Below, in pieces: positions 1 to 64,000 of a stretch of 64,000 nt of DNA. Below the pieces are notes generated by a model, which saw only the letters and a program-made list of their open reading frames with translations, had not been told where the DNA came from and did no database searches. Every line of letters starts with the position of its first letter. Position 1 is the stretch's first letter. This DNA is from Desulfobacteraceae bacterium (GTDB taxonomy: Bacteria; Desulfobacterota; Desulfobacteria; Desulfobacterales; Desulfosalsimonadaceae), in NCBI GenBank assembly GCA_014237465.1, contig JABZFM010000018.1, forward strand, positions 1 through 64,000, written 5' to 3'. A program made the translations under genes and the position numbers.

Positions 1-276
1 TACAAGCCGTATATGTCAAAGAACCATGAAAACCGTACATTTATAGATATTTTCAGCTATTTTCTCGTATTTTTAACTATTTTTTCATATTTTTAACGAA
101 TTTCTAATTATTAAAGTTCAATTAACGAACAAGCGAATTGTGAGATAAACGGCCTTGAGACTGACTTTTTGATATCAAAAAAGTGCTTTTAAAGAAAGAA
201 ATTAAATTATTTAGATAACGATCTATAATTTATTGTTTTTTTTACTAAAATTGCTTATCGATAAAAATTAATTTTC
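1..276. other. AT-rich stretch without a gene
   Basis: No open frame of useful length and no RNA gene is visible. The composition is very AT-rich with runs of T, as in the other decayed parts of this locus. It abuts the ssrA tail at 277, so it is probably the distal end of another inserted element. Confidence 0.5.
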
Positions 277-301
277 CGGGCGACTCCCGCCGCCTCCACC
301 A
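277..301 (+). repeat. ssrA: 3' tail of tmRNA gene (ssrA), attachment-site remnant
   Basis: The segment reads as the T-arm 3' half plus acceptor end of a tmRNA: GACTCCCGCCGCCTCCACCA closes at 301 with an encoded CCA. A hairpin and T-run follow directly, as expected downstream of ssrA. No tmRNA body (tag ORF, pseudoknots, 5' acceptor strand) is visible upstream, so this is a 3' fragment rather than a working gene. Integrases commonly use the 3' end of ssrA and regenerate such a tail at the far end of an island. A degenerate copy is at 32744-32768. Confidence 0.7.
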
Positions 302-338
302 ATCGATTTATTTATAAATCAAATGATTGGCCTTTTTT
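299..338 (+). terminator. Rho-independent terminator after the ssrA tail
   Basis: CCAATC (299-304) pairs with GATTGG (325-330). Inside it GATTTAT pairs with ATAAATC around a 2-nt tip, and the outer stem is followed by CC and six T. The position right after CCA is what a stable-RNA terminator would have. Confidence 0.7.
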
Positions 339-635
339 GATAGACCAAAATTGGTGATTGTGCCTAAAATTGTGTCCTTTTTTTGAGCCAGCCATTTTTT
401 ATTTGTTTCTTCTGTAAAATGATTTATAAAGGTATTTTTAGTCAGGAGGGGGATTTCGCGACATACCCTTTTTTTTCAGTCGAGCACTGAGTGAAAAACT
501 GAGTGAAAATGAATGAAGGAATTTCGGTTTTTCATCATTTATTCACACAAATTCACGCAAATTTTCACTCAACAACATAGTGGAATCATTAAAACTTATT
601 GATTTTATTAGAAATTCCAAAGTGGGTCAAGGAGC

Positions 636-685
636 CTGTCACGCCGGAGGTCGCGAGTTCGAGTCTCGTCGCTCCCGCCATAAAA
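636..685 (+). repeat. tRNA-Asp(GUC) 3' fragment, attachment site copy 1
   Basis: From 636 the sequence matches the anticodon loop (CTGTCAC, anticodon GTC), variable loop, T-arm (GAGTTCGAGTCTC), acceptor 3' strand and CCA (680) of a tRNA-Asp. The 5' half is absent: the required acceptor strand GGGAGCG and D-arm are not upstream. The 50 bp from 636 to 685 recur exactly at 2396-2445, so this is one of a pair of integration scars. Confidence 0.85.
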
Positions 686-690
686 GAATA

Positions 691-723
691 AAGGGCTTAG
701 GCGAAATCGCCAGGCCCTTTTTT
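691..723 (+). terminator. Rho-independent terminator behind the tRNA fragment
   Basis: AAGGGC (691-696) pairs with GCCCTT (714-719), with an inner GGCG/CGCC stem on an AAAT loop, followed by a run of T. It is the kind of terminator that follows a tRNA gene. Confidence 0.75.
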
Positions 724-761
724 AATTGGCAAAAATCAATTTTCCAACCCGAGGCACATTA

Positions 762-960
762 TTACATGGCAGCTCTTCCCTTTATTGCCAGTAATGCTTT
801 TAAAAAATTCTCATACCCAACACTATGCCCAACCACCAATATGTTTTTACAACACTTCAATTAAATCTTTTGCCTCTATCTCTTTTAAATCGTCTTGAAT
901 AAGGCTATAGACAAAAGCGCGAATCGGCCTCAGCCTCATCGTACTGGACCCTTGAAGGCA
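762..960 (-). pseudogene. Decayed coding remnant, family unknown
   Basis: On the minus strand three short frames follow one another as if separated by frameshifts. The first, about 960-905, contains SRVQYDEAEADSRF. The second, from about 939, contains AFVYSLIQDDLKEIEAKDL. The third ends at 762 with VGHSVGYENFLKALLAIKG. Together they read like the C-terminal part of one broken protein. I do not recognise the family. Confidence 0.3.
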
Positions 961-977
961 AGAATGTGAAAAGTGAA

Positions 978-2102
978 TTATTGAAATAACCTAATATACT
1001 CTCTAAACAAGTAAATTTTACCTCTTTTTGCACCTGTAATTTCTTCAATTATGCAAAGAGTTTCCATTTCATCTATTAATTTGTAAACAGATGGAAGTGA
1101 TAGACCGGTAAGCTCCTTTGCTTTTTGAGCATCCAGAATGGGACGTTGAAACAAATAATTTACAATTGCCTGAGTATTCAATGATCTTCTTCCGAGAGTT
1201 TGAAGCTTGCTATCAACTTCTTTCTGTAATTTAAGAATATTATCAAATGTCTTTATGCTATTCTGTGCTGTTTCAATAACCCCAACAAGAAAAAATTTGC
1301 ACCATTGGTTTAAATCACTCTTTTCACGAACACGTGTTAAATTGTCATAATACAAAGTTCTATTTCTTTCAAAAAAATCAGATAAATATAACACAGGCTT
1401 TTTTAAAATCCCCTTTTCAACAAGATAAAGAGTGATCATTAAGCGCCCAACACGTCCATTTCCATCTAAAAAGGGATGAATTGTTTCAAATTGATAATGT
1501 ATTAATGCTATTCTCAATAAATCCGGGAAATAATGTTCATTATTGTGTGCAAATTTCTCCAGGTCCCCCATGTATTCATTTACTGTTGTGTCTGATGGAG
1601 GAACAAATATCGCATCATTTATACTTGCCCCACCAATCCAGTTTTGGCTGCTTCTAAATTCACCTGGGAGTTTGTGTTTTCCCCGAACTCCTTTTAACAA
1701 GATTTTGTGAGTTTCCTTTATCAGTCTTGAGGAAAATGGAAGCTTTTCCAGGTTAGAGATTGCCGTATTTAGTGCTAAAATATAATTTTGAACCTCTTCC
1801 CAATCTTCTCTTTTTTCCTCATTAATATCTTCTTTGTCCAGTAAAGCTTCTTCAATATTGGTTTTTGTTCCTTCAATTTTGCTTGACTGGGATGCTTCTT
1901 TTAATACGTGCATACTGATAAATAAATCAATATTAGGAATATATTCGGAGTACATATCAAGACGGCCTAATTGCCTATCGGCCTGGCTTAACAGATTTAT
2001 CAACTCCATATTTTCAATATTCCACTTTCTGTCTATTTTATCAGGCTGGAAACTTTTATATGTTCCTTGATTTATATATTGACCTGCCTTAAAATTTTTC
2101 AT
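978..2102 (-). CDS. Fic family protein with C-terminal winged helix
   Basis: The Fic core shows the catalytic loop HPFLDGNGRVGR at about residues 209-220, matching HPFx[D/E]GNGRxGR, whose His drives transfer of AMP or a related group to target hydroxyls. The N-terminal part (about 10-90) fits the Fic/DOC N domain with the inhibitory-helix-like region. The last 70 residues look like a winged helix (QKAKELTGLSLPSVYKLIDEM), typical of the soluble regulator-like Fic class. I chose the ATG at 2102, preceded by GGAG at 7 nt, over the upstream ATG at 2114. It sits alone between tRNA-Asp scars; no antitoxin partner gene is visible. Confidence 0.85.
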   Translation of the reverse strand: MKNFKAGQYINQGTYKSFQPDKIDRKWNIENMELINLLSQADRQLGRLDMYSEYIPNIDLFISMHVLKEASQSSKIEGTKTNIEEALLDKEDINEEKREDWEEVQNYILALNTAISNLEKLPFSSRLIKETHKILLKGVRGKHKLPGEFRSSQNWIGGASINDAIFVPPSDTTVNEYMGDLEKFAHNNEHYFPDLLRIALIHYQFETIHPFLDGNGRVGRLMITLYLVEKGILKKPVLYLSDFFERNRTLYYDNLTRVREKSDLNQWCKFFLVGVIETAQNSIKTFDNILKLQKEVDSKLQTLGRRSLNTQAIVNYLFQRPILDAQKAKELTGLSLPSVYKLIDEMETLCIIEEITGAKRGKIYLFREYIRLFQ

Positions 2103-2395
2103 AAGTTTCTCCATTAAAACTTAAAAGAGCATACGCCCTATTTAATAAATAGATAATAAACTTAATTAAGCAGCTATTTTATTTAAAAAGCAAGCAATTT
2201 ATTTAATTACGGAGAAAATATTATAACATTTTAGTCATGCCTTAATTAAAAATTTTTGCCATAATTGCCAAAATTATGGGTAAATAAGAGTATTTTTAGT
2301 AAAATCAGTGGAAGGTTGGGTTCTGTTTAAATTAACAATACTTTTTTCTTGTTTTTCTTACTTTTTATTACCTACGCATTCAGGCCTTACCCTGA

Positions 2396-2445
2396 CTGTC
2401 ACGCCGGAGGTCGCGAGTTCGAGTCTCGTCGCTCCCGCCATAAAA
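2396..2445 (+). repeat. tRNA-Asp(GUC) 3' fragment, attachment site copy 2
   Basis: It is identical to 636-685 through CCA (2440) and the following TAAAA. Upstream sequence differs from that of copy 1 and again lacks a tRNA 5' half. The identity covers exactly the 3' half from the anticodon loop, a common crossover block for tyrosine recombinases. Confidence 0.85.
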
Positions 2446-2450
2446 AATCA

Positions 2451-2487
2451 AGGGGTTAGCTGATTTCAGCTAACCCCTATTTTTTTG
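2451..2487 (+). terminator. Rho-independent terminator behind tRNA fragment copy 2
   Basis: A perfect stem of AGGGGTTAGCTGA (2451-2463) and TCAGCTAACCCCT (2466-2478) is followed by A and seven T. Its stem differs from the terminator behind copy 1, so the two repeats carry different downstream flanks. Confidence 0.85.
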
Positions 2488-2618
2488 CCACTGAGTGAAA
2501 TTTATGAGATATTTTCTACTTTAAAAAAATATGAAACAAAAATTAAGGGGATATTTATAATTCAATGCAATATTGATCGTTTTCAACACCCTTAATTAAT
2601 AATATTTTATTCATTCCA

Positions 2619-4025
2619 TCATCTTTTCTCATTAATAATAATATTAGAAACATTAATAGCACTGTCAGCCGCCTGTTCCGTGCCAACTCCAATTCCTCCT
2701 GCGTCGCAGCCAACAATATAAAGACCTTTTACAGGCATCCTGGGATTTGGTTTTGATTTTCCGGTTTGTCCGACACTTTGGGCAAGACCGATTGCCTCGG
2801 CAGCCCCTCTCCCCCCCATCAGATTCCCATATTCAAGATTTGTTCTGTGTTTCCAGATAATATGGTCTTCAAGGCCGGGATAAAGTGTCTCCATTTGTTC
2901 CTCAATTCTATCCAGAATACCTTCAATGATTTCAGAAGATAAACCATCCGGAACCGGTGTGCCTGCAAGAAGAAGATGCTTACCTTTTGGTGCTACCCCT
3001 GAATCAACGGCTGTGGGACAAGTTATGTATAACATGAGATTCTTAGGAATTATTCCGTTATTCAATTGTTCAATATCTTTATCAAAACTATAATTTTTTC
3101 TGATGGAAAGCCCTACAAGCTCTGTCATGGGCTGGTAATCCAATGCGTATTTTACTGTAACCGCGCTGTATGAATCCTTTAATTTGCTTGCCCATTTCAA
3201 ATAATTTTCTGTAAAATGTTCTTCTCCGGTCATTTCTATGGTCTTTCGGATACCAGCATTGCTGACGACAATATCTGCAGGATAAAAACCATTCTTTGTT
3301 TCTACACCCGTTACGTTGCCATCTTCAATCCTGACTTTTTGTACCGGTTCATCGAGTTTAACTGTTCCATTATTTTTTTTACAGACATCCAGGAAAGATA
3401 AAGGGACTTGGCGATACCCTCCTTTGGGATAACCTGTTGCTTTATTTCTCGCAAAAGGCGCAAATGATTTGATAAATTCAGCCGCGCATGATTCGGAAGA
3501 AGGCATCACGAACATAAGTACGGCAAATGCTTCCAGAAAGCCATATAATCCTTTATCCTCAGAATGTTTAAGGAAAAAATCCCTGAATGATACCCCCTGA
3601 TATTTATCAAAAGTCTTCTTTCCCTGTTTTCTTAATATTTTCAAAAATAGTAGCATCGCCCCAAACAAATTTTTAAATTTTACATCACTCAACCACACCA
3701 TTTTTAATAAAGATGTTGGTGAAACCAAATTAAGAGGTATTGTCGCTGTCTTTTCACCTATAAAAAAATATGCAATGGGATCAGTGCTTAAAAATTTTAT
3801 CTCTGCCCCAACCATTTGAGCGGCGATGCCGATGGGTCCTTTTTCTCCACTCGGGGAGGAATGAACACCCATGTCACAAATAAATCCATCTCTTTCATAA
3901 CTCGCGGTTTTCCCACCGGCAAACTTATTTCTTTCCAGGACAGATACATCGAAACCGTTTTTTGATAATATAGCGGATATGGCTGATCCTCCGACACCTG
4001 TTCCTATTACGACCACTTTTTTCAC
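2619..4025 (-). CDS. CrtI-like FAD-dependent oxidoreductase (paralogue 2)
   Basis: The N-terminus has the Rossmann dinucleotide motif VVVIGTGVGG followed by the VLERN and GGKTASYERDGFICDMG segments, as in phytoene desaturase/carotenoid isomerase-type flavoproteins of about 470-500 residues. The C-terminal FAD motif GLYIVGCDAGGIGVGTE is present. I chose the GTG at 4025, with GGAG at about 6 nt, so that it starts KKVVVIG exactly like its upstream paralogue; a TTG at 4037 is possible. It is the last gene of the operon, 18 bp after a paralogue about equally long. No carotenoid synthase is nearby, so the substrate is probably another unsaturated or alicyclic compound. Confidence 0.8.
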   Translation of the reverse strand: MKKVVVIGTGVGGSAISAILSKNGFDVSVLERNKFAGGKTASYERDGFICDMGVHSSPSGEKGPIGIAAQMVGAEIKFLSTDPIAYFFIGEKTATIPLNLVSPTSLLKMVWLSDVKFKNLFGAMLLFLKILRKQGKKTFDKYQGVSFRDFFLKHSEDKGLYGFLEAFAVLMFVMPSSESCAAEFIKSFAPFARNKATGYPKGGYRQVPLSFLDVCKKNNGTVKLDEPVQKVRIEDGNVTGVETKNGFYPADIVVSNAGIRKTIEMTGEEHFTENYLKWASKLKDSYSAVTVKYALDYQPMTELVGLSIRKNYSFDKDIEQLNNGIIPKNLMLYITCPTAVDSGVAPKGKHLLLAGTPVPDGLSSEIIEGILDRIEEQMETLYPGLEDHIIWKHRTNLEYGNLMGGRGAAEAIGLAQSVGQTGKSKPNPRMPVKGLYIVGCDAGGIGVGTEQAADSAINVSNIIINEKR

Positions 4026-4043
4026 TTTGCTCTCCAAAACTAT

Positions 4044-5462
4044 TTATTTAAAATCGTATTTTTGTGTAATAAGTTCATCTAATTTTAATGCACTGTCAGC
4101 CGCCATTTCGGTACCTATACCATTTCCTCCGGCATCACTCCCAACAAGGTACAACCCTTCTATAGATGTTTGGTGTCCGGGTCTGTTCTTCCATACCTGA
4201 TCATAACTTTGTGCAAGTCCTATAGCATCACCTGCATGCCTGCCACTCATTTTTTTGATATAGCTTACATCCGTAGTATGTTTGAATATAATATGATCGT
4301 CTATACCCGGAAAGAGTTCCATAACTTTTTTATCGACCCTGTCAATTATTTCTTTGAGTTGTTCGTTATTCTTATAACTTAAAGGTACCGCAGTTCCAGC
4401 AAGCAGAATATGTTTTCCGAATGGAGCAAGGGTGTTGTCAATTACTGATGGACAGGGGATAAAAAGTGGTGGATTCGATTTAGGGATTTTACCCTGGCTA
4501 ATCTCATCTATAAATTCCTTAAGGTCAAACCCCTTATCGCAATAAAGCGTAATTGGTATATCAACTGGTTTATAATCAAGTGCGTATTTAATTGTCACAG
4601 CAGCAAGTGAATCCCTTAATGCGGTCGTTTGGTTCACAAAAGGTTCATCAAATTGATTTTCTCCAGCCAATTCTATGGTTCGTTTTATTCCTGCATTACT
4701 GATAACGATATCTGCCGGATAAAAGCCTTTATTTGTTTCAACACCGCTAACACGGTTATTCGTAACTTTGATATCTTTAACCCCTTCGTCAATCCGAACT
4801 ATACCATTATTTTTTTTTAACGTTTTGATATAAGAATTGCATATTTCCCCAAATCCGCCCCTGGGATACGCGCAGGAAGCGGTCTTCGCCCATGTTGAAA
4901 AACACCACATGAATTCACCTGTAGACGCCTCTTCTATGGGGATGGCAATAAGTAACCCGCAAAAAATCGCAATTAATGTGTGCAGTTCCGGATCATCGGT
5001 ATATTGATAAAGAAAATCTTTTAACGGGACATCGTTATAGGGTTCAACATCCTCCAAGGTGTTTGCACTCAATAATTTATTTAAAATTTTAAATGCCACC
5101 CAATAATTTTTTATCTTTACACCTGTGGTCAGGGCCATTTTTGCAAGCGGAACAAGACCTGTAAATTTTAATGGGAGCTTACATGACTTATTATCCCAAA
5201 TGAGATGAAGAAATGGGTCTTCTGTAATAAATTGAAGATCGGCAGAAACTTTTTTTGCAACGATTCCCAGGGGGCCGTTATCACCACGGGCAGTATAATG
5301 AATCCCCATGTCGCAGGTAAACCCGTCACGGACATAACTGGCAGCTTTGCCCCCTAAAAAGTTATTTCTTTCAAATACATGAACCTCAGCGCCTTGCTTG
5401 GCTAAAAGAGCGGCTATGGCTGATCCCCCGACACCTGACCCGATAACAACTACTTTTTTCAT
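4044..5462 (-). CDS. CrtI-like FAD-dependent oxidoreductase (paralogue 1)
   Basis: This 472-residue protein starts MKKVVVIGSGVGGSA, a GxGxxG FAD site, continues with GGKAASYVRDGFTCDMG, and ends with the second FAD motif GLYLVGSDAGGNGIGTE. The architecture is that of the phytoene desaturase/RetSat-type amine oxidase superfamily. The start has GGGAGG upstream. It is a tandem paralogue of the next gene and could pair with it as a heterodimer. It lies downstream of the ferredoxin-type protein and acyl-CoA dehydrogenase in the same operon. The substrate cannot be read from the sequence. Confidence 0.8.
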   Translation of the reverse strand: MKKVVVIGSGVGGSAIAALLAKQGAEVHVFERNNFLGGKAASYVRDGFTCDMGIHYTARGDNGPLGIVAKKVSADLQFITEDPFLHLIWDNKSCKLPLKFTGLVPLAKMALTTGVKIKNYWVAFKILNKLLSANTLEDVEPYNDVPLKDFLYQYTDDPELHTLIAIFCGLLIAIPIEEASTGEFMWCFSTWAKTASCAYPRGGFGEICNSYIKTLKKNNGIVRIDEGVKDIKVTNNRVSGVETNKGFYPADIVISNAGIKRTIELAGENQFDEPFVNQTTALRDSLAAVTIKYALDYKPVDIPITLYCDKGFDLKEFIDEISQGKIPKSNPPLFIPCPSVIDNTLAPFGKHILLAGTAVPLSYKNNEQLKEIIDRVDKKVMELFPGIDDHIIFKHTTDVSYIKKMSGRHAGDAIGLAQSYDQVWKNRPGHQTSIEGLYLVGSDAGGNGIGTEMAADSALKLDELITQKYDFK

Positions 5463-5606
5463 TGATTCCTCCCTTTTTTCTTTATTCTAAAATACATTCA
5501 GGCTAAAAGCAGGAAGCTGCAAGTGCCTTCCCAAGCCGGGGTTTGACAAGAGCGAAACAAGAGTTAATTTAAAGCGTATTATAGCCAGGTAATTGACTAT
5601 TTCTGT

Positions 5607-6800
5607 CTAAGCGCTAAATCTTCTTTCCGACTTTGTCAACCATGGCAGCATCACATCTCTTGTTTCCGGGACGAGAGTTAAAACTCCGTCCTGGGGACAT
5701 TGTATGGTACATTGCGCACAACCGATACATCTATCCTTATTAATAAAAACTTTGTCGTTATGAAGTGAAATGGCAAGTGTGGGACAATGTTTGACGCATT
5801 TTCCACAACCCACGCATAATTTCAAATCAGCAACCCTTGAATAGTAATAACATCTGTAATTTGAAATCATGCTACCCAGGTTATAACCTCTAAGGAGCCC
5901 ACAGCAGTCCAGGCAAGAGTTGCATAATGCGATTTCACTTCGTGTTGAAAGGTCGTCTTCTTCGTGGAATACCGCGTGAATCGCCCCTTTTTCACTGGTT
6001 TTTTGCAAAATATCCCTGGCTTCTTCTTTAGATATTTTCCTGCCGTATCCTGCGCGTTTTGCAGTATATCCAAATCCTCTGTCACCAAAAAAAAGGCAGG
6101 AATCATCAACCGGAATATCAAATGAGCATGGATTACCAAGGCCTTTTTGTACATTCCTGCAAACACATCCTGCTGCATAAATAGCGTCTTTTTCAGCCCT
6201 TTCTTCAATTAAATCGTTTATAGTCTTGTGCGGATGAATTTCATAACCTGGGTGTAGTATTTTTTTATCAATGGGAATTTTACGTTTTCCATTTTCAGGA
6301 TGATAAAGTAGCACCTCCTGGGTAGCCTTGACAACTTTAGGTCCGAACCGGTTCACCAGGCTTCTTAACGGGTTAACATTAAATTTCCTAAAATATTTAA
6401 ATAATTCATTTAATTTATATTGAAATTGTTCTTCGTTTGTACGCCCTCTGTGGTAATACTCTGCCATTTCAATCCAGCCGACGATAATTGGTGATAATCC
6501 GAAATATTCTATGCCTCCTTCGTCAACATTCACCATGATAAATCCCTTTTTTAGAAGGACATCCATAAAGCTTTCAAATTTATCCGTTGGCTTGTCACTC
6601 AATTGAAGGAGATGGTCGTATGAATAATCACTGGTGTTTAATTTTGTCAGGTATTCAATTTCTTCGTCTTCAAGCATAAAATCCATTAAATCTATTATTG
6701 GAGATACAACAGGAAGCAACCTGTCATTTCGTTTGTTCATTTCATTTGCAAGTTTTTTGATCTGTTTTTTTCGATTTTTTGTTGATTGTGCTAATAACAT
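5607..6800 (-). CDS. 4Fe-4S protein with N-terminal helix-rich domain
   Basis: The C-terminus carries two classical [4Fe-4S] motifs, CVGCGKCVKHCP (about 326-337) and CIGCAQCTIQCP (about 355-366). The middle has further cysteine clusters (CVCRNVQKGLGNPC; CNSCLDCC). The first 150 residues look like a helical or winged-helix domain. The same layout is seen in the product of 49590-50690, so this is one family present in both acyl-CoA clusters. I chose the ATG at 6800 after AGGGGA rather than a TTG at 6815. It is probably an electron carrier for the neighbouring flavoenzymes; the true partner is unknown. Confidence 0.75.
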   Translation of the reverse strand: MLLAQSTKNRKKQIKKLANEMNKRNDRLLPVVSPIIDLMDFMLEDEEIEYLTKLNTSDYSYDHLLQLSDKPTDKFESFMDVLLKKGFIMVNVDEGGIEYFGLSPIIVGWIEMAEYYHRGRTNEEQFQYKLNELFKYFRKFNVNPLRSLVNRFGPKVVKATQEVLLYHPENGKRKIPIDKKILHPGYEIHPHKTINDLIEERAEKDAIYAAGCVCRNVQKGLGNPCSFDIPVDDSCLFFGDRGFGYTAKRAGYGRKISKEEARDILQKTSEKGAIHAVFHEEDDLSTRSEIALCNSCLDCCGLLRGYNLGSMISNYRCYYYSRVADLKLCVGCGKCVKHCPTLAISLHNDKVFINKDRCIGCAQCTIQCPQDGVLTLVPETRDVMLPWLTKSERRFSA

Positions 6801-6846
6801 TTCTTCCCCTAACAAAATTCACATATATTGACATTTTATATAAAAG

Positions 6847-8043
6847 CTACATTCCAAGATAGTCCATGATACTAACCAATACTCTTAATAAATGATTCGG
6901 ACCTTCATAAATTTGCATTACCTTGGCATCTCTCATGTATTTTTCGACCGGATTTTCTTTCATATACCCTGCGCCGCCATACACTTGAACAGCATCGGTG
7001 GTTATTTTCATCGCTGCATCACTCGCAAACACTTTTGAGAGAGCAGATAATTTTCCATCAGGCTCCTCCCTGGTATCATTAATCCAAAGTGCTTTCCAGG
7101 TCATAGCCCTTGCAGCTTCTATAAGCATTGACATATCCGAGATCATCATTCCTGTTGCCTGATATTGAATAATCGGCTTTCCGCCAATGATTCTTTCCTT
7201 TGCATATGTTGATGCACATTCATATGCAGCCCTTGATAATCCAACGGCAATGGCGGCCACCCAAGCATCAGAATACCCGGCAACCCCCAACAGCTCAGAA
7301 ACGCCGTTTCCCTCATCCATTGAAATCAAGTTTTCTTCAGGCACTTTTACACCATCAAAAGAAAGAGCAGAATTAATCATCGTCCTGTGACCCATTAAAT
7401 TTTCATTTCGAATTACATTGAATCCGGGCGTATCAGTGGGTACAATAAAATGACTGGGTCCTTCAGAAGTCTCTGCAAGGACGACACAAAGGTTTGCAGC
7501 CGCTCCCCCTGTAATAAAACATTTTTCCCCATCTATCCGGTAATAATTGCCTTCTTTTGTTGCTGTTGTTTTAACATTAAGTGTGAATTGACCGGTTTCC
7601 CATACATCATCGGTATTGAGACCTATTCCCTGCGGCTCTGTGACTGCCCATGAGGCCAGAAACATATCCTCATCACTTTCTGTTGCAATTTTAAACCATT
7701 TTTCTTTTTGTTCATCGGTACCGCCAATCATTAACGGCAGCCATGCAATATTACTGATTCCCAAATTACCTGCAAACCCGGCATCCGCGGCGGCTAATTC
7801 CTCAAAAATAATGCCAATAGTGATATTGTCCAGACCCATACCACCGTAATCTTCAGGAATAAGCATATAGGATAATTCTAGATCTCTACCTTTTTTAATT
7901 ATTTCCAGGACCCTTGGAAACGTTTCATCAGGATCGGAAATAAGGTCAAGTTCGGTTGCTACGGGTATTATTTCCTTGGCGCAAAACTCCCTCACTGATT
8001 TTAGTATTGCTTCCTGCTCTTTGGTCAAACTAAAGTCTATCAC
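6847..8043 (-). CDS. Acyl-CoA dehydrogenase
   Basis: This is a full-length (398 residues) acyl-CoA dehydrogenase: N-terminal helices, FAD/substrate segment (WAVTEPQGIGLNTDD, ITGGAAANL) and C-terminal motif with IYEGPNHLLR, whose Glu fits the catalytic base position. QVYGGAGYMKENPVEKYMRDAK is the typical FAD-binding helix start. It starts at a GTG behind GGGAGGAG. It would oxidise an acyl-CoA at C2-C3 with electrons going to an ETF or, here, perhaps to the Fe-S proteins next door. The chain specificity is unknown. Confidence 0.9.
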   Translation of the reverse strand: MIDFSLTKEQEAILKSVREFCAKEIIPVATELDLISDPDETFPRVLEIIKKGRDLELSYMLIPEDYGGMGLDNITIGIIFEELAAADAGFAGNLGISNIAWLPLMIGGTDEQKEKWFKIATESDEDMFLASWAVTEPQGIGLNTDDVWETGQFTLNVKTTATKEGNYYRIDGEKCFITGGAAANLCVVLAETSEGPSHFIVPTDTPGFNVIRNENLMGHRTMINSALSFDGVKVPEENLISMDEGNGVSELLGVAGYSDAWVAAIAVGLSRAAYECASTYAKERIIGGKPIIQYQATGMMISDMSMLIEAARAMTWKALWINDTREEPDGKLSALSKVFASDAAMKITTDAVQVYGGAGYMKENPVEKYMRDAKVMQIYEGPNHLLRVLVSIMDYLGM

Positions 8044-8084
8044 TTCTCCTCCCGTCGATATGGCTCAAAATTTTTTGAATTTTG

Positions 8085-8525
8085 CTAATATAAGTCCACC
8101 GACATTTTTACGTGTAAAACGCCATTTATTGAAAAAGGTTCACTTTCTTCTTTCCAGTTCAATTTTTTGAAAAAAGGCACATTGGGCTTTTGAATGTTTG
8201 CGGAAAAATAGGTGGCACCTTTTTCTCTTGCCAGTGAGACGGCTTTTTTAACCAATTGTTCGCCTACAGCAAAACCTCGATATTTTTTTTTAACGGCGAG
8301 TCTGCCGCCCATCCAGTTTCCGTTTTTGCCGTTTGAAAATATCCGAACGGTACCTACCGGTGCTTCTTCATGCAGTGCAAGAAGGCAGCAGGCATGGATA
8401 TCGTTTTCGTCAATGTCGGTTTCGGAAAAAAGTTTTTGTTCATTTATAAAGACTTCTTTTCGGATTTGATATGCATTGTGGATATCTTCTTTATTTTCCG
8501 CTTCTATAATTGTGAAATCTTTCAT
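8085..8525 (-). CDS. GNAT N-acetyltransferase, MSMEG_0567/sll0786-like
   Basis: This 146-residue GNAT has the acceptor-side block QIRKEVFINEQKLFSETD, the strand VGTVRI, and the acetyl-CoA loop region RLAVKKKYRGFAVGEQLV (the Q/RxxGxG/A site). The ending NVPFFKKLNWKE resembles the N-acetyltransferase domain of the MSMEG_0567 family. In Nit1C-type clusters that family stands beside a radical SAM protein and an AIR-synthase-like protein; both are present here (8538-9611 and 12398-13375). Its start lies 12 bp behind the radical SAM gene, implying co-translation. The acetylated substrate is unknown. Confidence 0.75.
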   Translation of the reverse strand: MKDFTIIEAENKEDIHNAYQIRKEVFINEQKLFSETDIDENDIHACCLLALHEEAPVGTVRIFSNGKNGNWMGGRLAVKKKYRGFAVGEQLVKKAVSLAREKGATYFSANIQKPNVPFFKKLNWKEESEPFSINGVLHVKMSVDLY

Positions 8526-8537
8526 AGAGCGTTTACC

Positions 8538-9611
8538 TTAATTTTCAAATAACGGTAATGCGGAGCAGGCTCCGCATCTGACACATCCGGCTTTACTTTT
8601 TTGGGATGAAAGATCGTATTTCTCCAAAATTCGTGACACTTTTTCGTATATTTTTATCATTTCCTGTGCTTCAGGAGGTTTTCTGTCTTCAAGCATCGAT
8701 CCGGGAATTGGCCTTAATGGTACAATAAAGGGAAAGACACCTATATCGGAAAGATATTCTGCACCATCTATCACGCTGGATTTTAGCTCCCCTATTCCGG
8801 TAATAATGAAACTGCTCACCTGATTTTTCCCGAATATTTCCACTGCTTTTTTCCAGGTCTTTGTATATTTTTTAATGCCTAATCGGTGCTTTGCCGGCGC
8901 AATTTGGGATAAAATTTTCTCATCAAAAGATTCAAAATGAATGCCGACGGTATCTACACCCGCCTCTTTTAGCATCCACATTTGGTCCTCATCCCCGGGT
9001 GGCATAAACTGTACATGTATGGGAAGCTGAGTATCAGCTTTTATTTGTTTTGTGCAGTCTGCAATATATTTCAATGTATTTTCCGATTGGTTAAAAGTCC
9101 CGACTGTCAGTAACACATGCTTAATATAGCCCTTTTCAAAAGCGACGCGTGACACTTCAGCAAGTTGATCCGGTGTTTTCAATTTTATTGTTTTATTCGA
9201 TTTTAGAGAAAGTTCGATCCCGCAAAACCTGCATCTGTCTTTTGAATTCCAGTATATACATTTTTGAAATATGGTTGAGGCCAGGCAATCACTGCCATGA
9301 AGTAGCGCGATTTTTGAATAAGGTATACCATCGTCTGTTTTTAAATCATAAAAAGAGGGTCTCACGCGTTTATCTATCATCATGAGGTTTTTTTGATGCT
9401 TCCTGAGAATGTAGCGGCCTTCTAATGTAGCAATTGAGTATGGTGAGCTATCTACATATTTGCCTGACATCGGAATATTTACATAGGTATTATCGATAAT
9501 AAATGTTCCTCCGTCTGCGGGGCCGGCACCGCCTTTTCTGTCATTTTTGATATTATCAGCTGTCTTTAATCCAAAACTTTGCAGTTCAACGATGGTTTCT
9601 TTATACATCAT
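8538..9611 (-). CDS. Radical SAM protein, MSMEG_0568-like, CX8CX2C
   Basis: The 357-residue protein has cysteines at 118, 127 and 130 spaced CX8CX2C instead of the canonical CX3CX2C, and a C-terminal CVRCGAC (343-349) that may bind a second cluster or metal. Between them is a TIM-barrel-like pattern (HVLLTVGTFN, IPIHVQFMPP-like, VSSFIITGIGE, PFIVPLRPIPGS). This layout fits the radical SAM family of Nit1C clusters (MSMEG_0568/sll0785). A paralogue with the same spacing and tail lies at 28373-29467 on the other strand. The reaction is unknown. Confidence 0.8.
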   Translation of the reverse strand: MMYKETIVELQSFGLKTADNIKNDRKGGAGPADGGTFIIDNTYVNIPMSGKYVDSSPYSIATLEGRYILRKHQKNLMMIDKRVRPSFYDLKTDDGIPYSKIALLHGSDCLASTIFQKCIYWNSKDRCRFCGIELSLKSNKTIKLKTPDQLAEVSRVAFEKGYIKHVLLTVGTFNQSENTLKYIADCTKQIKADTQLPIHVQFMPPGDEDQMWMLKEAGVDTVGIHFESFDEKILSQIAPAKHRLGIKKYTKTWKKAVEIFGKNQVSSFIITGIGELKSSVIDGAEYLSDIGVFPFIVPLRPIPGSMLEDRKPPEAQEMIKIYEKVSRILEKYDLSSQKSKAGCVRCGACSALPLFEN

Positions 9612-9633
9612 TTATCCTTCATTAAAATTCACT

Positions 9634-10353
9634 TCAATTTTCGCTGCAAGGTGTTGTCACTTCAAAATATCGATTTACAGGGAGCCCCGCCATCAGAACT
9701 GAACCAGGGCAGGGTACAACAAATTTTTTATTAAAATTTCTCCCTATGATATTAAAAAATTCAAGACATGCCGAACAAATATGCTTTGTTTTATCAATGG
9801 AGTAAGGAACAACCTGACTGTTTTCAGTAATAAAAAATTGAGGGTCTATAAAATTAGCATGATTTGCTTCATGAGTGACAAATAATTCTTCAAATTTGAC
9901 TCCACGTACACCAATTTTTCTTAACCATTGTTCACTAAATAAGATATTCTCTTTGCTGAAATTATCCCATTCATAAGGTTTTTTTTGCAAATATGTTTGG
10001 GATTTTTTCATTAAAAGCCTGTCCTTTTGTTTTGGTAAAACAGAAGGGCGAAAGGTGGAAGACTGAATAATGGTTTCAGGAGTCAAATCGTAAGGCTTTA
10101 AATCAACAGAACTGACAATCAAGTACTTGCCTTTAAAAGGCGATAAAAAGTACCAGGATAACTGCCGTCGGCACAATTTGAATTTTTGCCAGACCTCCGG
10201 TGTTATATATTCAATTTCAGCATGCCTTGATAAGGCTGAGCAAACACCTCTTTTTGATCTGCTGATAGTTACATTGTTGTAAACTAATTTTTTTTCAAGT
10301 TTATCAAATTGCTCAGGATCTAACCAATATGTGTATTTTTGATAATCCTTCAT
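9634..10353 (-). CDS. Conserved-looking protein of unknown function
   Basis: I do not recognise the family. About 239 residues, basic and aromatic-rich, with CSACLEFF around two thirds along and VVPCPGSV near the end, so a metal or cluster site built from these cysteines is possible. No signal peptide or membrane segment is seen. I chose the ATG at 10353, just after the stop of the upstream OYE gene; a frame extending to 10434 would overlap that gene by 67 bp. It sits between the OYE-like and radical SAM genes with spacing under 25 bp, so it is part of the same operon and perhaps acts with the radical SAM protein. Confidence 0.6.
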   Translation of the reverse strand: MKDYQKYTYWLDPEQFDKLEKKLVYNNVTISRSKRGVCSALSRHAEIEYITPEVWQKFKLCRRQLSWYFLSPFKGKYLIVSSVDLKPYDLTPETIIQSSTFRPSVLPKQKDRLLMKKSQTYLQKKPYEWDNFSKENILFSEQWLRKIGVRGVKFEELFVTHEANHANFIDPQFFITENSQVVPYSIDKTKHICSACLEFFNIIGRNFNKKFVVPCPGSVLMAGLPVNRYFEVTTPCSEN

Positions 10354-10367
10354 AATTGACCGTATTA

Positions 10368-12362
10368 TTAAATTTCCCGCGCCAGTTTGTTTGCAGCATC
10401 CATGGCGTCGTATATTTCTCCGGTTTTTTTGCAATCACCTATCTTGTGGACTTCAGGAACTTTATCCTTAAGTATTTCGTATAACTGATTGTTGCTTTTT
10501 CTACCCATGGAAATAATCAAATTATCATAAGGAATATTAATCGTTTCGTCATTGTCACCATTTTGAACAATAACATCCTTTGCCGTTACTTCTAAAAGTT
10601 TAGTATTTATCATTACCTTCGGGTTCTCCGGTGCAGACATCGGGATATCGCCATCTGCTCTTGCGACATTCGCTTCAGGCATTAATCGTTTTACGACCCA
10701 CCAGCGTCTTAACATGCCAAGGGTTGATGCAATTTCTGTTGCTTTTCCAAAAATGACTACCTCATGCCCTTTTTCCGCCAGTTCAATGGCAAGTTCAGCG
10801 CCGTATCCGAGGCCCTGGATAACTACGCGTTTTCCGATGGTATAAATATTTTTAAGGGCATCTATATGGGTCATCACATGAAGTTTGTCTTGCGCCGGGC
10901 CGGTTATACTCATCTCAGATCCGGTTGCCAGAACCACAGCATCAGGATTCATCTGAAAAATTTCTTCTTCGGTAATATTTTTGCACATACTCACATCAAT
11001 TTTCAACTTCTGCATTTGAACCGTCAGGTAGTCCACAATGTTTCTAAATTCGTAATTAAGGGATGTATTGGCAAGAATGTCCACATTGCCTCCCAGCTTC
11101 CCTGATTTCTCAACTATCGTCACATCATGGTTTCTAAGAGTAGCAATTCTGGCAAATTCCATTCCGGCAACGCCGCCGCCAATGACAAGTATTTTCTTCT
11201 TTTTATCCGCTCCCTTTCCGACTTCGCTAGAGGCGACCATGTTAGGAGGTGTGGGATTTATAGCGCAGGATTCTTCACATCCGCCAAACCCGTATAAATC
11301 ACCGATACATTTCCTGACATCTTCGGGCCGTCCTTCAAAATATTTTTTTGGTGTTTCAGGATCTGCAAGGAGTTGCCTTCCCAAACAAATGATATCTGCT
11401 TTTCCTTCTTCAAGAAATTTTTCAGCCATCTCCAGGTCAAGAATTCGTCCGACACCGATAACCGGAACTTTTGCGACTTTTTTGACCGCTTCGGGAATAT
11501 ACATGAAATGTCCCCGTGGAACGTATAGTGGTGGAATATTATTGGGATTATGAAGCTGCGTTCCCATTGTAACATCAAAACAGTCAACGCCGGCTTCTTC
11601 AAACGCGGGAATGGTATACTTAAGAGAATCTTCAATAGTAACACCATCAGGACCAAAAAGTTCATCCACGCTTATTCTGACAAAAAGAGGAAAATCAGGG
11701 CCAACTGCTTTTCTCATTGCCTGAATGGTTTCAACAGGAAAACGAAGCCTGTTTTCCCAGTTCCCACCATATTGATCTGTACGTTTATTTGTCAGGGGGG
11801 ACATAAATCCCCCCCAAAGTGAGACATAACCATGGGCAGTGTGCAGTTCAACGCAGTCAAACCCAGCTTCTTTTACCCTTGCCGCGCATTGAGCCATTTC
11901 ATCAATAATTCCAACAATTTCATCAAGTGTAAGCGCTTCAGTAGGTATATCCAAATCAAGCAGCAAGTCCATAACACTTCTTTTGGCAAAAGGGCTTTCC
12001 GAAGAGCCTTTTAGTCCACCACTTCCCACCTGGGCACCAATTTTCATATCATATTTGTGAATTTCCCTGGTGAGTTTTTTATAACCCTCTATGTAACTGT
12101 CATTATGAAACGTAAGCGGATGCGGAAATCCATTAACAGAATCAAGGCCATGATTTTCTTCAAAAACTTCTTTTAAAGGATTTATAGTCCCGGTAATAGC
12201 CAACCCGACCTGCCCCTTGGCACGTTGCACAAACCATTCTATAGTATCTTCAGTCACCTCCCAATCTTCGCCATTTGGATTTCCTAACATCGGTCCAAAA
12301 CTGATTCGGTTTGGTACTTCCATGCCATTTATTGTGATTGGTTCCAGTATTTTTCTTCCCAT
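10368..12362 (-). CDS. Old-yellow-enzyme/2,4-dienoyl-CoA reductase-like flavoprotein
   Basis: At 664 residues it has the two-part plan of 2,4-dienoyl-CoA reductase and trimethylamine dehydrogenase. First comes an FMN TIM barrel with ELHTAHGYVSLWGGFMSP and NKRTDQYGG, then a pyridine-nucleotide/FAD domain starting ILVIGGGVAGMEFA. The Fe-S motif between them is unusual: cysteines only at 352, 362 and 366 (CIGD then GCEESC), whereas the family pattern is CxxCNxxC followed by a fourth Cys. The start has GGAGG upstream. It probably reduces or oxidises an enoyl-type bond; the altered cluster site makes electron flow uncertain. Confidence 0.85.
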   Translation of the reverse strand: MGRKILEPITINGMEVPNRISFGPMLGNPNGEDWEVTEDTIEWFVQRAKGQVGLAITGTINPLKEVFEENHGLDSVNGFPHPLTFHNDSYIEGYKKLTREIHKYDMKIGAQVGSGGLKGSSESPFAKRSVMDLLLDLDIPTEALTLDEIVGIIDEMAQCAARVKEAGFDCVELHTAHGYVSLWGGFMSPLTNKRTDQYGGNWENRLRFPVETIQAMRKAVGPDFPLFVRISVDELFGPDGVTIEDSLKYTIPAFEEAGVDCFDVTMGTQLHNPNNIPPLYVPRGHFMYIPEAVKKVAKVPVIGVGRILDLEMAEKFLEEGKADIICLGRQLLADPETPKKYFEGRPEDVRKCIGDLYGFGGCEESCAINPTPPNMVASSEVGKGADKKKKILVIGGGVAGMEFARIATLRNHDVTIVEKSGKLGGNVDILANTSLNYEFRNIVDYLTVQMQKLKIDVSMCKNITEEEIFQMNPDAVVLATGSEMSITGPAQDKLHVMTHIDALKNIYTIGKRVVIQGLGYGAELAIELAEKGHEVVIFGKATEIASTLGMLRRWWVVKRLMPEANVARADGDIPMSAPENPKVMINTKLLEVTAKDVIVQNGDNDETINIPYDNLIISMGRKSNNQLYEILKDKVPEVHKIGDCKKTGEIYDAMDAANKLAREI

Positions 12363-12397
12363 TTTTCCCTCCGTTATGTTTTAATATTACTCATAAC

Positions 12398-13375
12398 TTA
12401 ATTTTTCAGGCAGGGTCGCCTTAAAATCGAGTCTTTTCCCCAATTAAATAATGTCTCTGTTTGCTCACCTGTTTTGAGAATTATTTTATGTGTATTATTC
12501 ACCTTGCCGATAGTGTTTGCAGAGAGTCCTGAATTTTTAAATTCACGAATAACAACATCCTCATTTTCCTTAGAAACGCCGAATATAAAACCAAAGCTAA
12601 AAAATGAGCGGTACCAGTTTATGGGAGAAATATTTTCAGGCACGATGATTTTATCAATATCTATTACAGCGCCTTTATCTGATGTTTCCAGGAGAATAGC
12701 TGTGGTTCCAATGAGTCCTGCATTTGAAATATCTTTACCGGCTGTCAGTAATCCCTGGTCTGAAATCCGGTGAAGCATTTCGTAATTTCGTCTCACCTCT
12801 TTTGGGTCTCTTCCAAATGTTGAATTCCATGCCAGAGGGTAATTATCCGGGGTTACGCCTTTAGTATCAAAAACCATCAGTAAACAGTCAGAATCTTTGA
12901 GAGTCGTACTCAATATTGGTTTCTTTGAAGTGCCGACGGCTGTGACGGTAATTGAATTAGGAGACCCGATGGGCATTAGATGGCCGCCATGAATCTTAAT
13001 CCCGAATATTTCTGCAGCATCCTTCATTCCCACAAGAATTTCTGCCAGGTCCTCATTTGTTTTTGCACCGATTGAATTCATGATGACGCTTGGGGTAGCG
13101 CCCATGGCGTAAAGATCATTTACGGTAGCAACGACGGCGCTTCTTCCGGCAAACCTCGGCATTTTTTTGCAAATCATCGGTAAAATGGCATCACAGGCAG
13201 TTACGATAAACCGGTCTCCTTCACTAAAAAATACACCATCATCATGCAGCATTTGAGTGTCTGCCTGATCCCCCAGAATGTCTTTTACTACCGAGATTTC
13301 ACGTTTCAGCTTTATCCCTTGAAATTCACGAATTGTTTCTGAAATTTTATCGAGTGTTATGTCTGGTGATGCCAT
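12398..13375 (-). CDS. AIR-synthase-like (PurM/SelD fold) protein, sll0787-like
   Basis: The 325-residue protein has the PurM-superfamily pattern: the Asp/Gly-rich ATP segment LHDDGVFFSEGDRFIVTACD, a Lys-rich start, VATVNDLYAMGATPSVIMNS, and GIKIHGGHLMPIGSPNSITVT. It is not a purine-pathway gene by context. In Nit1C clusters an AIR-synthase-like protein accompanies the GNAT and the radical SAM protein, as here. It overlaps the 3' end of the upstream BPL_N gene by 19 bp. It probably phosphorylates or activates an amide or carboxylate with ATP; the substrate is unknown. Confidence 0.8.
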   Translation of the reverse strand: MASPDITLDKISETIREFQGIKLKREISVVKDILGDQADTQMLHDDGVFFSEGDRFIVTACDAILPMICKKMPRFAGRSAVVATVNDLYAMGATPSVIMNSIGAKTNEDLAEILVGMKDAAEIFGIKIHGGHLMPIGSPNSITVTAVGTSKKPILSTTLKDSDCLLMVFDTKGVTPDNYPLAWNSTFGRDPKEVRRNYEMLHRISDQGLLTAGKDISNAGLIGTTAILLETSDKGAVIDIDKIIVPENISPINWYRSFFSFGFIFGVSKENEDVVIREFKNSGLSANTIGKVNNTHKIILKTGEQTETLFNWGKDSILRRPCLKN

Positions 13376-14751
13376 ACCGTCTTCCTTGATAGTGCTATTT
13401 TTTTCTGAATGTCTGTTAAATTGCTTTGTTTGTTTTTAAAGTAAAAATTATAAAAACAAATTGACAATTTACGAAGGTTATAAAAAAGCATTGCTGCCAG
13501 ATCGTCCGAAGGTTCTTTGTTATTCACTTTGTTTTTGAGTTCCCGAATCTGTTTGGTTGCAAATTCGGCATGAACGATTGATTTTTCCAGGTCTTTTATG
13601 TTGTATAGATTATCTTTTGCAGACCTTAATTTTTTCTCTAAATCGTTTAATCTGTCCCAAATGGTTTTAACATATACGCCGATTTTTTCGGGTTCGTAAT
13701 ATTTTCTTCCGATTTTCCAGTCAACAGGGGTACGTTCAAGCGAAAATGAGACGATTCGGATATTTGATATTTCCCTTTTTAATGACTTTAACAGACCGGA
13801 ATTGAAATGATCTGCTTTCTCACTATGGCAATTTGAAACTTTTGGTTTGTCCGGAATATGCTGAAAAATCAATTCGGCAATCATTTTGTTCGCATCAGGA
13901 TAATCCGGGTGTTCAAGATGAGGACCGCTTAGTACAATGGTGCCTTTGTCATATTTTTTCATCAGGATGGCTGTCTTCCCGAGGAGTACTTCTTCTGCAA
14001 CAGCAGGAGTTGAAAGATAATCGGTGCTATTGGTAAATGCATTGTATTTCGCAACTGAGTATGTACTTTCATCCACTTCCATTGGAGGCCCGCCGAAAAG
14101 TGGCGCTGATATTGATCTGAAATTTTTATTCCCGTTTTTTGAATTCAGTTTTAAAAGGACTTCGCCTCTCACCGGGTGAAATACCCAGGCACATCCATAG
14201 GGAGAGGAATATTTTTTCGAAGGTTTCACCGGTACGGGAAGTTCATCTACAATGTTTGCAATACGGGCGGGGACAAGATCAAGCAGGCCCAAATCTGAAG
14301 AAGTTGATTTCAACATCATGCAGGCACCAGCACATGCACCGAAATAAAGACCTCCCCGATTCAGTAAATCAATGATTTCCTTTTTGCCTTTTATACCAAG
14401 GCCATTTGCGATGGCAAAAGTTTCTCCGCCTGAAACCAGCAGGGAATCAATATTTTTTAATTTTCCTGAGGAAACGTCGTTTTCATCTAAAAATGTTACA
14501 TTTGAAAATTCCATCCTGTCCAGAATCTCGACAAACCATAGCCAGGAATGTGAAACGCCTGATCCTGCATAAACTGCGATTTCAGGCGTTCTTAGAGGTA
14601 TTGATGATTTATCCGGGGAGACATCGAAAGAAGGGATATTTCTAAACAGGTTCGCAGAATCGACAGAAACGGGTATTTGATTGACGAGCAACGTGTTTAT
14701 TTCTGTAATTTCTTTACATGAAGTGTTGATTTTACTTTTTGCTGTCTTCAT
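13357..14751 (-). CDS. BPL_N-domain (class I amidotransferase-like) protein
   Basis: Residues about 55-300 form a class I glutamine-amidotransferase-like fold. They include IAVYAGSGVSHSW, LLVSGGETFAIANGLG, and a nucleophile elbow GGLYFGACAGACMML with Cys140. This is the biotin-protein-ligase N-terminal (BPL_N) type. Residues 330-464 are charged and helical, rich in Lys and Glu, without a known domain. Biotin ligase activity itself is not indicated. It precedes and overlaps the AIR-synthase-like gene, and an amidotransferase/ATP-dependent ligase pairing is plausible. Confidence 0.7.
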   Translation of the reverse strand: MKTAKSKINTSCKEITEINTLLVNQIPVSVDSANLFRNIPSFDVSPDKSSIPLRTPEIAVYAGSGVSHSWLWFVEILDRMEFSNVTFLDENDVSSGKLKNIDSLLVSGGETFAIANGLGIKGKKEIIDLLNRGGLYFGACAGACMMLKSTSSDLGLLDLVPARIANIVDELPVPVKPSKKYSSPYGCAWVFHPVRGEVLLKLNSKNGNKNFRSISAPLFGGPPMEVDESTYSVAKYNAFTNSTDYLSTPAVAEEVLLGKTAILMKKYDKGTIVLSGPHLEHPDYPDANKMIAELIFQHIPDKPKVSNCHSEKADHFNSGLLKSLKREISNIRIVSFSLERTPVDWKIGRKYYEPEKIGVYVKTIWDRLNDLEKKLRSAKDNLYNIKDLEKSIVHAEFATKQIRELKNKVNNKEPSDDLAAMLFYNLRKLSICFYNFYFKNKQSNLTDIQKKIALSRKTVWHHQT

Positions 14752-14799
14752 GATATTCTCATGTTTGATATATTTTTCGAGCCCTTAAAACAATATCAA

Positions 14800-15585
14800 T
14801 CAGGTCGCTTTTTCTTCACTCTGAGCTTCCAGTCCCATTGCAAGTGCTACAATTTCGGTTATATCTGACACTTTAACATGAGACTTAATAGCATTTACAC
14901 CGATTTGAAGTCCCTGATAGCAAAACGGACATGTTGAAACAAGTCTTGACGCGCCTGTTTTCTCAGCATCTTTTACACGTTTCTGTGCCATTAAATTCTG
15001 AATATCTCCAAAACCGGCCTTTAGTCCCCCTCCTGCGCCGCAGCATCTGCTGTTCTCCTTTATTCGATCCATTTCAACAAATTCAAGTCCCGGAATTTTA
15101 CGAAGAACATTTCTTGGCGCATCATAAGACCCGATATGTCTTCCCGAATGACACGGATCATGAAATGTAACTTTAAGAGGAACCTCATGTTTTAAACTTA
15201 TTTTGCCGTTTTCAATCAATTCTTCAAGATACTCAACCGTATGCATTACTCTGAAATTAAATTTTCCGACTTTTTCATAATCCGCTTTTAACGTTCTGTA
15301 GCATCCGGCACAGGATGTGATTAATGTATCAATGCCCAGAGCGTTAAAAGTTTTTAAATTACTTGTCGCCAGTCTTTCAAATTCATCATATTGACCGATT
15401 CTCAGCAAAACACTTCCGCAGCATTTTTCATTTTTCCCAAGTATACCGGTTCTTATTCCCGCCTCATTCAAAATATTGATTGTGTTAATCCCAACTTCCT
15501 TTACATTAATATCAAATGAAGCGGTACACCCGACAAAATAAAACACGTCAATATCGCTATTTTTATTTGTTCCGTTATTACCCAA
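14800..15585 (-). CDS. CCG-domain Fe-S protein, HdrB/GlcF-like
   Basis: The 261 residues contain two CCG-type cysteine sets (CCGSVLLRIG with CAGCYR; SRCCGAGGG with CPFCYQG), as in HdrB and the C-terminal half of HdrD/DsrK. These domains carry noncubane [4Fe-4S] clusters that handle disulfide or quinone chemistry. The start is a TTG with GAAGGAG 7 nt upstream. It follows a HdrC-like and a NarI-like gene, giving a split HdrDE/DsrMK-like unit: membrane cytochrome b, ferredoxin subunit, CCG subunit. The likely role is electron transfer between the quinone pool and the cluster's oxidoreductases. Confidence 0.85.
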   Translation of the reverse strand: MGNNGTNKNSDIDVFYFVGCTASFDINVKEVGINTINILNEAGIRTGILGKNEKCCGSVLLRIGQYDEFERLATSNLKTFNALGIDTLITSCAGCYRTLKADYEKVGKFNFRVMHTVEYLEELIENGKISLKHEVPLKVTFHDPCHSGRHIGSYDAPRNVLRKIPGLEFVEMDRIKENSRCCGAGGGLKAGFGDIQNLMAQKRVKDAEKTGASRLVSTCPFCYQGLQIGVNAIKSHVKVSDITEIVALAMGLEAQSEEKAT

Positions 15586-15611
15586 AACAAACTCCTTCGC
15601 CTACTTAAATG

Positions 15612-16169
15612 CTATACCACCGGTTTTATAATCTGAGGTAAAACCTTGATGCGTTTGTCTTTTTTTGCTATTTTAACCCACCTGTCCCGTTGACTTCTTG
15701 GTCTCTGCCATGGATTGTCATAATTTTTCGAACTGGTTACCAGGCCTTTATGATTCTCAAGTGGCCCTATCCCTGACTTAACCAGCATTTTTCTTAAGGC
15801 TTCGTAAAGTTCAACTGTGTCTATTCGGGAGGGACAAACAAAATGACATTGTCTGCACGTACTGCATTCATAGAGATTTGAAGCAATCTCATTTATTTCT
15901 TCCATGGAAATTTCTTTGGGGAGAAGATATTTTCCCAAAAAAGTACCAGGTTTTATAAATTTTTTAAAAATACTGTGCTGAGATCTAATGACACGCCCCA
16001 TACTAAGTATTTTTGCCATCGGAGTAATTGCTTCCTTATTATCAAACTCATATACCGGGCACCATTTTAAACATTGACCGCACCTTGTACACGAATCAAG
16101 TTCCATGAGCTGATTCCAGCTTAAACCGCTGAAATCAAGATTAGGGACTTTTTTATTTTTCTGCTCCAT
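15612..16169 (-). CDS. 4Fe-4S dicluster protein, HdrC-like
   Basis: The 185 residues hold two motifs, CTRCGQCLKWCP near the N-terminus and CSTCRQCHFVCP near the middle, as in HdrC and the N-terminal part of HdrD/DsrK. I chose the ATG at 16169, preceded by GGAG at 7 nt; the ATG at 16193 has no clear ribosome site. It sits between the membrane cytochrome gene and the CCG-domain gene, so it bridges the two in a membrane-bound complex. Confidence 0.85.
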   Translation of the reverse strand: MEQKNKKVPNLDFSGLSWNQLMELDSCTRCGQCLKWCPVYEFDNKEAITPMAKILSMGRVIRSQHSIFKKFIKPGTFLGKYLLPKEISMEEINEIASNLYECSTCRQCHFVCPSRIDTVELYEALRKMLVKSGIGPLENHKGLVTSSKNYDNPWQRPRSQRDRWVKIAKKDKRIKVLPQIIKPVV

Positions 16170-16208
16170 ATTATATCTCCGCAATAAATCCATACTATTT
16201 AAACTCGA

Positions 16209-16964
16209 TCAAATCTTCGTATATCGACTGCCCGATGATACAAACGCTACATTTAAAGGAGCCGTAAACATATGTTTAAGCTTGCTGAAGGGGATGTAAG
16301 CGATAAGCGCCATGGATAAAATGCCGTGAAAATAAAATGCCAGTGTCACCATTATTTCTCCGGGATGTACCCATTTAATCAAAGGAAACAGCAAGTAGGC
16401 AACAAATGAATAACCGGCATCAATTGATTCCGGTCTTGCTAAAAGTCTGACCATTTCACATCCATAACCTGTAACCGTTACGGCAAAAAGCAACCATATC
16501 ACTACTGCATCATCACTTATCGTATGTAATTCATCAGGCTTTAAAATATATCTTCTGACAAGCGCTATAATAATGCCGCCCAATAATATCAGCCCGCCGA
16601 TATCACCCCAGATAGCGAATAAAATTGCCCCGAAACCATCTTTAAAAAAATGGACAACACTTCCGGAAGGTGAAAATCCCCAGGTTAAAATGGAGTGGAA
16701 TGCCGTCAGGATAAAAAGACTTGAAAATCCGTAAAATATCATCAGGTGCATCACCCAGGGGAGCACCCCGTATTCTTTGATCTGTTGTTGTTTTATTACA
16801 GTGTTCAGGAAAATTTTAAACCAGTTGGAAATATCTATATCTTTGTTCAAAGACGGTTCTTTCCCTATCCGCCACAAATGAATCAATTCTGCAATTCCTA
16901 TTAGGAAAACGCAAATAGTTAAAAATGCCAGTAGATAAAAAAATAAACCCGCTTGATAATGCAT
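16209..16964 (-). CDS. NarI/HdrE-like membrane cytochrome b subunit
   Basis: About 251 residues with five or six hydrophobic segments: residues ~5-25, 70-95, 110-130, 140-160, 185-205 and 210-235. Histidines lie in the membrane helices (HLMIFYG, FHSIL, FYFHGILSM), fitting haem b ligation in the respiratory nitrate reductase gamma/HdrE family. It is first gene of the second transcription unit, 287 bp behind the AOR-like gene. Its role is to exchange electrons between quinones and the HdrC/HdrB-like pair that follows. Confidence 0.8.
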   Translation of the reverse strand: MHYQAGLFFYLLAFLTICVFLIGIAELIHLWRIGKEPSLNKDIDISNWFKIFLNTVIKQQQIKEYGVLPWVMHLMIFYGFSSLFILTAFHSILTWGFSPSGSVVHFFKDGFGAILFAIWGDIGGLILLGGIIIALVRRYILKPDELHTISDDAVVIWLLFAVTVTGYGCEMVRLLARPESIDAGYSFVAYLLFPLIKWVHPGEIMVTLAFYFHGILSMALIAYIPFSKLKHMFTAPLNVAFVSSGSRYTKI

Positions 16965-17251
16965 GATAAAACCTCTGTCGCTTTTTCATAAAACACATAA
17001 TTCGTTGTCGGGTTTCGCATGTAGATTGTAACTTTAGGTAAAAAAATACAAAGCGATGATATTTAATTTTTTATTAAATACTACGGTGCTCAACCCAGTC
17101 TACGATAAAGAGTCTCGTAAATTGTAGGCTGGTGTTGATCCCTGGCAGACGTTGGGTCCGCTATGCCTCTCAAACCGGGATGCTATATCCATTAAGCAAT
17201 ATCCTGCCCGGCGAAACACAACGCTTTATGCCCGCTCGACCCAACCTACTC
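16965..17251. repeat. Decayed dispersed repeat between the two operons
   Basis: This 287-bp gap holds diverged pieces of the GTAGGTTGGGTTGAG/CGAAACCCAAC type of dispersed repeat: CGACCCAACCTACT near 17236-17250 and GTAGGCTGG near 17124. A better preserved pair is at 57697-57776. The repeat probably interrupts a once continuous operon or carries the promoter of the downstream half. No gene is seen. Confidence 0.45.
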
Positions 17252-18556
17252 CTATAATTTTGCAATTACTGTTTCCACATCTTCCTGACTAATATCTAAT
17301 CCTGTTCCGATATTTACTAATTCAAGAAGTTTTTCTTCAGATAAAAACGGTGACATAATGGAGTACGTCTGATGAATACCAAATACATAGGCTATTTTCT
17401 GACGTCTAACCCACCAATCCTGAGTATCATTTTCATTATCGAATTTATTAAAAACGGATTTTTCAGGGCAACATGGACTAAATGCTGTTTTTCCGGTTGT
17501 ATTAACAGGACCTTTAAAATTTCCTAACGATGCAATTATCTCATTAACTGATTTCATTTCTTTATTAATACATATTTGCGCTGCTGCCACCGGATCTATA
17601 CCTGTTTTCAAGCATTCCATTAACACCTGAACCGTATCTTTGGAAGTTAGTCCCAACTCTTTAAAACCTAAAATTTCAAAAATATCAGTTACCAGAACGC
17701 CGGGTTCCTCAACATCCGTTTCTTTTAAAATTTTAGGATCTTCACCATTTTTCAGAAAAGTATTTCCAGGATAGGGCATATTAAAGCAAGCGCTGTTTCT
17801 GTGTAAAACCGGATCAAGCCATTCTTTAAGATCTGCGTCAAGTTCATTACCTATATCAATTATCCCTTGTTTCCCAGCCATCTGACTGTTTTTGGACTCA
17901 TTCAGCAATTCAAGGCACAAATTCAGGAAGCCTTTCTCGTCTTCCATGTCAAAAAGCCCCATTCCTCTTATGGCAATACTTTTCAGTTTCTTTTTTCCAA
18001 ACAGTGCGCCAAATCCCCACCTATCACCCGAAGACCAGTAGTTGGAAATAACCTGCGCAAGATCCGATTCTTTTTCACCCATCTCGCCAATTGTCAGGTT
18101 CTGAATCAAAGCCTCACCCAGGTCGTTTCTCAATGTATCAGTTGTTTCCCAGGCATTCTTTTCCCAAAGGTGTTCTGCGTCGTTAATATCTGCTATGGCA
18201 TCATGAATCCATAAATATACAGGTTTTTCAGCCACGCCTTTTATAACAACATAATCATAACCCGAATATTTAAGTTCTGCGCCTATACATAGATTAACCG
18301 GGGCATGGCAAATTTCACCGGTTCGCGGGCTTTTTGCGGTTATGACAGCTAAAGAACCGCCGGGTGCAAGAGTTCCGGTCAGAATACCCGTTCCGATAAT
18401 GATTGGGTCATCATCTTCATATTGATGGTACAAAGCAATGTTGGTGGCCGCACCGCCAATATGCTCTTTTATAAATTCCTCTTCCAGATATTCTTCACTT
18501 GTTTCATTTTTTGAAAGATCAATTATAAGAATATTTTCATTGATCAAATTACCCAT
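17252..18556 (-). CDS. Aldehyde ferredoxin oxidoreductase-like protein, short, Cys-poor
   Basis: The N-terminal 210 residues match the AOR N domain that binds tungsten bis-pterin: IIDLSKNE, GTGILTGTLAPGG, TAKSPRTGEI, and RWGFGALFGKKKLKSIAIRG. The C-terminal half keeps an AOR-like end (LVNIGTGLDISQED) but the whole is 434 residues against about 600. The usual CxxCxxxC cluster motif and late Cys are not present: the corresponding stretch reads HRNSACFNMPYPGN, and IHQTYS stands where GxC is expected. The start has AAGGAG. A ferredoxin is encoded 28 bp upstream and may replace the missing cluster. It may have a new reaction or be a maturation/scaffold protein. Confidence 0.75.
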   Translation of the reverse strand: MGNLINENILIIDLSKNETSEEYLEEEFIKEHIGGAATNIALYHQYEDDDPIIIGTGILTGTLAPGGSLAVITAKSPRTGEICHAPVNLCIGAELKYSGYDYVVIKGVAEKPVYLWIHDAIADINDAEHLWEKNAWETTDTLRNDLGEALIQNLTIGEMGEKESDLAQVISNYWSSGDRWGFGALFGKKKLKSIAIRGMGLFDMEDEKGFLNLCLELLNESKNSQMAGKQGIIDIGNELDADLKEWLDPVLHRNSACFNMPYPGNTFLKNGEDPKILKETDVEEPGVLVTDIFEILGFKELGLTSKDTVQVLMECLKTGIDPVAAAQICINKEMKSVNEIIASLGNFKGPVNTTGKTAFSPCCPEKSVFNKFDNENDTQDWWVRRQKIAYVFGIHQTYSIMSPFLSEEKLLELVNIGTGLDISQEDVETVIAKL

Positions 18557-18584
18557 TTTGTATCTCCTTTTAAATTACAATTAT

Positions 18585-18935
18585 CTACTCGCCTATTTGT
18601 AAAGCTCCTGTCGGACAATAGGAGACACACAGTAATGTTTCAAGCCCATCACACAGGTCACATGCTTCGCGGAGCATAATCGGTTTTGCCGAGGCATCTG
18701 CTTCAACGCCCTCTTCTACAACTCCGATTCTTTGAATTTCGATTCCCTCAGGCCGCGCAAGAAGCAAATTTTCATCCTGTTTCAAAATCAGCCCGAAATA
18801 GTTTTTTTTCTCTCGTGTTCTATATACCATCATGCTCGATGTAACTGGTGAAAGAGCCCTGTCCCAGCGGTATCCGCATGCCATTTCACATGCACAGCAT
18901 TGTATGCATTTTATGGGGTCGATCTTTAACTTCAT
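18585..18935 (-). CDS. Ferredoxin-like 4Fe-4S protein
   Basis: The 116 residues have CIQCCACEMACGY at the N-terminus and CDLCDGLETLLCVSYCP at the C-terminus. The two four-cysteine sets fit a small AOR- or formate-type electron-transfer subunit. The middle 45 residues are an insertion without cysteines. AAGGAG precedes the ATG. It lies directly upstream of the AOR-like gene and 11 bp after the FAD oxidase gene, so it is the likely electron carrier between them. Confidence 0.85.
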   Translation of the reverse strand: MKLKIDPIKCIQCCACEMACGYRWDRALSPVTSSMMVYRTREKKNYFGLILKQDENLLLARPEGIEIQRIGVVEEGVEADASAKPIMLREACDLCDGLETLLCVSYCPTGALQIGE

Positions 18936-18946
18936 TGATTGTCTCC

Positions 18947-20509
18947 TTATATATAATCATCCGTACAGGGGATTTGATCCGGGTGCATCAGATTGTCCGG
19001 GTCAAACTCTGTTTTTGTTTTTTTCAAAAGATCGAAATAGGTCCCCAGTAACGGTATGTGAAGCTCGCCATGATCATACATGTTTCTCCATAGCGGAACC
19101 CTGTGTGCAATCAAGTGATTTGCCGCTTTTTTGATCATTTGGGTACCTTTTTTTACGGTTTCAACATTTGAAGGGTCCCACCAGTAATCAAATTCGAGCG
19201 TTCCACACCGCCCAAAGGGATAAGGCCCTTGTATAGCAGTTCCTGCCATTGTCCGTTTTCGTGGATATTCGGGATCAGTTGGTTTCCAGTATTTTTCGAG
19301 AAGCTGTTCGTAACCTCTTGACAGCTCTGGTATCAATTCCAATTTTGGATTTCCTGCCAGCCATTGAAATGACCCTTTTCCGCCGAGCGCCTGCCCGCCG
19401 ACATAAGCGCTAAAACGCATACGTGCTTCACGTCTAAATGGAAATCCGTCAGGAAAAATCTCATCAAACACTTCTAGCATGACCTTGAAGCATCCTGCCT
19501 CTTCAGCCATTTTTGTGACTATATCCATTTTAATCCTGATTTCTTCCTCATCATCGCCAGACACGCCAATTAATAATATTTGCTCACTCATGATTTCAGC
19601 AGAATCTTCGCGGTTTACTTCAGGATCAGGGTTCCCGTTTGCAAGAGCCCCTCCATGGGTTTTATAAACAAAATCACAAATATCAAGTCGAGTAACACGG
19701 TAAATCAAATCAACAATTTTCTCCACTATCAAAGGATCGTCTTCATCTTCAACCTGAAAAACTTGTATTTCTTCAAGTTTGGGTTCAGGGAAAAGTTTTA
19801 TTGTCATTTCTGTACAGATGCCAAAACAACCGCTTGAATTAATGAACATCCCGGCAATATTTGGTCCCGGACCGCTTACGACAGGCAAATATGATTTTTC
19901 ATTCATAGCAGATGGGCCTGTTTTTAGCACTTCGCCATCCGGAAGTACCATGGTCATGCTTACAATTGACTCTGGAGTATTTCCATGTTTGAGCATTGTT
20001 GAGGCGCCACCTCTGCAAAAATAATTACTCAGCGTGGAGCCACTCCCCATGGTTAAAGGGAGGCCGGCAATTATTTTTCTCACCCCTGGAATTGATTCAT
20101 GCTGTTCGGCAAGTTCCGCAACCACGGCATTTCTCACTCCAGGCTGAATAGTGATGGTCATAGTTTCATCATCAAAATCAAGCACCCTGTCCATCCGCTT
20201 GATCAAGTCGATCATGATCCCACCCTTACGCGGAATACACATACCACCGTGATTAAATCCGGAGGAGATTGGAACTACCGGTATTTTGTGACGATAGGCG
20301 ATCCTGAAGATTTTTTGTACATCTTCCGTTGAACCCGGTATTACAACTATGTTCGGCCAGTTCCCGGGGGTTATTGTAAAATCTCGTGAATATGAGCTTA
20401 GAACTGCATGATCATTACTGACCCATTTTTCACCAATTGCTTCACCGAGGTATTTTACTGCTTCTTCAATATTTTCCGTATTTATTCCAGGATTTTCAAT
20501 TTCAGTCAT
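18947..20509 (-). CDS. FAD-binding (PCMH/GlcD-type) oxidoreductase
   Basis: The 520-residue protein has a PCMH FAD domain: VVIPGSTEDVQKIFRIAYRH, PISSGFNHGG, RMDRVLDFDDETMTITIQPG, and GSGSTLSNYFCRGG. The C-terminal part is like that of vanillyl-alcohol oxidase/4-cresol dehydrogenase or GlcD flavoproteins (ending DPDNLMHPDQIP). It lies 9 bp from the GlcF-like gene and close to a second FAD oxidase, giving a GlcDEF-like set. It likely oxidises a hydroxyacid or phenolic/alcohol substrate with electrons passed to Fe-S clusters. Confidence 0.85.
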   Translation of the reverse strand: MTEIENPGINTENIEEAVKYLGEAIGEKWVSNDHAVLSSYSRDFTITPGNWPNIVVIPGSTEDVQKIFRIAYRHKIPVVPISSGFNHGGMCIPRKGGIMIDLIKRMDRVLDFDDETMTITIQPGVRNAVVAELAEQHESIPGVRKIIAGLPLTMGSGSTLSNYFCRGGASTMLKHGNTPESIVSMTMVLPDGEVLKTGPSAMNEKSYLPVVSGPGPNIAGMFINSSGCFGICTEMTIKLFPEPKLEEIQVFQVEDEDDPLIVEKIVDLIYRVTRLDICDFVYKTHGGALANGNPDPEVNREDSAEIMSEQILLIGVSGDDEEEIRIKMDIVTKMAEEAGCFKVMLEVFDEIFPDGFPFRREARMRFSAYVGGQALGGKGSFQWLAGNPKLELIPELSRGYEQLLEKYWKPTDPEYPRKRTMAGTAIQGPYPFGRCGTLEFDYWWDPSNVETVKKGTQMIKKAANHLIAHRVPLWRNMYDHGELHIPLLGTYFDLLKKTKTEFDPDNLMHPDQIPCTDDYI

Positions 20510-20518
20510 AATGCCCCC

Positions 20519-21748
20519 TTACCCTTTCATTGCCTGTTCAACGAGTTCCATAATATCAACGACTTTCGTTCCATCCTGTCTGGCCTTGGCAGCTTCGCCA
20601 AGGTTAATTTCACAAAATGGGCAGCAACTGACAACCGTAGATGCGCCAGCAGCTTCTTTTGCTTCATCCAGTCTGTTTGAAGCAACTGAAAGTGCCATTT
20701 CAGGATAGGCCGTTTTAACGCCACCTCCTGACCCGCAGCACATGCTGCTTTGCTTTATTCGTTTCATTTCGTTAAATGTAACCCCCGGCAGTGCTTTCAG
20801 CACTTTTCTAGGAGCTTCGTATATGTCTCCGTACCGTCCGATATGACAGGGATCATGATAAGTTAACGTCATGTCAAGATTATTTTTAAACTCAATTTTT
20901 CCTTCATCAATCAATCTTGCAACGTATTCAATGACGTGCACTACTTCAAAATCCAGATCACCGGCATAATTATGCGAAAACGTGCTATGGCAGCCTGCAC
21001 ATGCAGTAACCATGGTTTTAATACCCAAGGAGTTAAGCTGCTCAATATTCTGTTTTTTATATTTTTCGAACATTTCAAATGCGCCACAACGGAAGGCCGT
21101 ACTTCCACAGCATCTTTCCTTTTCCCCCAGAATACCGAAATCTATACCAACACTTCTCATTATATTAGCAGTTGCCCTTGCCGTTGGTACAATTTCAGGA
21201 ACATACGATGCATTGCACCCTGGAAAAAATAAAATATCAACATCTTCCTTAGTGGCATCTTTTAGTTTAAAATCAAGTTTTCGTGCCCAGTGTGCACGGG
21301 TTCGCCTTGGGGCCATCCATGGGTTATCGTAGTTTAATATACTTTGAACAAGATTATTATGTTCTTTTTTAATCCCCCATTTTTCAATGGCATATGCTTT
21401 GAGCGCCTGAAATGCATTCATTGGCTCAAGCCCCTTCATATAGTTACAAACTTCCTGACATCTTCCGCATCCGGTGCAGGTAAATATTGCTTTTTTCATT
21501 AATTCTGTGGGTTCATCTATTTCAGGTGGTTCTGCTGTCAGGCACTTGATGAGATCCCACTTTCCTGCTGAATAAAAAAGTTCAAAACCGTATGTTGTTC
21601 CTGCCGGGCAATTATCTATAAAATCCTGTCCATCCACGTCCTCAGGATCACCCATTCTGCATAACCCGCACCTTACACATTTCCAGGCATCATTCCTGTA
21701 TTCCATCAGCGATTTGATGTTTCTTCCTAATTTGGCTTTGTAATCCAT
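20519..21748 (-). CDS. GlcF/HdrD-like Fe-S oxidoreductase
   Basis: The N-terminus carries two cysteine sets (CVRCGLCRMG ... CP; CTGCGRCQEVCNYMKG). The C-terminus has two CCG domains (CCGSTAFRCG with CAGCHS; SMCCGSGGG with CPFCEINL). This is the GlcF/HdrD plan, 409 residues. It is flanked on both sides by FAD-linked oxidase genes with 9 and 15 bp spacing, so a complex of two flavoproteins and one Fe-S subunit is likely, as in glycolate or D-lactate oxidation. Confidence 0.88.
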   Translation of the reverse strand: MDYKAKLGRNIKSLMEYRNDAWKCVRCGLCRMGDPEDVDGQDFIDNCPAGTTYGFELFYSAGKWDLIKCLTAEPPEIDEPTELMKKAIFTCTGCGRCQEVCNYMKGLEPMNAFQALKAYAIEKWGIKKEHNNLVQSILNYDNPWMAPRRTRAHWARKLDFKLKDATKEDVDILFFPGCNASYVPEIVPTARATANIMRSVGIDFGILGEKERCCGSTAFRCGAFEMFEKYKKQNIEQLNSLGIKTMVTACAGCHSTFSHNYAGDLDFEVVHVIEYVARLIDEGKIEFKNNLDMTLTYHDPCHIGRYGDIYEAPRKVLKALPGVTFNEMKRIKQSSMCCGSGGGVKTAYPEMALSVASNRLDEAKEAAGASTVVSCCPFCEINLGEAAKARQDGTKVVDIMELVEQAMKG

Positions 21749-21763
21749 ATTCCCCTCTCAATA

Positions 21764-23086
21764 TTATACTAAATTTTTCATTGGTAATCCCGGATTCAGA
21801 ATATTTCTCGGATCGATCATTTTTTTGATACGCTTGATATGGGCGATATATGAGCTGTCCATATTTGCATACATTTCTCCAGCAAGGGGTCCAGTCGGTG
21901 AATTAAAAAGCGCGCCCTTGTCATTTAATTTTAATGTTATATCCGTTATTCTCGGGGTATCCAGGGTGCTATCTTTTAAATCGTATTCAAGCCACGAGCA
22001 ACCGCCATTATGAGAAGATACGATCATCTGCCCGGTATCGTTCAGGGAAGCGCCACCGTTTCTAACGATATCATCAAATAAGGAGATGGTATCAAACCTG
22101 CTGTAAAATCCGACCTGCACGCGGCCATCCGCATACCAAGGCATTTCACCAAGATGGTCCATATCTTTCAGATCATCGGAAATATTACGGCCTCCCTTTT
22201 CATCCGCAAGACTTAAAATCTTTTTTTCTCTGTAGGGGACCAGATCATCAACGCCTTCAACAATAAGCATCGCTGTCCATTCGGGAAGGCTATCGGCATC
22301 TTTCTCAAATTTTTCAGAAGCCATTTTTTTATTCATGGCAATGGCTCCGGTGCATAATTCTCGTCTCGGCATTTCCCTTATGAATTGTGCGGCCTCTTCC
22401 TTTGAGTCAAAACCGAAGGAAAGCATTTTTCTGATGTTCCATTTGGGAAACAGCCATATGGTTGACCGGACCACAATACCAAATATATCCCTGCCGCCAA
22501 TATACCATTGGGACAAATTGGGACCGCCATCTTCTTTATGATCAGCGGTCTCTTCTGATAATGCATGACTTCCTGTAAGATGGATATCACCATCAGATAA
22601 CACCACTTTCATATTGGCTACGGCTACTTCCGGATAACGGGCAGCTTTCATGGTTGTATTTCGATTGACATACTGTTCGGTAACATAAGGACTTGTTGCG
22701 GAAACAGGCAGAGATAGCTCAATGTCATACCGGTTTAGTTCTTTAATAAGCTGATCAAACGTTACCCCACGCTGAATATGCACAACAAGATTTTTCGGAT
22801 CTATTTTTTCGATTTTGTTCATTCGTTTAAAATCGAAAATGATACCGTTTTTACCGCTTATGTCCGAATGGGAAAACCATGATTCATAAGATGAATAAAC
22901 CGGTATATTTTCTTCATTTGCAAGTTTAACCACTTTTTGAACTTCTTCAGCGGTTTGCGGATAGACAACACGAAAATCGATATCCCCATCAATCTCATTT
23001 GCAAATAGTGAGGATACTATTTCCAGGTCCTTTTCCACGAAATCCAGGCCAACGATATTTTTTATTTGATTTTCAACGGCAAACAC
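21764..23086 (-). CDS. FAD-binding oxidoreductase, second GlcD-type
   Basis: The 440 residues have the PCMH pattern (VVYPQTAEEVQKVVKLANEE, RMNKIEKIDPKNLVVHIQRG) and a GlcD-like end (MIDPRNILNPGLPM). It starts at a GTG with GGAGG 6 nt away. It is paralogous to 18947-20509 but shorter and diverged, as GlcE is to GlcD. It forms the first gene of a three-gene oxidase module. Confidence 0.8.
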   Translation of the reverse strand: MFAVENQIKNIVGLDFVEKDLEIVSSLFANEIDGDIDFRVVYPQTAEEVQKVVKLANEENIPVYSSYESWFSHSDISGKNGIIFDFKRMNKIEKIDPKNLVVHIQRGVTFDQLIKELNRYDIELSLPVSATSPYVTEQYVNRNTTMKAARYPEVAVANMKVVLSDGDIHLTGSHALSEETADHKEDGGPNLSQWYIGGRDIFGIVVRSTIWLFPKWNIRKMLSFGFDSKEEAAQFIREMPRRELCTGAIAMNKKMASEKFEKDADSLPEWTAMLIVEGVDDLVPYREKKILSLADEKGGRNISDDLKDMDHLGEMPWYADGRVQVGFYSRFDTISLFDDIVRNGGASLNDTGQMIVSSHNGGCSWLEYDLKDSTLDTPRITDITLKLNDKGALFNSPTGPLAGEMYANMDSSYIAHIKRIKKMIDPRNILNPGLPMKNLV

Positions 23087-23145
23087 TTTTTTCCTCCGGT
23101 TTTATAAAAAGTAATTATTTTCCAGTGATTTTTTGTGTTCTGGTT

Positions 23146-23565
23146 TTATTCATCCGAATATATGGTTTCTATACTTGTCATAATTTTCATCATGACCTGG
23201 CTGGCCTTAACCTGTCTCATTAATTTGGCCATACTCCCTTTTACTTTGAGCTGGCCTTTCATAATCGCTTTCATGGAATCTGTCTTCCCGCTTGTAATCT
23301 CTTTCCATACAGAATATGGACCGGTTAACGTAAAAGCGGTTTCTTTTTCATCAACAGTTTCAAGAAGACTCGCGCTTCTTATTTCACCATGATGAGGATC
23401 TAAATAGTAGATAATGTCCTTGTCGGTTAGCCCTTCTTCTGCCAGTATAATAATCTTTAAATCACCTTCCCAGTTTTTCCCTGCCTTCTTGTATGCGTCA
23501 CTGCTATTTGCCTTGGTAACTAATTCATCAACCCAGTCCTGTGTTCCAAAATTTACTCCAGCCAT
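23146..23565 (-). CDS. SCP2 sterol-binding domain protein
   Basis: The 139-residue protein is a single SCP2 fold: a hydrophobic-pocket strand set followed by the helix GKTDSMKAIMKGQLKVKG, and MAKLMRQVKASQVMM at the end. SCP2 proteins bind lipids or acyl-CoAs. In a CoA-ligase/thiolase operon it probably carries or presents the hydrophobic acyl-CoA substrate. AAGGAG precedes the ATG. Confidence 0.85.
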   Translation of the reverse strand: MAGVNFGTQDWVDELVTKANSSDAYKKAGKNWEGDLKIIILAEEGLTDKDIIYYLDPHHGEIRSASLLETVDEKETAFTLTGPYSVWKEITSGKTDSMKAIMKGQLKVKGSMAKLMRQVKASQVMMKIMTSIETIYSDE

Positions 23566-23636
23566 TTTAAGTCTCCTTTTTTTTTATACTCGTGCTGTTT
23601 ATAATGAACACTGCCATCCATACCCTTTGTTTATGT

Positions 23637-25007
23637 TTAAGTATCTTCATATAATTTTTCAAAAAAATTAGTTTTATAGGTTGCCCGATCAATTGACATC
23701 GGTGGAACCATCTCTATTTGAGGTCTTACTTTTAATTTGACATGCATTTCATTTTCTATTTCTTTTGAAAGACTGCTGATTTCTGCTTCGTTTATTTCTT
23801 CTGAATATTCGACTTTCATTTTTAAAGGTGGAGAAACCCGTGGTGGGGGTTCTTCTAACAAAATTTTGAATGCACCTGTAACTCTTGGAGCAAATCCTGT
23901 AATGACACCATCAATTGCAGCGGGATAGACAACCACACCTTTTACTTTCAGCATATCATCAGACCGTCCGATAACCTTCATGCGCCAACCGGGGGCACCG
24001 CATTTGCAAGGATCAGTAAATACCTGGACAATATCTCCGGATGATACCCGGATAGGCGGCATGCTGCCAACAAGAGGAGTAAGTACGATCTGCCCTATTG
24101 CGCCGTTCTCGAAGGGAATGTGGGCATGGGAATCCGGATCAACCAGCTCCACAATGGCTAAATCATCTGATAGAAAGTGCATCCCCTGATATTCGTCTTC
24201 ATCGCAGGAGACAAACATTACACCCCAGACCAATCCCATGGCGTCGCATAATTTACAGTTAAATCCGGTTTGAATTTTTTCTCTTAATTCTGGTATTCCA
24301 GCGCCTGGTTCGGCACCGCACATGATTCTATTTAAGCCAAGACTTTTTGAACGATCAGGTTGTGTGTCTAACATATATTCAGCTAATGAAGGGGTGCAAA
24401 ATAAAAAATTGGCTCCGAATTTTTCCGTAAAATAAAATATTTTCTCAGTTCCGCCTTCAGCTCCCACGGGAATCACAGGAATTCCGAGACGAATAAATGT
24501 TTCAACAGCTGGTAAACCAGCACCAACCATGGATAACGCAAACCCCTGAAGAACTCTAAGTTGTTTAATTTTTTCTTCGTCCCCATTATTAAGTAAATAT
24601 AAACCTCTGCTAAACCCTTGGGCGGCATATTCCAAATCTTCTTCAGTAAAAAAATATGGTGATGGGTCACCTGTTGTACCGGATGTTGAACAAAGGAGTT
24701 TAAAATTTTGTGGATCCTCTCCGGTCAAACTTGCCAACTGATCAACAATATTCGCATCATCGGATACCATAGAAGCACCCGATTCGGCTGCTTCTCGCTG
24801 CAATCTGATAGGAACAGCTTTACGAAACTGTTCCATGGTTATTTCTGATGGCACAATATCCATGGCATCCAGAACAATTTTAATCAGGAGAGATTTTACA
24901 TAAAAATGCTGCATCCTGAGTCGCAACTTTTCGAGCTGTAATCCCTTAACTTTTTCTGAGTTCAGGATATCGTACATATCTTTTTGAAAGTAGGTTTTAA
25001 AGCTCAT
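23637..25007 (-). CDS. Phenylacetate-CoA-ligase-family AMP-forming ligase
   Basis: The 456 residues have the P-loop-like STSGTTGDPSPYFFT, the mid motif DAMGLVWGV, SGDIVQVF, and the hinge GRSDDMLKVKGVVVYP, as in PaaK-like enzymes. A Cys pair (CKCG) sits before GWRMKVIGRSDD, as in some PaaK relatives. GGAGG is close to the start. It would activate a carboxylic acid to its CoA ester and is the probable entry step of the pathway. The acid is not predictable. Confidence 0.85.
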   Translation of the reverse strand: MSFKTYFQKDMYDILNSEKVKGLQLEKLRLRMQHFYVKSLLIKIVLDAMDIVPSEITMEQFRKAVPIRLQREAAESGASMVSDDANIVDQLASLTGEDPQNFKLLCSTSGTTGDPSPYFFTEEDLEYAAQGFSRGLYLLNNGDEEKIKQLRVLQGFALSMVGAGLPAVETFIRLGIPVIPVGAEGGTEKIFYFTEKFGANFLFCTPSLAEYMLDTQPDRSKSLGLNRIMCGAEPGAGIPELREKIQTGFNCKLCDAMGLVWGVMFVSCDEDEYQGMHFLSDDLAIVELVDPDSHAHIPFENGAIGQIVLTPLVGSMPPIRVSSGDIVQVFTDPCKCGAPGWRMKVIGRSDDMLKVKGVVVYPAAIDGVITGFAPRVTGAFKILLEEPPPRVSPPLKMKVEYSEEINEAEISSLSKEIENEMHVKLKVRPQIEMVPPMSIDRATYKTNFFEKLYEDT

Positions 25008-25088
25008 TTTGCCCTCCGTTTTAGTGTTATTTTTATAGTTTTACGCTCTTAAACCTCGGTATAAGGACGATGACCAGTACGATTAAAT

Positions 25089-26270
25089 TTATATGGAAAC
25101 AATGGTAATGGTCGTAGCTCCTGGTTCAAATCCTTCACCAATTCCACCGCCGTTATGAGCCAGACCAACCCTGGCATCTTTAACTTGTCTTTCGCCGCAT
25201 TCCCCTCTTAACTGCCAGAATAGTTCCAGAATCTGAGCGACACCTGTCGCGCCCATTGGGTGGCCTTTTCCCAGCAAACCGCCACTTGGACTGACAACAA
25301 CTTTTCCACCATAATCGGAAAGGCCTTTATCAATAAATTCTCCGCCTTCTCCACGGTTGCACAATCCAATATCTTCATAAGCGACAACTTCAAGTATTGA
25401 AAAATCATCGTGAACTTCAACAACATCTAAATCTTCAGGGCCAATTCCACATAAATTATAAGCCTGTTTTGATGCGTCAACAAAACATTTAAAACCGCTT
25501 AAATCACCGGCAAGGCCTTTATATGGTGATGACAATTGTGTTATGACCTCAATTTTTACCGGTTTTGCGGTGTGCTTTCGTGCAATATCTCCCGTACCGA
25601 TAATCATTGCAGCCGCACCGTCTGTGTTTGGACAACATTGAAGTTTTGTTAAGGGATCACAAATCATTTTTGAATTCAAAACTTCTTCTATTGTTACTGA
25701 TTTTCGAAACTGAGCATTAGGATTCATGACGGCATTTCTTTTATTTTTTACTGATACTTTGGCGAATTGCTCAACCGTTGTTCCATATTTGTCCATATGA
25801 GCTCTTCCCACCATTGCAAGGAGAGCCGGTCCAAATGCACCCGCCACATCTTGATTTAAGTTATTACCTGGAGGAGGAGATGCCATACCAGCAAGTGCAG
25901 CACCATTTGTTTTCATTAAATGGGACCAACATTCCACACCAAATACAATGGCCGTATCGCATATGCCATGGGCCACAGACTCCCAGGCATGTTTTAACGC
26001 ACTTGAACTGCTGGCACAGCCATTCTCATGGTTGTATGTCGGAATACCGGATATCCCGCAAAAAGAGAGGACCATCTGAGCGCAGGTTGGCTGTGAAGCA
26101 ACTGTTCCACAAAATGCTCCTTCAATTTCATTATGATTAATTCCAGCATAATCAATCGCCTTAAGGCAGGCCTCTTTTCCTAACTCATGTGATGATTTTT
26201 CGGATAATTTAATACCATTATACAGTCCGAATTTTGTCATACCTGCACCGAATATATAAACATTTCTCAT
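25089..26270 (-). CDS. Thiolase-family protein (SCP-x/lipid-transfer type)
   Basis: The 393 residues keep the nucleophile Cys85 in NGCASSSSALKHA and the GHPMGATG histidine loop. The NEAFA loop is replaced by VHDDFSILE, and the last Cys motif by HNGGGIGEG, as in SCP-x and Ltp-type thiolases. A DUF35 gene follows upstream at 5 bp; such pairs act as complexes in acyl-CoA cleavage. It could perform thiolysis, or a retro-aldol-type reaction if partner-dependent. Confidence 0.87.
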   Translation of the reverse strand: MRNVYIFGAGMTKFGLYNGIKLSEKSSHELGKEACLKAIDYAGINHNEIEGAFCGTVASQPTCAQMVLSFCGISGIPTYNHENGCASSSSALKHAWESVAHGICDTAIVFGVECWSHLMKTNGAALAGMASPPPGNNLNQDVAGAFGPALLAMVGRAHMDKYGTTVEQFAKVSVKNKRNAVMNPNAQFRKSVTIEEVLNSKMICDPLTKLQCCPNTDGAAAMIIGTGDIARKHTAKPVKIEVITQLSSPYKGLAGDLSGFKCFVDASKQAYNLCGIGPEDLDVVEVHDDFSILEVVAYEDIGLCNRGEGGEFIDKGLSDYGGKVVVSPSGGLLGKGHPMGATGVAQILELFWQLRGECGERQVKDARVGLAHNGGGIGEGFEPGATTITIVSI

Positions 26271-26275
26271 GTTAA

Positions 26276-26737
26276 TTATCTCTCCCTGATTATATCTCCT
26301 ATGGTAGGTTGAAACGCATACCCGATTACTTTCTTTCCGGTCATAAAATTATCCGAGAGTTTATCAATAATTAACTCGACTTCCATTCCTGATTTAACAT
26401 CTTCCGGTGCAATATTTTTTATTTGAGAAATAACAAGTAATGAATCGTCCTCTTTAAATTTAAGCATGGCCACTATATTTGGCAGTTGATAACCGGGGAC
26501 TGACCTGTGAACAATTGTGTAAGAATATATTTTTGCTGTTCTGCTTAAATAAATTTGATTAATATTTTTACATGAACAAACTCCGCATCTCTCCTTTTGG
26601 GGAAAGGACACATCACCGCAACTTTCACATTTACCAGCAATTAAACGTGGGCTTTCATCAGGTGTCTCGGGCAGTTTCAGCAGATTTTCCCTGACCCACA
26701 TTTCATTTTCTTCAAGTTTTATTCTCGTTTGCTCCAT
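26276..26737 (-). CDS. DUF35 OB-fold/zinc-ribbon protein, thiolase partner
   Basis: The 153-residue protein has an N-terminal zinc ribbon, CESCGDVSFPQKERCGVCSC, with CxxC pairs 11 residues apart. It continues with an OB-fold (AKIYSYTIVHRS, VAMLKFKEDDSLLV, GMEVELIIDKL). DUF35 proteins are obligate partners of thiolase-like proteins in HMG-CoA synthesis and sterol side-chain cleavage. It lies 5 bp before the thiolase gene. Confidence 0.88.
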   Translation of the reverse strand: MEQTRIKLEENEMWVRENLLKLPETPDESPRLIAGKCESCGDVSFPQKERCGVCSCKNINQIYLSRTAKIYSYTIVHRSVPGYQLPNIVAMLKFKEDDSLLVISQIKNIAPEDVKSGMEVELIIDKLSDNFMTGKKVIGYAFQPTIGDIIRER

Positions 26738-26781
26738 TTTTGATTAATTCCTTTTTTAACAGCCATAATTCAACATGCTTT

Positions 26782-27561
26782 CTAACCAGGCCCCAACAGG
26801 GTATCGACTCCGGCTATAATTCCACCATCAACAGGAATTGCTGCACCTGTAATAAAATTTGCTTCATCTGATGCAAGAAAAACAGCAAGATTAGCCACGT
26901 CGTCAGGCTGCCCAATTCTTCCCAAAGGCGTTTTTTCAACATAATAATTTGATAATTCTTCATCCTGAACTGCAATACTTACTAGTGGTGTATCAACAAT
27001 CCCGGGGCATATGGCATTTACAGTAATATTATCTTCGCCATAGTCTAAAGCCATTTGTTTTGTAAGTTGAACTGCACCTGCTTTTGATGTGGAATATGAT
27101 GCGCACATCTTGTGAGCAACAAGTCCCATCGCTGAAGCAATATTTATAATTCTTCCTCCACCTCCATCAGCCATAACCGGAATTGCTCTTTTACTCATCA
27201 AAAAATGCGAGTCGAGATTTACACTCATCACTTCCCTCCATCTGGAATACTCACATTCACATACTGCAGTCACATCCGATATACCTGCATTATTTACTAA
27301 AACATCTACTCTGCCGTATGTTTCTTTCGCAAAATCAACAATTCTATTGCAATCTTCTTCTTTTCCCACATCCCCAGTTAAACAGGTCACTTCTACCTGG
27401 TCTGATATTTCCATAATTTCTTTTTTTACTTCCAAAAGCCCGTCTTCTTCGATATCTGCCAATACTAACACGGCGCATTCTTTAGCATATCTCTTTGCAA
27501 TCGCCTTTCCTATGCCTGAACCTGCTCCGGTTACGATGGCAACTTTACTATGTAGCCTCAT
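26782..27561 (-). CDS. Short-chain dehydrogenase/reductase
   Basis: A classical SDR of 259 residues: TGAGSGIGKAIA for NAD(P) binding, NNAG, and YSTSKAGAV containing the YxxxK pair. An acidic end of strand 2 (ADIEEDG) favours NAD. It is the first gene of the long minus-strand operon with AAGGAG upstream. It probably oxidises a 3-hydroxyacyl-CoA or an alcohol intermediate. Confidence 0.9.
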   Translation of the reverse strand: MRLHSKVAIVTGAGSGIGKAIAKRYAKECAVLVLADIEEDGLLEVKKEIMEISDQVEVTCLTGDVGKEEDCNRIVDFAKETYGRVDVLVNNAGISDVTAVCECEYSRWREVMSVNLDSHFLMSKRAIPVMADGGGGRIINIASAMGLVAHKMCASYSTSKAGAVQLTKQMALDYGEDNITVNAICPGIVDTPLVSIAVQDEELSNYYVEKTPLGRIGQPDDVANLAVFLASDEANFITGAAIPVDGGIIAGVDTLLGPG

Positions 27562-28372
27562 GGGAATTCTCCTTTATGAAAAAAATTAGCGTTTTGTAAT
27601 GCCTTACGAGGGTACGCTCTGTGATGAAGCGAAAACAAAATCTCGTTTTAAAAAATACTTTATGATTTTGCAGTCATTCATATTTATGTCTTTTTCTATT
27701 GATCAAATATTTATATAACTACTTAATTATATAATATAAATGAAAGTATAAGTTAAAAGTTCTGGTAAAAATATTTTATTTTTAGAATAATTCTTGTCAA
27801 ATTTTGTTTTCATAATGTAAATTTAAAAATGATTTAAAAGTCATATTTTTTGCTTATTATAACAGTTCTGATTTGTCAATATGTATTTTTTAAAAAACCA
27901 CTTAATAACTGTGCAGCCTAAAATTCTCGCAACATACTGAAATTATTGTTACTCAAAAAAATAGAACTGTTCCTATCGAATTCAATTATTTCAGATAGTT
28001 ATAGCATGATAAATTGAACTTTCAAAAGAACTTTGGACTCTCAAGTTAATAATATTATGTTAAAAATTCTTGACAAATATCTTCAAATAAGCATACTGAA
28101 TCAGTAGTCACTAATATTTTTTAAAAAAAAATATAAATTTTTAACTAAATTGATATAAATAGACAAATGCTGAATTATATTAAAAATTTATATTGTAATT
28201 GTTTAATGACTTTATAATCATTATTTAACGTTATTCAATTTATACAGACACAATTCATAATTTGTATGATAAATATGTACATTCAATTATTTTTGACTAA
28301 TCCAATATGTCTGCGTTTTCTATGATCGTATGTCGGAGAAATAGAAAAAAAATGCCATAAATAAGGATTAAA
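27562..28372. promoter_or_regulatory. Long AT-rich divergent control region
   Basis: The 811 bp separate the 10-kb minus-strand operon from the plus-strand radical SAM operon. No ORF or RNA is apparent. On each strand there is a TTGACAAAT followed some bases later by AATAAGCA: plus strand around 28070-28093, minus strand around 27879-27850. These could be a shared operator or promoter element. The TetR gene at 31630 is a candidate regulator. Confidence 0.5.
28070..28097 (+). promoter_or_regulatory. Possible sigma-70 promoter for the radical SAM operon
   Basis: TTGACA (28070-28075) is separated by 16 bp from CATACT (28092-28097), a 4/6 match to the -10 consensus. The leader would be about 270 nt, which is long. 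Other promoters in this AT-rich stretch cannot be excluded. Confidence 0.25.
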
Positions 28373-29467
28373 ATGAACCGATCAATTGTTAAAACCAAAC
28401 TTGAACTTCTTACTAAAGGAATTCGACTTTCAGAATCTACATTGGATAGATTCCCTGCTTACAAATATAAACGGGCATCTTTATCTGAAGGGATATGCTT
28501 TGACTTAAGTTCTGATAAATGGAAAAAACCGATTCCGATTAATTTACCGGTTCATGAAGCATTTGCAGCAAGAAGTCCCTATATATTTGATGAAAACCGC
28601 AGCATTATCTTAAAAAACGGTTCACCATTTCTTAATGCGTCTATCATATACCCACCCTCCTGGTACGCGGATAATTTAGATGACGGGACTAAATATCACG
28701 AAGTATTTCAACTTCACCACAGATCGATTTTAGCAACCAGCCTTACAAATTTTTGTGAATATAAAAGCATGGGAAAAGGCTGCCATTTCTGTGCAATGGG
28801 GCATGGCATAGATCGCCCTAAAAAGAAATCCCCTACACAAATCACATCGGTTTTAAAAAATCTTTTAAAAAAAGGGCATAAATTCACAGAAATAAATATT
28901 AACTCAGGATGTATGGTAAATGAAAAAGCAAGTATCAACCTATACAGGGATGCTGTTATGGCTGTTAAATCAGTCGAAGACATACCAATCTATGCTCAAT
29001 TAGCTCCCCCCTCCGATCTTGGGGAACTGGATAGCCTTGTTTCCGAAGGGATCGCGTCCCTTAGCTTCAACATTGAAATATATGATTCAAAAATCAGAAG
29101 AGAATTAATGCCACAAAAAGGTAAAATTCCTGTAGAGTATTACCTTAAAACGCTGGAATATGCTGCCAAGCTGATCGGCCCAGGACAGGTTTCCAGCTGG
29201 CTTATTGCAGGTCTGGAACCATGTCAAAACACTATCAGCGCTATTGAAAAAATAACGGATCTGGGCGTTATTCCGTTTGTTACTGTTTTCAGGCCCCTTA
29301 CCGGTAGTGACATGGAAAGTTATCCGCCACCTGACCCTGATAGCCTTCTCCCTATTTTTGAAACACTTGAAGAAAGACTGCGAAAACTCAACCTGGACCC
29401 AGAAAGTACTCTGTGTGGATGCGTAAAATGTAATTGTTGCAGTGCTTTGCAGGAGATTTTCACATGA
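28373..29467 (+). CDS. Radical SAM protein, CX8CX2C, second paralogue
   Basis: The 364 residues have cysteines at 128, 137 and 140 (CX8CX2C, GCHFCAMGHG) and a C-terminal CVKCNCC starting at 350 followed by SAL, as in the 8538-9611 product. Shared segments include VSSWLIAGLE and IPFVTVFRPLTGSDM. It therefore belongs to the same MSMEG_0568-like family though sequence is diverged. Its stop overlaps the next start as ATGA, giving tight coupling to a methyltransferase. Together with the B12 radical SAM gene it suggests stepwise modification of one substrate. Confidence 0.8.
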   Translation: MNRSIVKTKLELLTKGIRLSESTLDRFPAYKYKRASLSEGICFDLSSDKWKKPIPINLPVHEAFAARSPYIFDENRSIILKNGSPFLNASIIYPPSWYADNLDDGTKYHEVFQLHHRSILATSLTNFCEYKSMGKGCHFCAMGHGIDRPKKKSPTQITSVLKNLLKKGHKFTEININSGCMVNEKASINLYRDAVMAVKSVEDIPIYAQLAPPSDLGELDSLVSEGIASLSFNIEIYDSKIRRELMPQKGKIPVEYYLKTLEYAAKLIGPGQVSSWLIAGLEPCQNTISAIEKITDLGVIPFVTVFRPLTGSDMESYPPPDPDSLLPIFETLEERLRKLNLDPESTLCGCVKCNCCSALQEIFT

Positions 29468-30156
29468 ATATCGCCACCCAATTTGACGACATTCAAGCAA
29501 TAAACCATCCATGGAAACAGATTATGAACACCGGCCAATATGATCTTATTGATCCAAACAAATGGCTGGTTCATTACATCCTGACTTTAAGTAAACAACT
29601 AAAAATGCCTTACCTGGATTTAGGTTGCGGGTTTGGCAGGCATCTTTTACCCATGCTTAATTCACAGTCCGTCTCAATTGGTCTTGACATAAATATACCT
29701 GAATCACTTTTTCAACTTTCAAAAACAACCCCTGGTTTAAATCTAACCATTGGGTATATGCACAAATTACCGTTTAAAAATAATTCTGTCGGAATCGTTC
29801 TTTCCTGGAGGAGTTTATATTTACAAAAACTTAAAAACATCAAACGAACTATTTCCGAAATCAAAAGGATTCTTGCACCAGGCGGTTATTTTATAGGAAG
29901 TGTTCGGACAACGACAAATACACTTTGTAAAATTGCAGCTTCTGCTGCTGTAAATATTGAACCGAATACCTTTAATTTTTCAGATAATGAATTATTCGGC
30001 GCCATTTATCATTTCTTTTCCAAAGATGAGATATTAAATCTTCTCAGTGAGTTCAGAGTTGAAAATTTCTACCTTAAAGAGTTGAGACATACATCTTATA
30101 CTACTGCCTATTCCTACTACCCCAATGACTTTTGGATTTTTATCGTTAAAAAATAA
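29464..30156 (+). CDS. Class I SAM-dependent methyltransferase
   Basis: The 230-residue protein carries motif I YLDLGCGFGRHLLPML and post-motifs SIGLDINIPES and KRILAPGGYFIGSVRTT, typical of Methyltransf_11-type enzymes. I chose the ATG at 29464, which overlaps the upstream stop, rather than an in-frame start 30 bp upstream. It lies between two radical SAM genes. The substrate is unknown. Confidence 0.85.
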   Translation: MNIATQFDDIQAINHPWKQIMNTGQYDLIDPNKWLVHYILTLSKQLKMPYLDLGCGFGRHLLPMLNSQSVSIGLDINIPESLFQLSKTTPGLNLTIGYMHKLPFKNNSVGIVLSWRSLYLQKLKNIKRTISEIKRILAPGGYFIGSVRTTTNTLCKIAASAAVNIEPNTFNFSDNELFGAIYHFFSKDEILNLLSEFRVENFYLKELRHTSYTTAYSYYPNDFWIFIVKK

Positions 30157-30170
30157 TAATATGGACATAT

Positions 30171-31520
30171 ATGATGCGTATACTTCTAATTAATCCATCT
30201 TATTTTTCCCCAAGGGAAGCCGCCAAACGGTTTCAAAAATATAAACAAATCATAAAAAGCGGTAATATGTATGTTCATCCCTTCGAACCGCCACTGGGTC
30301 TTGCCATGCTGGCAACGTTCCTTAATAAAAAAGGGTATAAAGCTAAACTTGCTGATATGCAGGGAGAATATTTGACAGATGAGGCGTTAAAGAGGATTCT
30401 CGTGACATACAAGCCTGAACTGGTTGGTATTACTGCCATGACTCCCACTGTCCACAGAGCCATAAAAATTGCCGGCATATCAAAAACAAGCCTCCCATCT
30501 GTGCCTGTTGTTATGGGCGGAGTTCACCCCACTGTTGATCCTGAATCCATACTTACAACAGAAGTTGTAGATTATGTGATTCGGGGAGAAGGTGAATGTT
30601 CTTTTTTAAACCTTCTTTCAAATCATCTTGTGCCAACAACAGAAATGACAGGAATTTCCTGGAAAAATCGTGACGGGTCCGTCATTATTACGGACAAATC
30701 ACCTTTAATAAAAAATTTAAATATTTTACCGGTGCCGGATTATACACTTTTTCCGGTTGAAACATACATCGATTACACATCAAAACTTCGTGGCATTCGC
30801 GCTATTTCAATGATGATTAGCAGGGGTTGCCCTTATCAATGTTCTTTTTGCGCAGTAAGTGAAACAATGGGCTCATCATTTCGTATTCTTGAGCCTGAAA
30901 AAGCAGCTCAACAAATGATAGACTTATGCAAAAAATTTGACCTTGAGGGCGTATGGTTTAAAGACTCCATATTTAACCTTAATCCAAAGTGGACAATATC
31001 TTTTGCAAAATACCTTATTTTACAAAAAAATCCTTATAAATTCCAGATCAACACCCGTATTGATCTGATCAGAGAAAAAGAAATAGAATTACTAAAAAAA
31101 AGCGGATTAACGCAAATTGATCTGGGGATCGAAGCCGGTACGGAAAAAAGTTTAAAGCGCCTGAATAAAAAAATTACACTTGAACAGATCCGCTCAGCCG
31201 TAAAATTATTAAAACAAAAAAATATCGACATCAGTGGATTTTTCATGATTGGAATTCCGGGTGAAGATGAAGCAGATATTCAATGCACATTCGATCTTGT
31301 CCGTGACCTTAAACTCAACAAAGCATCTGTCAGTATTTTTACACCACTGCCCGGATCAAAATTATATCAGGAGATCATGTCCGAAAATGATGCCTGTCGT
31401 GACCTTAAATTCTATGAAACACACCATTTTACGGAAACAAAAAAGAGTTATTGTCACGTGCCGCTAAAAAGACTTAAAGAGCTTCATCAGATTATGAACA
31501 GCTATTTTGTTAAACGGTGA
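30171..31520 (+). CDS. Cobalamin-binding radical SAM enzyme
   Basis: Residues 1-150 form a B12-binding Rossmann-like domain (LLINPSYFSPREAA, VGITAMTPTVHRAIKIA, VVMGGVHPTVDPE). The radical SAM core has SRGCPYQCSFCAVSE, a regular CX3CX2C. Late motifs (DLGIEAGTEKSLKRLNK, ISGFFMIGIPGE) fit the BchE/P-methylase class. Such enzymes methylate unreactive carbon or rearrange rings. It is the last gene of the short plus-strand operon. B12 supply may link to cobO at 42402. Confidence 0.88.
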   Translation: MMRILLINPSYFSPREAAKRFQKYKQIIKSGNMYVHPFEPPLGLAMLATFLNKKGYKAKLADMQGEYLTDEALKRILVTYKPELVGITAMTPTVHRAIKIAGISKTSLPSVPVVMGGVHPTVDPESILTTEVVDYVIRGEGECSFLNLLSNHLVPTTEMTGISWKNRDGSVIITDKSPLIKNLNILPVPDYTLFPVETYIDYTSKLRGIRAISMMISRGCPYQCSFCAVSETMGSSFRILEPEKAAQQMIDLCKKFDLEGVWFKDSIFNLNPKWTISFAKYLILQKNPYKFQINTRIDLIREKEIELLKKSGLTQIDLGIEAGTEKSLKRLNKKITLEQIRSAVKLLKQKNIDISGFFMIGIPGEDEADIQCTFDLVRDLKLNKASVSIFTPLPGSKLYQEIMSENDACRDLKFYETHHFTETKKSYCHVPLKRLKELHQIMNSYFVKR

Positions 31521-31629
31521 TCGATGTTTCCCCTTAATTTCATTGACCAAACTTTAAATATGACGTATTAATCCATCAATAAAAATTCATATTCGCTTAA
31601 GTTAATTAAATTAAAAACAGAGTATATTA

Positions 31630-32223
31630 ATGAAACAAAAAAGTGATAAACGTAGACAAGAAATCATCACCGCAGCTATGAATTTTTTTGCGGAAAAAGG
31701 ATACCATAGCACCAAAATAAGCGACATTTCCAACAAGTTGAATATGGCTCATGGAACATTTTATATCTATTTTCAGAGTAAAGCAGAAATATTTTCAGAT
31801 ATTGTTGAGCAGTATATTAAAAAGCTGGACCAAATTTTTATATCGGTACCCTATAAAGCCGCCAATATTTCAGAATTCAAAAACTTTGTGCAGACACTTG
31901 GAGATGAAATATTTAATCTAATTGTTGAAGATCAGAAAATGGCTCAAATAATTTTTTCCCAGGGCGCAAACACGGACAAAAAATTGAAAAAAAAAATTGT
32001 TGAGCTGATGAATAAAATGGATCAACTGATTGAAAGCATTCTCATTGAAGGTATCAATAGAAAATTTCTAGTAGCCAGCATGGATACGGAAATTGTTGCA
32101 AAAGCGTTTCGAGGAATGCTAGTGGCAGGAATTAATGACGTCGCCATGAACGAAATCTCAATGGAACGAAAAGAGCGATGGATCAACTCAATTCTTCGCA
32201 TCGGTCTCGATGGTCTTGTGTGA
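31630..32223 (+). CDS. TetR/AcrR-family regulator
   Basis: Residues 8-55 are a TetR helix-turn-helix (RRQEIITAAMNFFAEKGYHS, TKISDISNKLNMAHGTFYIY). The rest is a helical ligand domain, 197 residues in all. It lies 109 bp after the B12 radical SAM gene. It is the only regulator inside the cargo region and so a candidate repressor of the divergent region 27562-28372, perhaps responding to an acyl-CoA. Confidence 0.88.
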   Translation: MKQKSDKRRQEIITAAMNFFAEKGYHSTKISDISNKLNMAHGTFYIYFQSKAEIFSDIVEQYIKKLDQIFISVPYKAANISEFKNFVQTLGDEIFNLIVEDQKMAQIIFSQGANTDKKLKKKIVELMNKMDQLIESILIEGINRKFLVASMDTEIVAKAFRGMLVAGINDVAMNEISMERKERWINSILRIGLDGLV

Positions 32224-32257
32224 TTTTAAGGGAATGGCAAAAGGTACTACAAGGACT

Positions 32258-32425
32258 AACTATATGATACTTGCACTTCCACTTTACATGTGATTGACTT
32301 TGATAATCTTTCATCAATACCTCCTTCTTAAGCCTACACCAACAACAGGGACCCTCAAGAAGGAGATATATCTCGTCTGACCGGCAAAGCCTATTAGGTT
32401 CACACCAGCGGAGCTGGTGGTTTAA
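32258..32425 (-). mobile_element. IS200-family remnant: end hairpin and TnpA start
   Basis: On the minus strand MKDYQSQSHVKWKCKYHIV (from 32314) is the N-terminus of an IS200/IS605 TnpA, preceded by AAGGAGGT, after which the frame is lost. Upstream is the subterminal hairpin CACCAGC/GCTGGTG (32403-32419) with GGA loop, typical of the left end. Only about 170 bp survive. Confidence 0.65.
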
Positions 32426-32743
32426 TGAATACAATTAATCAAAAATATAATAAATTCATTAGTCGGGAAGCCGGAATGTTGGCAGGATTGTCGGATCTAT
32501 TGTGTAGAAATTCAACGGGGATGTACTAGTGGAGGACTTGTCTATGTTTCGACTATTGCGAATTTTTTAACAATGAAGAGTATTAATCAGTGTGGCAAAT
32601 TTTGAATGATGAAATGGAAATCTGGATTCCGTTAAACATAAAAAACAAAATTGGTTTAAGGTATTCCATTATTCGCAAAACAGTGCAAAAATGGCGTGAC
32701 TAAGCATAACATATTGTTATTATTAAAAATATTAACCAGGCCT

Positions 32744-32957
32744 CGGGCGACTTGCGCCGCCTCTATCAATCGATTTATATCGATTGGCCTTTTTTGGATA
32801 GACCAAAATTGGTGATTGTGCCTAAAATTGTGTCCTTTTTTTGAGCCTGTCATTTTATTTGTTTCTCCTGCACAATGATTTATCCACACAAATTCACGCA
32901 AATTTTCACTCAAAAATATAGTGGAATCATTAAAATTAGTTGATTTTATTAAAAATT
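32744..32957 (+). repeat. Long direct repeat, copy 2 (degenerate ssrA tail plus flank)
   Basis: The ssrA tail here reads CGGGCGACTTGCGCCGCCTC then TATCA, with changes from copy 1 in the T-arm and CCA end. A hairpin CAATCGAT/ATCGATTG and T-run follow, then the same flank as 341-428 and 543-616. The middle 115 bp of copy 1 are missing. Confidence 0.75.
32765..32795 (+). terminator. Terminator after the degenerate ssrA tail
   Basis: CAATCGAT pairs with ATCGATTG around TTAT, then GCC and six T. It is the counterpart of the hairpin at 299-338 with a shortened loop. Confidence 0.6.
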
Positions 32958-33129
32958 ATTAACTTTAATCCTGATTCTGATTTAAATGACTACTCTATAT
33001 TGGTACTTGAAGAAACCGCCAGAGAGACAAAAAACGGAGTTGGAATTAAATTTACGTCCATTGATATGAACAAATGATATGAACAAACTGCAGCAATGTA
33101 TTATCAATAAAATGAGTCAAAGGTATTAG
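32940..33129 (+). pseudogene. C-terminal remnant, possibly PilZ-like, broken by a duplication
   Basis: The frame reads VLEETARETKNGVGIKFTSI and stops at a TGA after MNK. If one copy of the tandem 13-bp repeat GATATGAACAAAT is removed, the frame continues through LQQCIINKMSQRY to a TAG at 33129. The NGVGIKF block resembles the end of a PilZ domain. The start of the gene is missing: the frame opens in the ssrA-linked repeat. Confidence 0.4.
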
Positions 33130-33230
33130 ATAAAGAGCAAAACTAATATGATCGCAACCGACTTTTTGAAGCATGACCGGTTGAATTTATTGCTATTATT
33201 GACTGTAAAATCAAAAAGGCAGATGCCTTG

Positions 33231-33797
33231 TTATTTGAATATGAAAAAACCAATGACAATCACCGCAAGGATCACCCCGCCCCATAAAATCAACTGGCTG
33301 AGTGACAGCCCCGAGTCTTCCGAGCTTGAACCGGATTGCGCGCTGGCCCCTGGCGGCTTCCTGCCTGAATCACTTGGCTGATTATTTTCGATGCCGGCGC
33401 GCAATTGGGCCAGCTGCTCGGCACTCAGGACAGTTGTACCGTCAAAATCATCAGGCGAAACACCGCTACTATTGTTTTTTGACTGGTCTCCCGCTTCAAT
33501 TGTCACCCGCAGAGAAAACTTGCTTAGATTGATGACATCATTGTTCTTTAAAGCAGCTTCATTAATCTGCAGATCATTCACAAAGGTGCCATTTGTACTG
33601 CCCATATCTTTGACGATATAAGGCCCGCCGATGGATCTCTCGATCCTCGTGTGTTGACGCGAAATCCCGGTGTTATCAATAAAAATATCCGCTGTCGGGA
33701 TACGGCCGATCTCCACGATATCCTGTGTAAAGGAGTAAGTTTTAAGGACATTGTCTTTGATAGCCAGCTCGATTTTCAATACCTGATCATTATGCAT
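33231..33797 (-). CDS. FHA-domain protein with C-terminal membrane anchor
   Basis: Residues about 20-95 form an FHA domain with the phosphothreonine-binding set GRIPTADIFI, SRQHTRIE and GSTNGTFVND. A Ser/Pro/Gly-rich linker (100-160) leads to one hydrophobic helix (about 164-187, ILWGGVILAVIVIGFFIF). It is thus a tail-anchored cytoplasmic phosphopeptide reader. It is divergent from the PP2C-kinase genes, so it may read the kinase's output. Confidence 0.88.
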   Translation of the reverse strand: MHNDQVLKIELAIKDNVLKTYSFTQDIVEIGRIPTADIFIDNTGISRQHTRIERSIGGPYIVKDMGSTNGTFVNDLQINEAALKNNDVINLSKFSLRVTIEAGDQSKNNSSGVSPDDFDGTTVLSAEQLAQLRAGIENNQPSDSGRKPPGASAQSGSSSEDSGLSLSQLILWGGVILAVIVIGFFIFK

Positions 33798-34057
33798 GGG
33801 TTGCTCTCCAAGGCTTGATTGGGCAATATGCTACTTGAATTAGGAAAGGAATAAATTTTTTATTTTGCTGTATATTATATGGTAAAAAAAAAAATTATGT
33901 CAAGTTTTATCCTGTGTTTCCCTTTTATCCGTCATGAATCACTGCATATAAATATGATTGATGTTTCATCCTTGATGCGATAATATGATACGTTCATAAT
34001 GTTAAAAATTCTGTTTTTTAAAAATCAAAAACCAGATCGTTCGCTCAGGTACGGGAT

Positions 34058-34897
34058 ATGAATCATTTAAAATATGGTTTCAGCACAAATGTGGGTAATG
34101 TTCGCTCTCATAATGAAGATTATTTTCGTGCCGAGCCTGAATTAGGGCTTTGGGTTGTTGCAGACGGTATGGGCGGTCATAAAGGTGGCGAAACCGCATC
34201 CACCATTGCCGCCGACTTTATCGTTGACAAAACCAACGCCGGCGAACCTTTAGAAAAATCGATTGCACAGGCGCATCACGCCATTAAACAGGCAAGCAAG
34301 GAAGGAAAAGGGCCTGAAGGGATGGGGACAACCGTTGTGGCCCTTAGAATAAATGATAACAACTATGAAATTGCGTGGGTGGGTGACTGCCGGGCATATC
34401 TTTGGGACGGCATTACGCTGAAACAGCTGACAAAAGACCATTCTTACGTCCAACATCTTGTCGATACCGGTGTGATATCCCCCAATGAATCAGCAAACCA
34501 CCCCTACCAGGATGTCCTGATTCAGGCGTTGGGGGCAGCGGATATCAAAAATGTGAATGTTGAAACGATTATCCATGAATTTCATCAAAATGAGCAGATT
34601 CTCCTGTGCAGCGATGGACTTACCAAGGAGATCGCAGACAAGGGTATTGCCGATGCACTGGCCCTTGAATTAGAGGAGCAGGGAAAAGTGAATTTTCTTA
34701 TCCAGGCTGCCTTAAAAAATGGTGGGAAGGATAATATCACCGCCATACTGGTTTCCGCAGATGATGATGCCCCTGTCAGAATGCCGGAGGGCGATACAGT
34801 GCCCATCAACACGGAAGAGTTAATGCCAAACGGTTTTCTTGAAAAACTGCGCTCCTGGCTAAAGCGGACATTAAAGGTCTTTTTAAAAACCAAATGA
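34058..34897 (+). CDS. PP2C-type Ser/Thr phosphatase
   Basis: The 279 residues include the PPM metal-binding motifs VRSHNEDYF, WVVADGMGGHKGGE, GTTVVALRI, WVGDCRAYLW, LLCSDGLTKEI and GGKDNITAILV. It is the Stp/PstP-like partner of the kinase 21 bp downstream and should remove phosphates from Ser/Thr. The C-terminal 45 residues are a basic tail without a membrane helix. Confidence 0.92.
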   Translation: MNHLKYGFSTNVGNVRSHNEDYFRAEPELGLWVVADGMGGHKGGETASTIAADFIVDKTNAGEPLEKSIAQAHHAIKQASKEGKGPEGMGTTVVALRINDNNYEIAWVGDCRAYLWDGITLKQLTKDHSYVQHLVDTGVISPNESANHPYQDVLIQALGAADIKNVNVETIIHEFHQNEQILLCSDGLTKEIADKGIADALALELEEQGKVNFLIQAALKNGGKDNITAILVSADDDAPVRMPEGDTVPINTEELMPNGFLEKLRSWLKRTLKVFLKTK

Positions 34898-34918
34898 TAT
34901 TGTTCTGATACGGATTTT

Positions 34919-37900
34919 ATGATTGATATTCCCAATTACGAAATCGGAAAACTGGCCGGGCGCGGCGGTGTTGCTGAAGTTTATCTGGCAAGACACAAAT
35001 TGCTGGATCGAACGGTTGCCATAAAAATTATTTCTCCCTCACAGGCCGATGATCTGGCAGATAAACGTTTTTTAAAAGAAGCAAGAGTGGTTGCCGGACT
35101 CCGCCATCCGAACATTGTATCGATTTATGATGTCGGCGTTTATGAAAATAAATATTACATCATAATGGAATATTTAGAGGGCGGAGATCTCAAACAGAAT
35201 GTTCAACGGACCCTGTCAATTCCACAGACGCTCAAGATCATACGCCAAATTACCTCTGCGCTGGCCCATGCCCATGATAAAGGTTTTGTTCATCGCGATA
35301 TCAAATCCCAAAACATCATGTTTCGTTCTGACGGCACGGCAGTACTCACAGACTTTGGCATTGTCAAGGATCTGACGGCAGATACCGGTTACACGCTGGA
35401 CGGAACCAGTATCGGCACCCCGCATTACATGAGTCCGGAGCAGGCCCAGGGTACGGGGGAAGTTGACTGGCGGACGGATCTGTACAGTCTGGGCGTCACT
35501 TTTTATGAAATGCTCACGGGATCCGTCCCCTATAACGCAGATTCCGCTATCGCCGTCGCGCTTAAGCACATTAAAGATCCTGTCCCCCAGCTACCGGAAC
35601 AGTTTACCAGCTTTCAGCCGATCATTGATAAATTAATGGCCAAAAATCCCGATGACCGATTCCAGTCTGCCCATGACCTGCTTCGTGCCATTGGTGAACT
35701 TGATGGTGAAGGTTCTCCGATTGAGACCGTCGTACTGAAGCACAAATCCGTTCGGAAAGTCAAACCTGCCAATATTTTTCTGGGTGTTGCGATTGTCTTT
35801 ATCATCAGTGGTCTCATGTATTTGAGCCAGCCGTATTTAGCCCGTTTCATGGACCGGCAAAAAATACCTGATGACAAGCCGCAACCCGCAAAGATCCGGC
35901 AAGTTAATCCCCCAGCCCAGACGCCGAAAAAACCTTTTCTGGATGTGATCAAAAAAAAATGGACACCCTCTGTTGACCCAGAACATTTACCGGAACAGTT
36001 AACTGAATTAATTGTAAAAAAGGATTATTCAGAAGCGCTTAATTACATTTCGCAAATCCGGAAAGAAATGCCGGAGACGGGCAACGAAATGATGCAAAAA
36101 GCGGATCAGTTTCTGGAATCAAAGCAGTATATGAATGCCGGAGATATTTTCAACACGGTTTTGTCCGTTGACCCGCAGAACACGTCAGCCCTTCTGGGGC
36201 TGCTATATGTGGCCATCGAAAAACAGCAGACAATGGCGACAAATCAAAATCCATCGATTGCGGAATATGACGCCTTACTGGCATTATTAAACAAAGCGAT
36301 AAATAACACCGATTCCCAGTATTTCAAACAGTTGAAAATCGAGTCCGTGGAGTCTGTTTATGAATCCGCCAGCCATCAACTGGAACAACAGCGTTTTAAA
36401 CAGGCCGGCATATGGGCAAAAACCGGATTAAAAAATGCGCCGGATCATTTACGGCTGAAAAAACTCGGGTATCTCATCCAGGCCCAAATCAGTTTTAATG
36501 AAAACCGCCTGACTTTGCCGGATCAGGATAATGCGCTGGCCTATTACCGACAGGTTCTGCAGCTGGATCCGGATGATCAGGCCGCCAGGCAGGGAATCAC
36601 CCGCATTATCGATAAGTACAAAACCATGGCATTGGCCGCACAGAAAGAGCATAATTATAATGAGGCGGTAGAACTTATCGGGAAAGCCCGGTTGGTCGCC
36701 CCGAACAACCCGGAATTACAGACAACCGAATGGCTTATATTAGGGGACATGTATGCATCAAAGGGACAGTTCAATACTCCTGAGAATGAAAATGCCCGGC
36801 ATTTTTATCAAAAAATCCTGGCACAATCACCTCAAAACAAGCAGGCAGTCGTTCGGATTGCGAAAATTGAAGTACTGATTCCGTTACATCAAGTCAGGCA
36901 GACAGGTCCACTTTCTAAAAAAATTCCGGCTTACAAAACCCTGTTTTCAGAGTTGGATTCCGCCATTACCGAACATGGCCAGGAGAATATGGCGGATTTA
37001 AAGCATCGTGTAATAGAACTGATAAAAGAAGACATGCAAGCCCAAAAGAAACAGAAACAGCCCATTCCGGCTGAATTTATGACACTGGTTTCCGGTCATT
37101 TTCCTGATGAGAATGAAATTTTTAATACACATTACGATATACTGATTGCAAAAGGTGATGAAGCCACATCAAAACAGGAAAAAGCGGATTATTACTTAAA
37201 AGCCCTGAAGTTAAACCCGGCCCATCCTCGGGCACGGGTAAAAATTGAACATATTGTTAAAGATCTGGACAATCATGGAAAAGCAAATGAAGCCAAGGCT
37301 GTCTTAAAAGAGGCCATGGATATTGCACCGGACCATACGGCTTTTAATGATATGTTTCAGACGATCAAAAAGATTCAGGATACAAAAGCGGAAATCTTCA
37401 CTTTGTTATTAAAGATCAAACGGATTCAGACATTACCGGAAAAAGTTGAACTTTATAAAGCGTTATTTTCAAAGCTGGATTCAGCCATCGATCGGTTTGG
37501 CCTCAAAACAATGAAGGATCTGAAGAATGACGTAACGGTCCAGGTCAAAACTGATATTAAAGCCAGAAAAAACAGCAGGCAAACAATTCCGGCTGAATTG
37601 ATGACTCTGGTTGAAAACGATTTCCCCGAAATGAATGAATATGTGGTTAATGCCCAGTATGATATATTGATTGCAAACGGCGATAAAAGCACCTCAAAAC
37701 AGAAAAAAGCGGATTATTACCTTAACGCTTTGAAATTAGATAAACACAGGAGTGAAGCAAAAAACGGCATTGAACTTCTGGCAAAAAATCTGGATAAAAA
37801 CGGAAACAATAAAGAGGCGGTGGCTGTTTTACAGAAGGCAATGGATATTGCACCAAAGGATTTGATATTTAGTGAATTATTTGGCAAAATCAGACGCATT

Positions 37901-38218
37901 CTTGAAGTTTTTGCCACAAACTCCGGGTGCGGTAAAGAGAACATAATTTCCCAGGCGCCGGTTTCCATTGAGAATCTGAGCCTTTGCATTCAATACCGGA
38001 ACTTAGACCCTAACAGCGTTGTGAATGTTGTTTTAAATCAGAAAAACGGACAGACCATGGAAATTCCCGTGGTGTTGGATGATCGTTCCGGCAGTAAACC
38101 AATAGACGTAGTCACCCCGATTGAAGGCTTTGCACTTGGCGACTATTCAATTACAGTAAGACAAAATGGAAAAATTTTATCAGAAACCCTGATAAAATTT
38201 ATACCCAAACGGAGGTAA
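34919..38218 (+). CDS. Ser/Thr protein kinase with TM helix and TPR array
   Basis: Residues 1-265 are a Hanks-type kinase: GRGGVAEVYLARH, VAIKII (Lys), HRDIKSQNIMF, DFGIVKD, GTPHYMSPEQ. A single membrane helix lies at about 284-305 and a large extracytoplasmic part follows with TPR-like repeats (about 350-660). Residues 667-840 and 841-1015 are a tandem duplication (paired blocks LDSAI, IPAE[FL]MTLV, KADYYL[KN]ALKL, AMDIAP). The end (about 1020-1099) is beta-rich. It is likely a sensor kinase for envelope or complex assembly, opposed by the upstream phosphatase. Confidence 0.9.
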   Translation: MIDIPNYEIGKLAGRGGVAEVYLARHKLLDRTVAIKIISPSQADDLADKRFLKEARVVAGLRHPNIVSIYDVGVYENKYYIIMEYLEGGDLKQNVQRTLSIPQTLKIIRQITSALAHAHDKGFVHRDIKSQNIMFRSDGTAVLTDFGIVKDLTADTGYTLDGTSIGTPHYMSPEQAQGTGEVDWRTDLYSLGVTFYEMLTGSVPYNADSAIAVALKHIKDPVPQLPEQFTSFQPIIDKLMAKNPDDRFQSAHDLLRAIGELDGEGSPIETVVLKHKSVRKVKPANIFLGVAIVFIISGLMYLSQPYLARFMDRQKIPDDKPQPAKIRQVNPPAQTPKKPFLDVIKKKWTPSVDPEHLPEQLTELIVKKDYSEALNYISQIRKEMPETGNEMMQKADQFLESKQYMNAGDIFNTVLSVDPQNTSALLGLLYVAIEKQQTMATNQNPSIAEYDALLALLNKAINNTDSQYFKQLKIESVESVYESASHQLEQQRFKQAGIWAKTGLKNAPDHLRLKKLGYLIQAQISFNENRLTLPDQDNALAYYRQVLQLDPDDQAARQGITRIIDKYKTMALAAQKEHNYNEAVELIGKARLVAPNNPELQTTEWLILGDMYASKGQFNTPENENARHFYQKILAQSPQNKQAVVRIAKIEVLIPLHQVRQTGPLSKKIPAYKTLFSELDSAITEHGQENMADLKHRVIELIKEDMQAQKKQKQPIPAEFMTLVSGHFPDENEIFNTHYDILIAKGDEATSKQEKADYYLKALKLNPAHPRARVKIEHIVKDLDNHGKANEAKAVLKEAMDIAPDHTAFNDMFQTIKKIQDTKAEIFTLLLKIKRIQTLPEKVELYKALFSKLDSAIDRFGLKTMKDLKNDVTVQVKTDIKARKNSRQTIPAELMTLVENDFPEMNEYVVNAQYDILIANGDKSTSKQKKADYYLNALKLDKHRSEAKNGIELLAKNLDKNGNNKEAVAVLQKAMDIAPKDLIFSELFGKIRRILEVFATNSGCGKENIISQAPVSIENLSLCIQYRNLDPNSVVNVVLNQKNGQTMEIPVVLDDRSGSKPIDVVTPIEGFALGDYSITVRQNGKILSETLIKFIPKRR

Positions 38219-38223
38219 AATTT

Positions 38224-39054
38224 ATGCGGTGGATATTTCTGTTTATTCTGGTTGCATTGACAACAATGGGATGTGCTGCTAATTGCCAAAATGTTCAGCA
38301 GGAACTAAATACATGCCAGGTAACACTAACGGATCAGGACTTTATTATAAAAAAGCAGGAATCGACAATCAGACAGAAGGATCAGAAAATAGCCGAGCAA
38401 AAAGAGAGCATTGAAAAAATGGGTGTCGATATTGCCGAATTAAACAGGCGGTTAAATATCAGCACAAGTGAAAAAGGACGATATGACGAACGAATCAAAA
38501 ACATCGCATCTTCGGTCAGAGAATTCATAAAACAGCAAATGCGGGACAATCGCAATTTTCTGACCGACATCGCGTTAGAAGACTTTATCGGCAATGAATT
38601 GATCGAAAGAAAACATTCCGGCGAAAAAAACATTCTTGTTGTTAACGTATCCCACCCTGTTCCCAGTGGCGGACAAATCAATGGAATCGGCGGGTATTTC
38701 TCAGGCTCAGCCGACATTACCATTAAATTACTCCGGCCGGTGGGAAATGATTATATCGTAATCTACGACAAGCAGGTACAGGTTGAAGCTGAAGAAACCG
38801 GTAAACAATACATTGATTTTGACAGCCCGTTTATTGCAAAAAAAGGGGATATTATTGCCTATTATTTCCCCGGACCTGTAAATGTTCCTTATGACAGCGA
38901 TATCGGTATAAATACATATTCAAAGATGAGATCGGATAAATACGCACACGGGAACCGGATAGCCGCCGAAGATATATGGCATACCGATCAGAGTAAAAGA
39001 AAGTATTCCTTAAATTACTATGGCATTTTTTACACAAGGGTTGATTCTGAATAG
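38224..39054 (+). CDS. Probable lipoprotein with coiled coil
   Basis: The first 17 residues are a signal with a C after TTMG, a fair lipobox. Residues about 20-80 are a charged coiled coil (QQELNTCQVTL, KQESTIRQKDQKIAEQKES). The remainder is a beta-rich domain I do not recognise. The start lies 5 bp behind the kinase with CGGAGG upstream, so it belongs to the signalling operon. No catalytic motif is visible. Confidence 0.7.
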   Translation: MRWIFLFILVALTTMGCAANCQNVQQELNTCQVTLTDQDFIIKKQESTIRQKDQKIAEQKESIEKMGVDIAELNRRLNISTSEKGRYDERIKNIASSVREFIKQQMRDNRNFLTDIALEDFIGNELIERKHSGEKNILVVNVSHPVPSGGQINGIGGYFSGSADITIKLLRPVGNDYIVIYDKQVQVEAEETGKQYIDFDSPFIAKKGDIIAYYFPGPVNVPYDSDIGINTYSKMRSDKYAHGNRIAAEDIWHTDQSKRKYSLNYYGIFYTRVDSE

Positions 39055-39394
39055 AGGATAGTTAAATATTTTCGTATTTAATCGGAACGGATGGAAAGCA
39101 CGTGTTTGTTTCCGGAAACGATGGTGGCCGGTATAAAATTTTTCAGGGGCAATTATCATTGATACTCATGTAAAAAGTCAGATTTCGACGGCAAAGTATA
39201 AAAGTTCAAATTCAAGGCGTGCAAAGACTTCGTAATGATTAGTACTTTCCGTACTTTGAAGAAGCGAAGGATGCAGCGCAACGCAGAAGTTGGACTTTTT
39301 ACGAAGCCGTCATCATTGGCTCTGAAAAAGCATTTAAGCATGTTATCATACGGCCATCATTACCTATTAATCGTGCAACATTAATAATACAGCC
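39055..39394. other. Intergenic stretch with a dispersed repeat
   Basis: No gene is seen. The stretch contains the 39171-39301 repeat and about 90 bp of leader ahead of the cyclase gene. Confidence 0.6.
39171..39301. repeat. MITE-like dispersed repeat with 9-bp inverted ends
   Basis: TAAAAAGTC (39171-39179) and GACTTTTTA (39293-39301) are perfect inverted ends. The interior includes TGATTAGTACTTTCCGTACT and a GC-richer half. There is no coding content. It resembles the small non-autonomous repeats scattered in Desulfobacterota genomes. Confidence 0.55.
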
Positions 39395-40300
39395 ATGACC
39401 CAGCAAACCAGACAGTTAACCATATTATTCGCTGACATTTCCAACAGTTCTAACATTTATGAGCTATTGGGAAACCAGGCGGCGCAGGAAACGGTCGGGA
39501 GAATCCTGAATCTCCTGTCCGATCTGACGGACAAATTTGAAGGAAAAGTCATTAAGACGGTTGGCGATGCAATTATCGCAACTTTTCAATCAACCGACAA
39601 TTCGATTGAAGCCGCCAAATCAATGCAGCTGGCAATGACAGACGAAATATCAGATAACAGTGATCTGCCCCAGATCAACATACACATCGGCATTCATCAT
39701 GGGTCTGTTGTTATAGATAACGAAGATATTTTTGGCGATGCCGTCAATGTAACCGCAAGGGTAGTCGACTATGCCAATCCGCGGCAGATTGTTGCAACCC
39801 GTGCGGCAATTGAAAATCTACCCCGGGATTCAAGCCATTTTACAAAATATATAACCAAAATTACCGCCAAAAATATTTCCGGCGAGCTTGAACTTTTTGA
39901 AATTATCTTTGAAGATCAAAATACCACGATGGTCATTGATTGCCGGAAATTATCCGATGCCCTTTGTTCAAGTCTCTATCTGATGAGGGGCGGACAGGTG
40001 ATTGTTGTGGATGTTCAAAAACCGGTGGTATCGGTTGGCCGAGAAGATTTTAATGATATTGCCATTCAATATTCCTGGATTTCCAGGACCCACGCATATA
40101 TTGAAAACCGTAATGGTGTGTTTATGGTAAAGGACAAAAGCACCAACGGGACGTTTATATATCCGCAAGATGCAGATCCGGTGTATATCAATAAAGGGGA
40201 ACACCCAATCGCCGGGAAAGGTCTCATTATTTTCGGCCGGGAAAAGGAAAGCAATATGGATAGTGCCCTGACGGACACGATCGAATACGACATCAAGTAA
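39395..40300 (+). CDS. Adenylate/guanylate cyclase with C-terminal FHA domain
   Basis: Residues 5-170 are a class III cyclase domain: ILFADISNSS (metal Asp), VIKTVGDAIIATF (Lys and second Asp), GDAVNVTARV (Asn/Arg of the transition state). Residues about 215-285 are an FHA domain (VSVGREDFNDI, SRTHAYIE, STNGTF). This couples phosphothreonine recognition to cyclic nucleotide output. It lies downstream of the kinase genes and is a plausible effector of that kinase. Confidence 0.9.
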   Translation: MTQQTRQLTILFADISNSSNIYELLGNQAAQETVGRILNLLSDLTDKFEGKVIKTVGDAIIATFQSTDNSIEAAKSMQLAMTDEISDNSDLPQINIHIGIHHGSVVIDNEDIFGDAVNVTARVVDYANPRQIVATRAAIENLPRDSSHFTKYITKITAKNISGELELFEIIFEDQNTTMVIDCRKLSDALCSSLYLMRGGQVIVVDVQKPVVSVGREDFNDIAIQYSWISRTHAYIENRNGVFMVKDKSTNGTFIYPQDADPVYINKGEHPIAGKGLIIFGREKESNMDSALTDTIEYDIK

Positions 40301-40304
40301 CATC

Positions 40305-40467
40305 TGGTGTCTCGTCAACTCTGAACTGACGCATTTTGCTTGCCATTTTCCGCGCCTGCGTCGTTACGACTTGAGTCGCGTAGCCCACTATGCTCCTCAA
40401 GTCGCGTCTTGCAGGCACAAAAAATTACGGCGCAATTTTGCGCCATTTCATTCTTGACGCGACACTA
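40305..40467. repeat. MITE-like element with 14-bp imperfect inverted ends
   Basis: The left end TGGTGTCTCGTCAA and the right end TTGACGCGACACTA pair at 12 of 14 positions. Inside, CGACTTGAG and CTCAAGTCG form a further hairpin. It is 163 bp long and directly follows the cyclase stop codon. Confidence 0.6.
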
Positions 40468-40575
40468 GTAAATTTAAAAATATTTTCCAGACAGTTCTCC
40501 CAACCACAATCCCCTGATTGTCTAAGTACACACTCAATATTCAATCTGAAGTTCGGGGTCAAGTTCGGGGTCAAA

Positions 40576-40632
40576 TCTGCTCTTGACTCATTTAAAATCT
40601 TAACAAGAGCCAAGAGCAGACCCCTATTTTTT
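40576..40632 (+). terminator. Hairpin plus T-run in a repeat, terminator-like
   Basis: TCTGCTCTTG (40576-40585) pairs with CAAGAGCAGA (40611-40620), followed by CCCCTATTTTTTT. AAGTTCGGGGTC occurs twice in tandem just before (ending 40572). It may be a REP-like repeat that also terminates the cyclase transcript. Confidence 0.5.
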
Positions 40633-40778
40633 TATTATTCGCTGTTTGATATCTGTATCAATTAGAGTAATTACTCATCAAAAAATGAGGGTGTTCTTGA
40701 ATGACGTGGAAAAATTTTATAAGGTAGTTGCCATTAATTAATTTATCCTTTTTCATTCCAATACAAAGGAGGCCCCGG

Positions 40779-41966
40779 ATGTCCCAAATGTTTCAGTCTG
40801 TCAAAATTGGTGAAATGGAGATCAAAAACCGGTTTGTTCATTCCGCCACCCATGAAGTCATGGCAGATAATAATGGCCGTATCACTGATGAATTGACCAA
40901 GCGATATAAAAATCTTGCAAAAGGCGAAGTCGGCCTGATCATCCCGGGGCATATGTATGTGCATCCGCTGGGGAATGCCCATCATGGTCAAATGGGCATT
41001 CATAACGATGATATGATACCCGGCCTTAAAAGATTAGCTGATACGATTCACGAAAACGGGGGAAAGGTAGCGTTCCAACTTGCTCACGGCGGCCGGCAGA
41101 CACCAAAACAAATGATCGGCACACAGCCGCTGGCACCATCAAAACAGAGCCGGGACCCGGTAACCCTTAATAAACCTCAGCAAATGAGTGAAGAGCTCAT
41201 TGAAGAAACCATAGAAGCGTTTGCCGCGGCAGCAGCCCGGGCGGTTGAAGCAGGTAGTGATGCAGTCCAGATCCATGCAGCCCACGGATACTTGATTTGT
41301 GAATTTCTGTCTCCCTTTTTCAATAAACGGAAAGATAAATGGGGCGGATCAGATGAAAACCGGTTCCGGCTCATTAAAGAAGTCATAAAACGGACGAAAA
41401 GCAGACTGCCGGATGACATACCGGTTATAGTGAAAATGAACACCAACGATTATACACCGTTTAAGGGCATTACACCGGATCTCGCGGCTGTCTATGCAAA
41501 ATGGATGACCGTGCTTAGTGTGGATGCCGTGGAAATAAGCTGCGGCACTTATTATACCTTCCACACCATAAGGGGAGAGATCCCTGTTCCGGAAATGGCG
41601 GCAGGACTTCCGATGTGGATGCGTCCGGTGGCCAAAGTCAAACTTAACTTTCAGAAGAAAGGCAATATATTCAAGGATGCATATAATCTTGATGCCGCCA
41701 AAAAAATCAAGCCAAATATGGGTGACACCCCCTTGATCCTGGTGGGTGGGATGCGCAAATTATCGCAAATGGAAGAAATCGTTGAAAACGGTGATGCTGA
41801 CCTTATCTCCATGTCCCGGCCCTTTATCCGGGAACCTTTTCTGGTAAAAAGGTTTCAGGAAGGTAAATCAACCGAAGCGTCATGTGTTAACTGCAACAAA
41901 TGTTTTGCAGCAATGTTTAATTCAATACCCATAAAATGTTATGAAAAAGGACTGCCAGGGTTTTAA
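40779..41966 (+). CDS. NADH:flavin oxidoreductase (old yellow enzyme family)
   Basis: The 395-residue FMN barrel shows QIHAAHGYLICEFLSPF, NKRKDKWGG and a C-terminal cluster motif CVNCNKC with a further Cys 12 residues on, the normal 2,4-dienoyl-CoA reductase pattern. It lacks the C-terminal FAD/NAD domain. I chose the ATG at 40779 because AAAGGAGG lies 8 nt upstream; an in-frame start at 40728 has none. It appears monocistronic. Confidence 0.88.
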   Translation: MSQMFQSVKIGEMEIKNRFVHSATHEVMADNNGRITDELTKRYKNLAKGEVGLIIPGHMYVHPLGNAHHGQMGIHNDDMIPGLKRLADTIHENGGKVAFQLAHGGRQTPKQMIGTQPLAPSKQSRDPVTLNKPQQMSEELIEETIEAFAAAAARAVEAGSDAVQIHAAHGYLICEFLSPFFNKRKDKWGGSDENRFRLIKEVIKRTKSRLPDDIPVIVKMNTNDYTPFKGITPDLAAVYAKWMTVLSVDAVEISCGTYYTFHTIRGEIPVPEMAAGLPMWMRPVAKVKLNFQKKGNIFKDAYNLDAAKKIKPNMGDTPLILVGGMRKLSQMEEIVENGDADLISMSRPFIREPFLVKRFQEGKSTEASCVNCNKCFAAMFNSIPIKCYEKGLPGF

Positions 41967-42023
41967 ACAGGATGACAGACAACTCACCAGGCTTGAGACT
42001 GTCGCATCGAATGGACTCAACGT

Positions 42024-42263
42024 TTAACCTTTCAAATAAAGTCTGAAAATTTTCAATATCAGTAATATGGGTGCTGTCCCGTGAAGGAACAAGTCAAAAA
42101 TATCGATGGGTTTTGAAAGTTGGCCGTGAAACAGCATCCGGATCTTTTCAACAAGATGGGGCTCCGGTTTAAACAGCGCCAGTCCGAGGAATAAAGCAAG
42201 AACTAAAAGTACGGCGAAGGGAATTTTATCCAGCCATTTAAACAAGGAGTTTACCTTTATCAA
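42024..42263 (-). CDS. Small conserved membrane protein
   Basis: Seventy-nine residues with two hydrophobic helices (about 14-32 and 58-76). A conserved-looking central block KPEPHLVEKIRMLFHGQL and PIDIFDLFLHG lies between them. Small proteins of this kind are often misnamed RND transporter; the size excludes that. AAGGAG precedes the start. The role is unknown. Confidence 0.6.
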   Translation of the reverse strand: MIKVNSLFKWLDKIPFAVLLVLALFLGLALFKPEPHLVEKIRMLFHGQLSKPIDIFDLFLHGTAPILLILKIFRLYLKG

Positions 42264-42401
42264 ATTCTATATCTGATTGGTAAAAAATAACGGCTTTTAC
42301 TTCTCAGTCTATGACACCGGAAGGCAGACTTGTCAACCTGAAGGCGGGACATAAAAATAAGGGCGCCCGGAATAAATCGCCACTTTTGATTTCAGATTTT
42401 C

Positions 42402-42956
42402 TTACCGCTCGATACCATCCCGCGCCAGGATTCCCTGGGTGTAATAATGTTTAACTTCTTTCATTTCCGTGACCAGGTCGGCTGCGGCAATCAATGCCGC
42501 CGGCGCGTTGCGGCCGGTCAGAATGACTTCCAGATTATCCGGCCGTTTGCTTAAAAAATCAATCACATCATCGACTGAAATCAAACCAAACCAGACCGCC
42601 ACATTGATCTCATCAAGAACCAAAATATCGTATTTTCCAGAGAGCATGGCGTCTTGCGCCTTAAAAAGGCCCTGACGAGCTTGATCCATATGCTTTTGGG
42701 TGACGTCTTCCTTGCGGATGCATTTGGTATCCCCGTACTGCTCGATAGTGATGAACGGATGATTTCTTAATGCCGTCAGCTCACCATAGATCTGGCCTTT
42801 CATGAACTGACCGATGTAGGTTTTCATTCCATGTCCGGCAGCCCTTACCGCAAGGCCGATGGCAGCGGTTGTTTTACCCTTTCCGTTGCCGGTATACAAT
42901 TGGACAAATTTTTTTTCAGACGGTTTCACTGGCAAAAAACCTTCATCTACGCACAC
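42402..42956 (-). CDS. cobO: Cob(I)yrinic acid a,c-diamide adenosyltransferase
   Basis: The 184 residues have the P-loop TGNGKGKTTAA, the block YIGQFMKG, and DILVLDEINVAVWFGLI, all characteristic of the CobA/CobO type. It transfers the adenosyl group of ATP to cob(I)alamin. The start is a GTG inside the end of the CGGC gene (10-bp overlap). Its place in a Fe-S/metal operon is unusual but the family assignment is clear. Confidence 0.92.
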   Translation of the reverse strand: MCVDEGFLPVKPSEKKFVQLYTGNGKGKTTAAIGLAVRAAGHGMKTYIGQFMKGQIYGELTALRNHPFITIEQYGDTKCIRKEDVTQKHMDQARQGLFKAQDAMLSGKYDILVLDEINVAVWFGLISVDDVIDFLSKRPDNLEVILTGRNAPAALIAAADLVTEMKEVKHYYTQGILARDGIER

Positions 42957-43327
42957 GTTTCAAGCTCATAGTCTTCGGGCAGATGCGCGGTCCCTTTTAC
43001 ACAGGGCAGCCCGGTGGCGTTATGGACCTGTTCGATAACCTGCTCCAGATGATCACAAAAACCACCGTCTTCGCTGATCCACCCTTTGTCTGTTTTTTTA
43101 GCAAATGCGCATGTGCAGAAATGAATCACCTCCGCACCTTTTGATTTAAGTATTTTCCCCAGATCTGCCGCATTATCCCCCGGGCACCGACAGGTAAAAA
43201 TTCCGGCCGGCACCGCCCCGCTGTATCCGGCAAAGCCCTGTTTGTTTTCACTCATGCATTTGAAGCAATTGGTCAATGGGCACCTGTTCTCATTTTTCTC
43301 ACAACGTATAATGGCAACTTTAGTCAT
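42947..43327 (-). CDS. CGGC-domain protein
   Basis: About 126 residues with many cysteines: IIRCEKNENRCPLTNCFKC, FTCRCPGDN, HFCTCAFA and GGFCDHL. This is the pattern of the CGGC domain, thought to bind metal. I chose the ATG at 43327 after TTAGGAGG rather than 43408. It overlaps cobO by 10 bp. Confidence 0.85.
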   Translation of the reverse strand: MTKVAIIRCEKNENRCPLTNCFKCMSENKQGFAGYSGAVPAGIFTCRCPGDNAADLGKILKSKGAEVIHFCTCAFAKKTDKGWISEDGGFCDHLEQVIEQVHNATGLPCVKGTAHLPEDYELETCA

Positions 43328-43441
43328 TTTGCCTCCTAAGATTTCCACTTTTACCGCATCTACTGCGTCAAATACTGCCGCGCATAGTTGACTATAGCGA
43401 GGCAACATTTTCCTTGTACCTGCGGCAAAATTAAAAATCTT

Positions 43442-43726
43442 TCAACCTGTTTTTTTAAATATATTTTTAACAGTTGATATGGCAGCTCTCCAGTTTTGAC
43501 TTAAAAGCGCAAAAAAACCACCGGCAGCCGCCGCACCTCCGACGCCGACGGGACATCCCATCTGACCGCAGAAGGGACAAACCGTCGTGCCCGCAAAAAT
43601 CCCGAAAAATGCCAGCCAGCGGAATAAAAAATGCATTATCCTTTTTTTAATAGATTTCTGACCGTCGACCGGACCAACCGGCTTGGCGCATTTACAATCA
43701 TGATCGGCCGGAGTTATTGTTTTCAA
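43442..43726 (-). CDS. Small membrane protein with CxxC motifs
   Basis: Ninety-four residues. After a CKC motif one hydrophobic segment (about 31-50) precedes TVCPFCGQMGCPVGVGG and a second weak hydrophobic stretch. The start is a TTG right after the NifU-like stop, with AAAGG about 9 nt upstream. It may hold a metal or cluster at the membrane. The family is not recognised. Confidence 0.5.
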   Translation of the reverse strand: MKTITPADHDCKCAKPVGPVDGQKSIKKRIMHFLFRWLAFFGIFAGTTVCPFCGQMGCPVGVGGAAAAGGFFALLSQNWRAAISTVKNIFKKTG

Positions 43727-44164
43727 TTATTTTGCCTTTCTCCGGTCGATCATATAATTGCGCAAAGCCTCCTGAAGCGTGGCAGCGGCCAAATCCGCAC
43801 AATGCCGGTCTGCTGCCGGAAGCCGTCCGATTTCTTCTAACACGGTCACCCCTGAAATATCGGTTAATTCATCTGGGTCTTTTCCCATCGCCAGTTCCGC
43901 GGCAAAAGATCCGCAGATGGAACTGGACGCACATCCATCGGTAAAATATGCCGCCTGTTTTACGCGGTCATTTTCAAATTTGAGAAAGATTTCCATGGTA
44001 TCGCCACAATCACCTGTGATGCGCGAGTGGCCGTCAGGGAATTCCATTTTACCGTTGTACCGAGGATTACGCCATCGCTCAAACCCTTTTTCTCCATAGG
44101 CATCTCTGGCTTCATCAAATATCTGCTCCTGCAGGTTATTCACAAAATTATCAAAATCATCCAT
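43727..44164 (-). CDS. NifU/IscU-like Fe-S scaffold protein
   Basis: The 145 residues match the IscU N domain: GDCGDTMEIFLKF (first Cys with Asp), YFTDGCASSSICGSF (second Cys), and DRHCADLAAATLQEAL (third Cys). It assembles Fe-S clusters on three cysteines. It is longer at the N-terminus than IscU by a stretch with YNGKMEFPDGH, as in the Desulfobacterota NifU-type proteins. Confidence 0.88.
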   Translation of the reverse strand: MDDFDNFVNNLQEQIFDEARDAYGEKGFERWRNPRYNGKMEFPDGHSRITGDCGDTMEIFLKFENDRVKQAAYFTDGCASSSICGSFAAELAMGKDPDELTDISGVTVLEEIGRLPAADRHCADLAAATLQEALRNYMIDRRKAK

Positions 44165-44176
44165 GGAAATGTCTTT

Positions 44177-44839
44177 CTATATATTTTTTATTTTTCTCTG
44201 AATCTCTTCCATCTGCTGCTGTAAATCGGCTGCCTGTTTTTTTAATTCCGCCAGGCTTTCCTGTTTTGAAGAAGCTGCCGGAGGAAAATTCCCAACCCCC
44301 TGCATGCCCATTCCGCGTCCCCCGCCCATGCCGCGACCGGAACCACCCATACATCGACCGCCTCCGCCCATGCCGCGGCCGCCGCCTTTCATACCCATGC
44401 CGCGGCCGGAACCGCCCATACTTCCCCCGCCCATTCGGGACTGGGGTCCGCCAGCATTCACACCGGATCCGCCGGTCATGCCGAATTTTTCCACGACATT
44501 GGCTCCGGCTGACGGCTGCAGCCCCCCTTGCTTAAATCGTTCAACCGCCTGCCGGACAGTTCCTGTCTGACCGGTAAACACCTGAATACCTGTTGCGGAA
44601 AACGCCGTCATGGCTTTGGGACCGCAAGAACCGGTAAGCAACGCTTCCGCACCTTTACCACTCACCATGGAAGCCGCCTGGATCCCCGCCCCCTGAGCAG
44701 CGTTTATATTTTCTGAATTATCCAGAACTTCTACATCAAGGCTGTCTGAATCAATAATCAATATGTAAGCGGCACGTCCAAACCGCTCATCAATTTCTGA
44801 ATCAATACCAACACCTTTGGACGATACTGCTATCTTCAT
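44177..44839 (-). CDS. NifX/NifB-family protein fused to DUF5320-like tail
   Basis: Residues 1-110 are the dinitrogenase-iron-molybdenum-cofactor domain (MKIAVSSKGVGIDSEIDERF, LLTGSCGPKAMTAFSATGIQ). Residues 115-185 are Gly/Met/Arg-rich (repeated GRGMGG). The end is a short coiled coil (SLAELKKQAADLQQQMEEIQ) like that of the DUF5320 protein downstream at 45051. The start has GAGGAGG. It probably binds a metal cluster for transfer. Confidence 0.85.
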   Translation of the reverse strand: MKIAVSSKGVGIDSEIDERFGRAAYILIIDSDSLDVEVLDNSENINAAQGAGIQAASMVSGKGAEALLTGSCGPKAMTAFSATGIQVFTGQTGTVRQAVERFKQGGLQPSAGANVVEKFGMTGGSGVNAGGPQSRMGGGSMGGSGRGMGMKGGGRGMGGGGRCMGGSGRGMGGGRGMGMQGVGNFPPAASSKQESLAELKKQAADLQQQMEEIQRKIKNI

Positions 44840-44856
44840 TTATAATTCCTCCTCTA

Positions 44857-44890
44857 TGCCGGATTGTTCCGGCAGCCTGTGCGGTCGCAC
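44857..44890 (-). other. Two short hairpins in the leader of the NifX-like gene
   Basis: TGCCGGA/TCCGGCA with TTGT loop (44857-44874) and GTGCG/CGCAC with GT tip (44879-44890) lie 18-51 bp upstream of the ATG. They could affect translation or stability. No known riboswitch is recognised. Confidence 0.35.
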
Positions 44891-44962
44891 GCTCATTCAT
44901 CTCTGATTCCAGGCAACGTTCCGACAATCATACCTGGCAACTCAAACTTAAAAAAACGGGTT

Positions 44963-44999
44963 TCCGTCTCCGGCGATAATTCCTACCGCCGGAGACGGA
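44963..44999 (-). terminator. Strong hairpin terminator after the DUF5320 gene
   Basis: Perfect 13-bp arms (44963-44975 and 44987-44999; TCCGTCTCCGGCG and its complement) with an 11-nt loop. On the minus strand it is followed by AAACCCG and seven T. It separates the first two genes of the sigma-54 transcript from the rest, perhaps with read-through. Confidence 0.7.
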
Positions 45000-45050
45000 T
45001 TGGGGGCCGACATGATGCCGGGTTATACATTGGCAAAACACGCTTGCTGG

Positions 45051-45374
45051 TTATTCAATATTTTTCAACTCAGCGATTCTGCTGTTTATAGAATCCAGTG
45101 TATTCTTGATTGAATCTGCCTGCTGTTTGAGAACATTCAATTCATCCGCCGGTTCCCGGGCATACACGGGCTGGGATTGGGGAAACACCCCGCCGTACCC
45201 GCGCATACCACCCCTTCCAGGGCCATAACCGCCCCTGAAACCGCGGCCATACGCCATTCCTCTGCCAAAACCAATTGGCCTGTCATATCCCGCATATGAA
45301 GGATTACAATACCCTCTGGCACCACCCGTCATGGGGCCGCCACCCATTGGACCACTTCCGTCAAATCCAGGCAT
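45051..45374 (-). CDS. DUF5320-domain protein
   Basis: The 107 residues start MPGFDGSGPMGGGPMTGGA, the DUF5320 signature. A Gly/Arg/Tyr-rich middle and a C-terminal coiled coil (NVLKQQADSIKNTLDSINS) follow. AAGGAGG precedes the ATG. These proteins accompany NifX-family and Mrp-type ATPase genes in anaerobes; the molecular role is unknown. Confidence 0.85.
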   Translation of the reverse strand: MPGFDGSGPMGGGPMTGGARGYCNPSYAGYDRPIGFGRGMAYGRGFRGGYGPGRGGMRGYGGVFPQSQPVYAREPADELNVLKQQADSIKNTLDSINSRIAELKNIE

Positions 45375-45415
45375 AATTTTTACCTCCTTGGATATAAAAG
45401 TTCACAATTTATATG

Positions 45416-45604
45416 TTAATTTCTTTTTCCTCGGCCCTGGCCGGTGCCCTGACCCGGCCTTCCACCGCGCCCCCGGCCCTGACCCTGACCCTGACCTTGA
45501 CCCTGGCCCGGAATCTTGCCGGGCTTTCCTTTATTACCTCCGCCACTGCCTCTGCCGGTGCCGGGACCATTTCCCTGTGGGCCTGTTCGATCTCCTCCAG
45601 GCAT
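45416..45604 (-). CDS. Possible nested in-frame product, Gly-rich DUF5320-like
   Basis: Reading from the internal ATG at 45604 gives a 62-residue protein with a DUF5320-like start, and an exact AAGGAGG Shine-Dalgarno stands 8 nt upstream inside the longer gene. Either two genes became fused by loss of a stop, or both forms are made. There is no direct proof of translation. Confidence 0.45.
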   Translation of the reverse strand: MPGGDRTGPQGNGPGTGRGSGGGNKGKPGKIPGQGQGQGQGQGRGRGGRPGQGTGQGRGKRN

Positions 45605-46000
45605 ATTCCTCACCTCCTTTTGCTGATTTAAAAAAGCAACGCGGCCTCTTTTCTGTCGGTGCCGCCGACCGCATCCGGGCATTGAAAATACCGGAACAAT
45701 CTCCTCGCCATTTGCATAAGAGACAAGCACTTCTTCCACATTGCCGCCGATAAACGGAATAAGCCGAATACCGCAGGTTTCAATGATGCCGGCAGGTATT
45801 TGTGAAATTGCGCCGCAAATCAAAACATCAAGGCCCAGACCACTCAGCATACCTGCCAGGCGGGAAGACATTTCAGGAATAAACGCCTCATAGCGTCTGT
45901 TGACAATTTCCCGGTTTTCGATTTCCGCGATCAAAAGCGTTTTCGCGGAATCAAAAACAGGCGATATTCTGTCTTCCCAGGCAGTCAGTGCGACTCTCAT
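45416..46000 (-). CDS. NifX-family protein with Gly-rich DUF5320-like extension
   Basis: Residues 1-115 form a NifX/NifB-like domain (MRVALTAWEDRISPVFDSAK, DVLICGAISQIPAGIIETCG). The rest begins MPGGDRTGPQGNGPGTGRG, the typical beginning of a separate DUF5320-like protein, and ends in a low-complexity Gln/Gly/Arg run. Start at 46000 (AAGGAGG 9 nt upstream). An internal ATG at 45604 has its own AAGGAGG at 45613-45619, so two products may be made. It is the first gene after the sigma-54 promoter. Confidence 0.8.
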   Translation of the reverse strand: MRVALTAWEDRISPVFDSAKTLLIAEIENREIVNRRYEAFIPEMSSRLAGMLSGLGLDVLICGAISQIPAGIIETCGIRLIPFIGGNVEEVLVSYANGEEIVPVFSMPGCGRRHRQKRGRVAFLNQQKEVRNMPGGDRTGPQGNGPGTGRGSGGGNKGKPGKIPGQGQGQGQGQGRGRGGRPGQGTGQGRGKRN

Positions 46001-46075
46001 ACGAATGTTGCCTCCTTTTCCTGTCCAGTGCCTGACCATAAACTAATTTCCGGCCAGGCCCTGTGAATTATTAAA

Positions 46076-46090
46076 GCAATCCTTGTGCCA
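46076..46090 (-). promoter_or_regulatory. Sigma-54 promoter (-24/-12)
   Basis: On the minus strand the sequence TGGCACAAGGATTGC matches the consensus TGGCAC-N5-TTGC exactly, with the GG and GC dinucleotides 10 bp apart. It lies 76 bp upstream of the ATG at 46000. The sigma-54 activator gene ends about 140 bp further upstream on the same strand. Confidence 0.88.
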
Positions 46091-46201
46091 TCATTTAAAC
46101 AACTCTTTTAAAATTAAAAGAATAAATAATAATAATAAAAAGTTATAAAATTTAAGCAGACAAAAACAGGAATAGAAAATCTATACAGGAAAGCAAAAAT
46201 G

Positions 46202-46239
46202 CGACGCATAGAGTCGCACGGACGCGACTCTATGCGTCG
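46202..46239. terminator. Perfect 16-bp inverted repeat, terminator or activator site
   Basis: CGACGCATAGAGTCGC (46202-46217) and its exact complement (46224-46239) flank a 6-nt loop, with T-runs on both outer sides. It overlaps the last codons and stop of the activator gene. It acts well as its terminator, but it also lies about 110-150 bp upstream of the sigma-54 promoter, where an activator would bind. Confidence 0.8.
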
Positions 46240-47624
46240 TTTTTATAATTTCTGGAACGGCCATCAATTTCCGGCAGGCGAATGCCCAACTTTTCAATTT
46301 TTCTAAAAAGCGTACTCTTGTGCATGCCGAGATCTTCTGCAGCGGCTTTGCGGTTATAATTGTTTTGTTTCAACGCATCCATGATGACCCTGATTTCTGC
46401 TGATCTCACCGGATCATCCGGGGTCTCATATTCTGGGATTGCCCGGGATTGACGGGAGAACGTTGCCGGAAGATGCCCCGGGTTGATATCCCCTTCCGAG
46501 CACAATACAAATGCATGTTCAATAATATTTTCCAGTTCCCTGATATTTCCGGGAAAATCATGGGACATCAGGATTTCAAGGGCCTGCTGATCAATTCCGC
46601 TGACGGATTTCCCCCGGATCCGGTTTAATTTGGCGATAAAATGTTCGACCAGAAGCAGGATATCCTCCATCCGCTGTTTCAATGGCGGAAGGTTTAAGCT
46701 CACCACATTAATCCGGTAATAAAGATCATGGCGAAATGTTTTCTCTTCCACCAGATGGGAAAGTTTTTTATTTGTGGCGGCAATCACCCGGACATTTGCT
46801 TTTTCCTTTTTCACGGCCCCAAGGGGCTGAAATTCCTTTTCTTCAAGCACCCGGAGCAGTCTTGCCTGAAAAGCCGCGCTCGTGTCCCCGATTTCATCCA
46901 GAAAAAGGGTGCCCCCTTCGGCAATTGCAAAAAGTCCCGGCTTGTCTTTCACCGCATTGGTAAAAGCCCCGGCCTTGTAACCGAAAAGTTCCGATTCCAA
47001 AAGGGTGTCCGGCAATGCCCCGCAGTTTATCGTTACAAACGGGTTCTCTTTTCGCATGCTTAAATTATGGATCGCCCGGGCTGCCAACTCCTTGCCGGTC
47101 CCGGTTTCCCCCTCGATCAGGACGGTACTGTCGCTTTCGGCTATCTGCGGAAGGATGTTGAAAATATTTTTCATTTCCGGGCTGGCACTGACAATATCCC
47201 CCATTCGGTAACTGGCGGCCAGCTCCTTTCGCAGTTCTTCCACCAGGGTATGATCCCGGAAAGTCTCGACCCCTCCGATAATCTTTCCCTTTTTATCTTT
47301 TAGCAGGGATGTGGATACGGTGATGGGAATTTGTTTTTTTTCACTGTTGATGATGTGCGTGAAGGTATTTATAAAGGACTTGCCCTCTTTCATGGTTTTT
47401 TTCAGGGCACAGTCACTTTCACACATGTTGGACCGGAACACTTCCCAGCAGTGCTTGCCGATGGCTTCATTGCGGTAAATCCCGGTAATCTCCTCCGCCG
47501 CCCGGTTAAACGACATGATTTTCCAGTTGTGATCAACCGTAAAAACGCCGTCGGAAATACTTTCCAGGATAATTTCCGTGGCAGTTTCTTTTAATTCATC
47601 TGGTGATTTCGGATTTTTTGCCAT
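46230..47624 (-). CDS. Sigma-54-dependent activator (PAS-AAA+-Fis)
   Basis: A PAS domain (about 15-125) has a cysteine-bearing loop HCWEVFRSNMCESDC. The AAA+ domain (about 140-375) has Walker A GETGTGKE, GAFTNA in place of the usual GAFTGA loop, and Walker B GGTLFLDEIGD. The C-terminus carries a Fis-type HTH (NRKAAAEDLGMHKSTLFRKI). It probably senses redox or metal through the PAS cysteines and switches on the neighbouring sigma-54 promoter. Confidence 0.9.
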   Translation of the reverse strand: MAKNPKSPDELKETATEIILESISDGVFTVDHNWKIMSFNRAAEEITGIYRNEAIGKHCWEVFRSNMCESDCALKKTMKEGKSFINTFTHIINSEKKQIPITVSTSLLKDKKGKIIGGVETFRDHTLVEELRKELAASYRMGDIVSASPEMKNIFNILPQIAESDSTVLIEGETGTGKELAARAIHNLSMRKENPFVTINCGALPDTLLESELFGYKAGAFTNAVKDKPGLFAIAEGGTLFLDEIGDTSAAFQARLLRVLEEKEFQPLGAVKKEKANVRVIAATNKKLSHLVEEKTFRHDLYYRINVVSLNLPPLKQRMEDILLLVEHFIAKLNRIRGKSVSGIDQQALEILMSHDFPGNIRELENIIEHAFVLCSEGDINPGHLPATFSRQSRAIPEYETPDDPVRSAEIRVIMDALKQNNYNRKAAAEDLGMHKSTLFRKIEKLGIRLPEIDGRSRNYKNDA

Positions 47625-47933
47625 GTGTATATTCCGGTTGAATTGGGTTCATTGACCGGCCGGGTGATGAAAAAAACCCGCAGGAAAACACCGGTGTAAG
47701 TATATATCACCATGAATAATTATCATCCGAAGGTCAAGCAGTTAAAGTAAAATTTTTTCATTTAAAATTTAATCGGTTATGATATGGGAGAATCCGTCAA
47801 AGACCTGCCGACAGGCGATGTGCTTGTCAATTTTTTTTATCAATATTTGGCGCAAACACTGAATATTTCGATGTTAACAGTAATGTAGGTACATTTTATG
47901 CACCTTAAACAACGTGGCTATGTAAGCGCTTAA
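47625..47933. other. Upstream region of the activator gene, no gene
   Basis: The 309 bp are AT-rich without a readable frame. No sigma-54 site or clear sigma-70 site is evident. The IS66 fragment starts directly after. Confidence 0.5.
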
Positions 47934-48212
47934 TCAAGCACACCGGCTGGTATAGTTTTTAATTTTTTCTGGGGTAAGATTCTGCGGCAGGAATTTTTCA
48001 TAATCTGCTTCAGTTTTCGCAAACAGGATACTGTCAAACAAGTACCGCAAATAATCATATGGCTTTAAGCCGCAGGCTTTGGCAGTCTCAATCAGGCTGT
48101 ATAAGCATGAACTGGCCGAGGCGCCATTTGGATGACTGAAAAGCAGCCAGTTTTTTCGTCCTACCACAAACGGCGGGGTCAAAGACAGCGGCCTGGGGCG
48201 GGAAGGCATCAC
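47934..48212 (-). pseudogene. IS66-family transposase C-terminal fragment
   Basis: PFVVGRKNWLLFSHPNGASA and SLIETAKACGLKPYDYLRYL are the conserved C-terminal blocks of IS66 transposases. About 75 codons are homologous-looking; the first residues of the frame are out of family, and the large N-terminal part, accessory genes and IS ends are missing. Confidence 0.8.
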
Positions 48213-48319
48213 ACGTTTGCCATGGAAGATATGACGGAAATCCGGCTGATGGTGATCCGGGACCTTTCAATGTAAAAAATCCGGGTGATAGAATCCTGAT
48301 TCAGTCTGAACCGGGTTTT

Positions 48320-48781
48320 TTATGGGTCAAAAATCGCCTGATATGTTTTTTCTATTTTCAGGCGATGCTGTTCCTCTTCTTTGGCAAGCCCTAAAAACAA
48401 AACACTTAAATCGTCATCATCGGAGATTTCAGCCAGCAGGGAATACAGTTCAAAAGCCTTGTCCTCACGCTTCATAGCCAGAACCAGGGCGTCGGCAAAC
48501 GCCATCTCCGGATTCGACTCAACATTCTCAAGTTTTTTGGCAATTCCCAAGTCGTCCTGTTTTTCAATTATTTTTTCAAACATTTTTTCCAGGGTACCCG
48601 CGTCAATATCCAGCAGCATCTGTTTATGTTTTAATTCTTCTTTGGCAAACTCACTGAAAAGGGGCTGAAGAAACGGATCCGTGGTCTTTTCCGCCAGCTC
48701 CCTGTAAAATTCATGAGATTCTTCTTCCCGCATCACTGCAAAACTGATCACTTCGGCAAATGTTTTAAAACCGTGTTCCAT
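48320..48781 (-). CDS. Ferritin-like (rubrerythrin-type) diiron protein
   Basis: The 153 residues show two ExxH-type helix pairs: MREEESHEFYRELAEK with EELKHKQML, and MKREDKAFELYSLLAE with EEEQHRLKIE, giving a diiron four-helix bundle. The rubredoxin domain of rubrerythrin is absent. I chose the ATG at 48781 after GGGAGG. It is likely a peroxide or oxygen defence protein. Confidence 0.87.
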   Translation of the reverse strand: MEHGFKTFAEVISFAVMREEESHEFYRELAEKTTDPFLQPLFSEFAKEELKHKQMLLDIDAGTLEKMFEKIIEKQDDLGIAKKLENVESNPEMAFADALVLAMKREDKAFELYSLLAEISDDDDLSVLFLGLAKEEEQHRLKIEKTYQAIFDP

Positions 48782-48914
48782 CCTGCCTCCCAAAAATACT
48801 ATCTATTGAATGTTTATACAAGCCGAACGCCTGATTTGAATTAAATTGAATTTCTAAATGAGTGAAAAAATACTTTATGTTTTTTCATCCTTGATTTTAA
48901 TCATTTATTCAAAA

Positions 48915-49247
48915 TCACACCGTGGGCGTTGCGTCATCAAAAAATAGCTCTGTCTGGCATTGCTCTTCGGAATCATACAGGTCCATGACCGCTTCGGCGA
49001 GTTCGGCTGCATAGTCTCCAACAGGGAAAAAATTGACGGTCCGTAATGCCTGGATCAGATTTTCCTCTCCGGCAATAGCACTTTCGATAAAAGAACTGTC
49101 ATAGATTTCTTCATAGAGCAGAAAAAAATCGGTTTCACGCAGGTTGGAAGTGGCGACATTTTTCAAATTTTTATCGATGATTGCATACTCCCTGATCTTG
49201 AGTATGTTTTCGGCATCATCCCGAATCATCTGATACTTCTGACGCAT
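48915..49247 (-). CDS. Small acidic protein of unknown function
   Basis: The 110 residues are strongly acidic and helical with a C-terminal Glu/Asp cluster (DLYDSEEQCQTELFFDD). There are no known motifs. GGAG lies upstream of the ATG. It is upstream of the ferritin-like gene with a 133-bp gap. Confidence 0.55.
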   Translation of the reverse strand: MRQKYQMIRDDAENILKIREYAIIDKNLKNVATSNLRETDFFLLYEEIYDSSFIESAIAGEENLIQALRTVNFFPVGDYAAELAEAVMDLYDSEEQCQTELFFDDATPTV

Positions 49248-49589
49248 ACCCTTTCTCCTGTTTTTTTCAGGTTAAAATTCAACCGGAGAAACTGTTTTTT
49301 AATCGCAAAAAAATGGCACCACGCTTATTCCGATCCAAACGGAATTTAAGACAGTGCTTTAAAAACAATTAACCGGTTTAAAATTTTTCGCAAGGGGTCT
49401 GGTATAAGGGTGAATTGAAATAAAAAAGGAATTTCAGTGGCAAGTGTCCCCATTTTCCGGATGGGAAGTTTTGGTTAACGAAAAATGATAGAAACACGAT
49501 AAAAAAATATATCATAAAAGTCAATTATTTATATTAAGACAACTTTAAATCAGTCATTCTAAAATAATTTACAAGCCGAAAACAATTTT
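49248..49589. other. Intergenic stretch, no gene
   Basis: The 342 bp are AT-rich with no frame or RNA visible. It carries the leader of the acidic protein gene and the 3' flank of the catabolic operon. Confidence 0.5.
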
Positions 49590-50690
49590 CTATTCCCGGT
49601 TTTCCCGGGCAATGGTTTTAACCATCTCCTTTGTAGTATTAAACGGCGTGGACCGTTCATGCCGATACAGCTTCAGGGTTTCCTGGGGACACGCCAGGGT
49701 GCATACCCCGCACCCGATGCACTTGTCCGGGTCCACCACGGACCTTTCGGCTTCCTCGTCAATGGACAGGGCGCCAAAAAAACAGCGTTCCGTGCAAACC
49801 CCGCATGCCACGCAGTCGTCTCCGGCTTGGGGGATGAAGTTTGCCGGCAGCAGGGCCGACATATTGTCCCAACGGGTCCGGCCGCGCAGTTGTGAGCAGC
49901 AGCACCCGCAGCACATGCAGATAATGGAACTGTCGGAAAGGGTATTATCCGTCTGCCCCACCAGGCCGAGTTCCTGCATGGCGTCAAAATACTGCACAGC
50001 CTCTTCCCGGGTGACTTTTTTACCCAAACCGAGCATTTCAAAATGCATGGCCGTGGGCCCCATCATAATGCAATTGGCAACCGGATTGTTATCCTTGCAT
50101 TCCCGAATTCCCATTTTTTCCGTCCGTGTGCGACAGGGACAGGGAACCAGCGCCATTTCCGCAGGGGCGTGATTCATTATGAAGTCATGGGCCTCTTCCG
50201 CGGACAGCACCTTCTGGTCGGGCTCAATGGCCATTTCTACAGGGATCGTCCGGAACACGGGCGTCCCCTTTTTAGACCCTTCATAGTAGATGTAATATTT
50301 ATCCTTAATGTAAAAATCCTGATACAGTTGGGCCGCCTCGAGATCATCAGGCTTTACCTCCGGATAAAACTGGTGATGGTTTAACAGCAGGGGCATGGGC
50401 GGCAGGGAATAAAAATTACCCATGCCGATCAGTCCGTTTCGCTTGTGCACCCCATCCATCACTTTTTCCACTTCGTCAAGCGGCTTCCCGGCGGCATCCG
50501 CTAATTCCTGAGTGGTGATGAACTGGCCGGGACGCTTCATGTACTGCATCAGGTCTGCTTCCTGGTGAGAATACACCCGCTCAAGGAACTTCATAAAAGA
50601 AGGCTGGGGGTTGCCGTCCGGATCCTTCGGAGCCGTCATAAAATTTTCATCCAGCTTGTTCCAAAGATTCACATACACCGAATTCGCCAT
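49590..50690 (-). CDS. 4Fe-4S protein, same family as 5607-6800
   Basis: The 366 residues end with two [4Fe-4S] motifs (CVACGVCTERCF; CIGCGVCTLACP). They carry mid-protein cysteine sets CPCRTRTEKMGIREC and CMCCGCCCSQ, and an N-terminal winged-helix-like part (ITTQELADAAGKPLDEVEKV). The layout equals the 5607-6800 product. It is the last gene of the second acyl-CoA operon, separated from the SDR gene by 426 bp that includes a MITE-like element. Confidence 0.8.
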   Translation of the reverse strand: MANSVYVNLWNKLDENFMTAPKDPDGNPQPSFMKFLERVYSHQEADLMQYMKRPGQFITTQELADAAGKPLDEVEKVMDGVHKRNGLIGMGNFYSLPPMPLLLNHHQFYPEVKPDDLEAAQLYQDFYIKDKYYIYYEGSKKGTPVFRTIPVEMAIEPDQKVLSAEEAHDFIMNHAPAEMALVPCPCRTRTEKMGIRECKDNNPVANCIMMGPTAMHFEMLGLGKKVTREEAVQYFDAMQELGLVGQTDNTLSDSSIICMCCGCCCSQLRGRTRWDNMSALLPANFIPQAGDDCVACGVCTERCFFGALSIDEEAERSVVDPDKCIGCGVCTLACPQETLKLYRHERSTPFNTTKEMVKTIARENRE

Positions 50691-50768
50691 GGGTTCCTCC
50701 TTATGTAATCAATCAGGTGGTTAGGTAGAAGGCGAAAGACTGAAGGAAATGGGGGCATTAACTGGTTA

Positions 50769-50893
50769 TTGAAAAACGTTATGAGTGCAGGCAAGACAAG
50801 GCAAAATCCGACGAAAAAGCGGAATTTATGTTCATAAATGAGCATTTTGAGGAGGATTTTAACGCCGTATTGCCAAACGCAATAGTTTTTCAA
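50769..50893. repeat. MITE-like dispersed repeat with 9-bp inverted ends
   Basis: TTGAAAAAC (50769-50777) and GTTTTTCAA (50885-50893) are perfect inverted ends around a non-coding 107-bp core. The type resembles the 39171 repeat in layout but not sequence. Confidence 0.6.
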
Positions 50894-50900
50894 CAGCCTG

Positions 50901-50999
50901 TTAATAATCATTGCAACAAATGTCATGCGTAATATCCGGATCTCCAATCATGACGGGCGGCTTTTCCCCAAAAATCTTCCGCATCCAGTCTTCCAGTTT
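50901..50999 (-). pseudogene. Possible C-terminal coding remnant
   Basis: A minus-strand frame without a start reads KLEDWMRKIFGEKPPVMIGD and then PDITHDICCNDY to a stop that touches the edge of the dispersed repeat. Composition is protein-like, so it may be the tail of a gene destroyed by the repeat. The family is unknown. Confidence 0.25.
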
Positions 51000-51116
51000 T
51001 TACTTAAATACCTACCACTTTTAAGCAGAATACAAAAGAGGCATAAATGACAAAAAACATGCGGAATCGGCCATGATGTTAAAGAAACGAATGGGACAGG
51101 CAACCAATGGGTCAGC

Positions 51117-51947
51117 CTAAAAATTGAAAAGATCTGCCCCACCGGTGACAGGGATGGCTGTGCCGGTCATATAACTTGAACGGTCTGATGCCAGGAATGC
51201 AACCAGAGGTGCTACTTCATCCGGATTTCCCATACGCTTTGACGGTATCCTCTCTTTGATCCGATCCAGCATTTTCGGATCGTGCAGCTTCACCGCTTCT
51301 GTTTCAATGAATCCCGGCAGAACCGCGTTGACGGTAATTCCATGCCTGGCCCCTTCAAGGGCAAGAGATCGTGTCAGGCCGATCATGCCGGCTTTTGAGG
51401 CACCATAACCCGGTTGAGCAAAAGCCCCTCTTAAGCCAACAAAGGAGGAAATATTAATAATGCGACCCCATTTTTTTTGTTTCATATGGGGCCAGACAGC
51501 TTGGATGCAGTTAAATGCACCTGTCAGATTAACATTCAAATCCCGTTCAAACATCTTAAGAGTCTGGTGTTCCATGGTTGCCATGTTATCCATCACACCG
51601 GCATTGTTCACCAGGATATCCACACCGCCCATTTGATCGAAAATTTCTGAGACGACTTTTTGAATTTGATCCGGCTGCGTGATATCCATTTTCATGCCCA
51701 GACTGTTGACGCCCATTTTCCGGATTGCCGCTGCTGTTGAGATTGTTTCAACATTGCCGGTATCGACAAAGTGTGCTGCCAGAAGGCTGTATTCAGCCAG
51801 TCTTTCTTTATCGACTTTCTCACTTTCAACAAGCAGATCTGTCACTGCCACATTGGCGCCGGTCTTGCCAAGGGCCAGGGCAATGGCTTTTCCCAGGCCC
51901 CTTGACGCACCGGTCACCAGTGCTGTTTTTCCGGATAATGTCAGCAT
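51117..51947 (-). CDS. Short-chain dehydrogenase/reductase
   Basis: The 276-residue SDR has TGASRGLGKAIALALG, NNAGVMDN and YGASKAGMIGLTRS with the YxxxK pair. An insertion of about 20 residues after strand 2 (VESEKVDKERLAEYSLLAAH) makes it longer than the 250-residue norm. It is similar in role to 26782-27561, probably a 3-hydroxyacyl-CoA or alcohol dehydrogenase of this operon. Confidence 0.88.
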   Translation of the reverse strand: MLTLSGKTALVTGASRGLGKAIALALGKTGANVAVTDLLVESEKVDKERLAEYSLLAAHFVDTGNVETISTAAAIRKMGVNSLGMKMDITQPDQIQKVVSEIFDQMGGVDILVNNAGVMDNMATMEHQTLKMFERDLNVNLTGAFNCIQAVWPHMKQKKWGRIINISSFVGLRGAFAQPGYGASKAGMIGLTRSLALEGARHGITVNAVLPGFIETEAVKLHDPKMLDRIKERIPSKRMGNPDEVAPLVAFLASDRSSYMTGTAIPVTGGADLFNF

Positions 51948-52039
51948 TTCTGTTCCTCAATGATTTAGTCTCTAAGTTTTAATTCTTATACGTTTTACGG
52001 CAGAATATTCCAAAACTCTGCCTTTTATGCGTGAATTCT

Positions 52040-52318
52040 CTATTCCGGATGACCGTATTGTGTCCAGTTAATGTTGCATTCCGTCATGTCACTCTTCATA
52101 GCCTTATGAAATGATGCCGGGACTTTTGCGAAAAACGCATCCACCATATCTTTTTGCTCAACCACCGAACGGCCGTCTTCTTTGACAATACTTTCTGCTT
52201 TCGGGCCGATCATTCTTTTTGCGGTAGTACGTAAAACAAGCGGAATCTTGCTGACTAAAAAATCATATTCTTTCTGTGTCTTTTCATCCCAAGTAATTTT
52301 ATCACTTGAATTGGTCAT
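52040..52318 (-). CDS. PCP_red-domain small protein
   Basis: The 92 residues start with ITWDEKTQKEYDFLVSKIP and LVLRTTAKRMIG, then SVVEQKDMVDAFF, matching the small helical domain found at the C-terminus of BchB of protochlorophyllide reductase. Here it stands alone. AGAGGTG lies before the ATG. It may be a helper subunit of a reductase in this operon; no photosynthesis genes are near. Confidence 0.75.
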   Translation of the reverse strand: MTNSSDKITWDEKTQKEYDFLVSKIPLVLRTTAKRMIGPKAESIVKEDGRSVVEQKDMVDAFFAKVPASFHKAMKSDMTECNINWTQYGHPE

Positions 52319-52406
52319 ATTTTCACCTCTTTAATTGGGGGTAATAATTTTTTCCTCGTTTCCACGGAGGACCGTGGGAACGAGAACAAATCAGTGGATC
52401 CACTTA

Positions 52407-53777
52407 TTATTTCTTTTTACTTTCAAGCATCCTGCCCTGTGGTTTTCGCCAGCCTTTTTCCATGAAATCCATTTCTTTTTTCCACCAGGGGGTATTCAAG
52501 GACGGCATAGGTGCTCTAATAAGCCCTTCCGGAACAAGGAGTTCATGCTCCTGCCATTCACCGAGTTTGTAATCGTCAAACATATACTCTCGGCCAAGCC
52601 GGGGATTGTGCTCACATGCAGGTGTAATCCCGATCAGGGTGCGGAGCAGGCAGGTGTTACATCTCACGCAACGTACAATTTCCTTGGCGCGGCCGCTTGC
52701 CAGCTTATTGACATATTCAGGATCGCAGAAAAGCTGTCTTCCAAGAGCCTGCATATCGTACATACCTGCGGCAATGTTGGCTTCTATCTTTTTTGGGTCA
52801 TGCTGGGAGGCGATGATCACCGGGATGTTTAACGCTTTTTTAAACGCTGCCCCATGTGCAGGGATATGTTTCGATTTATCCATATCTGTGATCAAATGAC
52901 CGGTCTCTTCATAGCCGGCACCGTCTGAAAGGCTGATAAAGTCTGCTCCTCGAGCCTCCAGATCCTGTGCCAGATCAATCATCTCTTCTTCAGTCAGGCC
53001 ACCTTCCATATGTTCTTCCGCGCTGATTCGGACGCCGACGGCAACGCCAGGGCACGCATACCGGACCTGCTCCATGGCCTCATTTAAAAATCGTTTTCTA
53101 TTTCGCCATTCGCCGCCGTACATGTCGGTTCTTTTGTTGCTGAAAGGAGAGAGGAACTCATGTTCGAGATAACCGTGGGGACCATGGATCTCGATGACAT
53201 CAAATCCGGCTTTGACAGCCAACTGGCAACTTCCTGCGTACTCTTTCTGCTCCCGATGGATTTCATCGATACTCATCTCGCGCGTCATCTGACCGGTCAA
53301 AAACTCCCGCTCCAACTCAGCCATCCTAAAGCCGCCGTCCATTCCATTTGGTACACTATCCAAAGGCATTTCGTAAGGTAATCCCGCAGTAGGGGCCGGC
53401 GCCTTTTTGGAGTGATCATAAGAATGACCCTGGCGACCGAAACCGATACTCATCTGGGCGGATATTTTCGCGCCGAAATGATGCACTCTTTCCGTCAGCC
53501 TGTAAAGGCCTTGGAGATGTCCTAAGTGAAAACAGTGCATATTTCTTCCATAGACAAATTCCGACGCCATCTTGGTTGCCATGATAGCGCCGGTCGTAAT
53601 CAGGGCGGTGCCCCCTTTGGCACGGGCGCCAAAATAGGCGACCAGCTGCTCGGTGACTTCTCCGTTAACACCGGACATGGTTTCATTCATAGGGGCAAGA
53701 GCGATCCGGTTTTTGAGTTCAACAGGTCCGATGGTGATGGGGCTAAAAATGTTTTTAAATTTTTTCTGTGTTGTCAT
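52407..53777 (-). CDS. NADH:flavin oxidoreductase (old yellow enzyme family)
   Basis: The 456-residue FMN-barrel protein has EIHGPHGYLEHEFLSPFSNK, RTDMYGG, and the cluster motif CVRCNTC with a Cys 12 residues on. The C-terminal 60 residues are not the FAD domain but a basic tail. GAGGAC lies before the start. It probably acts on an enoyl-CoA or cyclic enone of the pathway, with the adjacent PCP_red protein. Confidence 0.88.
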   Translation of the reverse strand: MTTQKKFKNIFSPITIGPVELKNRIALAPMNETMSGVNGEVTEQLVAYFGARAKGGTALITTGAIMATKMASEFVYGRNMHCFHLGHLQGLYRLTERVHHFGAKISAQMSIGFGRQGHSYDHSKKAPAPTAGLPYEMPLDSVPNGMDGGFRMAELEREFLTGQMTREMSIDEIHREQKEYAGSCQLAVKAGFDVIEIHGPHGYLEHEFLSPFSNKRTDMYGGEWRNRKRFLNEAMEQVRYACPGVAVGVRISAEEHMEGGLTEEEMIDLAQDLEARGADFISLSDGAGYEETGHLITDMDKSKHIPAHGAAFKKALNIPVIIASQHDPKKIEANIAAGMYDMQALGRQLFCDPEYVNKLASGRAKEIVRCVRCNTCLLRTLIGITPACEHNPRLGREYMFDDYKLGEWQEHELLVPEGLIRAPMPSLNTPWWKKEMDFMEKGWRKPQGRMLESKKK

Positions 53778-53795
53778 GACGTCCTCCTTGTTGGT

Positions 53796-54806
53796 TTATG
53801 GTTTTATTCTACGTTTTGTTGTATCAACACCCAGTAACTTGCCAAGGTTCTCACCAAATATTTTCTTTCTGTCTTCATCCGTAATGGCCGGATAACCGTA
53901 ACTTTTTTGCATATCCTTGGGTATCTGGAATTCGCGCATCCCCATGACTCCGGTCCGGAATTGAACGCCATAACCGGCATAATCAGTTCCCCAGATAATC
54001 TTATCCGGGCCTACCCACCTAAGTGCCTCCCCGATAATCTTTGCGAAATTTCTCGGTGAACTGATTGACCATGGAAGGAGCAGGCTTAAACAGACATACA
54101 CATTGGGATGCTGCATGGCGATCATGTTTAAATCCGCACAGTAAGGGAATCCCATATGAAAAGCATTAATTTTAAGATTAGGAAAATCGCGTGCCACATC
54201 ATCCAAATAAATCGGCAGCGCATATTTGCTTTTTCCCGGCGGCACCCAGGAAAACCCGGTGTGAATGTCTAATACAATATCGAGTTCCTCGGCTTTTTTA
54301 TAAAAGGGCCAGATATCCGGGTCGTTGATATAGGTGTCCTCCGGCGGATAAAATTTAAAAATTTTGGCCCCCTTTTCCTTGACCCAGTATTCCAGTTCCC
54401 AGATGGTGTTTTTCACCCCTTTGTGCTTGATGGGAGAAATGTTGGGCTGGTACATGAACCGGTCCGGATTGGATTCCACGATTTTTGCCATCTCGCCGTT
54501 GGTGCACCAGCGGCTGGAATATCCGGTGGTATCCATCATGGATTCGGGGAGCAGGCAGGCGATATCCACGCCATATTTATCCATGGCTTTAATGATATCA
54601 CCGGAATCGGTACTTTTCTGCATTTCCCATTCTTCCATGCCTACATAGAATTCCGGTGGCGTGCCGAGTAACATGGGCCGGAGGATGGAGTTAACTGCCT
54701 TCCACCACATCTGAACACCGGGAAAATGCTGAACCAGTTCCATGTTCCCGATTAAATGCGGTTCAGGATCGATTTTAAAATAATCGTCTTTTTGAAATTC
54801 GCTCAT
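53796..54806 (-). CDS. Amidohydrolase-2 family protein
   Basis: The 336-residue TIM barrel resembles ACMSD-type decarboxylase/hydrolases: LDIHTGFSWVPPG, INAFHMGFPYCADLN, and IIWGTDYAGYG with the late Asp. The N-terminal HxH metal motif is not recognisable (DPEPHLIG stands there), so metal binding may be altered. AAGGAGG precedes the start. It could decarboxylate or hydrolyse a ring-cleavage product. Confidence 0.82.
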   Translation of the reverse strand: MSEFQKDDYFKIDPEPHLIGNMELVQHFPGVQMWWKAVNSILRPMLLGTPPEFYVGMEEWEMQKSTDSGDIIKAMDKYGVDIACLLPESMMDTTGYSSRWCTNGEMAKIVESNPDRFMYQPNISPIKHKGVKNTIWELEYWVKEKGAKIFKFYPPEDTYINDPDIWPFYKKAEELDIVLDIHTGFSWVPPGKSKYALPIYLDDVARDFPNLKINAFHMGFPYCADLNMIAMQHPNVYVCLSLLLPWSISSPRNFAKIIGEALRWVGPDKIIWGTDYAGYGVQFRTGVMGMREFQIPKDMQKSYGYPAITDEDRKKIFGENLGKLLGVDTTKRRIKP

Positions 54807-54880
54807 ATTGCCTCCTTTATTTTAGGTATTTAGGCTGAAGGTTGAAGGCTGAAGGATCAATATATAAATTTTCAGCCTGT

Positions 54881-56428
54881 TTATCCAATCGTGCGTTTAT
54901 ATCCCTCCCAAAACTTTTGCTTCACATCCTTGCGAAGTATTTTACCGACAGGCGTGATTGGCAGGGCTTCCCAGAATTCGATGACCTTGGGACACTTGTA
55001 ACCTGCCAGCCTTTCTTTACAGAAAAAAATGAGATCATTTTCTGCAATTGACTGATCTTTCTTTAAAACAACAGCCGCCTGGACACGTTCGCCCCACTTT
55101 TCATCCGGGGCAGACACAACAGCCGCCATGGAGACCGCCGGATGTTCATACAACACATCTTCTACTTCTTTGGGATAGACGTTTTCACCGCCGGTGACGA
55201 TCATGTCCGCCTTGCGGTCCACCAGGAAAAGGTACCCTTGCTCATCCACGTACCCTATATCACCGGAATGATACCAGCCGTCATGAATCGTCTGCTGTGT
55301 CAATTCAGGATTTTTCCAATACCCCATCATGACATGTTTACCTTGCACCACAATTTCTCCAATTTCGCCGACCTTTAATGGCTTGCCATGTTCATCCACA
55401 ATCCCCACTTCTGCGCAAAGAATGGGTTTTCCAGCACTGGCCAGCAGCCGTGATCTGTCTCCATCAAGAAAATGATCCTTCTCCGGCAGCATGGTGACGC
55501 CCAGCGCTTCGGTCATGCCGTATGCCTGGGACAAAATGTTGCCGAATTTCCGCATGCACTGCTTCAACAGTTCGATGGGCATTGGGCTTCCGGCATATGA
55601 GATGGACCTGAGGCTGGACAGATCATAGGCATCCACATCAGCAGACTGGAGCAACCATCCGTAAATGGTAGGCACTGCATTAATATGGGTGCATTTTTCA
55701 TCCTGGATAAGTTTTAATATGCCATTTAGATCCGGTTTCCGGTTTATCACCACTTTGCCGCCGACCATGAGGACGCAAAGGGCCGGCCAGAAAGACACAT
55801 GAAAAAGCGGCAGGACAAAACAGGTGGCATCCTTTTTTGTGAATTCCATGGCAATGGTCGCGGACAGAACAGCCGTCATAAGGTTGCGGTGGGACATCAT
55901 CACGCCTTTAGGCAGACCCGTGGTGCCGCCTGTATACATAAGGACCGCCAGATCATCTTCATCCACTTCAACACCGGGGTCGGTCTCCGGGGCATCTGCC
56001 AGCATGTCTTCATATTCAATAAACCCCGGGGGTTTATTATCGTATGCAATCCAGGAATTGATTTGCTTTAAGTCTTTGCCAATCTTTTGCACTCGTTCTT
56101 CATAACCGTCTCCCACAAAAAGGCAGGTCGCCTCGCTGTCATTTGCAACATGCACTATTTCTTCATCGGAAAGCCTGAAGTTTAAGGGAGTCACACTCAT
56201 GCCCAGTTTCGCGGCAGCAAAATACGTCTCAAGATATTTGTGGGTATTTTCTGCCAGCACTGCAACCCGGTCTCCTTTTTTAAACCCTAATTTTGTCAGC
56301 GCATTTGCAAGACGGTTCACACGGCGGTTAAGCCCAGCATGGGTTAATTGCTCGCCTTCAAATACGGTTGCCGTGTGGTCCGGGTAAAAAGACGCACTTT
56401 TCCGGGGAATATCGCCTAATGTGTACAT
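54881..56428 (-). CDS. AMP-dependent acyl-CoA ligase
   Basis: The 515 residues show the P-loop YTGGTTGLPKGVMMSH, the mid motif SQAYGMTEALG, GWYHSGDIGYVDEQG, and DRKADMIVTGGENVYPKEVE, plus a late Lys in PVGKILRKDVK. This is the fatty-acyl/benzoate-type ANL ligase. It is distinct from the PaaK-type at 23637. It activates the operon's acid substrate. Confidence 0.92.
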   Translation of the reverse strand: MYTLGDIPRKSASFYPDHTATVFEGEQLTHAGLNRRVNRLANALTKLGFKKGDRVAVLAENTHKYLETYFAAAKLGMSVTPLNFRLSDEEIVHVANDSEATCLFVGDGYEERVQKIGKDLKQINSWIAYDNKPPGFIEYEDMLADAPETDPGVEVDEDDLAVLMYTGGTTGLPKGVMMSHRNLMTAVLSATIAMEFTKKDATCFVLPLFHVSFWPALCVLMVGGKVVINRKPDLNGILKLIQDEKCTHINAVPTIYGWLLQSADVDAYDLSSLRSISYAGSPMPIELLKQCMRKFGNILSQAYGMTEALGVTMLPEKDHFLDGDRSRLLASAGKPILCAEVGIVDEHGKPLKVGEIGEIVVQGKHVMMGYWKNPELTQQTIHDGWYHSGDIGYVDEQGYLFLVDRKADMIVTGGENVYPKEVEDVLYEHPAVSMAAVVSAPDEKWGERVQAAVVLKKDQSIAENDLIFFCKERLAGYKCPKVIEFWEALPITPVGKILRKDVKQKFWEGYKRTIG

Positions 56429-56463
56429 GTTCTCCTCCTATACCTATGTGACAGCGTCCAACT

Positions 56464-56495
56464 ATTCGTAATTCCTAATTCGTAATTCGTAATTA
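56464..56495. repeat. Short AATTCGT tandem repeat
   Basis: The unit ATTCGTA/ATTCCTA recurs four times between the ligase and dehydrogenase genes. It is a simple-sequence spacer with no evident function. Confidence 0.5.
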
Positions 56496-56498
56496 TTT

Positions 56499-57662
56499 TT
56501 AACTCCATGATTTGGGAAATCCCTGAAACTGCATCATCATATTCTTGCTCATCTCGTTGGAGATGGGAGAAAACTGGAGCTGATAGGCATCCCTTAAATA
56601 TCTCTGCATAGGGTACTCACTACAGATACCGTATCCCCCTAAAATCTCGGCGCCGAATTTCCCGGCATGAAGTGCGCCTTCCGATGCCACAAGCTTGGCC
56701 ATGGTCGATTCCAGATGGTAGGGTTTTCCCTGATCACACAGCCAGGCGGATTTGAATGTGAGGTTCCTTGAATTTTCCAGGTTGATGTACATATCCGCCA
56801 GGTAATGCTGAAGGATCTGGAACCGGCTGATGGGACCGCCGAACGCCTGGCGCTGCTTGGCATAATCAAAGGCATCTTCATATGCCGCCGCCATCAGACC
56901 GACTCCCATCATGGCACATGAGATACGTTCCGGATTCAGTATGGCCAGCATCTCATACCAGCCGTTCCCTTTGGTCCCCAGGAGGTTTTCATGGGGAATT
57001 TCCACATTGGAAAATGTAATGCCGGGGGAATCACAGTGATGGCAGCTTATCTTCGGAATTCTGGTGATGGTGATCCCTTTGCTGTTTGATGGGACCAGAA
57101 AAACGGAAAGGGATTTTGAGGGTTTGGCGTCTGTTTCCGTTTTGCAGATGGTGATCATATAATCGGATGCGTGGGAGGCCGTAATAAATACCTTTTCCCC
57201 ATTGATGATCCACCGGTCATCCTTTTCTTCGGCAGTTGTTGATAAGGCGCCAAGGATATCCGTGCCTCCGGTCGGTTCTGTTAAGGCCATGCAGGTTTTA
57301 AGTTTGCCGTCACCGATCAGGGGGAGATACTTTTCTTTCTGCTCGACGGTCCCCATCTCATCAATAAACCGTGTTCCAAAACCTGTGGTTGTGCCCACTG
57401 CCAGGGCCACGGACATGGATGCCTTGCAGATTTCTTCATACAGGATCATCTGGTCGAAATAGCCGAGTGCGTCGCCGCCGTATTCTTCCGGAAGCGCTGC
57501 TTTAAAAAAGCCGATATCGATAAATTTTTGCCAGAGCTCGTCCGGTGGGAAATCGACGTTTTCATCCATCCATTGGACATATTCATCATTCAACTCCTTT
57601 TTACAGAAGTGTTTCATCTCCTTGCTCATCATTTTCTGTTCTTTGCTAAAACTGAAATCCAT
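56499..57662 (-). CDS. Acyl-CoA dehydrogenase-like, lacking the usual Glu base
   Basis: The 387-residue acyl-CoA dehydrogenase fold has ALTEPTGGTDILGAL, VFITASHASDYMITIC, QAFGGPISRFQ and ILGGYGICSEYPMQRYLRD. Where IYEGT carries the catalytic Glu, the sequence is FSPISNEM (364-371), as in CaiA-type proteins in which that Glu is absent. The family function would thus be a reductase or another reaction rather than classical dehydrogenation. It sits in the operon between ligase and hydratase. Confidence 0.85.
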   Translation of the reverse strand: MDFSFSKEQKMMSKEMKHFCKKELNDEYVQWMDENVDFPPDELWQKFIDIGFFKAALPEEYGGDALGYFDQMILYEEICKASMSVALAVGTTTGFGTRFIDEMGTVEQKEKYLPLIGDGKLKTCMALTEPTGGTDILGALSTTAEEKDDRWIINGEKVFITASHASDYMITICKTETDAKPSKSLSVFLVPSNSKGITITRIPKISCHHCDSPGITFSNVEIPHENLLGTKGNGWYEMLAILNPERISCAMMGVGLMAAAYEDAFDYAKQRQAFGGPISRFQILQHYLADMYINLENSRNLTFKSAWLCDQGKPYHLESTMAKLVASEGALHAGKFGAEILGGYGICSEYPMQRYLRDAYQLQFSPISNEMSKNMMMQFQGFPKSWS

Positions 57663-57696
57663 ATTTTTCTCCTTTTATAAGACTGGGGGCTGAAGT

Positions 57697-57776
57697 TGTT
57701 GGGTTTCGTTCCTCAACCCAACCTACCGATTTTTAATTGATCCCGTAGGTTGGGTTGAGCGTAGCGAAACCGAACA
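57697..57776. repeat. Paired inverted 30-bp dispersed repeats
   Basis: TGTTGGGTTTCGTT to CAACCTAC (57697-57726) and GTAGGTTGGGTTGAGCGTAG onwards (57745-57776) are near-complementary arms with an 18-bp AT spacer. It can form a long hairpin between two operon genes. A decayed version is in 16965-17251. Confidence 0.7.
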
Positions 57777-57798
57777 ATCAGGCTTCCGCCAATTGGTT

Positions 57799-59118
57799 TT
57801 ATGTTGCATCCGAAGCAATGTTGCTTTTTTTCTGGCTCTGGGTCAGCTGATCCGGTGCTGCCCTGAACTGATCCATCATTTTTTGGATATCCGGTGCGTA
57901 CGTCAGCCACTGGATGCCATTTCGCTCCACCGCCAGTGCGGTCTCCATATCGCAGCCATCAGCAGACCGTGCCATGATTTCCTTTCCCATGCGAAGCGCG
58001 ACCGGTTTTTTGGATGCAATATTATTGACCACTTTTTCAAATTGTGCTTCGAATTCATCGTCTTTAAAAACCCTTGTCAGCAGACCCATGTCGTACATTT
58101 CTCTTGCCGTGTAATCCTTTCGACCGGAAAAAATGATTTCCCGGGCGCGGAATATCGGCATGCTTCGCGGCAGGCGGGCGGTTCCACCCCACCCGGGCAA
58201 TACGCCCATGTTGATTTCCGTTGTTCCCATCTTTGCCGATTCTTTGACATAAAGGAGATCGCAGGCCAGGGCAACTTCCAGGCCGCCGGCCAGGCAGTGC
58301 CCGTTGATTTTACAGATAACGACTTTTTCACAGCTGCTGATAGCACGCTGTACATCGAGTCCTTCATGGGACAGCCAGTTGAGGCTATTTTGATGTTCGG
58401 CCAGAGACGGAAAAATTTCCAGATCACCGCCGGTACAGAACGCTTTTTCACCGGCGCCAGCCAGCACAACAACACCCACGGACGCCTCGTCTCTTACCCT
58501 GCGGAAGGCGTCGATGAGTTCTGCGGCCATCCGGCGGTTAATGGCATTATATTTGTCCGGCCGGTTTAATGTGATCGTACATACCGCGTCATTGTTTCCA
58601 CCAATTTCATATATAATGGTCTGATACGCATCCGGACTCATGCCGGTTTCCGATTCTGCCGCAACGGCCTCACCGTCTTCTGAATCCGGTGACGCCAGTC
58701 TTAATGTTTCGTCAGCCGGTTGAAACATGGGAAGCGAACATTCCGGGGAAACTTCCTCAAACACCACTTCAACGTTCATGCCGATCTCCACATCATCCGG
58801 GTTGCAATTCACAATCCGGGTGGTCATGCGGATGCCTTCTTTTAGGTCCACCATGGCAATCACATAGGGGAGATCGCCCATGAATTTGGGCTCCACCATA
58901 TCCAGCATGGTGGTAAAAGTATAAACCGTTGCTTTGCCGCTGGCTTCTTGCCAGTCCAGATGATCCGACCAGCATTCCGGGCACACTTTTTTCGGAAAAA
59001 AGATATTGGAATTGCAATTATCGCAATGCTGAATCAGAAGCTTTCCCTGTTTGGTTGCCTTCCAGAAATCACGTGTCCAGGGTTGCATCACTGGAATTGG
59101 TCTTTGAGTCTGTGTCAT
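57799..59118 (-). CDS. DUF35 zinc-ribbon/OB-fold fused to enoyl-CoA hydratase
   Basis: Residues 1-150 are a DUF35 domain with zinc cysteines at 32, 35, 46 and 49 (CDNCNSN...CPECWSD). Residues 170-439 are a crotonase: VCTITLNRPDKYNAIN, CTGGDL oxyanion loop, Glu281 in LAGGLEVAL and Glu301 in TTEINMGVLPGWGGT. Both catalytic Glu of enoyl-CoA hydratase are kept. I chose the ATG at 59118 because GGGAGGG lies upstream, 2 bp past the thiolase stop. The fused partner sits next to a thiolase-fold gene, as ChsH2-DUF35 does beside Ltp2. Confidence 0.88.
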   Translation of the reverse strand: MTQTQRPIPVMQPWTRDFWKATKQGKLLIQHCDNCNSNIFFPKKVCPECWSDHLDWQEASGKATVYTFTTMLDMVEPKFMGDLPYVIAMVDLKEGIRMTTRIVNCNPDDVEIGMNVEVVFEEVSPECSLPMFQPADETLRLASPDSEDGEAVAAESETGMSPDAYQTIIYEIGGNNDAVCTITLNRPDKYNAINRRMAAELIDAFRRVRDEASVGVVVLAGAGEKAFCTGGDLEIFPSLAEHQNSLNWLSHEGLDVQRAISSCEKVVICKINGHCLAGGLEVALACDLLYVKESAKMGTTEINMGVLPGWGGTARLPRSMPIFRAREIIFSGRKDYTAREMYDMGLLTRVFKDDEFEAQFEKVVNNIASKKPVALRMGKEIMARSADGCDMETALAVERNGIQWLTYAPDIQKMMDQFRAAPDQLTQSQKKSNIASDAT

Positions 59119-59120
59119 AA

Positions 59121-60299
59121 TTATTCCCTCCCCCATACGGTTGCGATAAAGTTCATGCCTGATCCCCCTGCCGTGTTCTGAAATGCGTATTTTGCGTCCG
59201 GCACCTGCCTTTCTCCTGCTTTTCCCATCATCTGCCTTGCTGTTTCAATGTAGGTGGCCATGCTCACGCCGGAACCGGTATGACCGCGGCCTGTGGCATC
59301 ACCGATGGTTGCCCAGGGCATTTTTCCGCCCGGCCATGTATGGCCCTCCATAAATACTTTTCCCGCCTGACCCGGTTCGCAAAGACCGGCTGCTTCCATG
59401 AACATGGTATGCCCCACCGGATATGCCAGGTATACATTCCAGAGATTGATATCTTCCTTGGACACTCCTGCATCTGCCAGGGCTTCACCGGTGGCATCAC
59501 GGTAACCATTCGTCAGCTCCTCATTGGTTCGTGTGGTTGTAAATGCGGAAAAATACCGTGAACTTTCGCCAAGTTTATATGCGGCCGGCACGCCCATTTT
59601 TTTAGCGATTTCAGCAGATGCCACCACCATTGCGCCGCCGCCGTCTGCCAGCACATTGCACTCCCGTTTATGCAGCGGTGAAGAGACCATGCCGGATGAA
59701 AGAATTTTTTCTACAGGAGGGACCTCTTTTCCGTAAAAAATGGAATTTTCATCCATGGCCGCCCATTTTCTTAAGGATACAACCACTGAGGCCATTTCTT
59801 CTTCGGTTGTACCGGAATCATGCATATAGCGGCGCGTCATCATAGCGATAATACCGTTGTACGTGGTTCCGTAGGGGTATTCCCACTGGAGATCGATGCC
59901 GGCTTTGGCAAAAAAATTGATCAGATCAGGCATCGGGATAGTGGAGTGAACCGTTACATGGGGAATCAGGACGATCTTTGCCTGACCGCTCTCAATGTAT
60001 TGCTCGGCCAGCCGCAGGCAATTGGATGTGGACGCCCCACCGGCATTGCAGATACATACTTCCCTGCAGCCTTTTAAGCCGAGTTCTTCGGGTATTTTAC
60101 CGAACGAGATTTCAGCTGAAATCTGCGGCTGGGCCTGGGGAGCAACCGTAACAACCCCTTCCACATCGTTTTTATCGATCCCCGCATCTCTTACAGCGGC
60201 GATACATGTTTCATAAATGATATCCCATCGTGACCGGTTCGGATATGTACCGGTGGGAACCTCCCCGATGCCGATGATCGCCAAATTTTTCTTACTCAT
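59121..60299 (-). CDS. Thiolase-fold protein lacking nucleophile Cys (Ltp2-like)
   Basis: The 392 residues keep the thiolase fold (LAIIGIGEVPTG, GDATGRGHTGSGVSMATY). The nucleophile loop reads NAGGASTSN with Gly88 at the Cys position, the NEAFA/HDxF loop is replaced by NVYLAYPVGHT, and the terminal Cys is absent (QNTAGGSG). Classical thiolysis is therefore unlikely. An Ltp2-type retro-aldol role with the following DUF35-hydratase is a good alternative. It is the first gene of the operon; AGGAGG precedes it. Confidence 0.85.
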   Translation of the reverse strand: MSKKNLAIIGIGEVPTGTYPNRSRWDIIYETCIAAVRDAGIDKNDVEGVVTVAPQAQPQISAEISFGKIPEELGLKGCREVCICNAGGASTSNCLRLAEQYIESGQAKIVLIPHVTVHSTIPMPDLINFFAKAGIDLQWEYPYGTTYNGIIAMMTRRYMHDSGTTEEEMASVVVSLRKWAAMDENSIFYGKEVPPVEKILSSGMVSSPLHKRECNVLADGGGAMVVASAEIAKKMGVPAAYKLGESSRYFSAFTTTRTNEELTNGYRDATGEALADAGVSKEDINLWNVYLAYPVGHTMFMEAAGLCEPGQAGKVFMEGHTWPGGKMPWATIGDATGRGHTGSGVSMATYIETARQMMGKAGERQVPDAKYAFQNTAGGSGMNFIATVWGRE

Positions 60300-60420
60300 G
60301 GTGCCTCCTTTTTCCCAGCTGCTGGCTGGTATTGAATCTTTGTTTATAAAAAGTTTTATTTTGTTTTATTTCTTGACAGCTTCAATTTGCGCTGTTAAAT
60401 CTATAGAAAATGACGTGTCG

Positions 60421-60443
60421 TTTCTGTAGTTACTCTATAGAAA
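60421..60443. promoter_or_regulatory. Operator: inverted repeat in the catabolic-operon promoter
   Basis: TTTCTGTAG (60421-60429) and CTATAGAAA (60435-60443) pair at 8 of 9 positions around a 5-bp centre. A third half-site CTATAGAAA lies at 60401-60409. On the minus strand TTGACA (60450-60455) is followed after 17 bp by TAACTA (60432-60427), so the dyad fills the promoter spacer, a MerR-like arrangement. Confidence 0.6.
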
Positions 60444-60455
60444 ACAGGGTGTCAA
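60425..60455 (-). promoter_or_regulatory. Possible promoter of the second acyl-CoA operon
   Basis: TTGACA on the minus strand (60450-60455) with a weak -10 TAACTA at 17-bp spacing. The leader would be about 125 nt to the ATG at 60299. The poor -10 fits a regulated promoter. Confidence 0.35.
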
Positions 60456-60582
60456 TATATAATTTTATTTATTGTAAAAATCGGATGATCCTAAATAATA
60501 TATTGAATTTATGAGTTTTTTAAATAAAAGAAATCGCGTTCATTTGTCAACGGTTACAGTGACTGAGATAACAATTCTTCAA

Positions 60583-60605
60583 TCTATAGAGTTAAAATCT
60601 ATAGT
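60583..60605 (+). promoter_or_regulatory. Direct repeat TCTATAG ahead of the regulator
   Basis: TCTATAG occurs at 60583 and 60598, 15 bp apart, ending about 28 bp before the regulator's ATG. It probably serves autoregulation. Confidence 0.5.
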
Positions 60606-60632
60606 TAAAAAGATAATGGGAGGGATCCGGCA

Positions 60633-61505
60633 ATGAGAATAAAAGAACTGGTCGAAAAATCAGGTGTGCCCCGCACCACCATACATTTTTATCTTCGGCA
60701 GGGACTGCTACACCCGCCACACAAAACCGGGCGGACAATGGCCTACTATGATGAAAGCCACTTAAAGCAGCTAAAGGAAATACAGAACCTGAAAAAGGGT
60801 GCACGGGTGCCCATCGCATTTCTGAAAGAACAGGTTAACTCAATAAATCAAGTGGATTCACCGGTGTCCACGGCATATAATGGATATGATGTTGGAAAAC
60901 CTGTGACCACAACAAAAGAAAAAAAGAAAAAGCGCCAGGAGATTATCAAACACGCCATACAGATATTCAGCCATAAAGGATACCACCAAACCAAGATTTC
61001 AGACATCACCGGTTCAATGAAAATTTCCACAGGCACCTTTTATTTATATTTTAATAACAAGCGCGACCTGTTTATTGAGGTTATTGATGATGTTTTTCAC
61101 AATATCGTGGGCGAGGCTGCCGTTGCTATAAAGGGGGAAGAGGATTTCCTTAAAAAGTTGAAAATCAGGGGACGGGTGTTTCTTAAAAATTACACAAAAT
61201 ACAGTGAAATATTAAACCAGCTGCGGGCTGAAATGGCCGGCGAGGACAATTGGCCGGTAAAAAAAATCAAGAAAATCTATCACCATCTGACCCGGCCTGT
61301 GATCAAGGAGATTCAAGATGCGGTGGATGCAGGTATTATCCGAAAAATCGATCCGGACCTGGCAGCATATGATCTCACAGGGCAGCTTGAAATGATGTCT
61401 TTGCGGCTCTCATTAGATGATAAATATAATATTGAGGATGCCATCAATTTTATCGTAGATTTATCGCTCGATCATTTGTTTATAAATGATAAAAACGACA
61501 CATAG
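60633..61505 (+). CDS. MerR-TetR fusion regulator
   Basis: Residues 1-70 are a MerR winged helix (MRIKELVEKSGVPRTTIHFY, LRQGLLHPPHKTGRTMAYYD). Residues about 100-150 are a TetR HTH (RQEIIKHAIQIFSHKGYHQT, KISDITGSMKISTGTFYLYF), followed by a TetR ligand domain to 290. Two DNA-binding units in one chain are unusual. It has GGGAGG upstream, stands divergent to the catabolic operon, and is followed with no gap by the gamma-carbonic anhydrase gene. Confidence 0.9.
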   Translation: MRIKELVEKSGVPRTTIHFYLRQGLLHPPHKTGRTMAYYDESHLKQLKEIQNLKKGARVPIAFLKEQVNSINQVDSPVSTAYNGYDVGKPVTTTKEKKKKRQEIIKHAIQIFSHKGYHQTKISDITGSMKISTGTFYLYFNNKRDLFIEVIDDVFHNIVGEAAVAIKGEEDFLKKLKIRGRVFLKNYTKYSEILNQLRAEMAGEDNWPVKKIKKIYHHLTRPVIKEIQDAVDAGIIRKIDPDLAAYDLTGQLEMMSLRLSLDDKYNIEDAINFIVDLSLDHLFINDKNDT

Positions 61506-61514
61506 GTGAATCTA

Positions 61515-62036
61515 ATGCCCCTATATGAATTTAACAACTTAAAACCAACCGTGGGTGCCGGCACCTGGATCGCCCCGTCAGCGGAAATCATCGGCAATGT
61601 AACGATTGGGAAAAACTGTTATATCGGGTTCGGTGCTGTTATTCGAGGAGACTTTGGACCGATCATTATTGGAAATGAATCCCTTATTGAGGAGAATGTG
61701 GTCATTCACACGGCCACTTGCACTGAAATCGGAAATCGCGTTATCGTCGGGCATATGGCCATGATCCATGATGCTATTATAAAAGATGGCTCTTTGGTCG
61801 GCATGAAAGCCATGATCTGCGAGGGGGTTGTAATTGGTGAGGGCTCGATTATTGCCGAACAGACCCTGGTCATAAAAAACCAGCAGATTCCGCCCGGCAA
61901 AATTTACGCAGGGTCTCCGGCTGAACTAAAAAAAGAAGTTTCAGAACATCATCGGGAAATGCTTCACCTGGGAGTTCAAGCGTATATAGAGTTGATTCAA
62001 CTTTATCATCAAACCCTAAAACCTGTTGCTTTGTAA
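61515..62036 (+). CDS. Gamma-carbonic-anhydrase-family protein
   Basis: The 173-residue left-handed beta-helix protein has hexapeptide repeats (IIGNVTIGKNCYIGFGAVIRG). The three zinc His lie in VVIHTAT and VGHMAMIHDA. I chose the ATG at 61515 after AGGTGA; a GTG at 61506 is directly behind the upstream stop. In acyl-CoA operons such proteins (CaiE-like) are often annotated as transferases; it could hydrate CO2 or act on a CoA thioester. Confidence 0.88.
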   Translation: MPLYEFNNLKPTVGAGTWIAPSAEIIGNVTIGKNCYIGFGAVIRGDFGPIIIGNESLIEENVVIHTATCTEIGNRVIVGHMAMIHDAIIKDGSLVGMKAMICEGVVIGEGSIIAEQTLVIKNQQIPPGKIYAGSPAELKKEVSEHHREMLHLGVQAYIELIQLYHQTLKPVAL

Positions 62037-62070
62037 AACTTTTCGATCCATTCCACGTATTTCTATAAAT

Positions 62071-62580
62071 CTAAGCATTCGTCATTGAACAAAAAATTTC
62101 CGGACTTACATTTTCACGCGTCATTAAAAAGAAAAGCATGCAAAATAATGCATCTCCATCTGACAGTTCGAAGGTTTTTGCAAATTTCATCAGGCGTTTT
62201 TCAGGTGATGTTTCACCATGATAGATCAATGCTTCAATTTTTCCGGGCAGCATATCCGGCAGGCTCATTAACAAGGCTTTGGCATCATTTACTTTAAGAT
62301 AGCCGATATATTTTTTTGCGCATCGGCCCTCTTGCCTTAAATTTTCGCACATTTTCAGTTCTTTTCTGAAAAATGCCCGTCTTTGGCGGTCCAGCTTCAT
62401 CCTGATAAATGAAATCACGGTGTGGCGTTTATCCCCCAGAAACCGGAACAGGGTTTCAATAAAATCCATGTCTTTATCCCGGCGCGCCGGTCCTGTTTTC
62501 TCTGTGGCAAACAGTTCGTTCTTCTCAAATGCCGGATGATTTGATAATGTGATGATATTCTGTTCTTTGTGATTTTGCAT
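62071..62580 (-). CDS. Protein of unknown function
   Basis: About 169 residues, helical and basic in the middle (MKLDRQRRAFFRKELKMCEN). A hydrophobic patch near the C-terminus (ALFCMLFFLM) is too short to be sure of a membrane helix. I chose the ATG at 62580 with AGAGGA at 7 nt. It is convergent with the carbonic anhydrase gene and divergent from the WYL regulator. No family recognised. Confidence 0.5.
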   Translation of the reverse strand: MQNHKEQNIITLSNHPAFEKNELFATEKTGPARRDKDMDFIETLFRFLGDKRHTVISFIRMKLDRQRRAFFRKELKMCENLRQEGRCAKKYIGYLKVNDAKALLMSLPDMLPGKIEALIYHGETSPEKRLMKFAKTFELSDGDALFCMLFFLMTRENVSPEIFCSMTNA

Positions 62581-62625
62581 GATCATTTCCTCTATTTTAT
62601 TTATATTTCTTGTTGGAGGTATCAT

Positions 62626-62849
62626 ACAACGGCATGTGTGCGGTTACCGTCACACATCATCATTTTTTTTATTTTTTTTATAACCACTTGAAAACAATGA
62701 TAAAAAATGAAAAATAAAACCAATGACCACTTTAACATATTGAGATTATAGTTTTTTCAACCAATCAAACAGGCATTTTACACACAAAAAGTTTACAGTT
62801 ATACCGTGAATTACATTCCACGGAAAAATTATAAAAATCTGGAAAACCC
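62626..62849. other. Divergent intergenic region, no gene
   Basis: AT-rich, with T-runs around 62660-62690. No clear promoter pair or operator stands out. Confidence 0.4.
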
Positions 62850-63869
62850 ATGAAAGAAAAGCAGCTTATCAACCTGATCAAAGCCGTTGACCTGATGGCG
62901 CGACCTGACGGCACCACCATCAATGAACTGTCTGATGAACTCGGGATCAACCGCCGGGCTGTTTACCGCCTCATAGAGACTTTGGAGAGCATGCATTTTC
63001 CCATTTATAACGACAACACGGCCTCAGAACGCGATAAGCCCTGGCGGCTGCAGCCGGAATATGTCAAAAAAATGCCCAATATTTCCGTACCGGAATTAAA
63101 GCTTTCTTTTGCCGAAATGCTGGCCCTGTACCTGCTCAAAGGGGAAGCAACGATTTATAAAGGCACCCGCCTGGAAGCCGAAGCCCAATCGGCTTTTGAC
63201 AAGATCAGTGCATTTCTGCCGCCCCCGGTATTCAAACAGCTGGACAAAATCAAGACCCTGTTCATCCCCCAGTCCAAGTTTGCAAAAGATTATTCCGGCA
63301 AGGAAGAGGTCATCGACACCCTGGCCGATGCCATCCTGAAACAGAAAATCTGCATGGTGAGTTATTTTTCCTTTTATGATGAAAAGGAAAAACACTACCT
63401 CATCGAGCCGCTTCATTTTTTTGAAAGCAACGGGGGGATGTATATCTTTGTCCGGGTCCCGAAGCACGACTCCATCCGGACCCTGGCCGTGGAACGGATC
63501 CAGAAAATCGACAAATCCGAAGAAACGTTTGAATACCCGGAAAATTTTGACCCTGAAAAACTGCTGGAATCATCATTTGACATTATTTACGATGACCCGG
63601 TGTCAGTCCGGCTATGGGTTTCTACGGGCCAGGCCAAATACATCCGGGAAAGAAAATTTTTCCGGAACCAGACCATTACTGAAAACAATGATGGCTCCCT
63701 GATCCTGGAGATTGAAACCTCGGGCTGGAATGATGTCAAACGCTGGGTGATGTCCCTGGGTGCCGAAGCGATGGTGCTGGAACCTGAAACATTACGACAG
63801 GAAATAATACATGATATCCAGCGATTGATTTCCAACTACAACACCAACCCAACCATTGTTGATGATTGA
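62850..63869 (+). CDS. WYL-domain transcriptional regulator
   Basis: Residues 1-60 are a winged helix (TTINELSDELGINRRAVYRL). About 150-230 is a WYL domain (MVSYFSFYDEKEKHYLIEPL, GGMYIFVRVPKHDSIRTLAV). The C-terminus is the WCX extension (VRLWVSTGQAKYIRERKFF, LEIETSGWNDVKRWVMSLG). It is 339 residues, full length. WYL proteins sense ligands such as nucleic-acid fragments; the ligand here is unknown. Confidence 0.9.
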   Translation: MKEKQLINLIKAVDLMARPDGTTINELSDELGINRRAVYRLIETLESMHFPIYNDNTASERDKPWRLQPEYVKKMPNISVPELKLSFAEMLALYLLKGEATIYKGTRLEAEAQSAFDKISAFLPPPVFKQLDKIKTLFIPQSKFAKDYSGKEEVIDTLADAILKQKICMVSYFSFYDEKEKHYLIEPLHFFESNGGMYIFVRVPKHDSIRTLAVERIQKIDKSEETFEYPENFDPEKLLESSFDIIYDDPVSVRLWVSTGQAKYIRERKFFRNQTITENNDGSLILEIETSGWNDVKRWVMSLGAEAMVLEPETLRQEIIHDIQRLISNYNTNPTIVDD

Positions 63870-63887
63870 ACGATGGTTTAAAAAATG

Positions 63888-63917
63888 CCATAATCAACCA
63901 TAATCAACCATAATCAA
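63888..63917. repeat. Three tandem 10-bp repeats CCATAATCAA
   Basis: CCATAATCAA is repeated exactly three times between the WYL regulator and the following gene. It is about 46 bp before the next start codon and could be a regulator-binding array or slippage tract. Confidence 0.7.
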
Positions 63918-63963
63918 ATAGATGTGTCACCTTTTAAAAAACCTGAACCAGAAGGAGGCCGCC

Positions 63964-64000
63964 ATGTACATACCCAAGCCCTTTAAAAATTTTAAGGAAA
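63964..64000 (+). CDS. Start of a PaiB-like FMN-binding protein (partial)
   Basis: MYIPKPFKNF begins at 63964 after GAAGGAGG. This N-terminus fits the FMN-binding negative regulator PaiB family (MYxPxxF). Only 12 codons are in the window, so the assignment is tentative. Confidence 0.4.
   Translation, partial: MYIPKPFKNFKE

Follow-up and report, generated by a model that had tools for sequence, protein, structure and literature searches.

Active-site residues of the thiolase-fold protein

What a thiolase-fold protein that has lost its catalytic cysteine does beside a fused hydratase is the question raised by two neighbouring genes in the window, the 64,000-nucleotide stretch of Desulfobacteraceae DNA analyzed here. 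The first-pass annotation had read the pair as a hydratase/retro-aldolase, and its observations on the sequence were confirmed overall, both open reading frames being where it had placed them. The thiolase-fold protein, P0001 (392 aa, 59121..60299, minus strand), is covered by the Pfam domain Thiolase_C_1 over residues 259-390. As had been noticed, the nucleophile position, Cys in true thiolases, is occupied by Gly88 and HDxF is missing; Y290-L-A-Y293 stands at the HDxF site. P0001 lacks both the nucleophile Cys and the HDxF His of SCP2-type thiolases and keeps the thiolase GHxxG His (H340, in GHTGSG). G88, Y290, A292, and H340 are identical in 50/50 family rows covering all four columns, these rows corresponding to 38 distinct genes by contig because 12 entered twice via two tools. 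Judged from these alignments, this residue set is not due to chance. Distant relatives from Rhizobium and Rhodococcus (39% / 35%) keep G88, Y290, and H340 with A or S at position 292. Where the YDxx motif has Asp, members of the P0001 family have L, M, V, I, A, or G.

P0001 had been described as Cys-less, which holds for the catalytic Cys; other Cys are present, although not one of them is conserved in all 33 family members aligned. Cys82 and Cys84, the nearest to the lost nucleophile, are replaced in 6/50 and 12/50 family rows, respectively. Since no Cys is invariant, thiolysis by P0001 is unlikely, and we rejected a thiolase function on this ground and on the variability of Cys82 and Cys84. 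The last Cys, also reported missing, is indeed absent but does not discriminate, as the same segment is without Cys in the true thiolase 7yvy, in the window's own thiolase at 25089-26270, in one Rhodococcus protein, and in BbsB where covered.

P0001 could instead have no catalysis of its own and serve the hydratase by docking or by binding acyl groups, a role that would fit the disappearance of HDxF and of the nucleophile Cys, and catalytically inert partner domains do occur in steroid hydratases according to the accessible text of PMC11321319. However, 96 columns are invariant across 33 family members with identity down to 56%, including the blocks NAGG (85-88), QWEYP (138-142), Y290, A292-P294, and GRGHTGSGV (337-345), a conservation that makes an inert role very improbable. 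In the P0001 model, confidence is below 50 at loops 135-145, 206-214, 252-257, 333-340, and 379-381, so that the active-site geometry is not readable from it, and a Foldseek search did not set the aldolases (6ok1_A, TMq 0.78; 9myr_A, 0.80) apart from thiolases (6esq_A, 0.85; 7yvy_A, 0.80).

The pairing of residues was followed in a superfamily table of 86 rows (85 distinct, one gene appearing twice), which holds the best matches to the P0001 family rather than a random sample; its rows have a blast hit and at least 340 residues. Columns 88 and 290 read G/Y in 57 rows, C/H in 25, and C/N in one, with Ala88 in two further rows and column 88 lacking in another, this column being doubtful by eye in L126, L127, and L131. 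Neither Gly88 with His290 nor Cys88 with Tyr290 occurred in the table, and both published retro-aldolases, Ltp2 and Sal, fell in its G/Y class. This class need not share one reaction, because many G/Y proteins are without known function. The DUF35 flags of the table overlook distant DUF35 genes. Members of the superfamily are mostly annotated as "thiolase."

The DUF35-crotonase fusion and its homologues

The longest open reading frame of the next gene, encoding P0002 (445 aa, 57799..59136, minus strand), overlaps the P0001 gene by 16 bp. The likelier start, Met7 (ATG at 59118, giving 439 aa), is preceded by a GGGAGG stretch inside the end of the upstream gene and leaves a gap of 2 bp, the spacing given in the first-pass annotation, which is correct for this start but not for the longest frame. 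Pfam domains in P0002 are zf-ChsH2 (25-58), OB_ChsH2_C (62-127), and ECH_1 (182-424). The DUF35 part (58702..59118, minus strand, residues about 7-145) combines a zinc ribbon (C38/C41/C52/C55) with an OB fold and matches 9myr_B, the partner chain of Sal, at 1.6e-23 and 6ok1_B, the partner of Ltp2, at 7e-22. It is followed by a low-confidence linker (58627..58692, minus strand, residues 149-170, pLDDT <50), and mean column conservation is 0.54 for residues 139-170 vs 0.80 and 0.87 in the domains. The crotonase part (57802..58626, minus strand, residues 171-445) has both catalytic Glu, E287 and E307; with its fold and PF00378 assignment, it is predicted, as had been proposed, to be a crotonase-type enoyl-CoA hydratase (ECH) and not of the MaoC type. 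Both Glu are present in 32/36 ECH rows, the other four being pieces of broken or cut genes. The P0002 model reached a pTM of 0.54, and because the 50 matches listed for it were all crotonase-superfamily chains, the structure search was uninformative on the DUF35 part.

We found 41 loci with related genes and dropped L094 and L095, where a contig end leaves a fragment of 50 residues. The remaining 39 loci represent 34 genomes by accession prefix (L057/L059, L058/L073/L080, L065/L070, and L068/L085 sharing genomes), L073 and L080 overlapping on one contig so that some neighbours there were counted twice. The thiolase-like gene is directly followed by a DUF35 gene or fusion in 37/39 loci, a count to which the DUF35 of L059 and L078 were added by hand, and the last two loci end at the thiolase-like gene. 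Of 36 loci that could be evaluated, 33 have ECH either within the fusion or as the next gene downstream; L066 and L087 show a sole ECH, upstream and 32-35% identical, and none was seen in L093, on a broken contig. The fusion architecture, for which a search had been suggested, was recovered in ten intact homologues, most other loci having adjoining separate DUF35 and ECH genes. A tree was built from P0001, the 35 full-length thiolase-like proteins of these loci, and nine outside rows. In it, the fused label (given also to L059, which is cut, and to L060, whose frame is broken) needs at least three changes, which may be gains or losses. P0001 was placed apart from Sal and Ltp2, whose end branches measure 2.3 and 2.6 changes per column and raised long-branch warnings.

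Comparison with known hydratase/aldolase complexes

The first-pass annotation had taken its model from sterol side-chain degradation, in which the aldolase Ltp2 acts with the hydratase ChsH1-ChsH2 (PDB 6ok1). Sal/Shy, the bile acid side-chain aldolase and hydratase of Comamonas testosteroni (PDB 9myr), turned out to be nearer in architecture: Shy and P0002 are each a single chain with DUF35 first and the hydratase second, are encoded downstream of the aldolase gene, and have a low-confidence linker, of 26 residues in Shy and about 22 in P0002. In ChsH2, as far as described in the accessible sources, DUF35 is at the C terminus. Sal and Ltp2 both resemble P0001 in the Gly at the nucleophile position, a Tyr base (in Y-x-x-Y in Sal, Tyr294 in Ltp2), and a related DUF35 partner, and Y290 aligns with the Tyr of their YDHF/YDCY motifs. 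P0001 is only 24% identical to Sal in the Foldseek alignment, and the zinc ribbon has four Cys in P0002 vs Cys3His1 in Sal/Shy. Although P0002 is, as in these complexes, a hydratase chain with DUF35, its hydratase is a crotonase, whereas that of Shy, like that of ChsH1-ChsH2, is of the MaoC type; for this reason we likened the pair to them in its working and did not file it as a member of the same group.

The catalytic base is Tyr in both known aldolases, and the acid is Cys304 in Sal and Tyr344 in Ltp2, according to the accessible text of PMC12329534. Both acids are absent from P0001, where Sal Cys304 corresponds to Ala292, Sal Gln352 and Ltp2 Tyr344 to His340, and YDHF to YLAY; Ala292 and His340 are found in 50/50 family rows, and Sal and Ltp2 differ mutually at these positions. 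The retro-aldolase reading is supported by the G/Y class, the lack of an invariant Cys, and the architecture, but not by the acids. P0001 might instead be another enzyme acting on the carbon-carbon bonds of the crotonase product, for instance a decarboxylating, condensing, or Cys-free retro-Claisen enzyme, as could be suggested by its GHxxG His and Y-x-A-Y-P motif, unlike both known aldolases, and by the many functionally uncharacterized G/Y proteins. We consider this quite unlikely, since Tyr290 falls where both aldolases have their catalytic base and a 3-hydroxyacyl-CoA would be the natural substrate of P0001, given its direct coupling to a hydratase.

The thiolases of SCP2 and archaeal type (7yvy, 6esq) and BbsAB (7pxp) share the fold of P0001, a DUF35 partner in several cases, and the GHxxG His where covered, but have the HDxF His and the nucleophile Cys where covered (column 88 is not covered in 7pxp), BbsAB showing HDAF vs YLAY in P0001. 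A BbsAB-like thiolase for benzoylsuccinyl-CoA, from toluene, was also rejected, the NCBIfam BbsB model giving 100.8 bits vs a cut-off of 750.

The best supported reading of the pair is thus a hydratase/retro-aldolase, in view of the residue class, the lack of an invariant Cys, the gene and domain order with the linker, and the absence of an obligatory 3-hydroxyacyl-CoA dehydrogenase nearby. P0001 is probably an aldolase that breaks carbon-carbon bonds, and we put at roughly two in three the probability that P0001 and P0002 form a couple working like Sal/Shy with a crotonase as hydratase.

The conserved module and its distribution

On the same strand, the pair is accompanied by genes for an acyl-CoA dehydrogenase (ACAD; 56499..57662), an AMP-forming acyl-CoA ligase (54881..56428) for which a fatty-acyl-CoA synthase and a feruloyl-CoA synthetase are the best relatives of solved structure, a PF04909 amidohydrolase (53796..54806) with E15xH17, H182, H217, and D275 invariant in 26 aligned members, an Old-yellow-enzyme (OYE)-type flavoprotein (PF00724; 52407..53777) whose place is taken in other loci by two subfamilies (identity to it of about 70% and 32%), and an accessory short-chain dehydrogenase (SDR; 51117..51947). 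A regulator that combines MerR and TetR domains is encoded divergently (60633..61505, plus strand) and has a clustered orthologue in 19/39 loci. Across the 39 loci, ACAD is present in 33, ECH or the fusion in 31, the amidohydrolase in 27, and the SDR orthologue in 11, and a nearby 3-hydroxyacyl-CoA dehydrogenase is not obligatory. No steroid genes were recognised in the module, and an adjacent PF01144 pair, considered as an IpdAB-like ring hydrolase, is nearer to glutaconate CoA-transferase. Promoter (13 vs 17.4 in shuffles) and terminator scans (15 vs 14.0) were near shuffle level.

The module occurs mostly in Desulfobacterota relatives, its bearers including Desulfosarcina widdelii PP31, Desulfatibacillum alkenivorans DSM 16219, and Nocardia xishanensis NBRC 101358. 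Nocardia are aerobes, and both Nocardia loci keep the thiolase-like gene, DUF35, ECH, ACAD, and ligase, so that the module is not exclusively anaerobic. A restriction to anaerobes is contradicted by Nocardia, and the earlier idea of an anaerobic version of the steroid machinery is too simple: the accessible parts of the Sal/Shy papers also name a Shy from Sterolibacterium denitrificans, which degrades cholesterol anaerobically.

The gene set also recalls a beta-oxidation with a hydrolytic end, in which ECH would hydrate, the SDR would form the 3-ketoacyl-CoA, and the amidohydrolase would cleave it like CouO, P0001 being auxiliary or having another role. The frequency of the amidohydrolase and its invariant presumed metal ligands agree with this, as does the feruloyl-CoA synthetase among the relatives of the ligase; CouO is an amidohydrolase-superfamily enzyme of the last deacetylation step of hydroxycinnamate catabolism, and HpeF/CouO are called beta-ketoacyl-CoA hydrolases in the accessible sources. 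However, the SDR orthologue is present in few loci, the amidohydrolase orthologue is absent from both Nocardia genomes (best partial matches 25% at 5e-7 and 27% at 1e-6), one Nocardia locus having in its stead an SDR together with another PF04909 protein, and the likeness to CouO is one of description. We consider this scheme unlikely. A hydroxycinnamate pathway was rejected as the main reading, the likeness to cou being one of gene sets and CouO and the Corynebacterium phd proteins being likened by description. A plasmid search with the amidohydrolase returned 214 records, all below 60% identity, and the one inspected of 25 listed (H12) was without a cou-like cluster.

Discussion

In the hydratase/retro-aldolase couple that we favor, the ligase and ACAD would produce an enoyl-CoA, which the crotonase part would hydrate to a 3-hydroxyacyl-CoA through E287/E307. 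The DUF35 part would dock on the thiolase-fold dimer, the flexible linker tethering the crotonase. Tyr290 would deprotonate the 3-OH, the bond between C2 and C3 would break, and an aldehyde or ketone would leave, the acyl-CoA enolate being protonated most likely by the candidate His340, H118 being the other invariant histidine. P0001 would use neither a covalent Cys intermediate nor free CoA. Both steps can be combined otherwise: hydroxycinnamoyl-CoA hydratase-lyase, likened here by description, is a single crotonase that performs hydration and retro-aldol cleavage, giving acetyl-CoA. The Ech and PhdE routes are mentioned in the accessible text of PMC10765951.

The substrates are possibly beta-branched or alicyclic acyl-CoAs. 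The module could even be a route, mainly of sulfate-reducer relatives, for acids with a ring or branch at the beta-carbon, such as cycloalkylacetic or naphthenic-type acids, with ring opening after the aldolase, although we hold this to be rather unlikely. Ligase and dehydrogenase would yield a cycloalkylidene-acetyl-CoA, hydrated by the crotonase to a non-oxidisable tertiary alcohol; the aldolase would free acetyl-CoA and a cyclic ketone, which the OYE-type enzyme would desaturate, a dehydrogenase would oxidise, and the amidohydrolase would open hydrolytically. A lyase route for cyclohexylacetate was reportedly described in older work, which we did not find in the literature searched. In anaerobic naphthalene degradation, the accessible text of PMC12016498 describes a tertiary 3-hydroxyacyl-CoA that is not further oxidisable, formed best by the crotonase-like ThnL and handled by the AtuA-like lyase ThnQS. 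ThnQS, likened by description, faces the same chemical problem but is annotated as another enzyme type and cuts within the ring; the ring- or branch-acid route, if real, would be an aldolase answer to the block met there by the lyase.

Gly88 with Tyr290 vs Cys88 with His290 suggests a rule by which aldolase-like members of the superfamily could be separated from thiolases. Hydratase/aldolase couples are of a known kind, the novelty here being a crotonase in place of MaoC, and the pair provides testable genes in the three designated strains named above. If our reading is correct, the use of DUF35 to couple a hydratase with a thiolase-derived aldolase would be a modular invention, bound neither to steroids nor to one hydratase fold, and anaerobes could finish acids on which beta-oxidation stalls, needing neither oxygen nor a 3-ketoacyl intermediate.

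Results

Gene run and conserved module

In the 5.09 Mb genome carrying the window, the thiolase-fold protein P0001 (392 aa, 59121-60299) opens a minus-strand gene run, followed by the DUF35-crotonase fusion P0002 (57799-59136), an acyl-CoA dehydrogenase (ACAD), a CoA ligase, an amidohydrolase, an OYE-type flavoprotein, a small protein with a DUF2621 match (52040-52318, minus strand; 1.5e-7), an SDR and a 4Fe-4S protein. A regulator with MerR/TetR domains diverges from the run at 60633. P0002 combines a DUF35 zinc ribbon and OB fold (25-127) with a crotonase domain (182-424). Its likeliest translation start, judging from the sequence, is Met7 at 59118, immediately preceded by a GGGAGG stretch, and it is from the P0001 stop to this Met7 that the 2 bp spacing proposed in the first-pass annotation is found.

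A single scan of a genome collection (84,980 species), with an alignment of 15 relatives as query, recovered 41 loci in Desulfobacterales relatives (e.g., Desulfosarcina widdelii and Desulfatibacillum alkenivorans), SAR324, Nitrospirae and Dehalococcoidia assemblies, and two Nocardia; 39 loci from 34 genomes were kept. The conserved P0001/P0002 gene pair is real: DUF35 or the fusion directly followed the thiolase-like gene in 37 of the 39 loci, the other two ending at that gene. Of the 36 loci that could be evaluated (L077, L090 and L091 end too early), 33 had the crotonase (ECH) either within the fusion or as the next gene downstream; the exceptions were L066 and L087, with a distant ECH upstream, and L093, where none was found and the contig is broken. 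With gene families clustered at 40% identity, and with contig ends depressing every count, the 39 loci contained ACAD in 33 cases, ECH or the fusion in 31, the ligase, the amidohydrolase and the OYE-type flavoprotein in 27 each, the regulator in 19 and the SDR in 11. The fused label required at least three changes on the tree, so there was more than one gain or loss of the fusion, a pattern that fits functional coupling. A sister subfamily of the thiolase-like protein (12 loci, L172-L183; 36-42% identity) carried Gly88, Tyr290 and His340 in 12/12 and was partly found in the same ligase, ACAD, ECH, OYE and amidohydrolase setting, most fully in L172, L173 and L176.

Both Nocardia loci share the thiolase-like gene, DUF35, ECH, ACAD and the ligase, and an amidohydrolase orthologue was absent from both genomes. 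Such a core set would make and hydrate an enoyl-CoA and could then cleave the product, with no obligatory 3-hydroxyacyl-CoA dehydrogenase beside it; one may be encoded elsewhere. In a sample of 201 genomes from the Nocardia family group that included the starting genome, a close orthologue (57%) was present in that genome only; the next best matches reached 30-32%, which suggests acquisition by horizontal transfer.

Active site of P0001

The residues of P0001 were read against solved chains and in a joint alignment. Where these columns were covered, true thiolases had Cys at 88, His at 290 (HDxF) and GHP at 339-341 (P0001 numbering). As first annotated, P0001 has Gly88 in place of the nucleophile Cys and has lost HDxF, with Tyr290 in Y-L-A-Y and His340 in GHTGSG; this is constant across the family, G88, Y290, A292 and H340 being identical in all 50 rows covering these columns (38 distinct genes, 12 of them present twice). 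The last Cys, also annotated as missing, is indeed absent but does not discriminate, since the compared true thiolases have no Cys in that segment either. Across an alignment of 33 family members with identities down to 56%, 96 columns were invariant, including H118, H340, Y141, Y147, Y290, Y293 and Y350, and none was Cys. Because Cys88 is replaced and no Cys is invariant, thiolysis through a covalent Cys intermediate is very unlikely. The structure model of P0001 was good overall (pLDDT 83, pTM 0.88) and poor at the loops carrying active-site residues; Foldseek with this model gave no separation, true thiolases ranking as high as aldolases.

We placed P0001 in a superfamily table of 86 aligned rows (85 distinct), comprising own-genome paralogues, best matches from the Nocardia-family sample and from the own phylum, sister loci, plasmid proteins and solved chains. 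At columns 88/290, 57 rows had G/Y and 25 had C/H, while C/N, A/S and A/N occurred once each and one row lacked column 88; Gly88 never occurred with His290, nor Cys88 with Tyr290. As the rows are kin by descent and chosen as best matches, this pattern serves as a class mark rather than as an independent statistic. Both Ltp2 and Sal, the sterol and bile acid side-chain aldolases with published retro-aldol activity, belong to the G/Y class. PMC12329534 assigns the role of base to the Tyr of YDHF/YDCY in both enzymes and that of catalytic acid to Tyr344 in Ltp2 and to Cys304 in Sal. P0001 has His340 and Ala292 at these respective positions; we infer that His340 is its catalytic acid.

Other arrangements were observed. 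As a contrast case, the window region 25089-27561 (minus strand) encodes a thiolase of the ordinary Cys type (C88, HDDF, GHP), accompanied by an SDR and by DUF35 as a gene of its own. Outside the window, contig G000:C46 of the same genome carries two tandem pairs of thiolase-like proteins (L139 and L141, about 49-52 kb and 58-61 kb), one partner having Ala88 with Ser or Asn at 290 and the other Gly88/Tyr290/Asn340. Two DUF35 matches (L002, L003) lie on this contig at a distance of a few kb, and the pairs may be heteromeric enzymes that lack the nucleophile Cys. Rhodococcus sp. 008 plasmid pR8L1 (L053, 7344-11425) encodes a thiolase-like protein of the Gly/Tyr class (35% identity with P0001) whose gene is lined up with those for ACAD, MaoC, a zinc-ribbon (DUF35-like) protein and ECH, so that both hydratase types adjoin one presumed aldolase. 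On a Rhizobium etli plasmid (L052, 8175-10592), a Gly/Tyr/His protein (38.5%) is followed by an OB-fold (DUF35-like) gene, with acetoacetate decarboxylase-family, hydantoinase-family and P450 genes nearby.

The hydratase and its linker

The annotated fusion of DUF35 to a crotonase with both catalytic Glu was borne out, these being E287 and E307 in P0002. Of 36 ECH rows, 32 retained both residues and four were fragments from genes that are broken or cut (L060 twice, L078, L085); the four zinc-ribbon Cys were present in 37/37 DUF35 rows. The AlphaFold model of P0002 had pLDDT < 50 at 149-170, and among 11 fused proteins conservation was 0.54 in columns 139-170 versus 0.80 and 0.87 in the two domains.

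Discussion

Judging from the sequence comparisons, P0001 and P0002 most likely work in the manner of Sal/Shy, the hydratase being a crotonase. According to PMC11321319, Shy has an N-terminal DUF35 and a C-terminal MaoC domain, its gene lying downstream of sal. The abstract of PMC12329534 conflicts with this in terming the DUF35 domain C-terminal, but the zinc ligands Cys31-Cys47 given in that source favour the N terminus. PMC12329534 also describes a modelled low-confidence linker of 26 residues and, for Sal/Shy, an absence of significant channelling, with 93% of the hydrated product trapped. The window pair has the same plan, but crotonase replaces the MaoC hydratase. Since hydratase fold and catalytic acid differ, we set the pair outside both Sal/Shy and Ltp2/ChsH2. 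Among the matches listed from open-licence PMC literature for this combination, which concerned mainly steroid systems and anaerobic hydrocarbon pathways, none was seen to describe a crotonase acting in this way.

Several substrate hints were obtained, none decisive. Among solved proteins, the ligase is best matched by a fatty-acyl-CoA synthase and by a feruloyl-CoA synthetase. Near the module, L055, L058, L073 and L080 carry a FadL/TodX porin gene, and L058, L073, L080 and L087 carry a gene pair resembling glutaconate CoA-transferase; as L058, L073 and L080 are one genome (L073 and L080 overlap), only two genomes stand behind each hint. In the amidohydrolase, an E-x-H, H, H, D set is invariant, and we take these residues to be metal ligands.

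In anaerobic naphthalene degradation, as described in PMC12016498 (partly unpublished data), a cyclohexylidene-acetyl-CoA is hydrated, best by the crotonase-like ThnL, to a tertiary alcohol that is a dead end for beta-oxidation and is cut by an AtuA-like lyase; ThnN, a protein of the amidohydrolase superfamily, is the favoured candidate for the first ring opening. Speculatively, a retro-aldolase would be an alternative answer to this tertiary-alcohol block.
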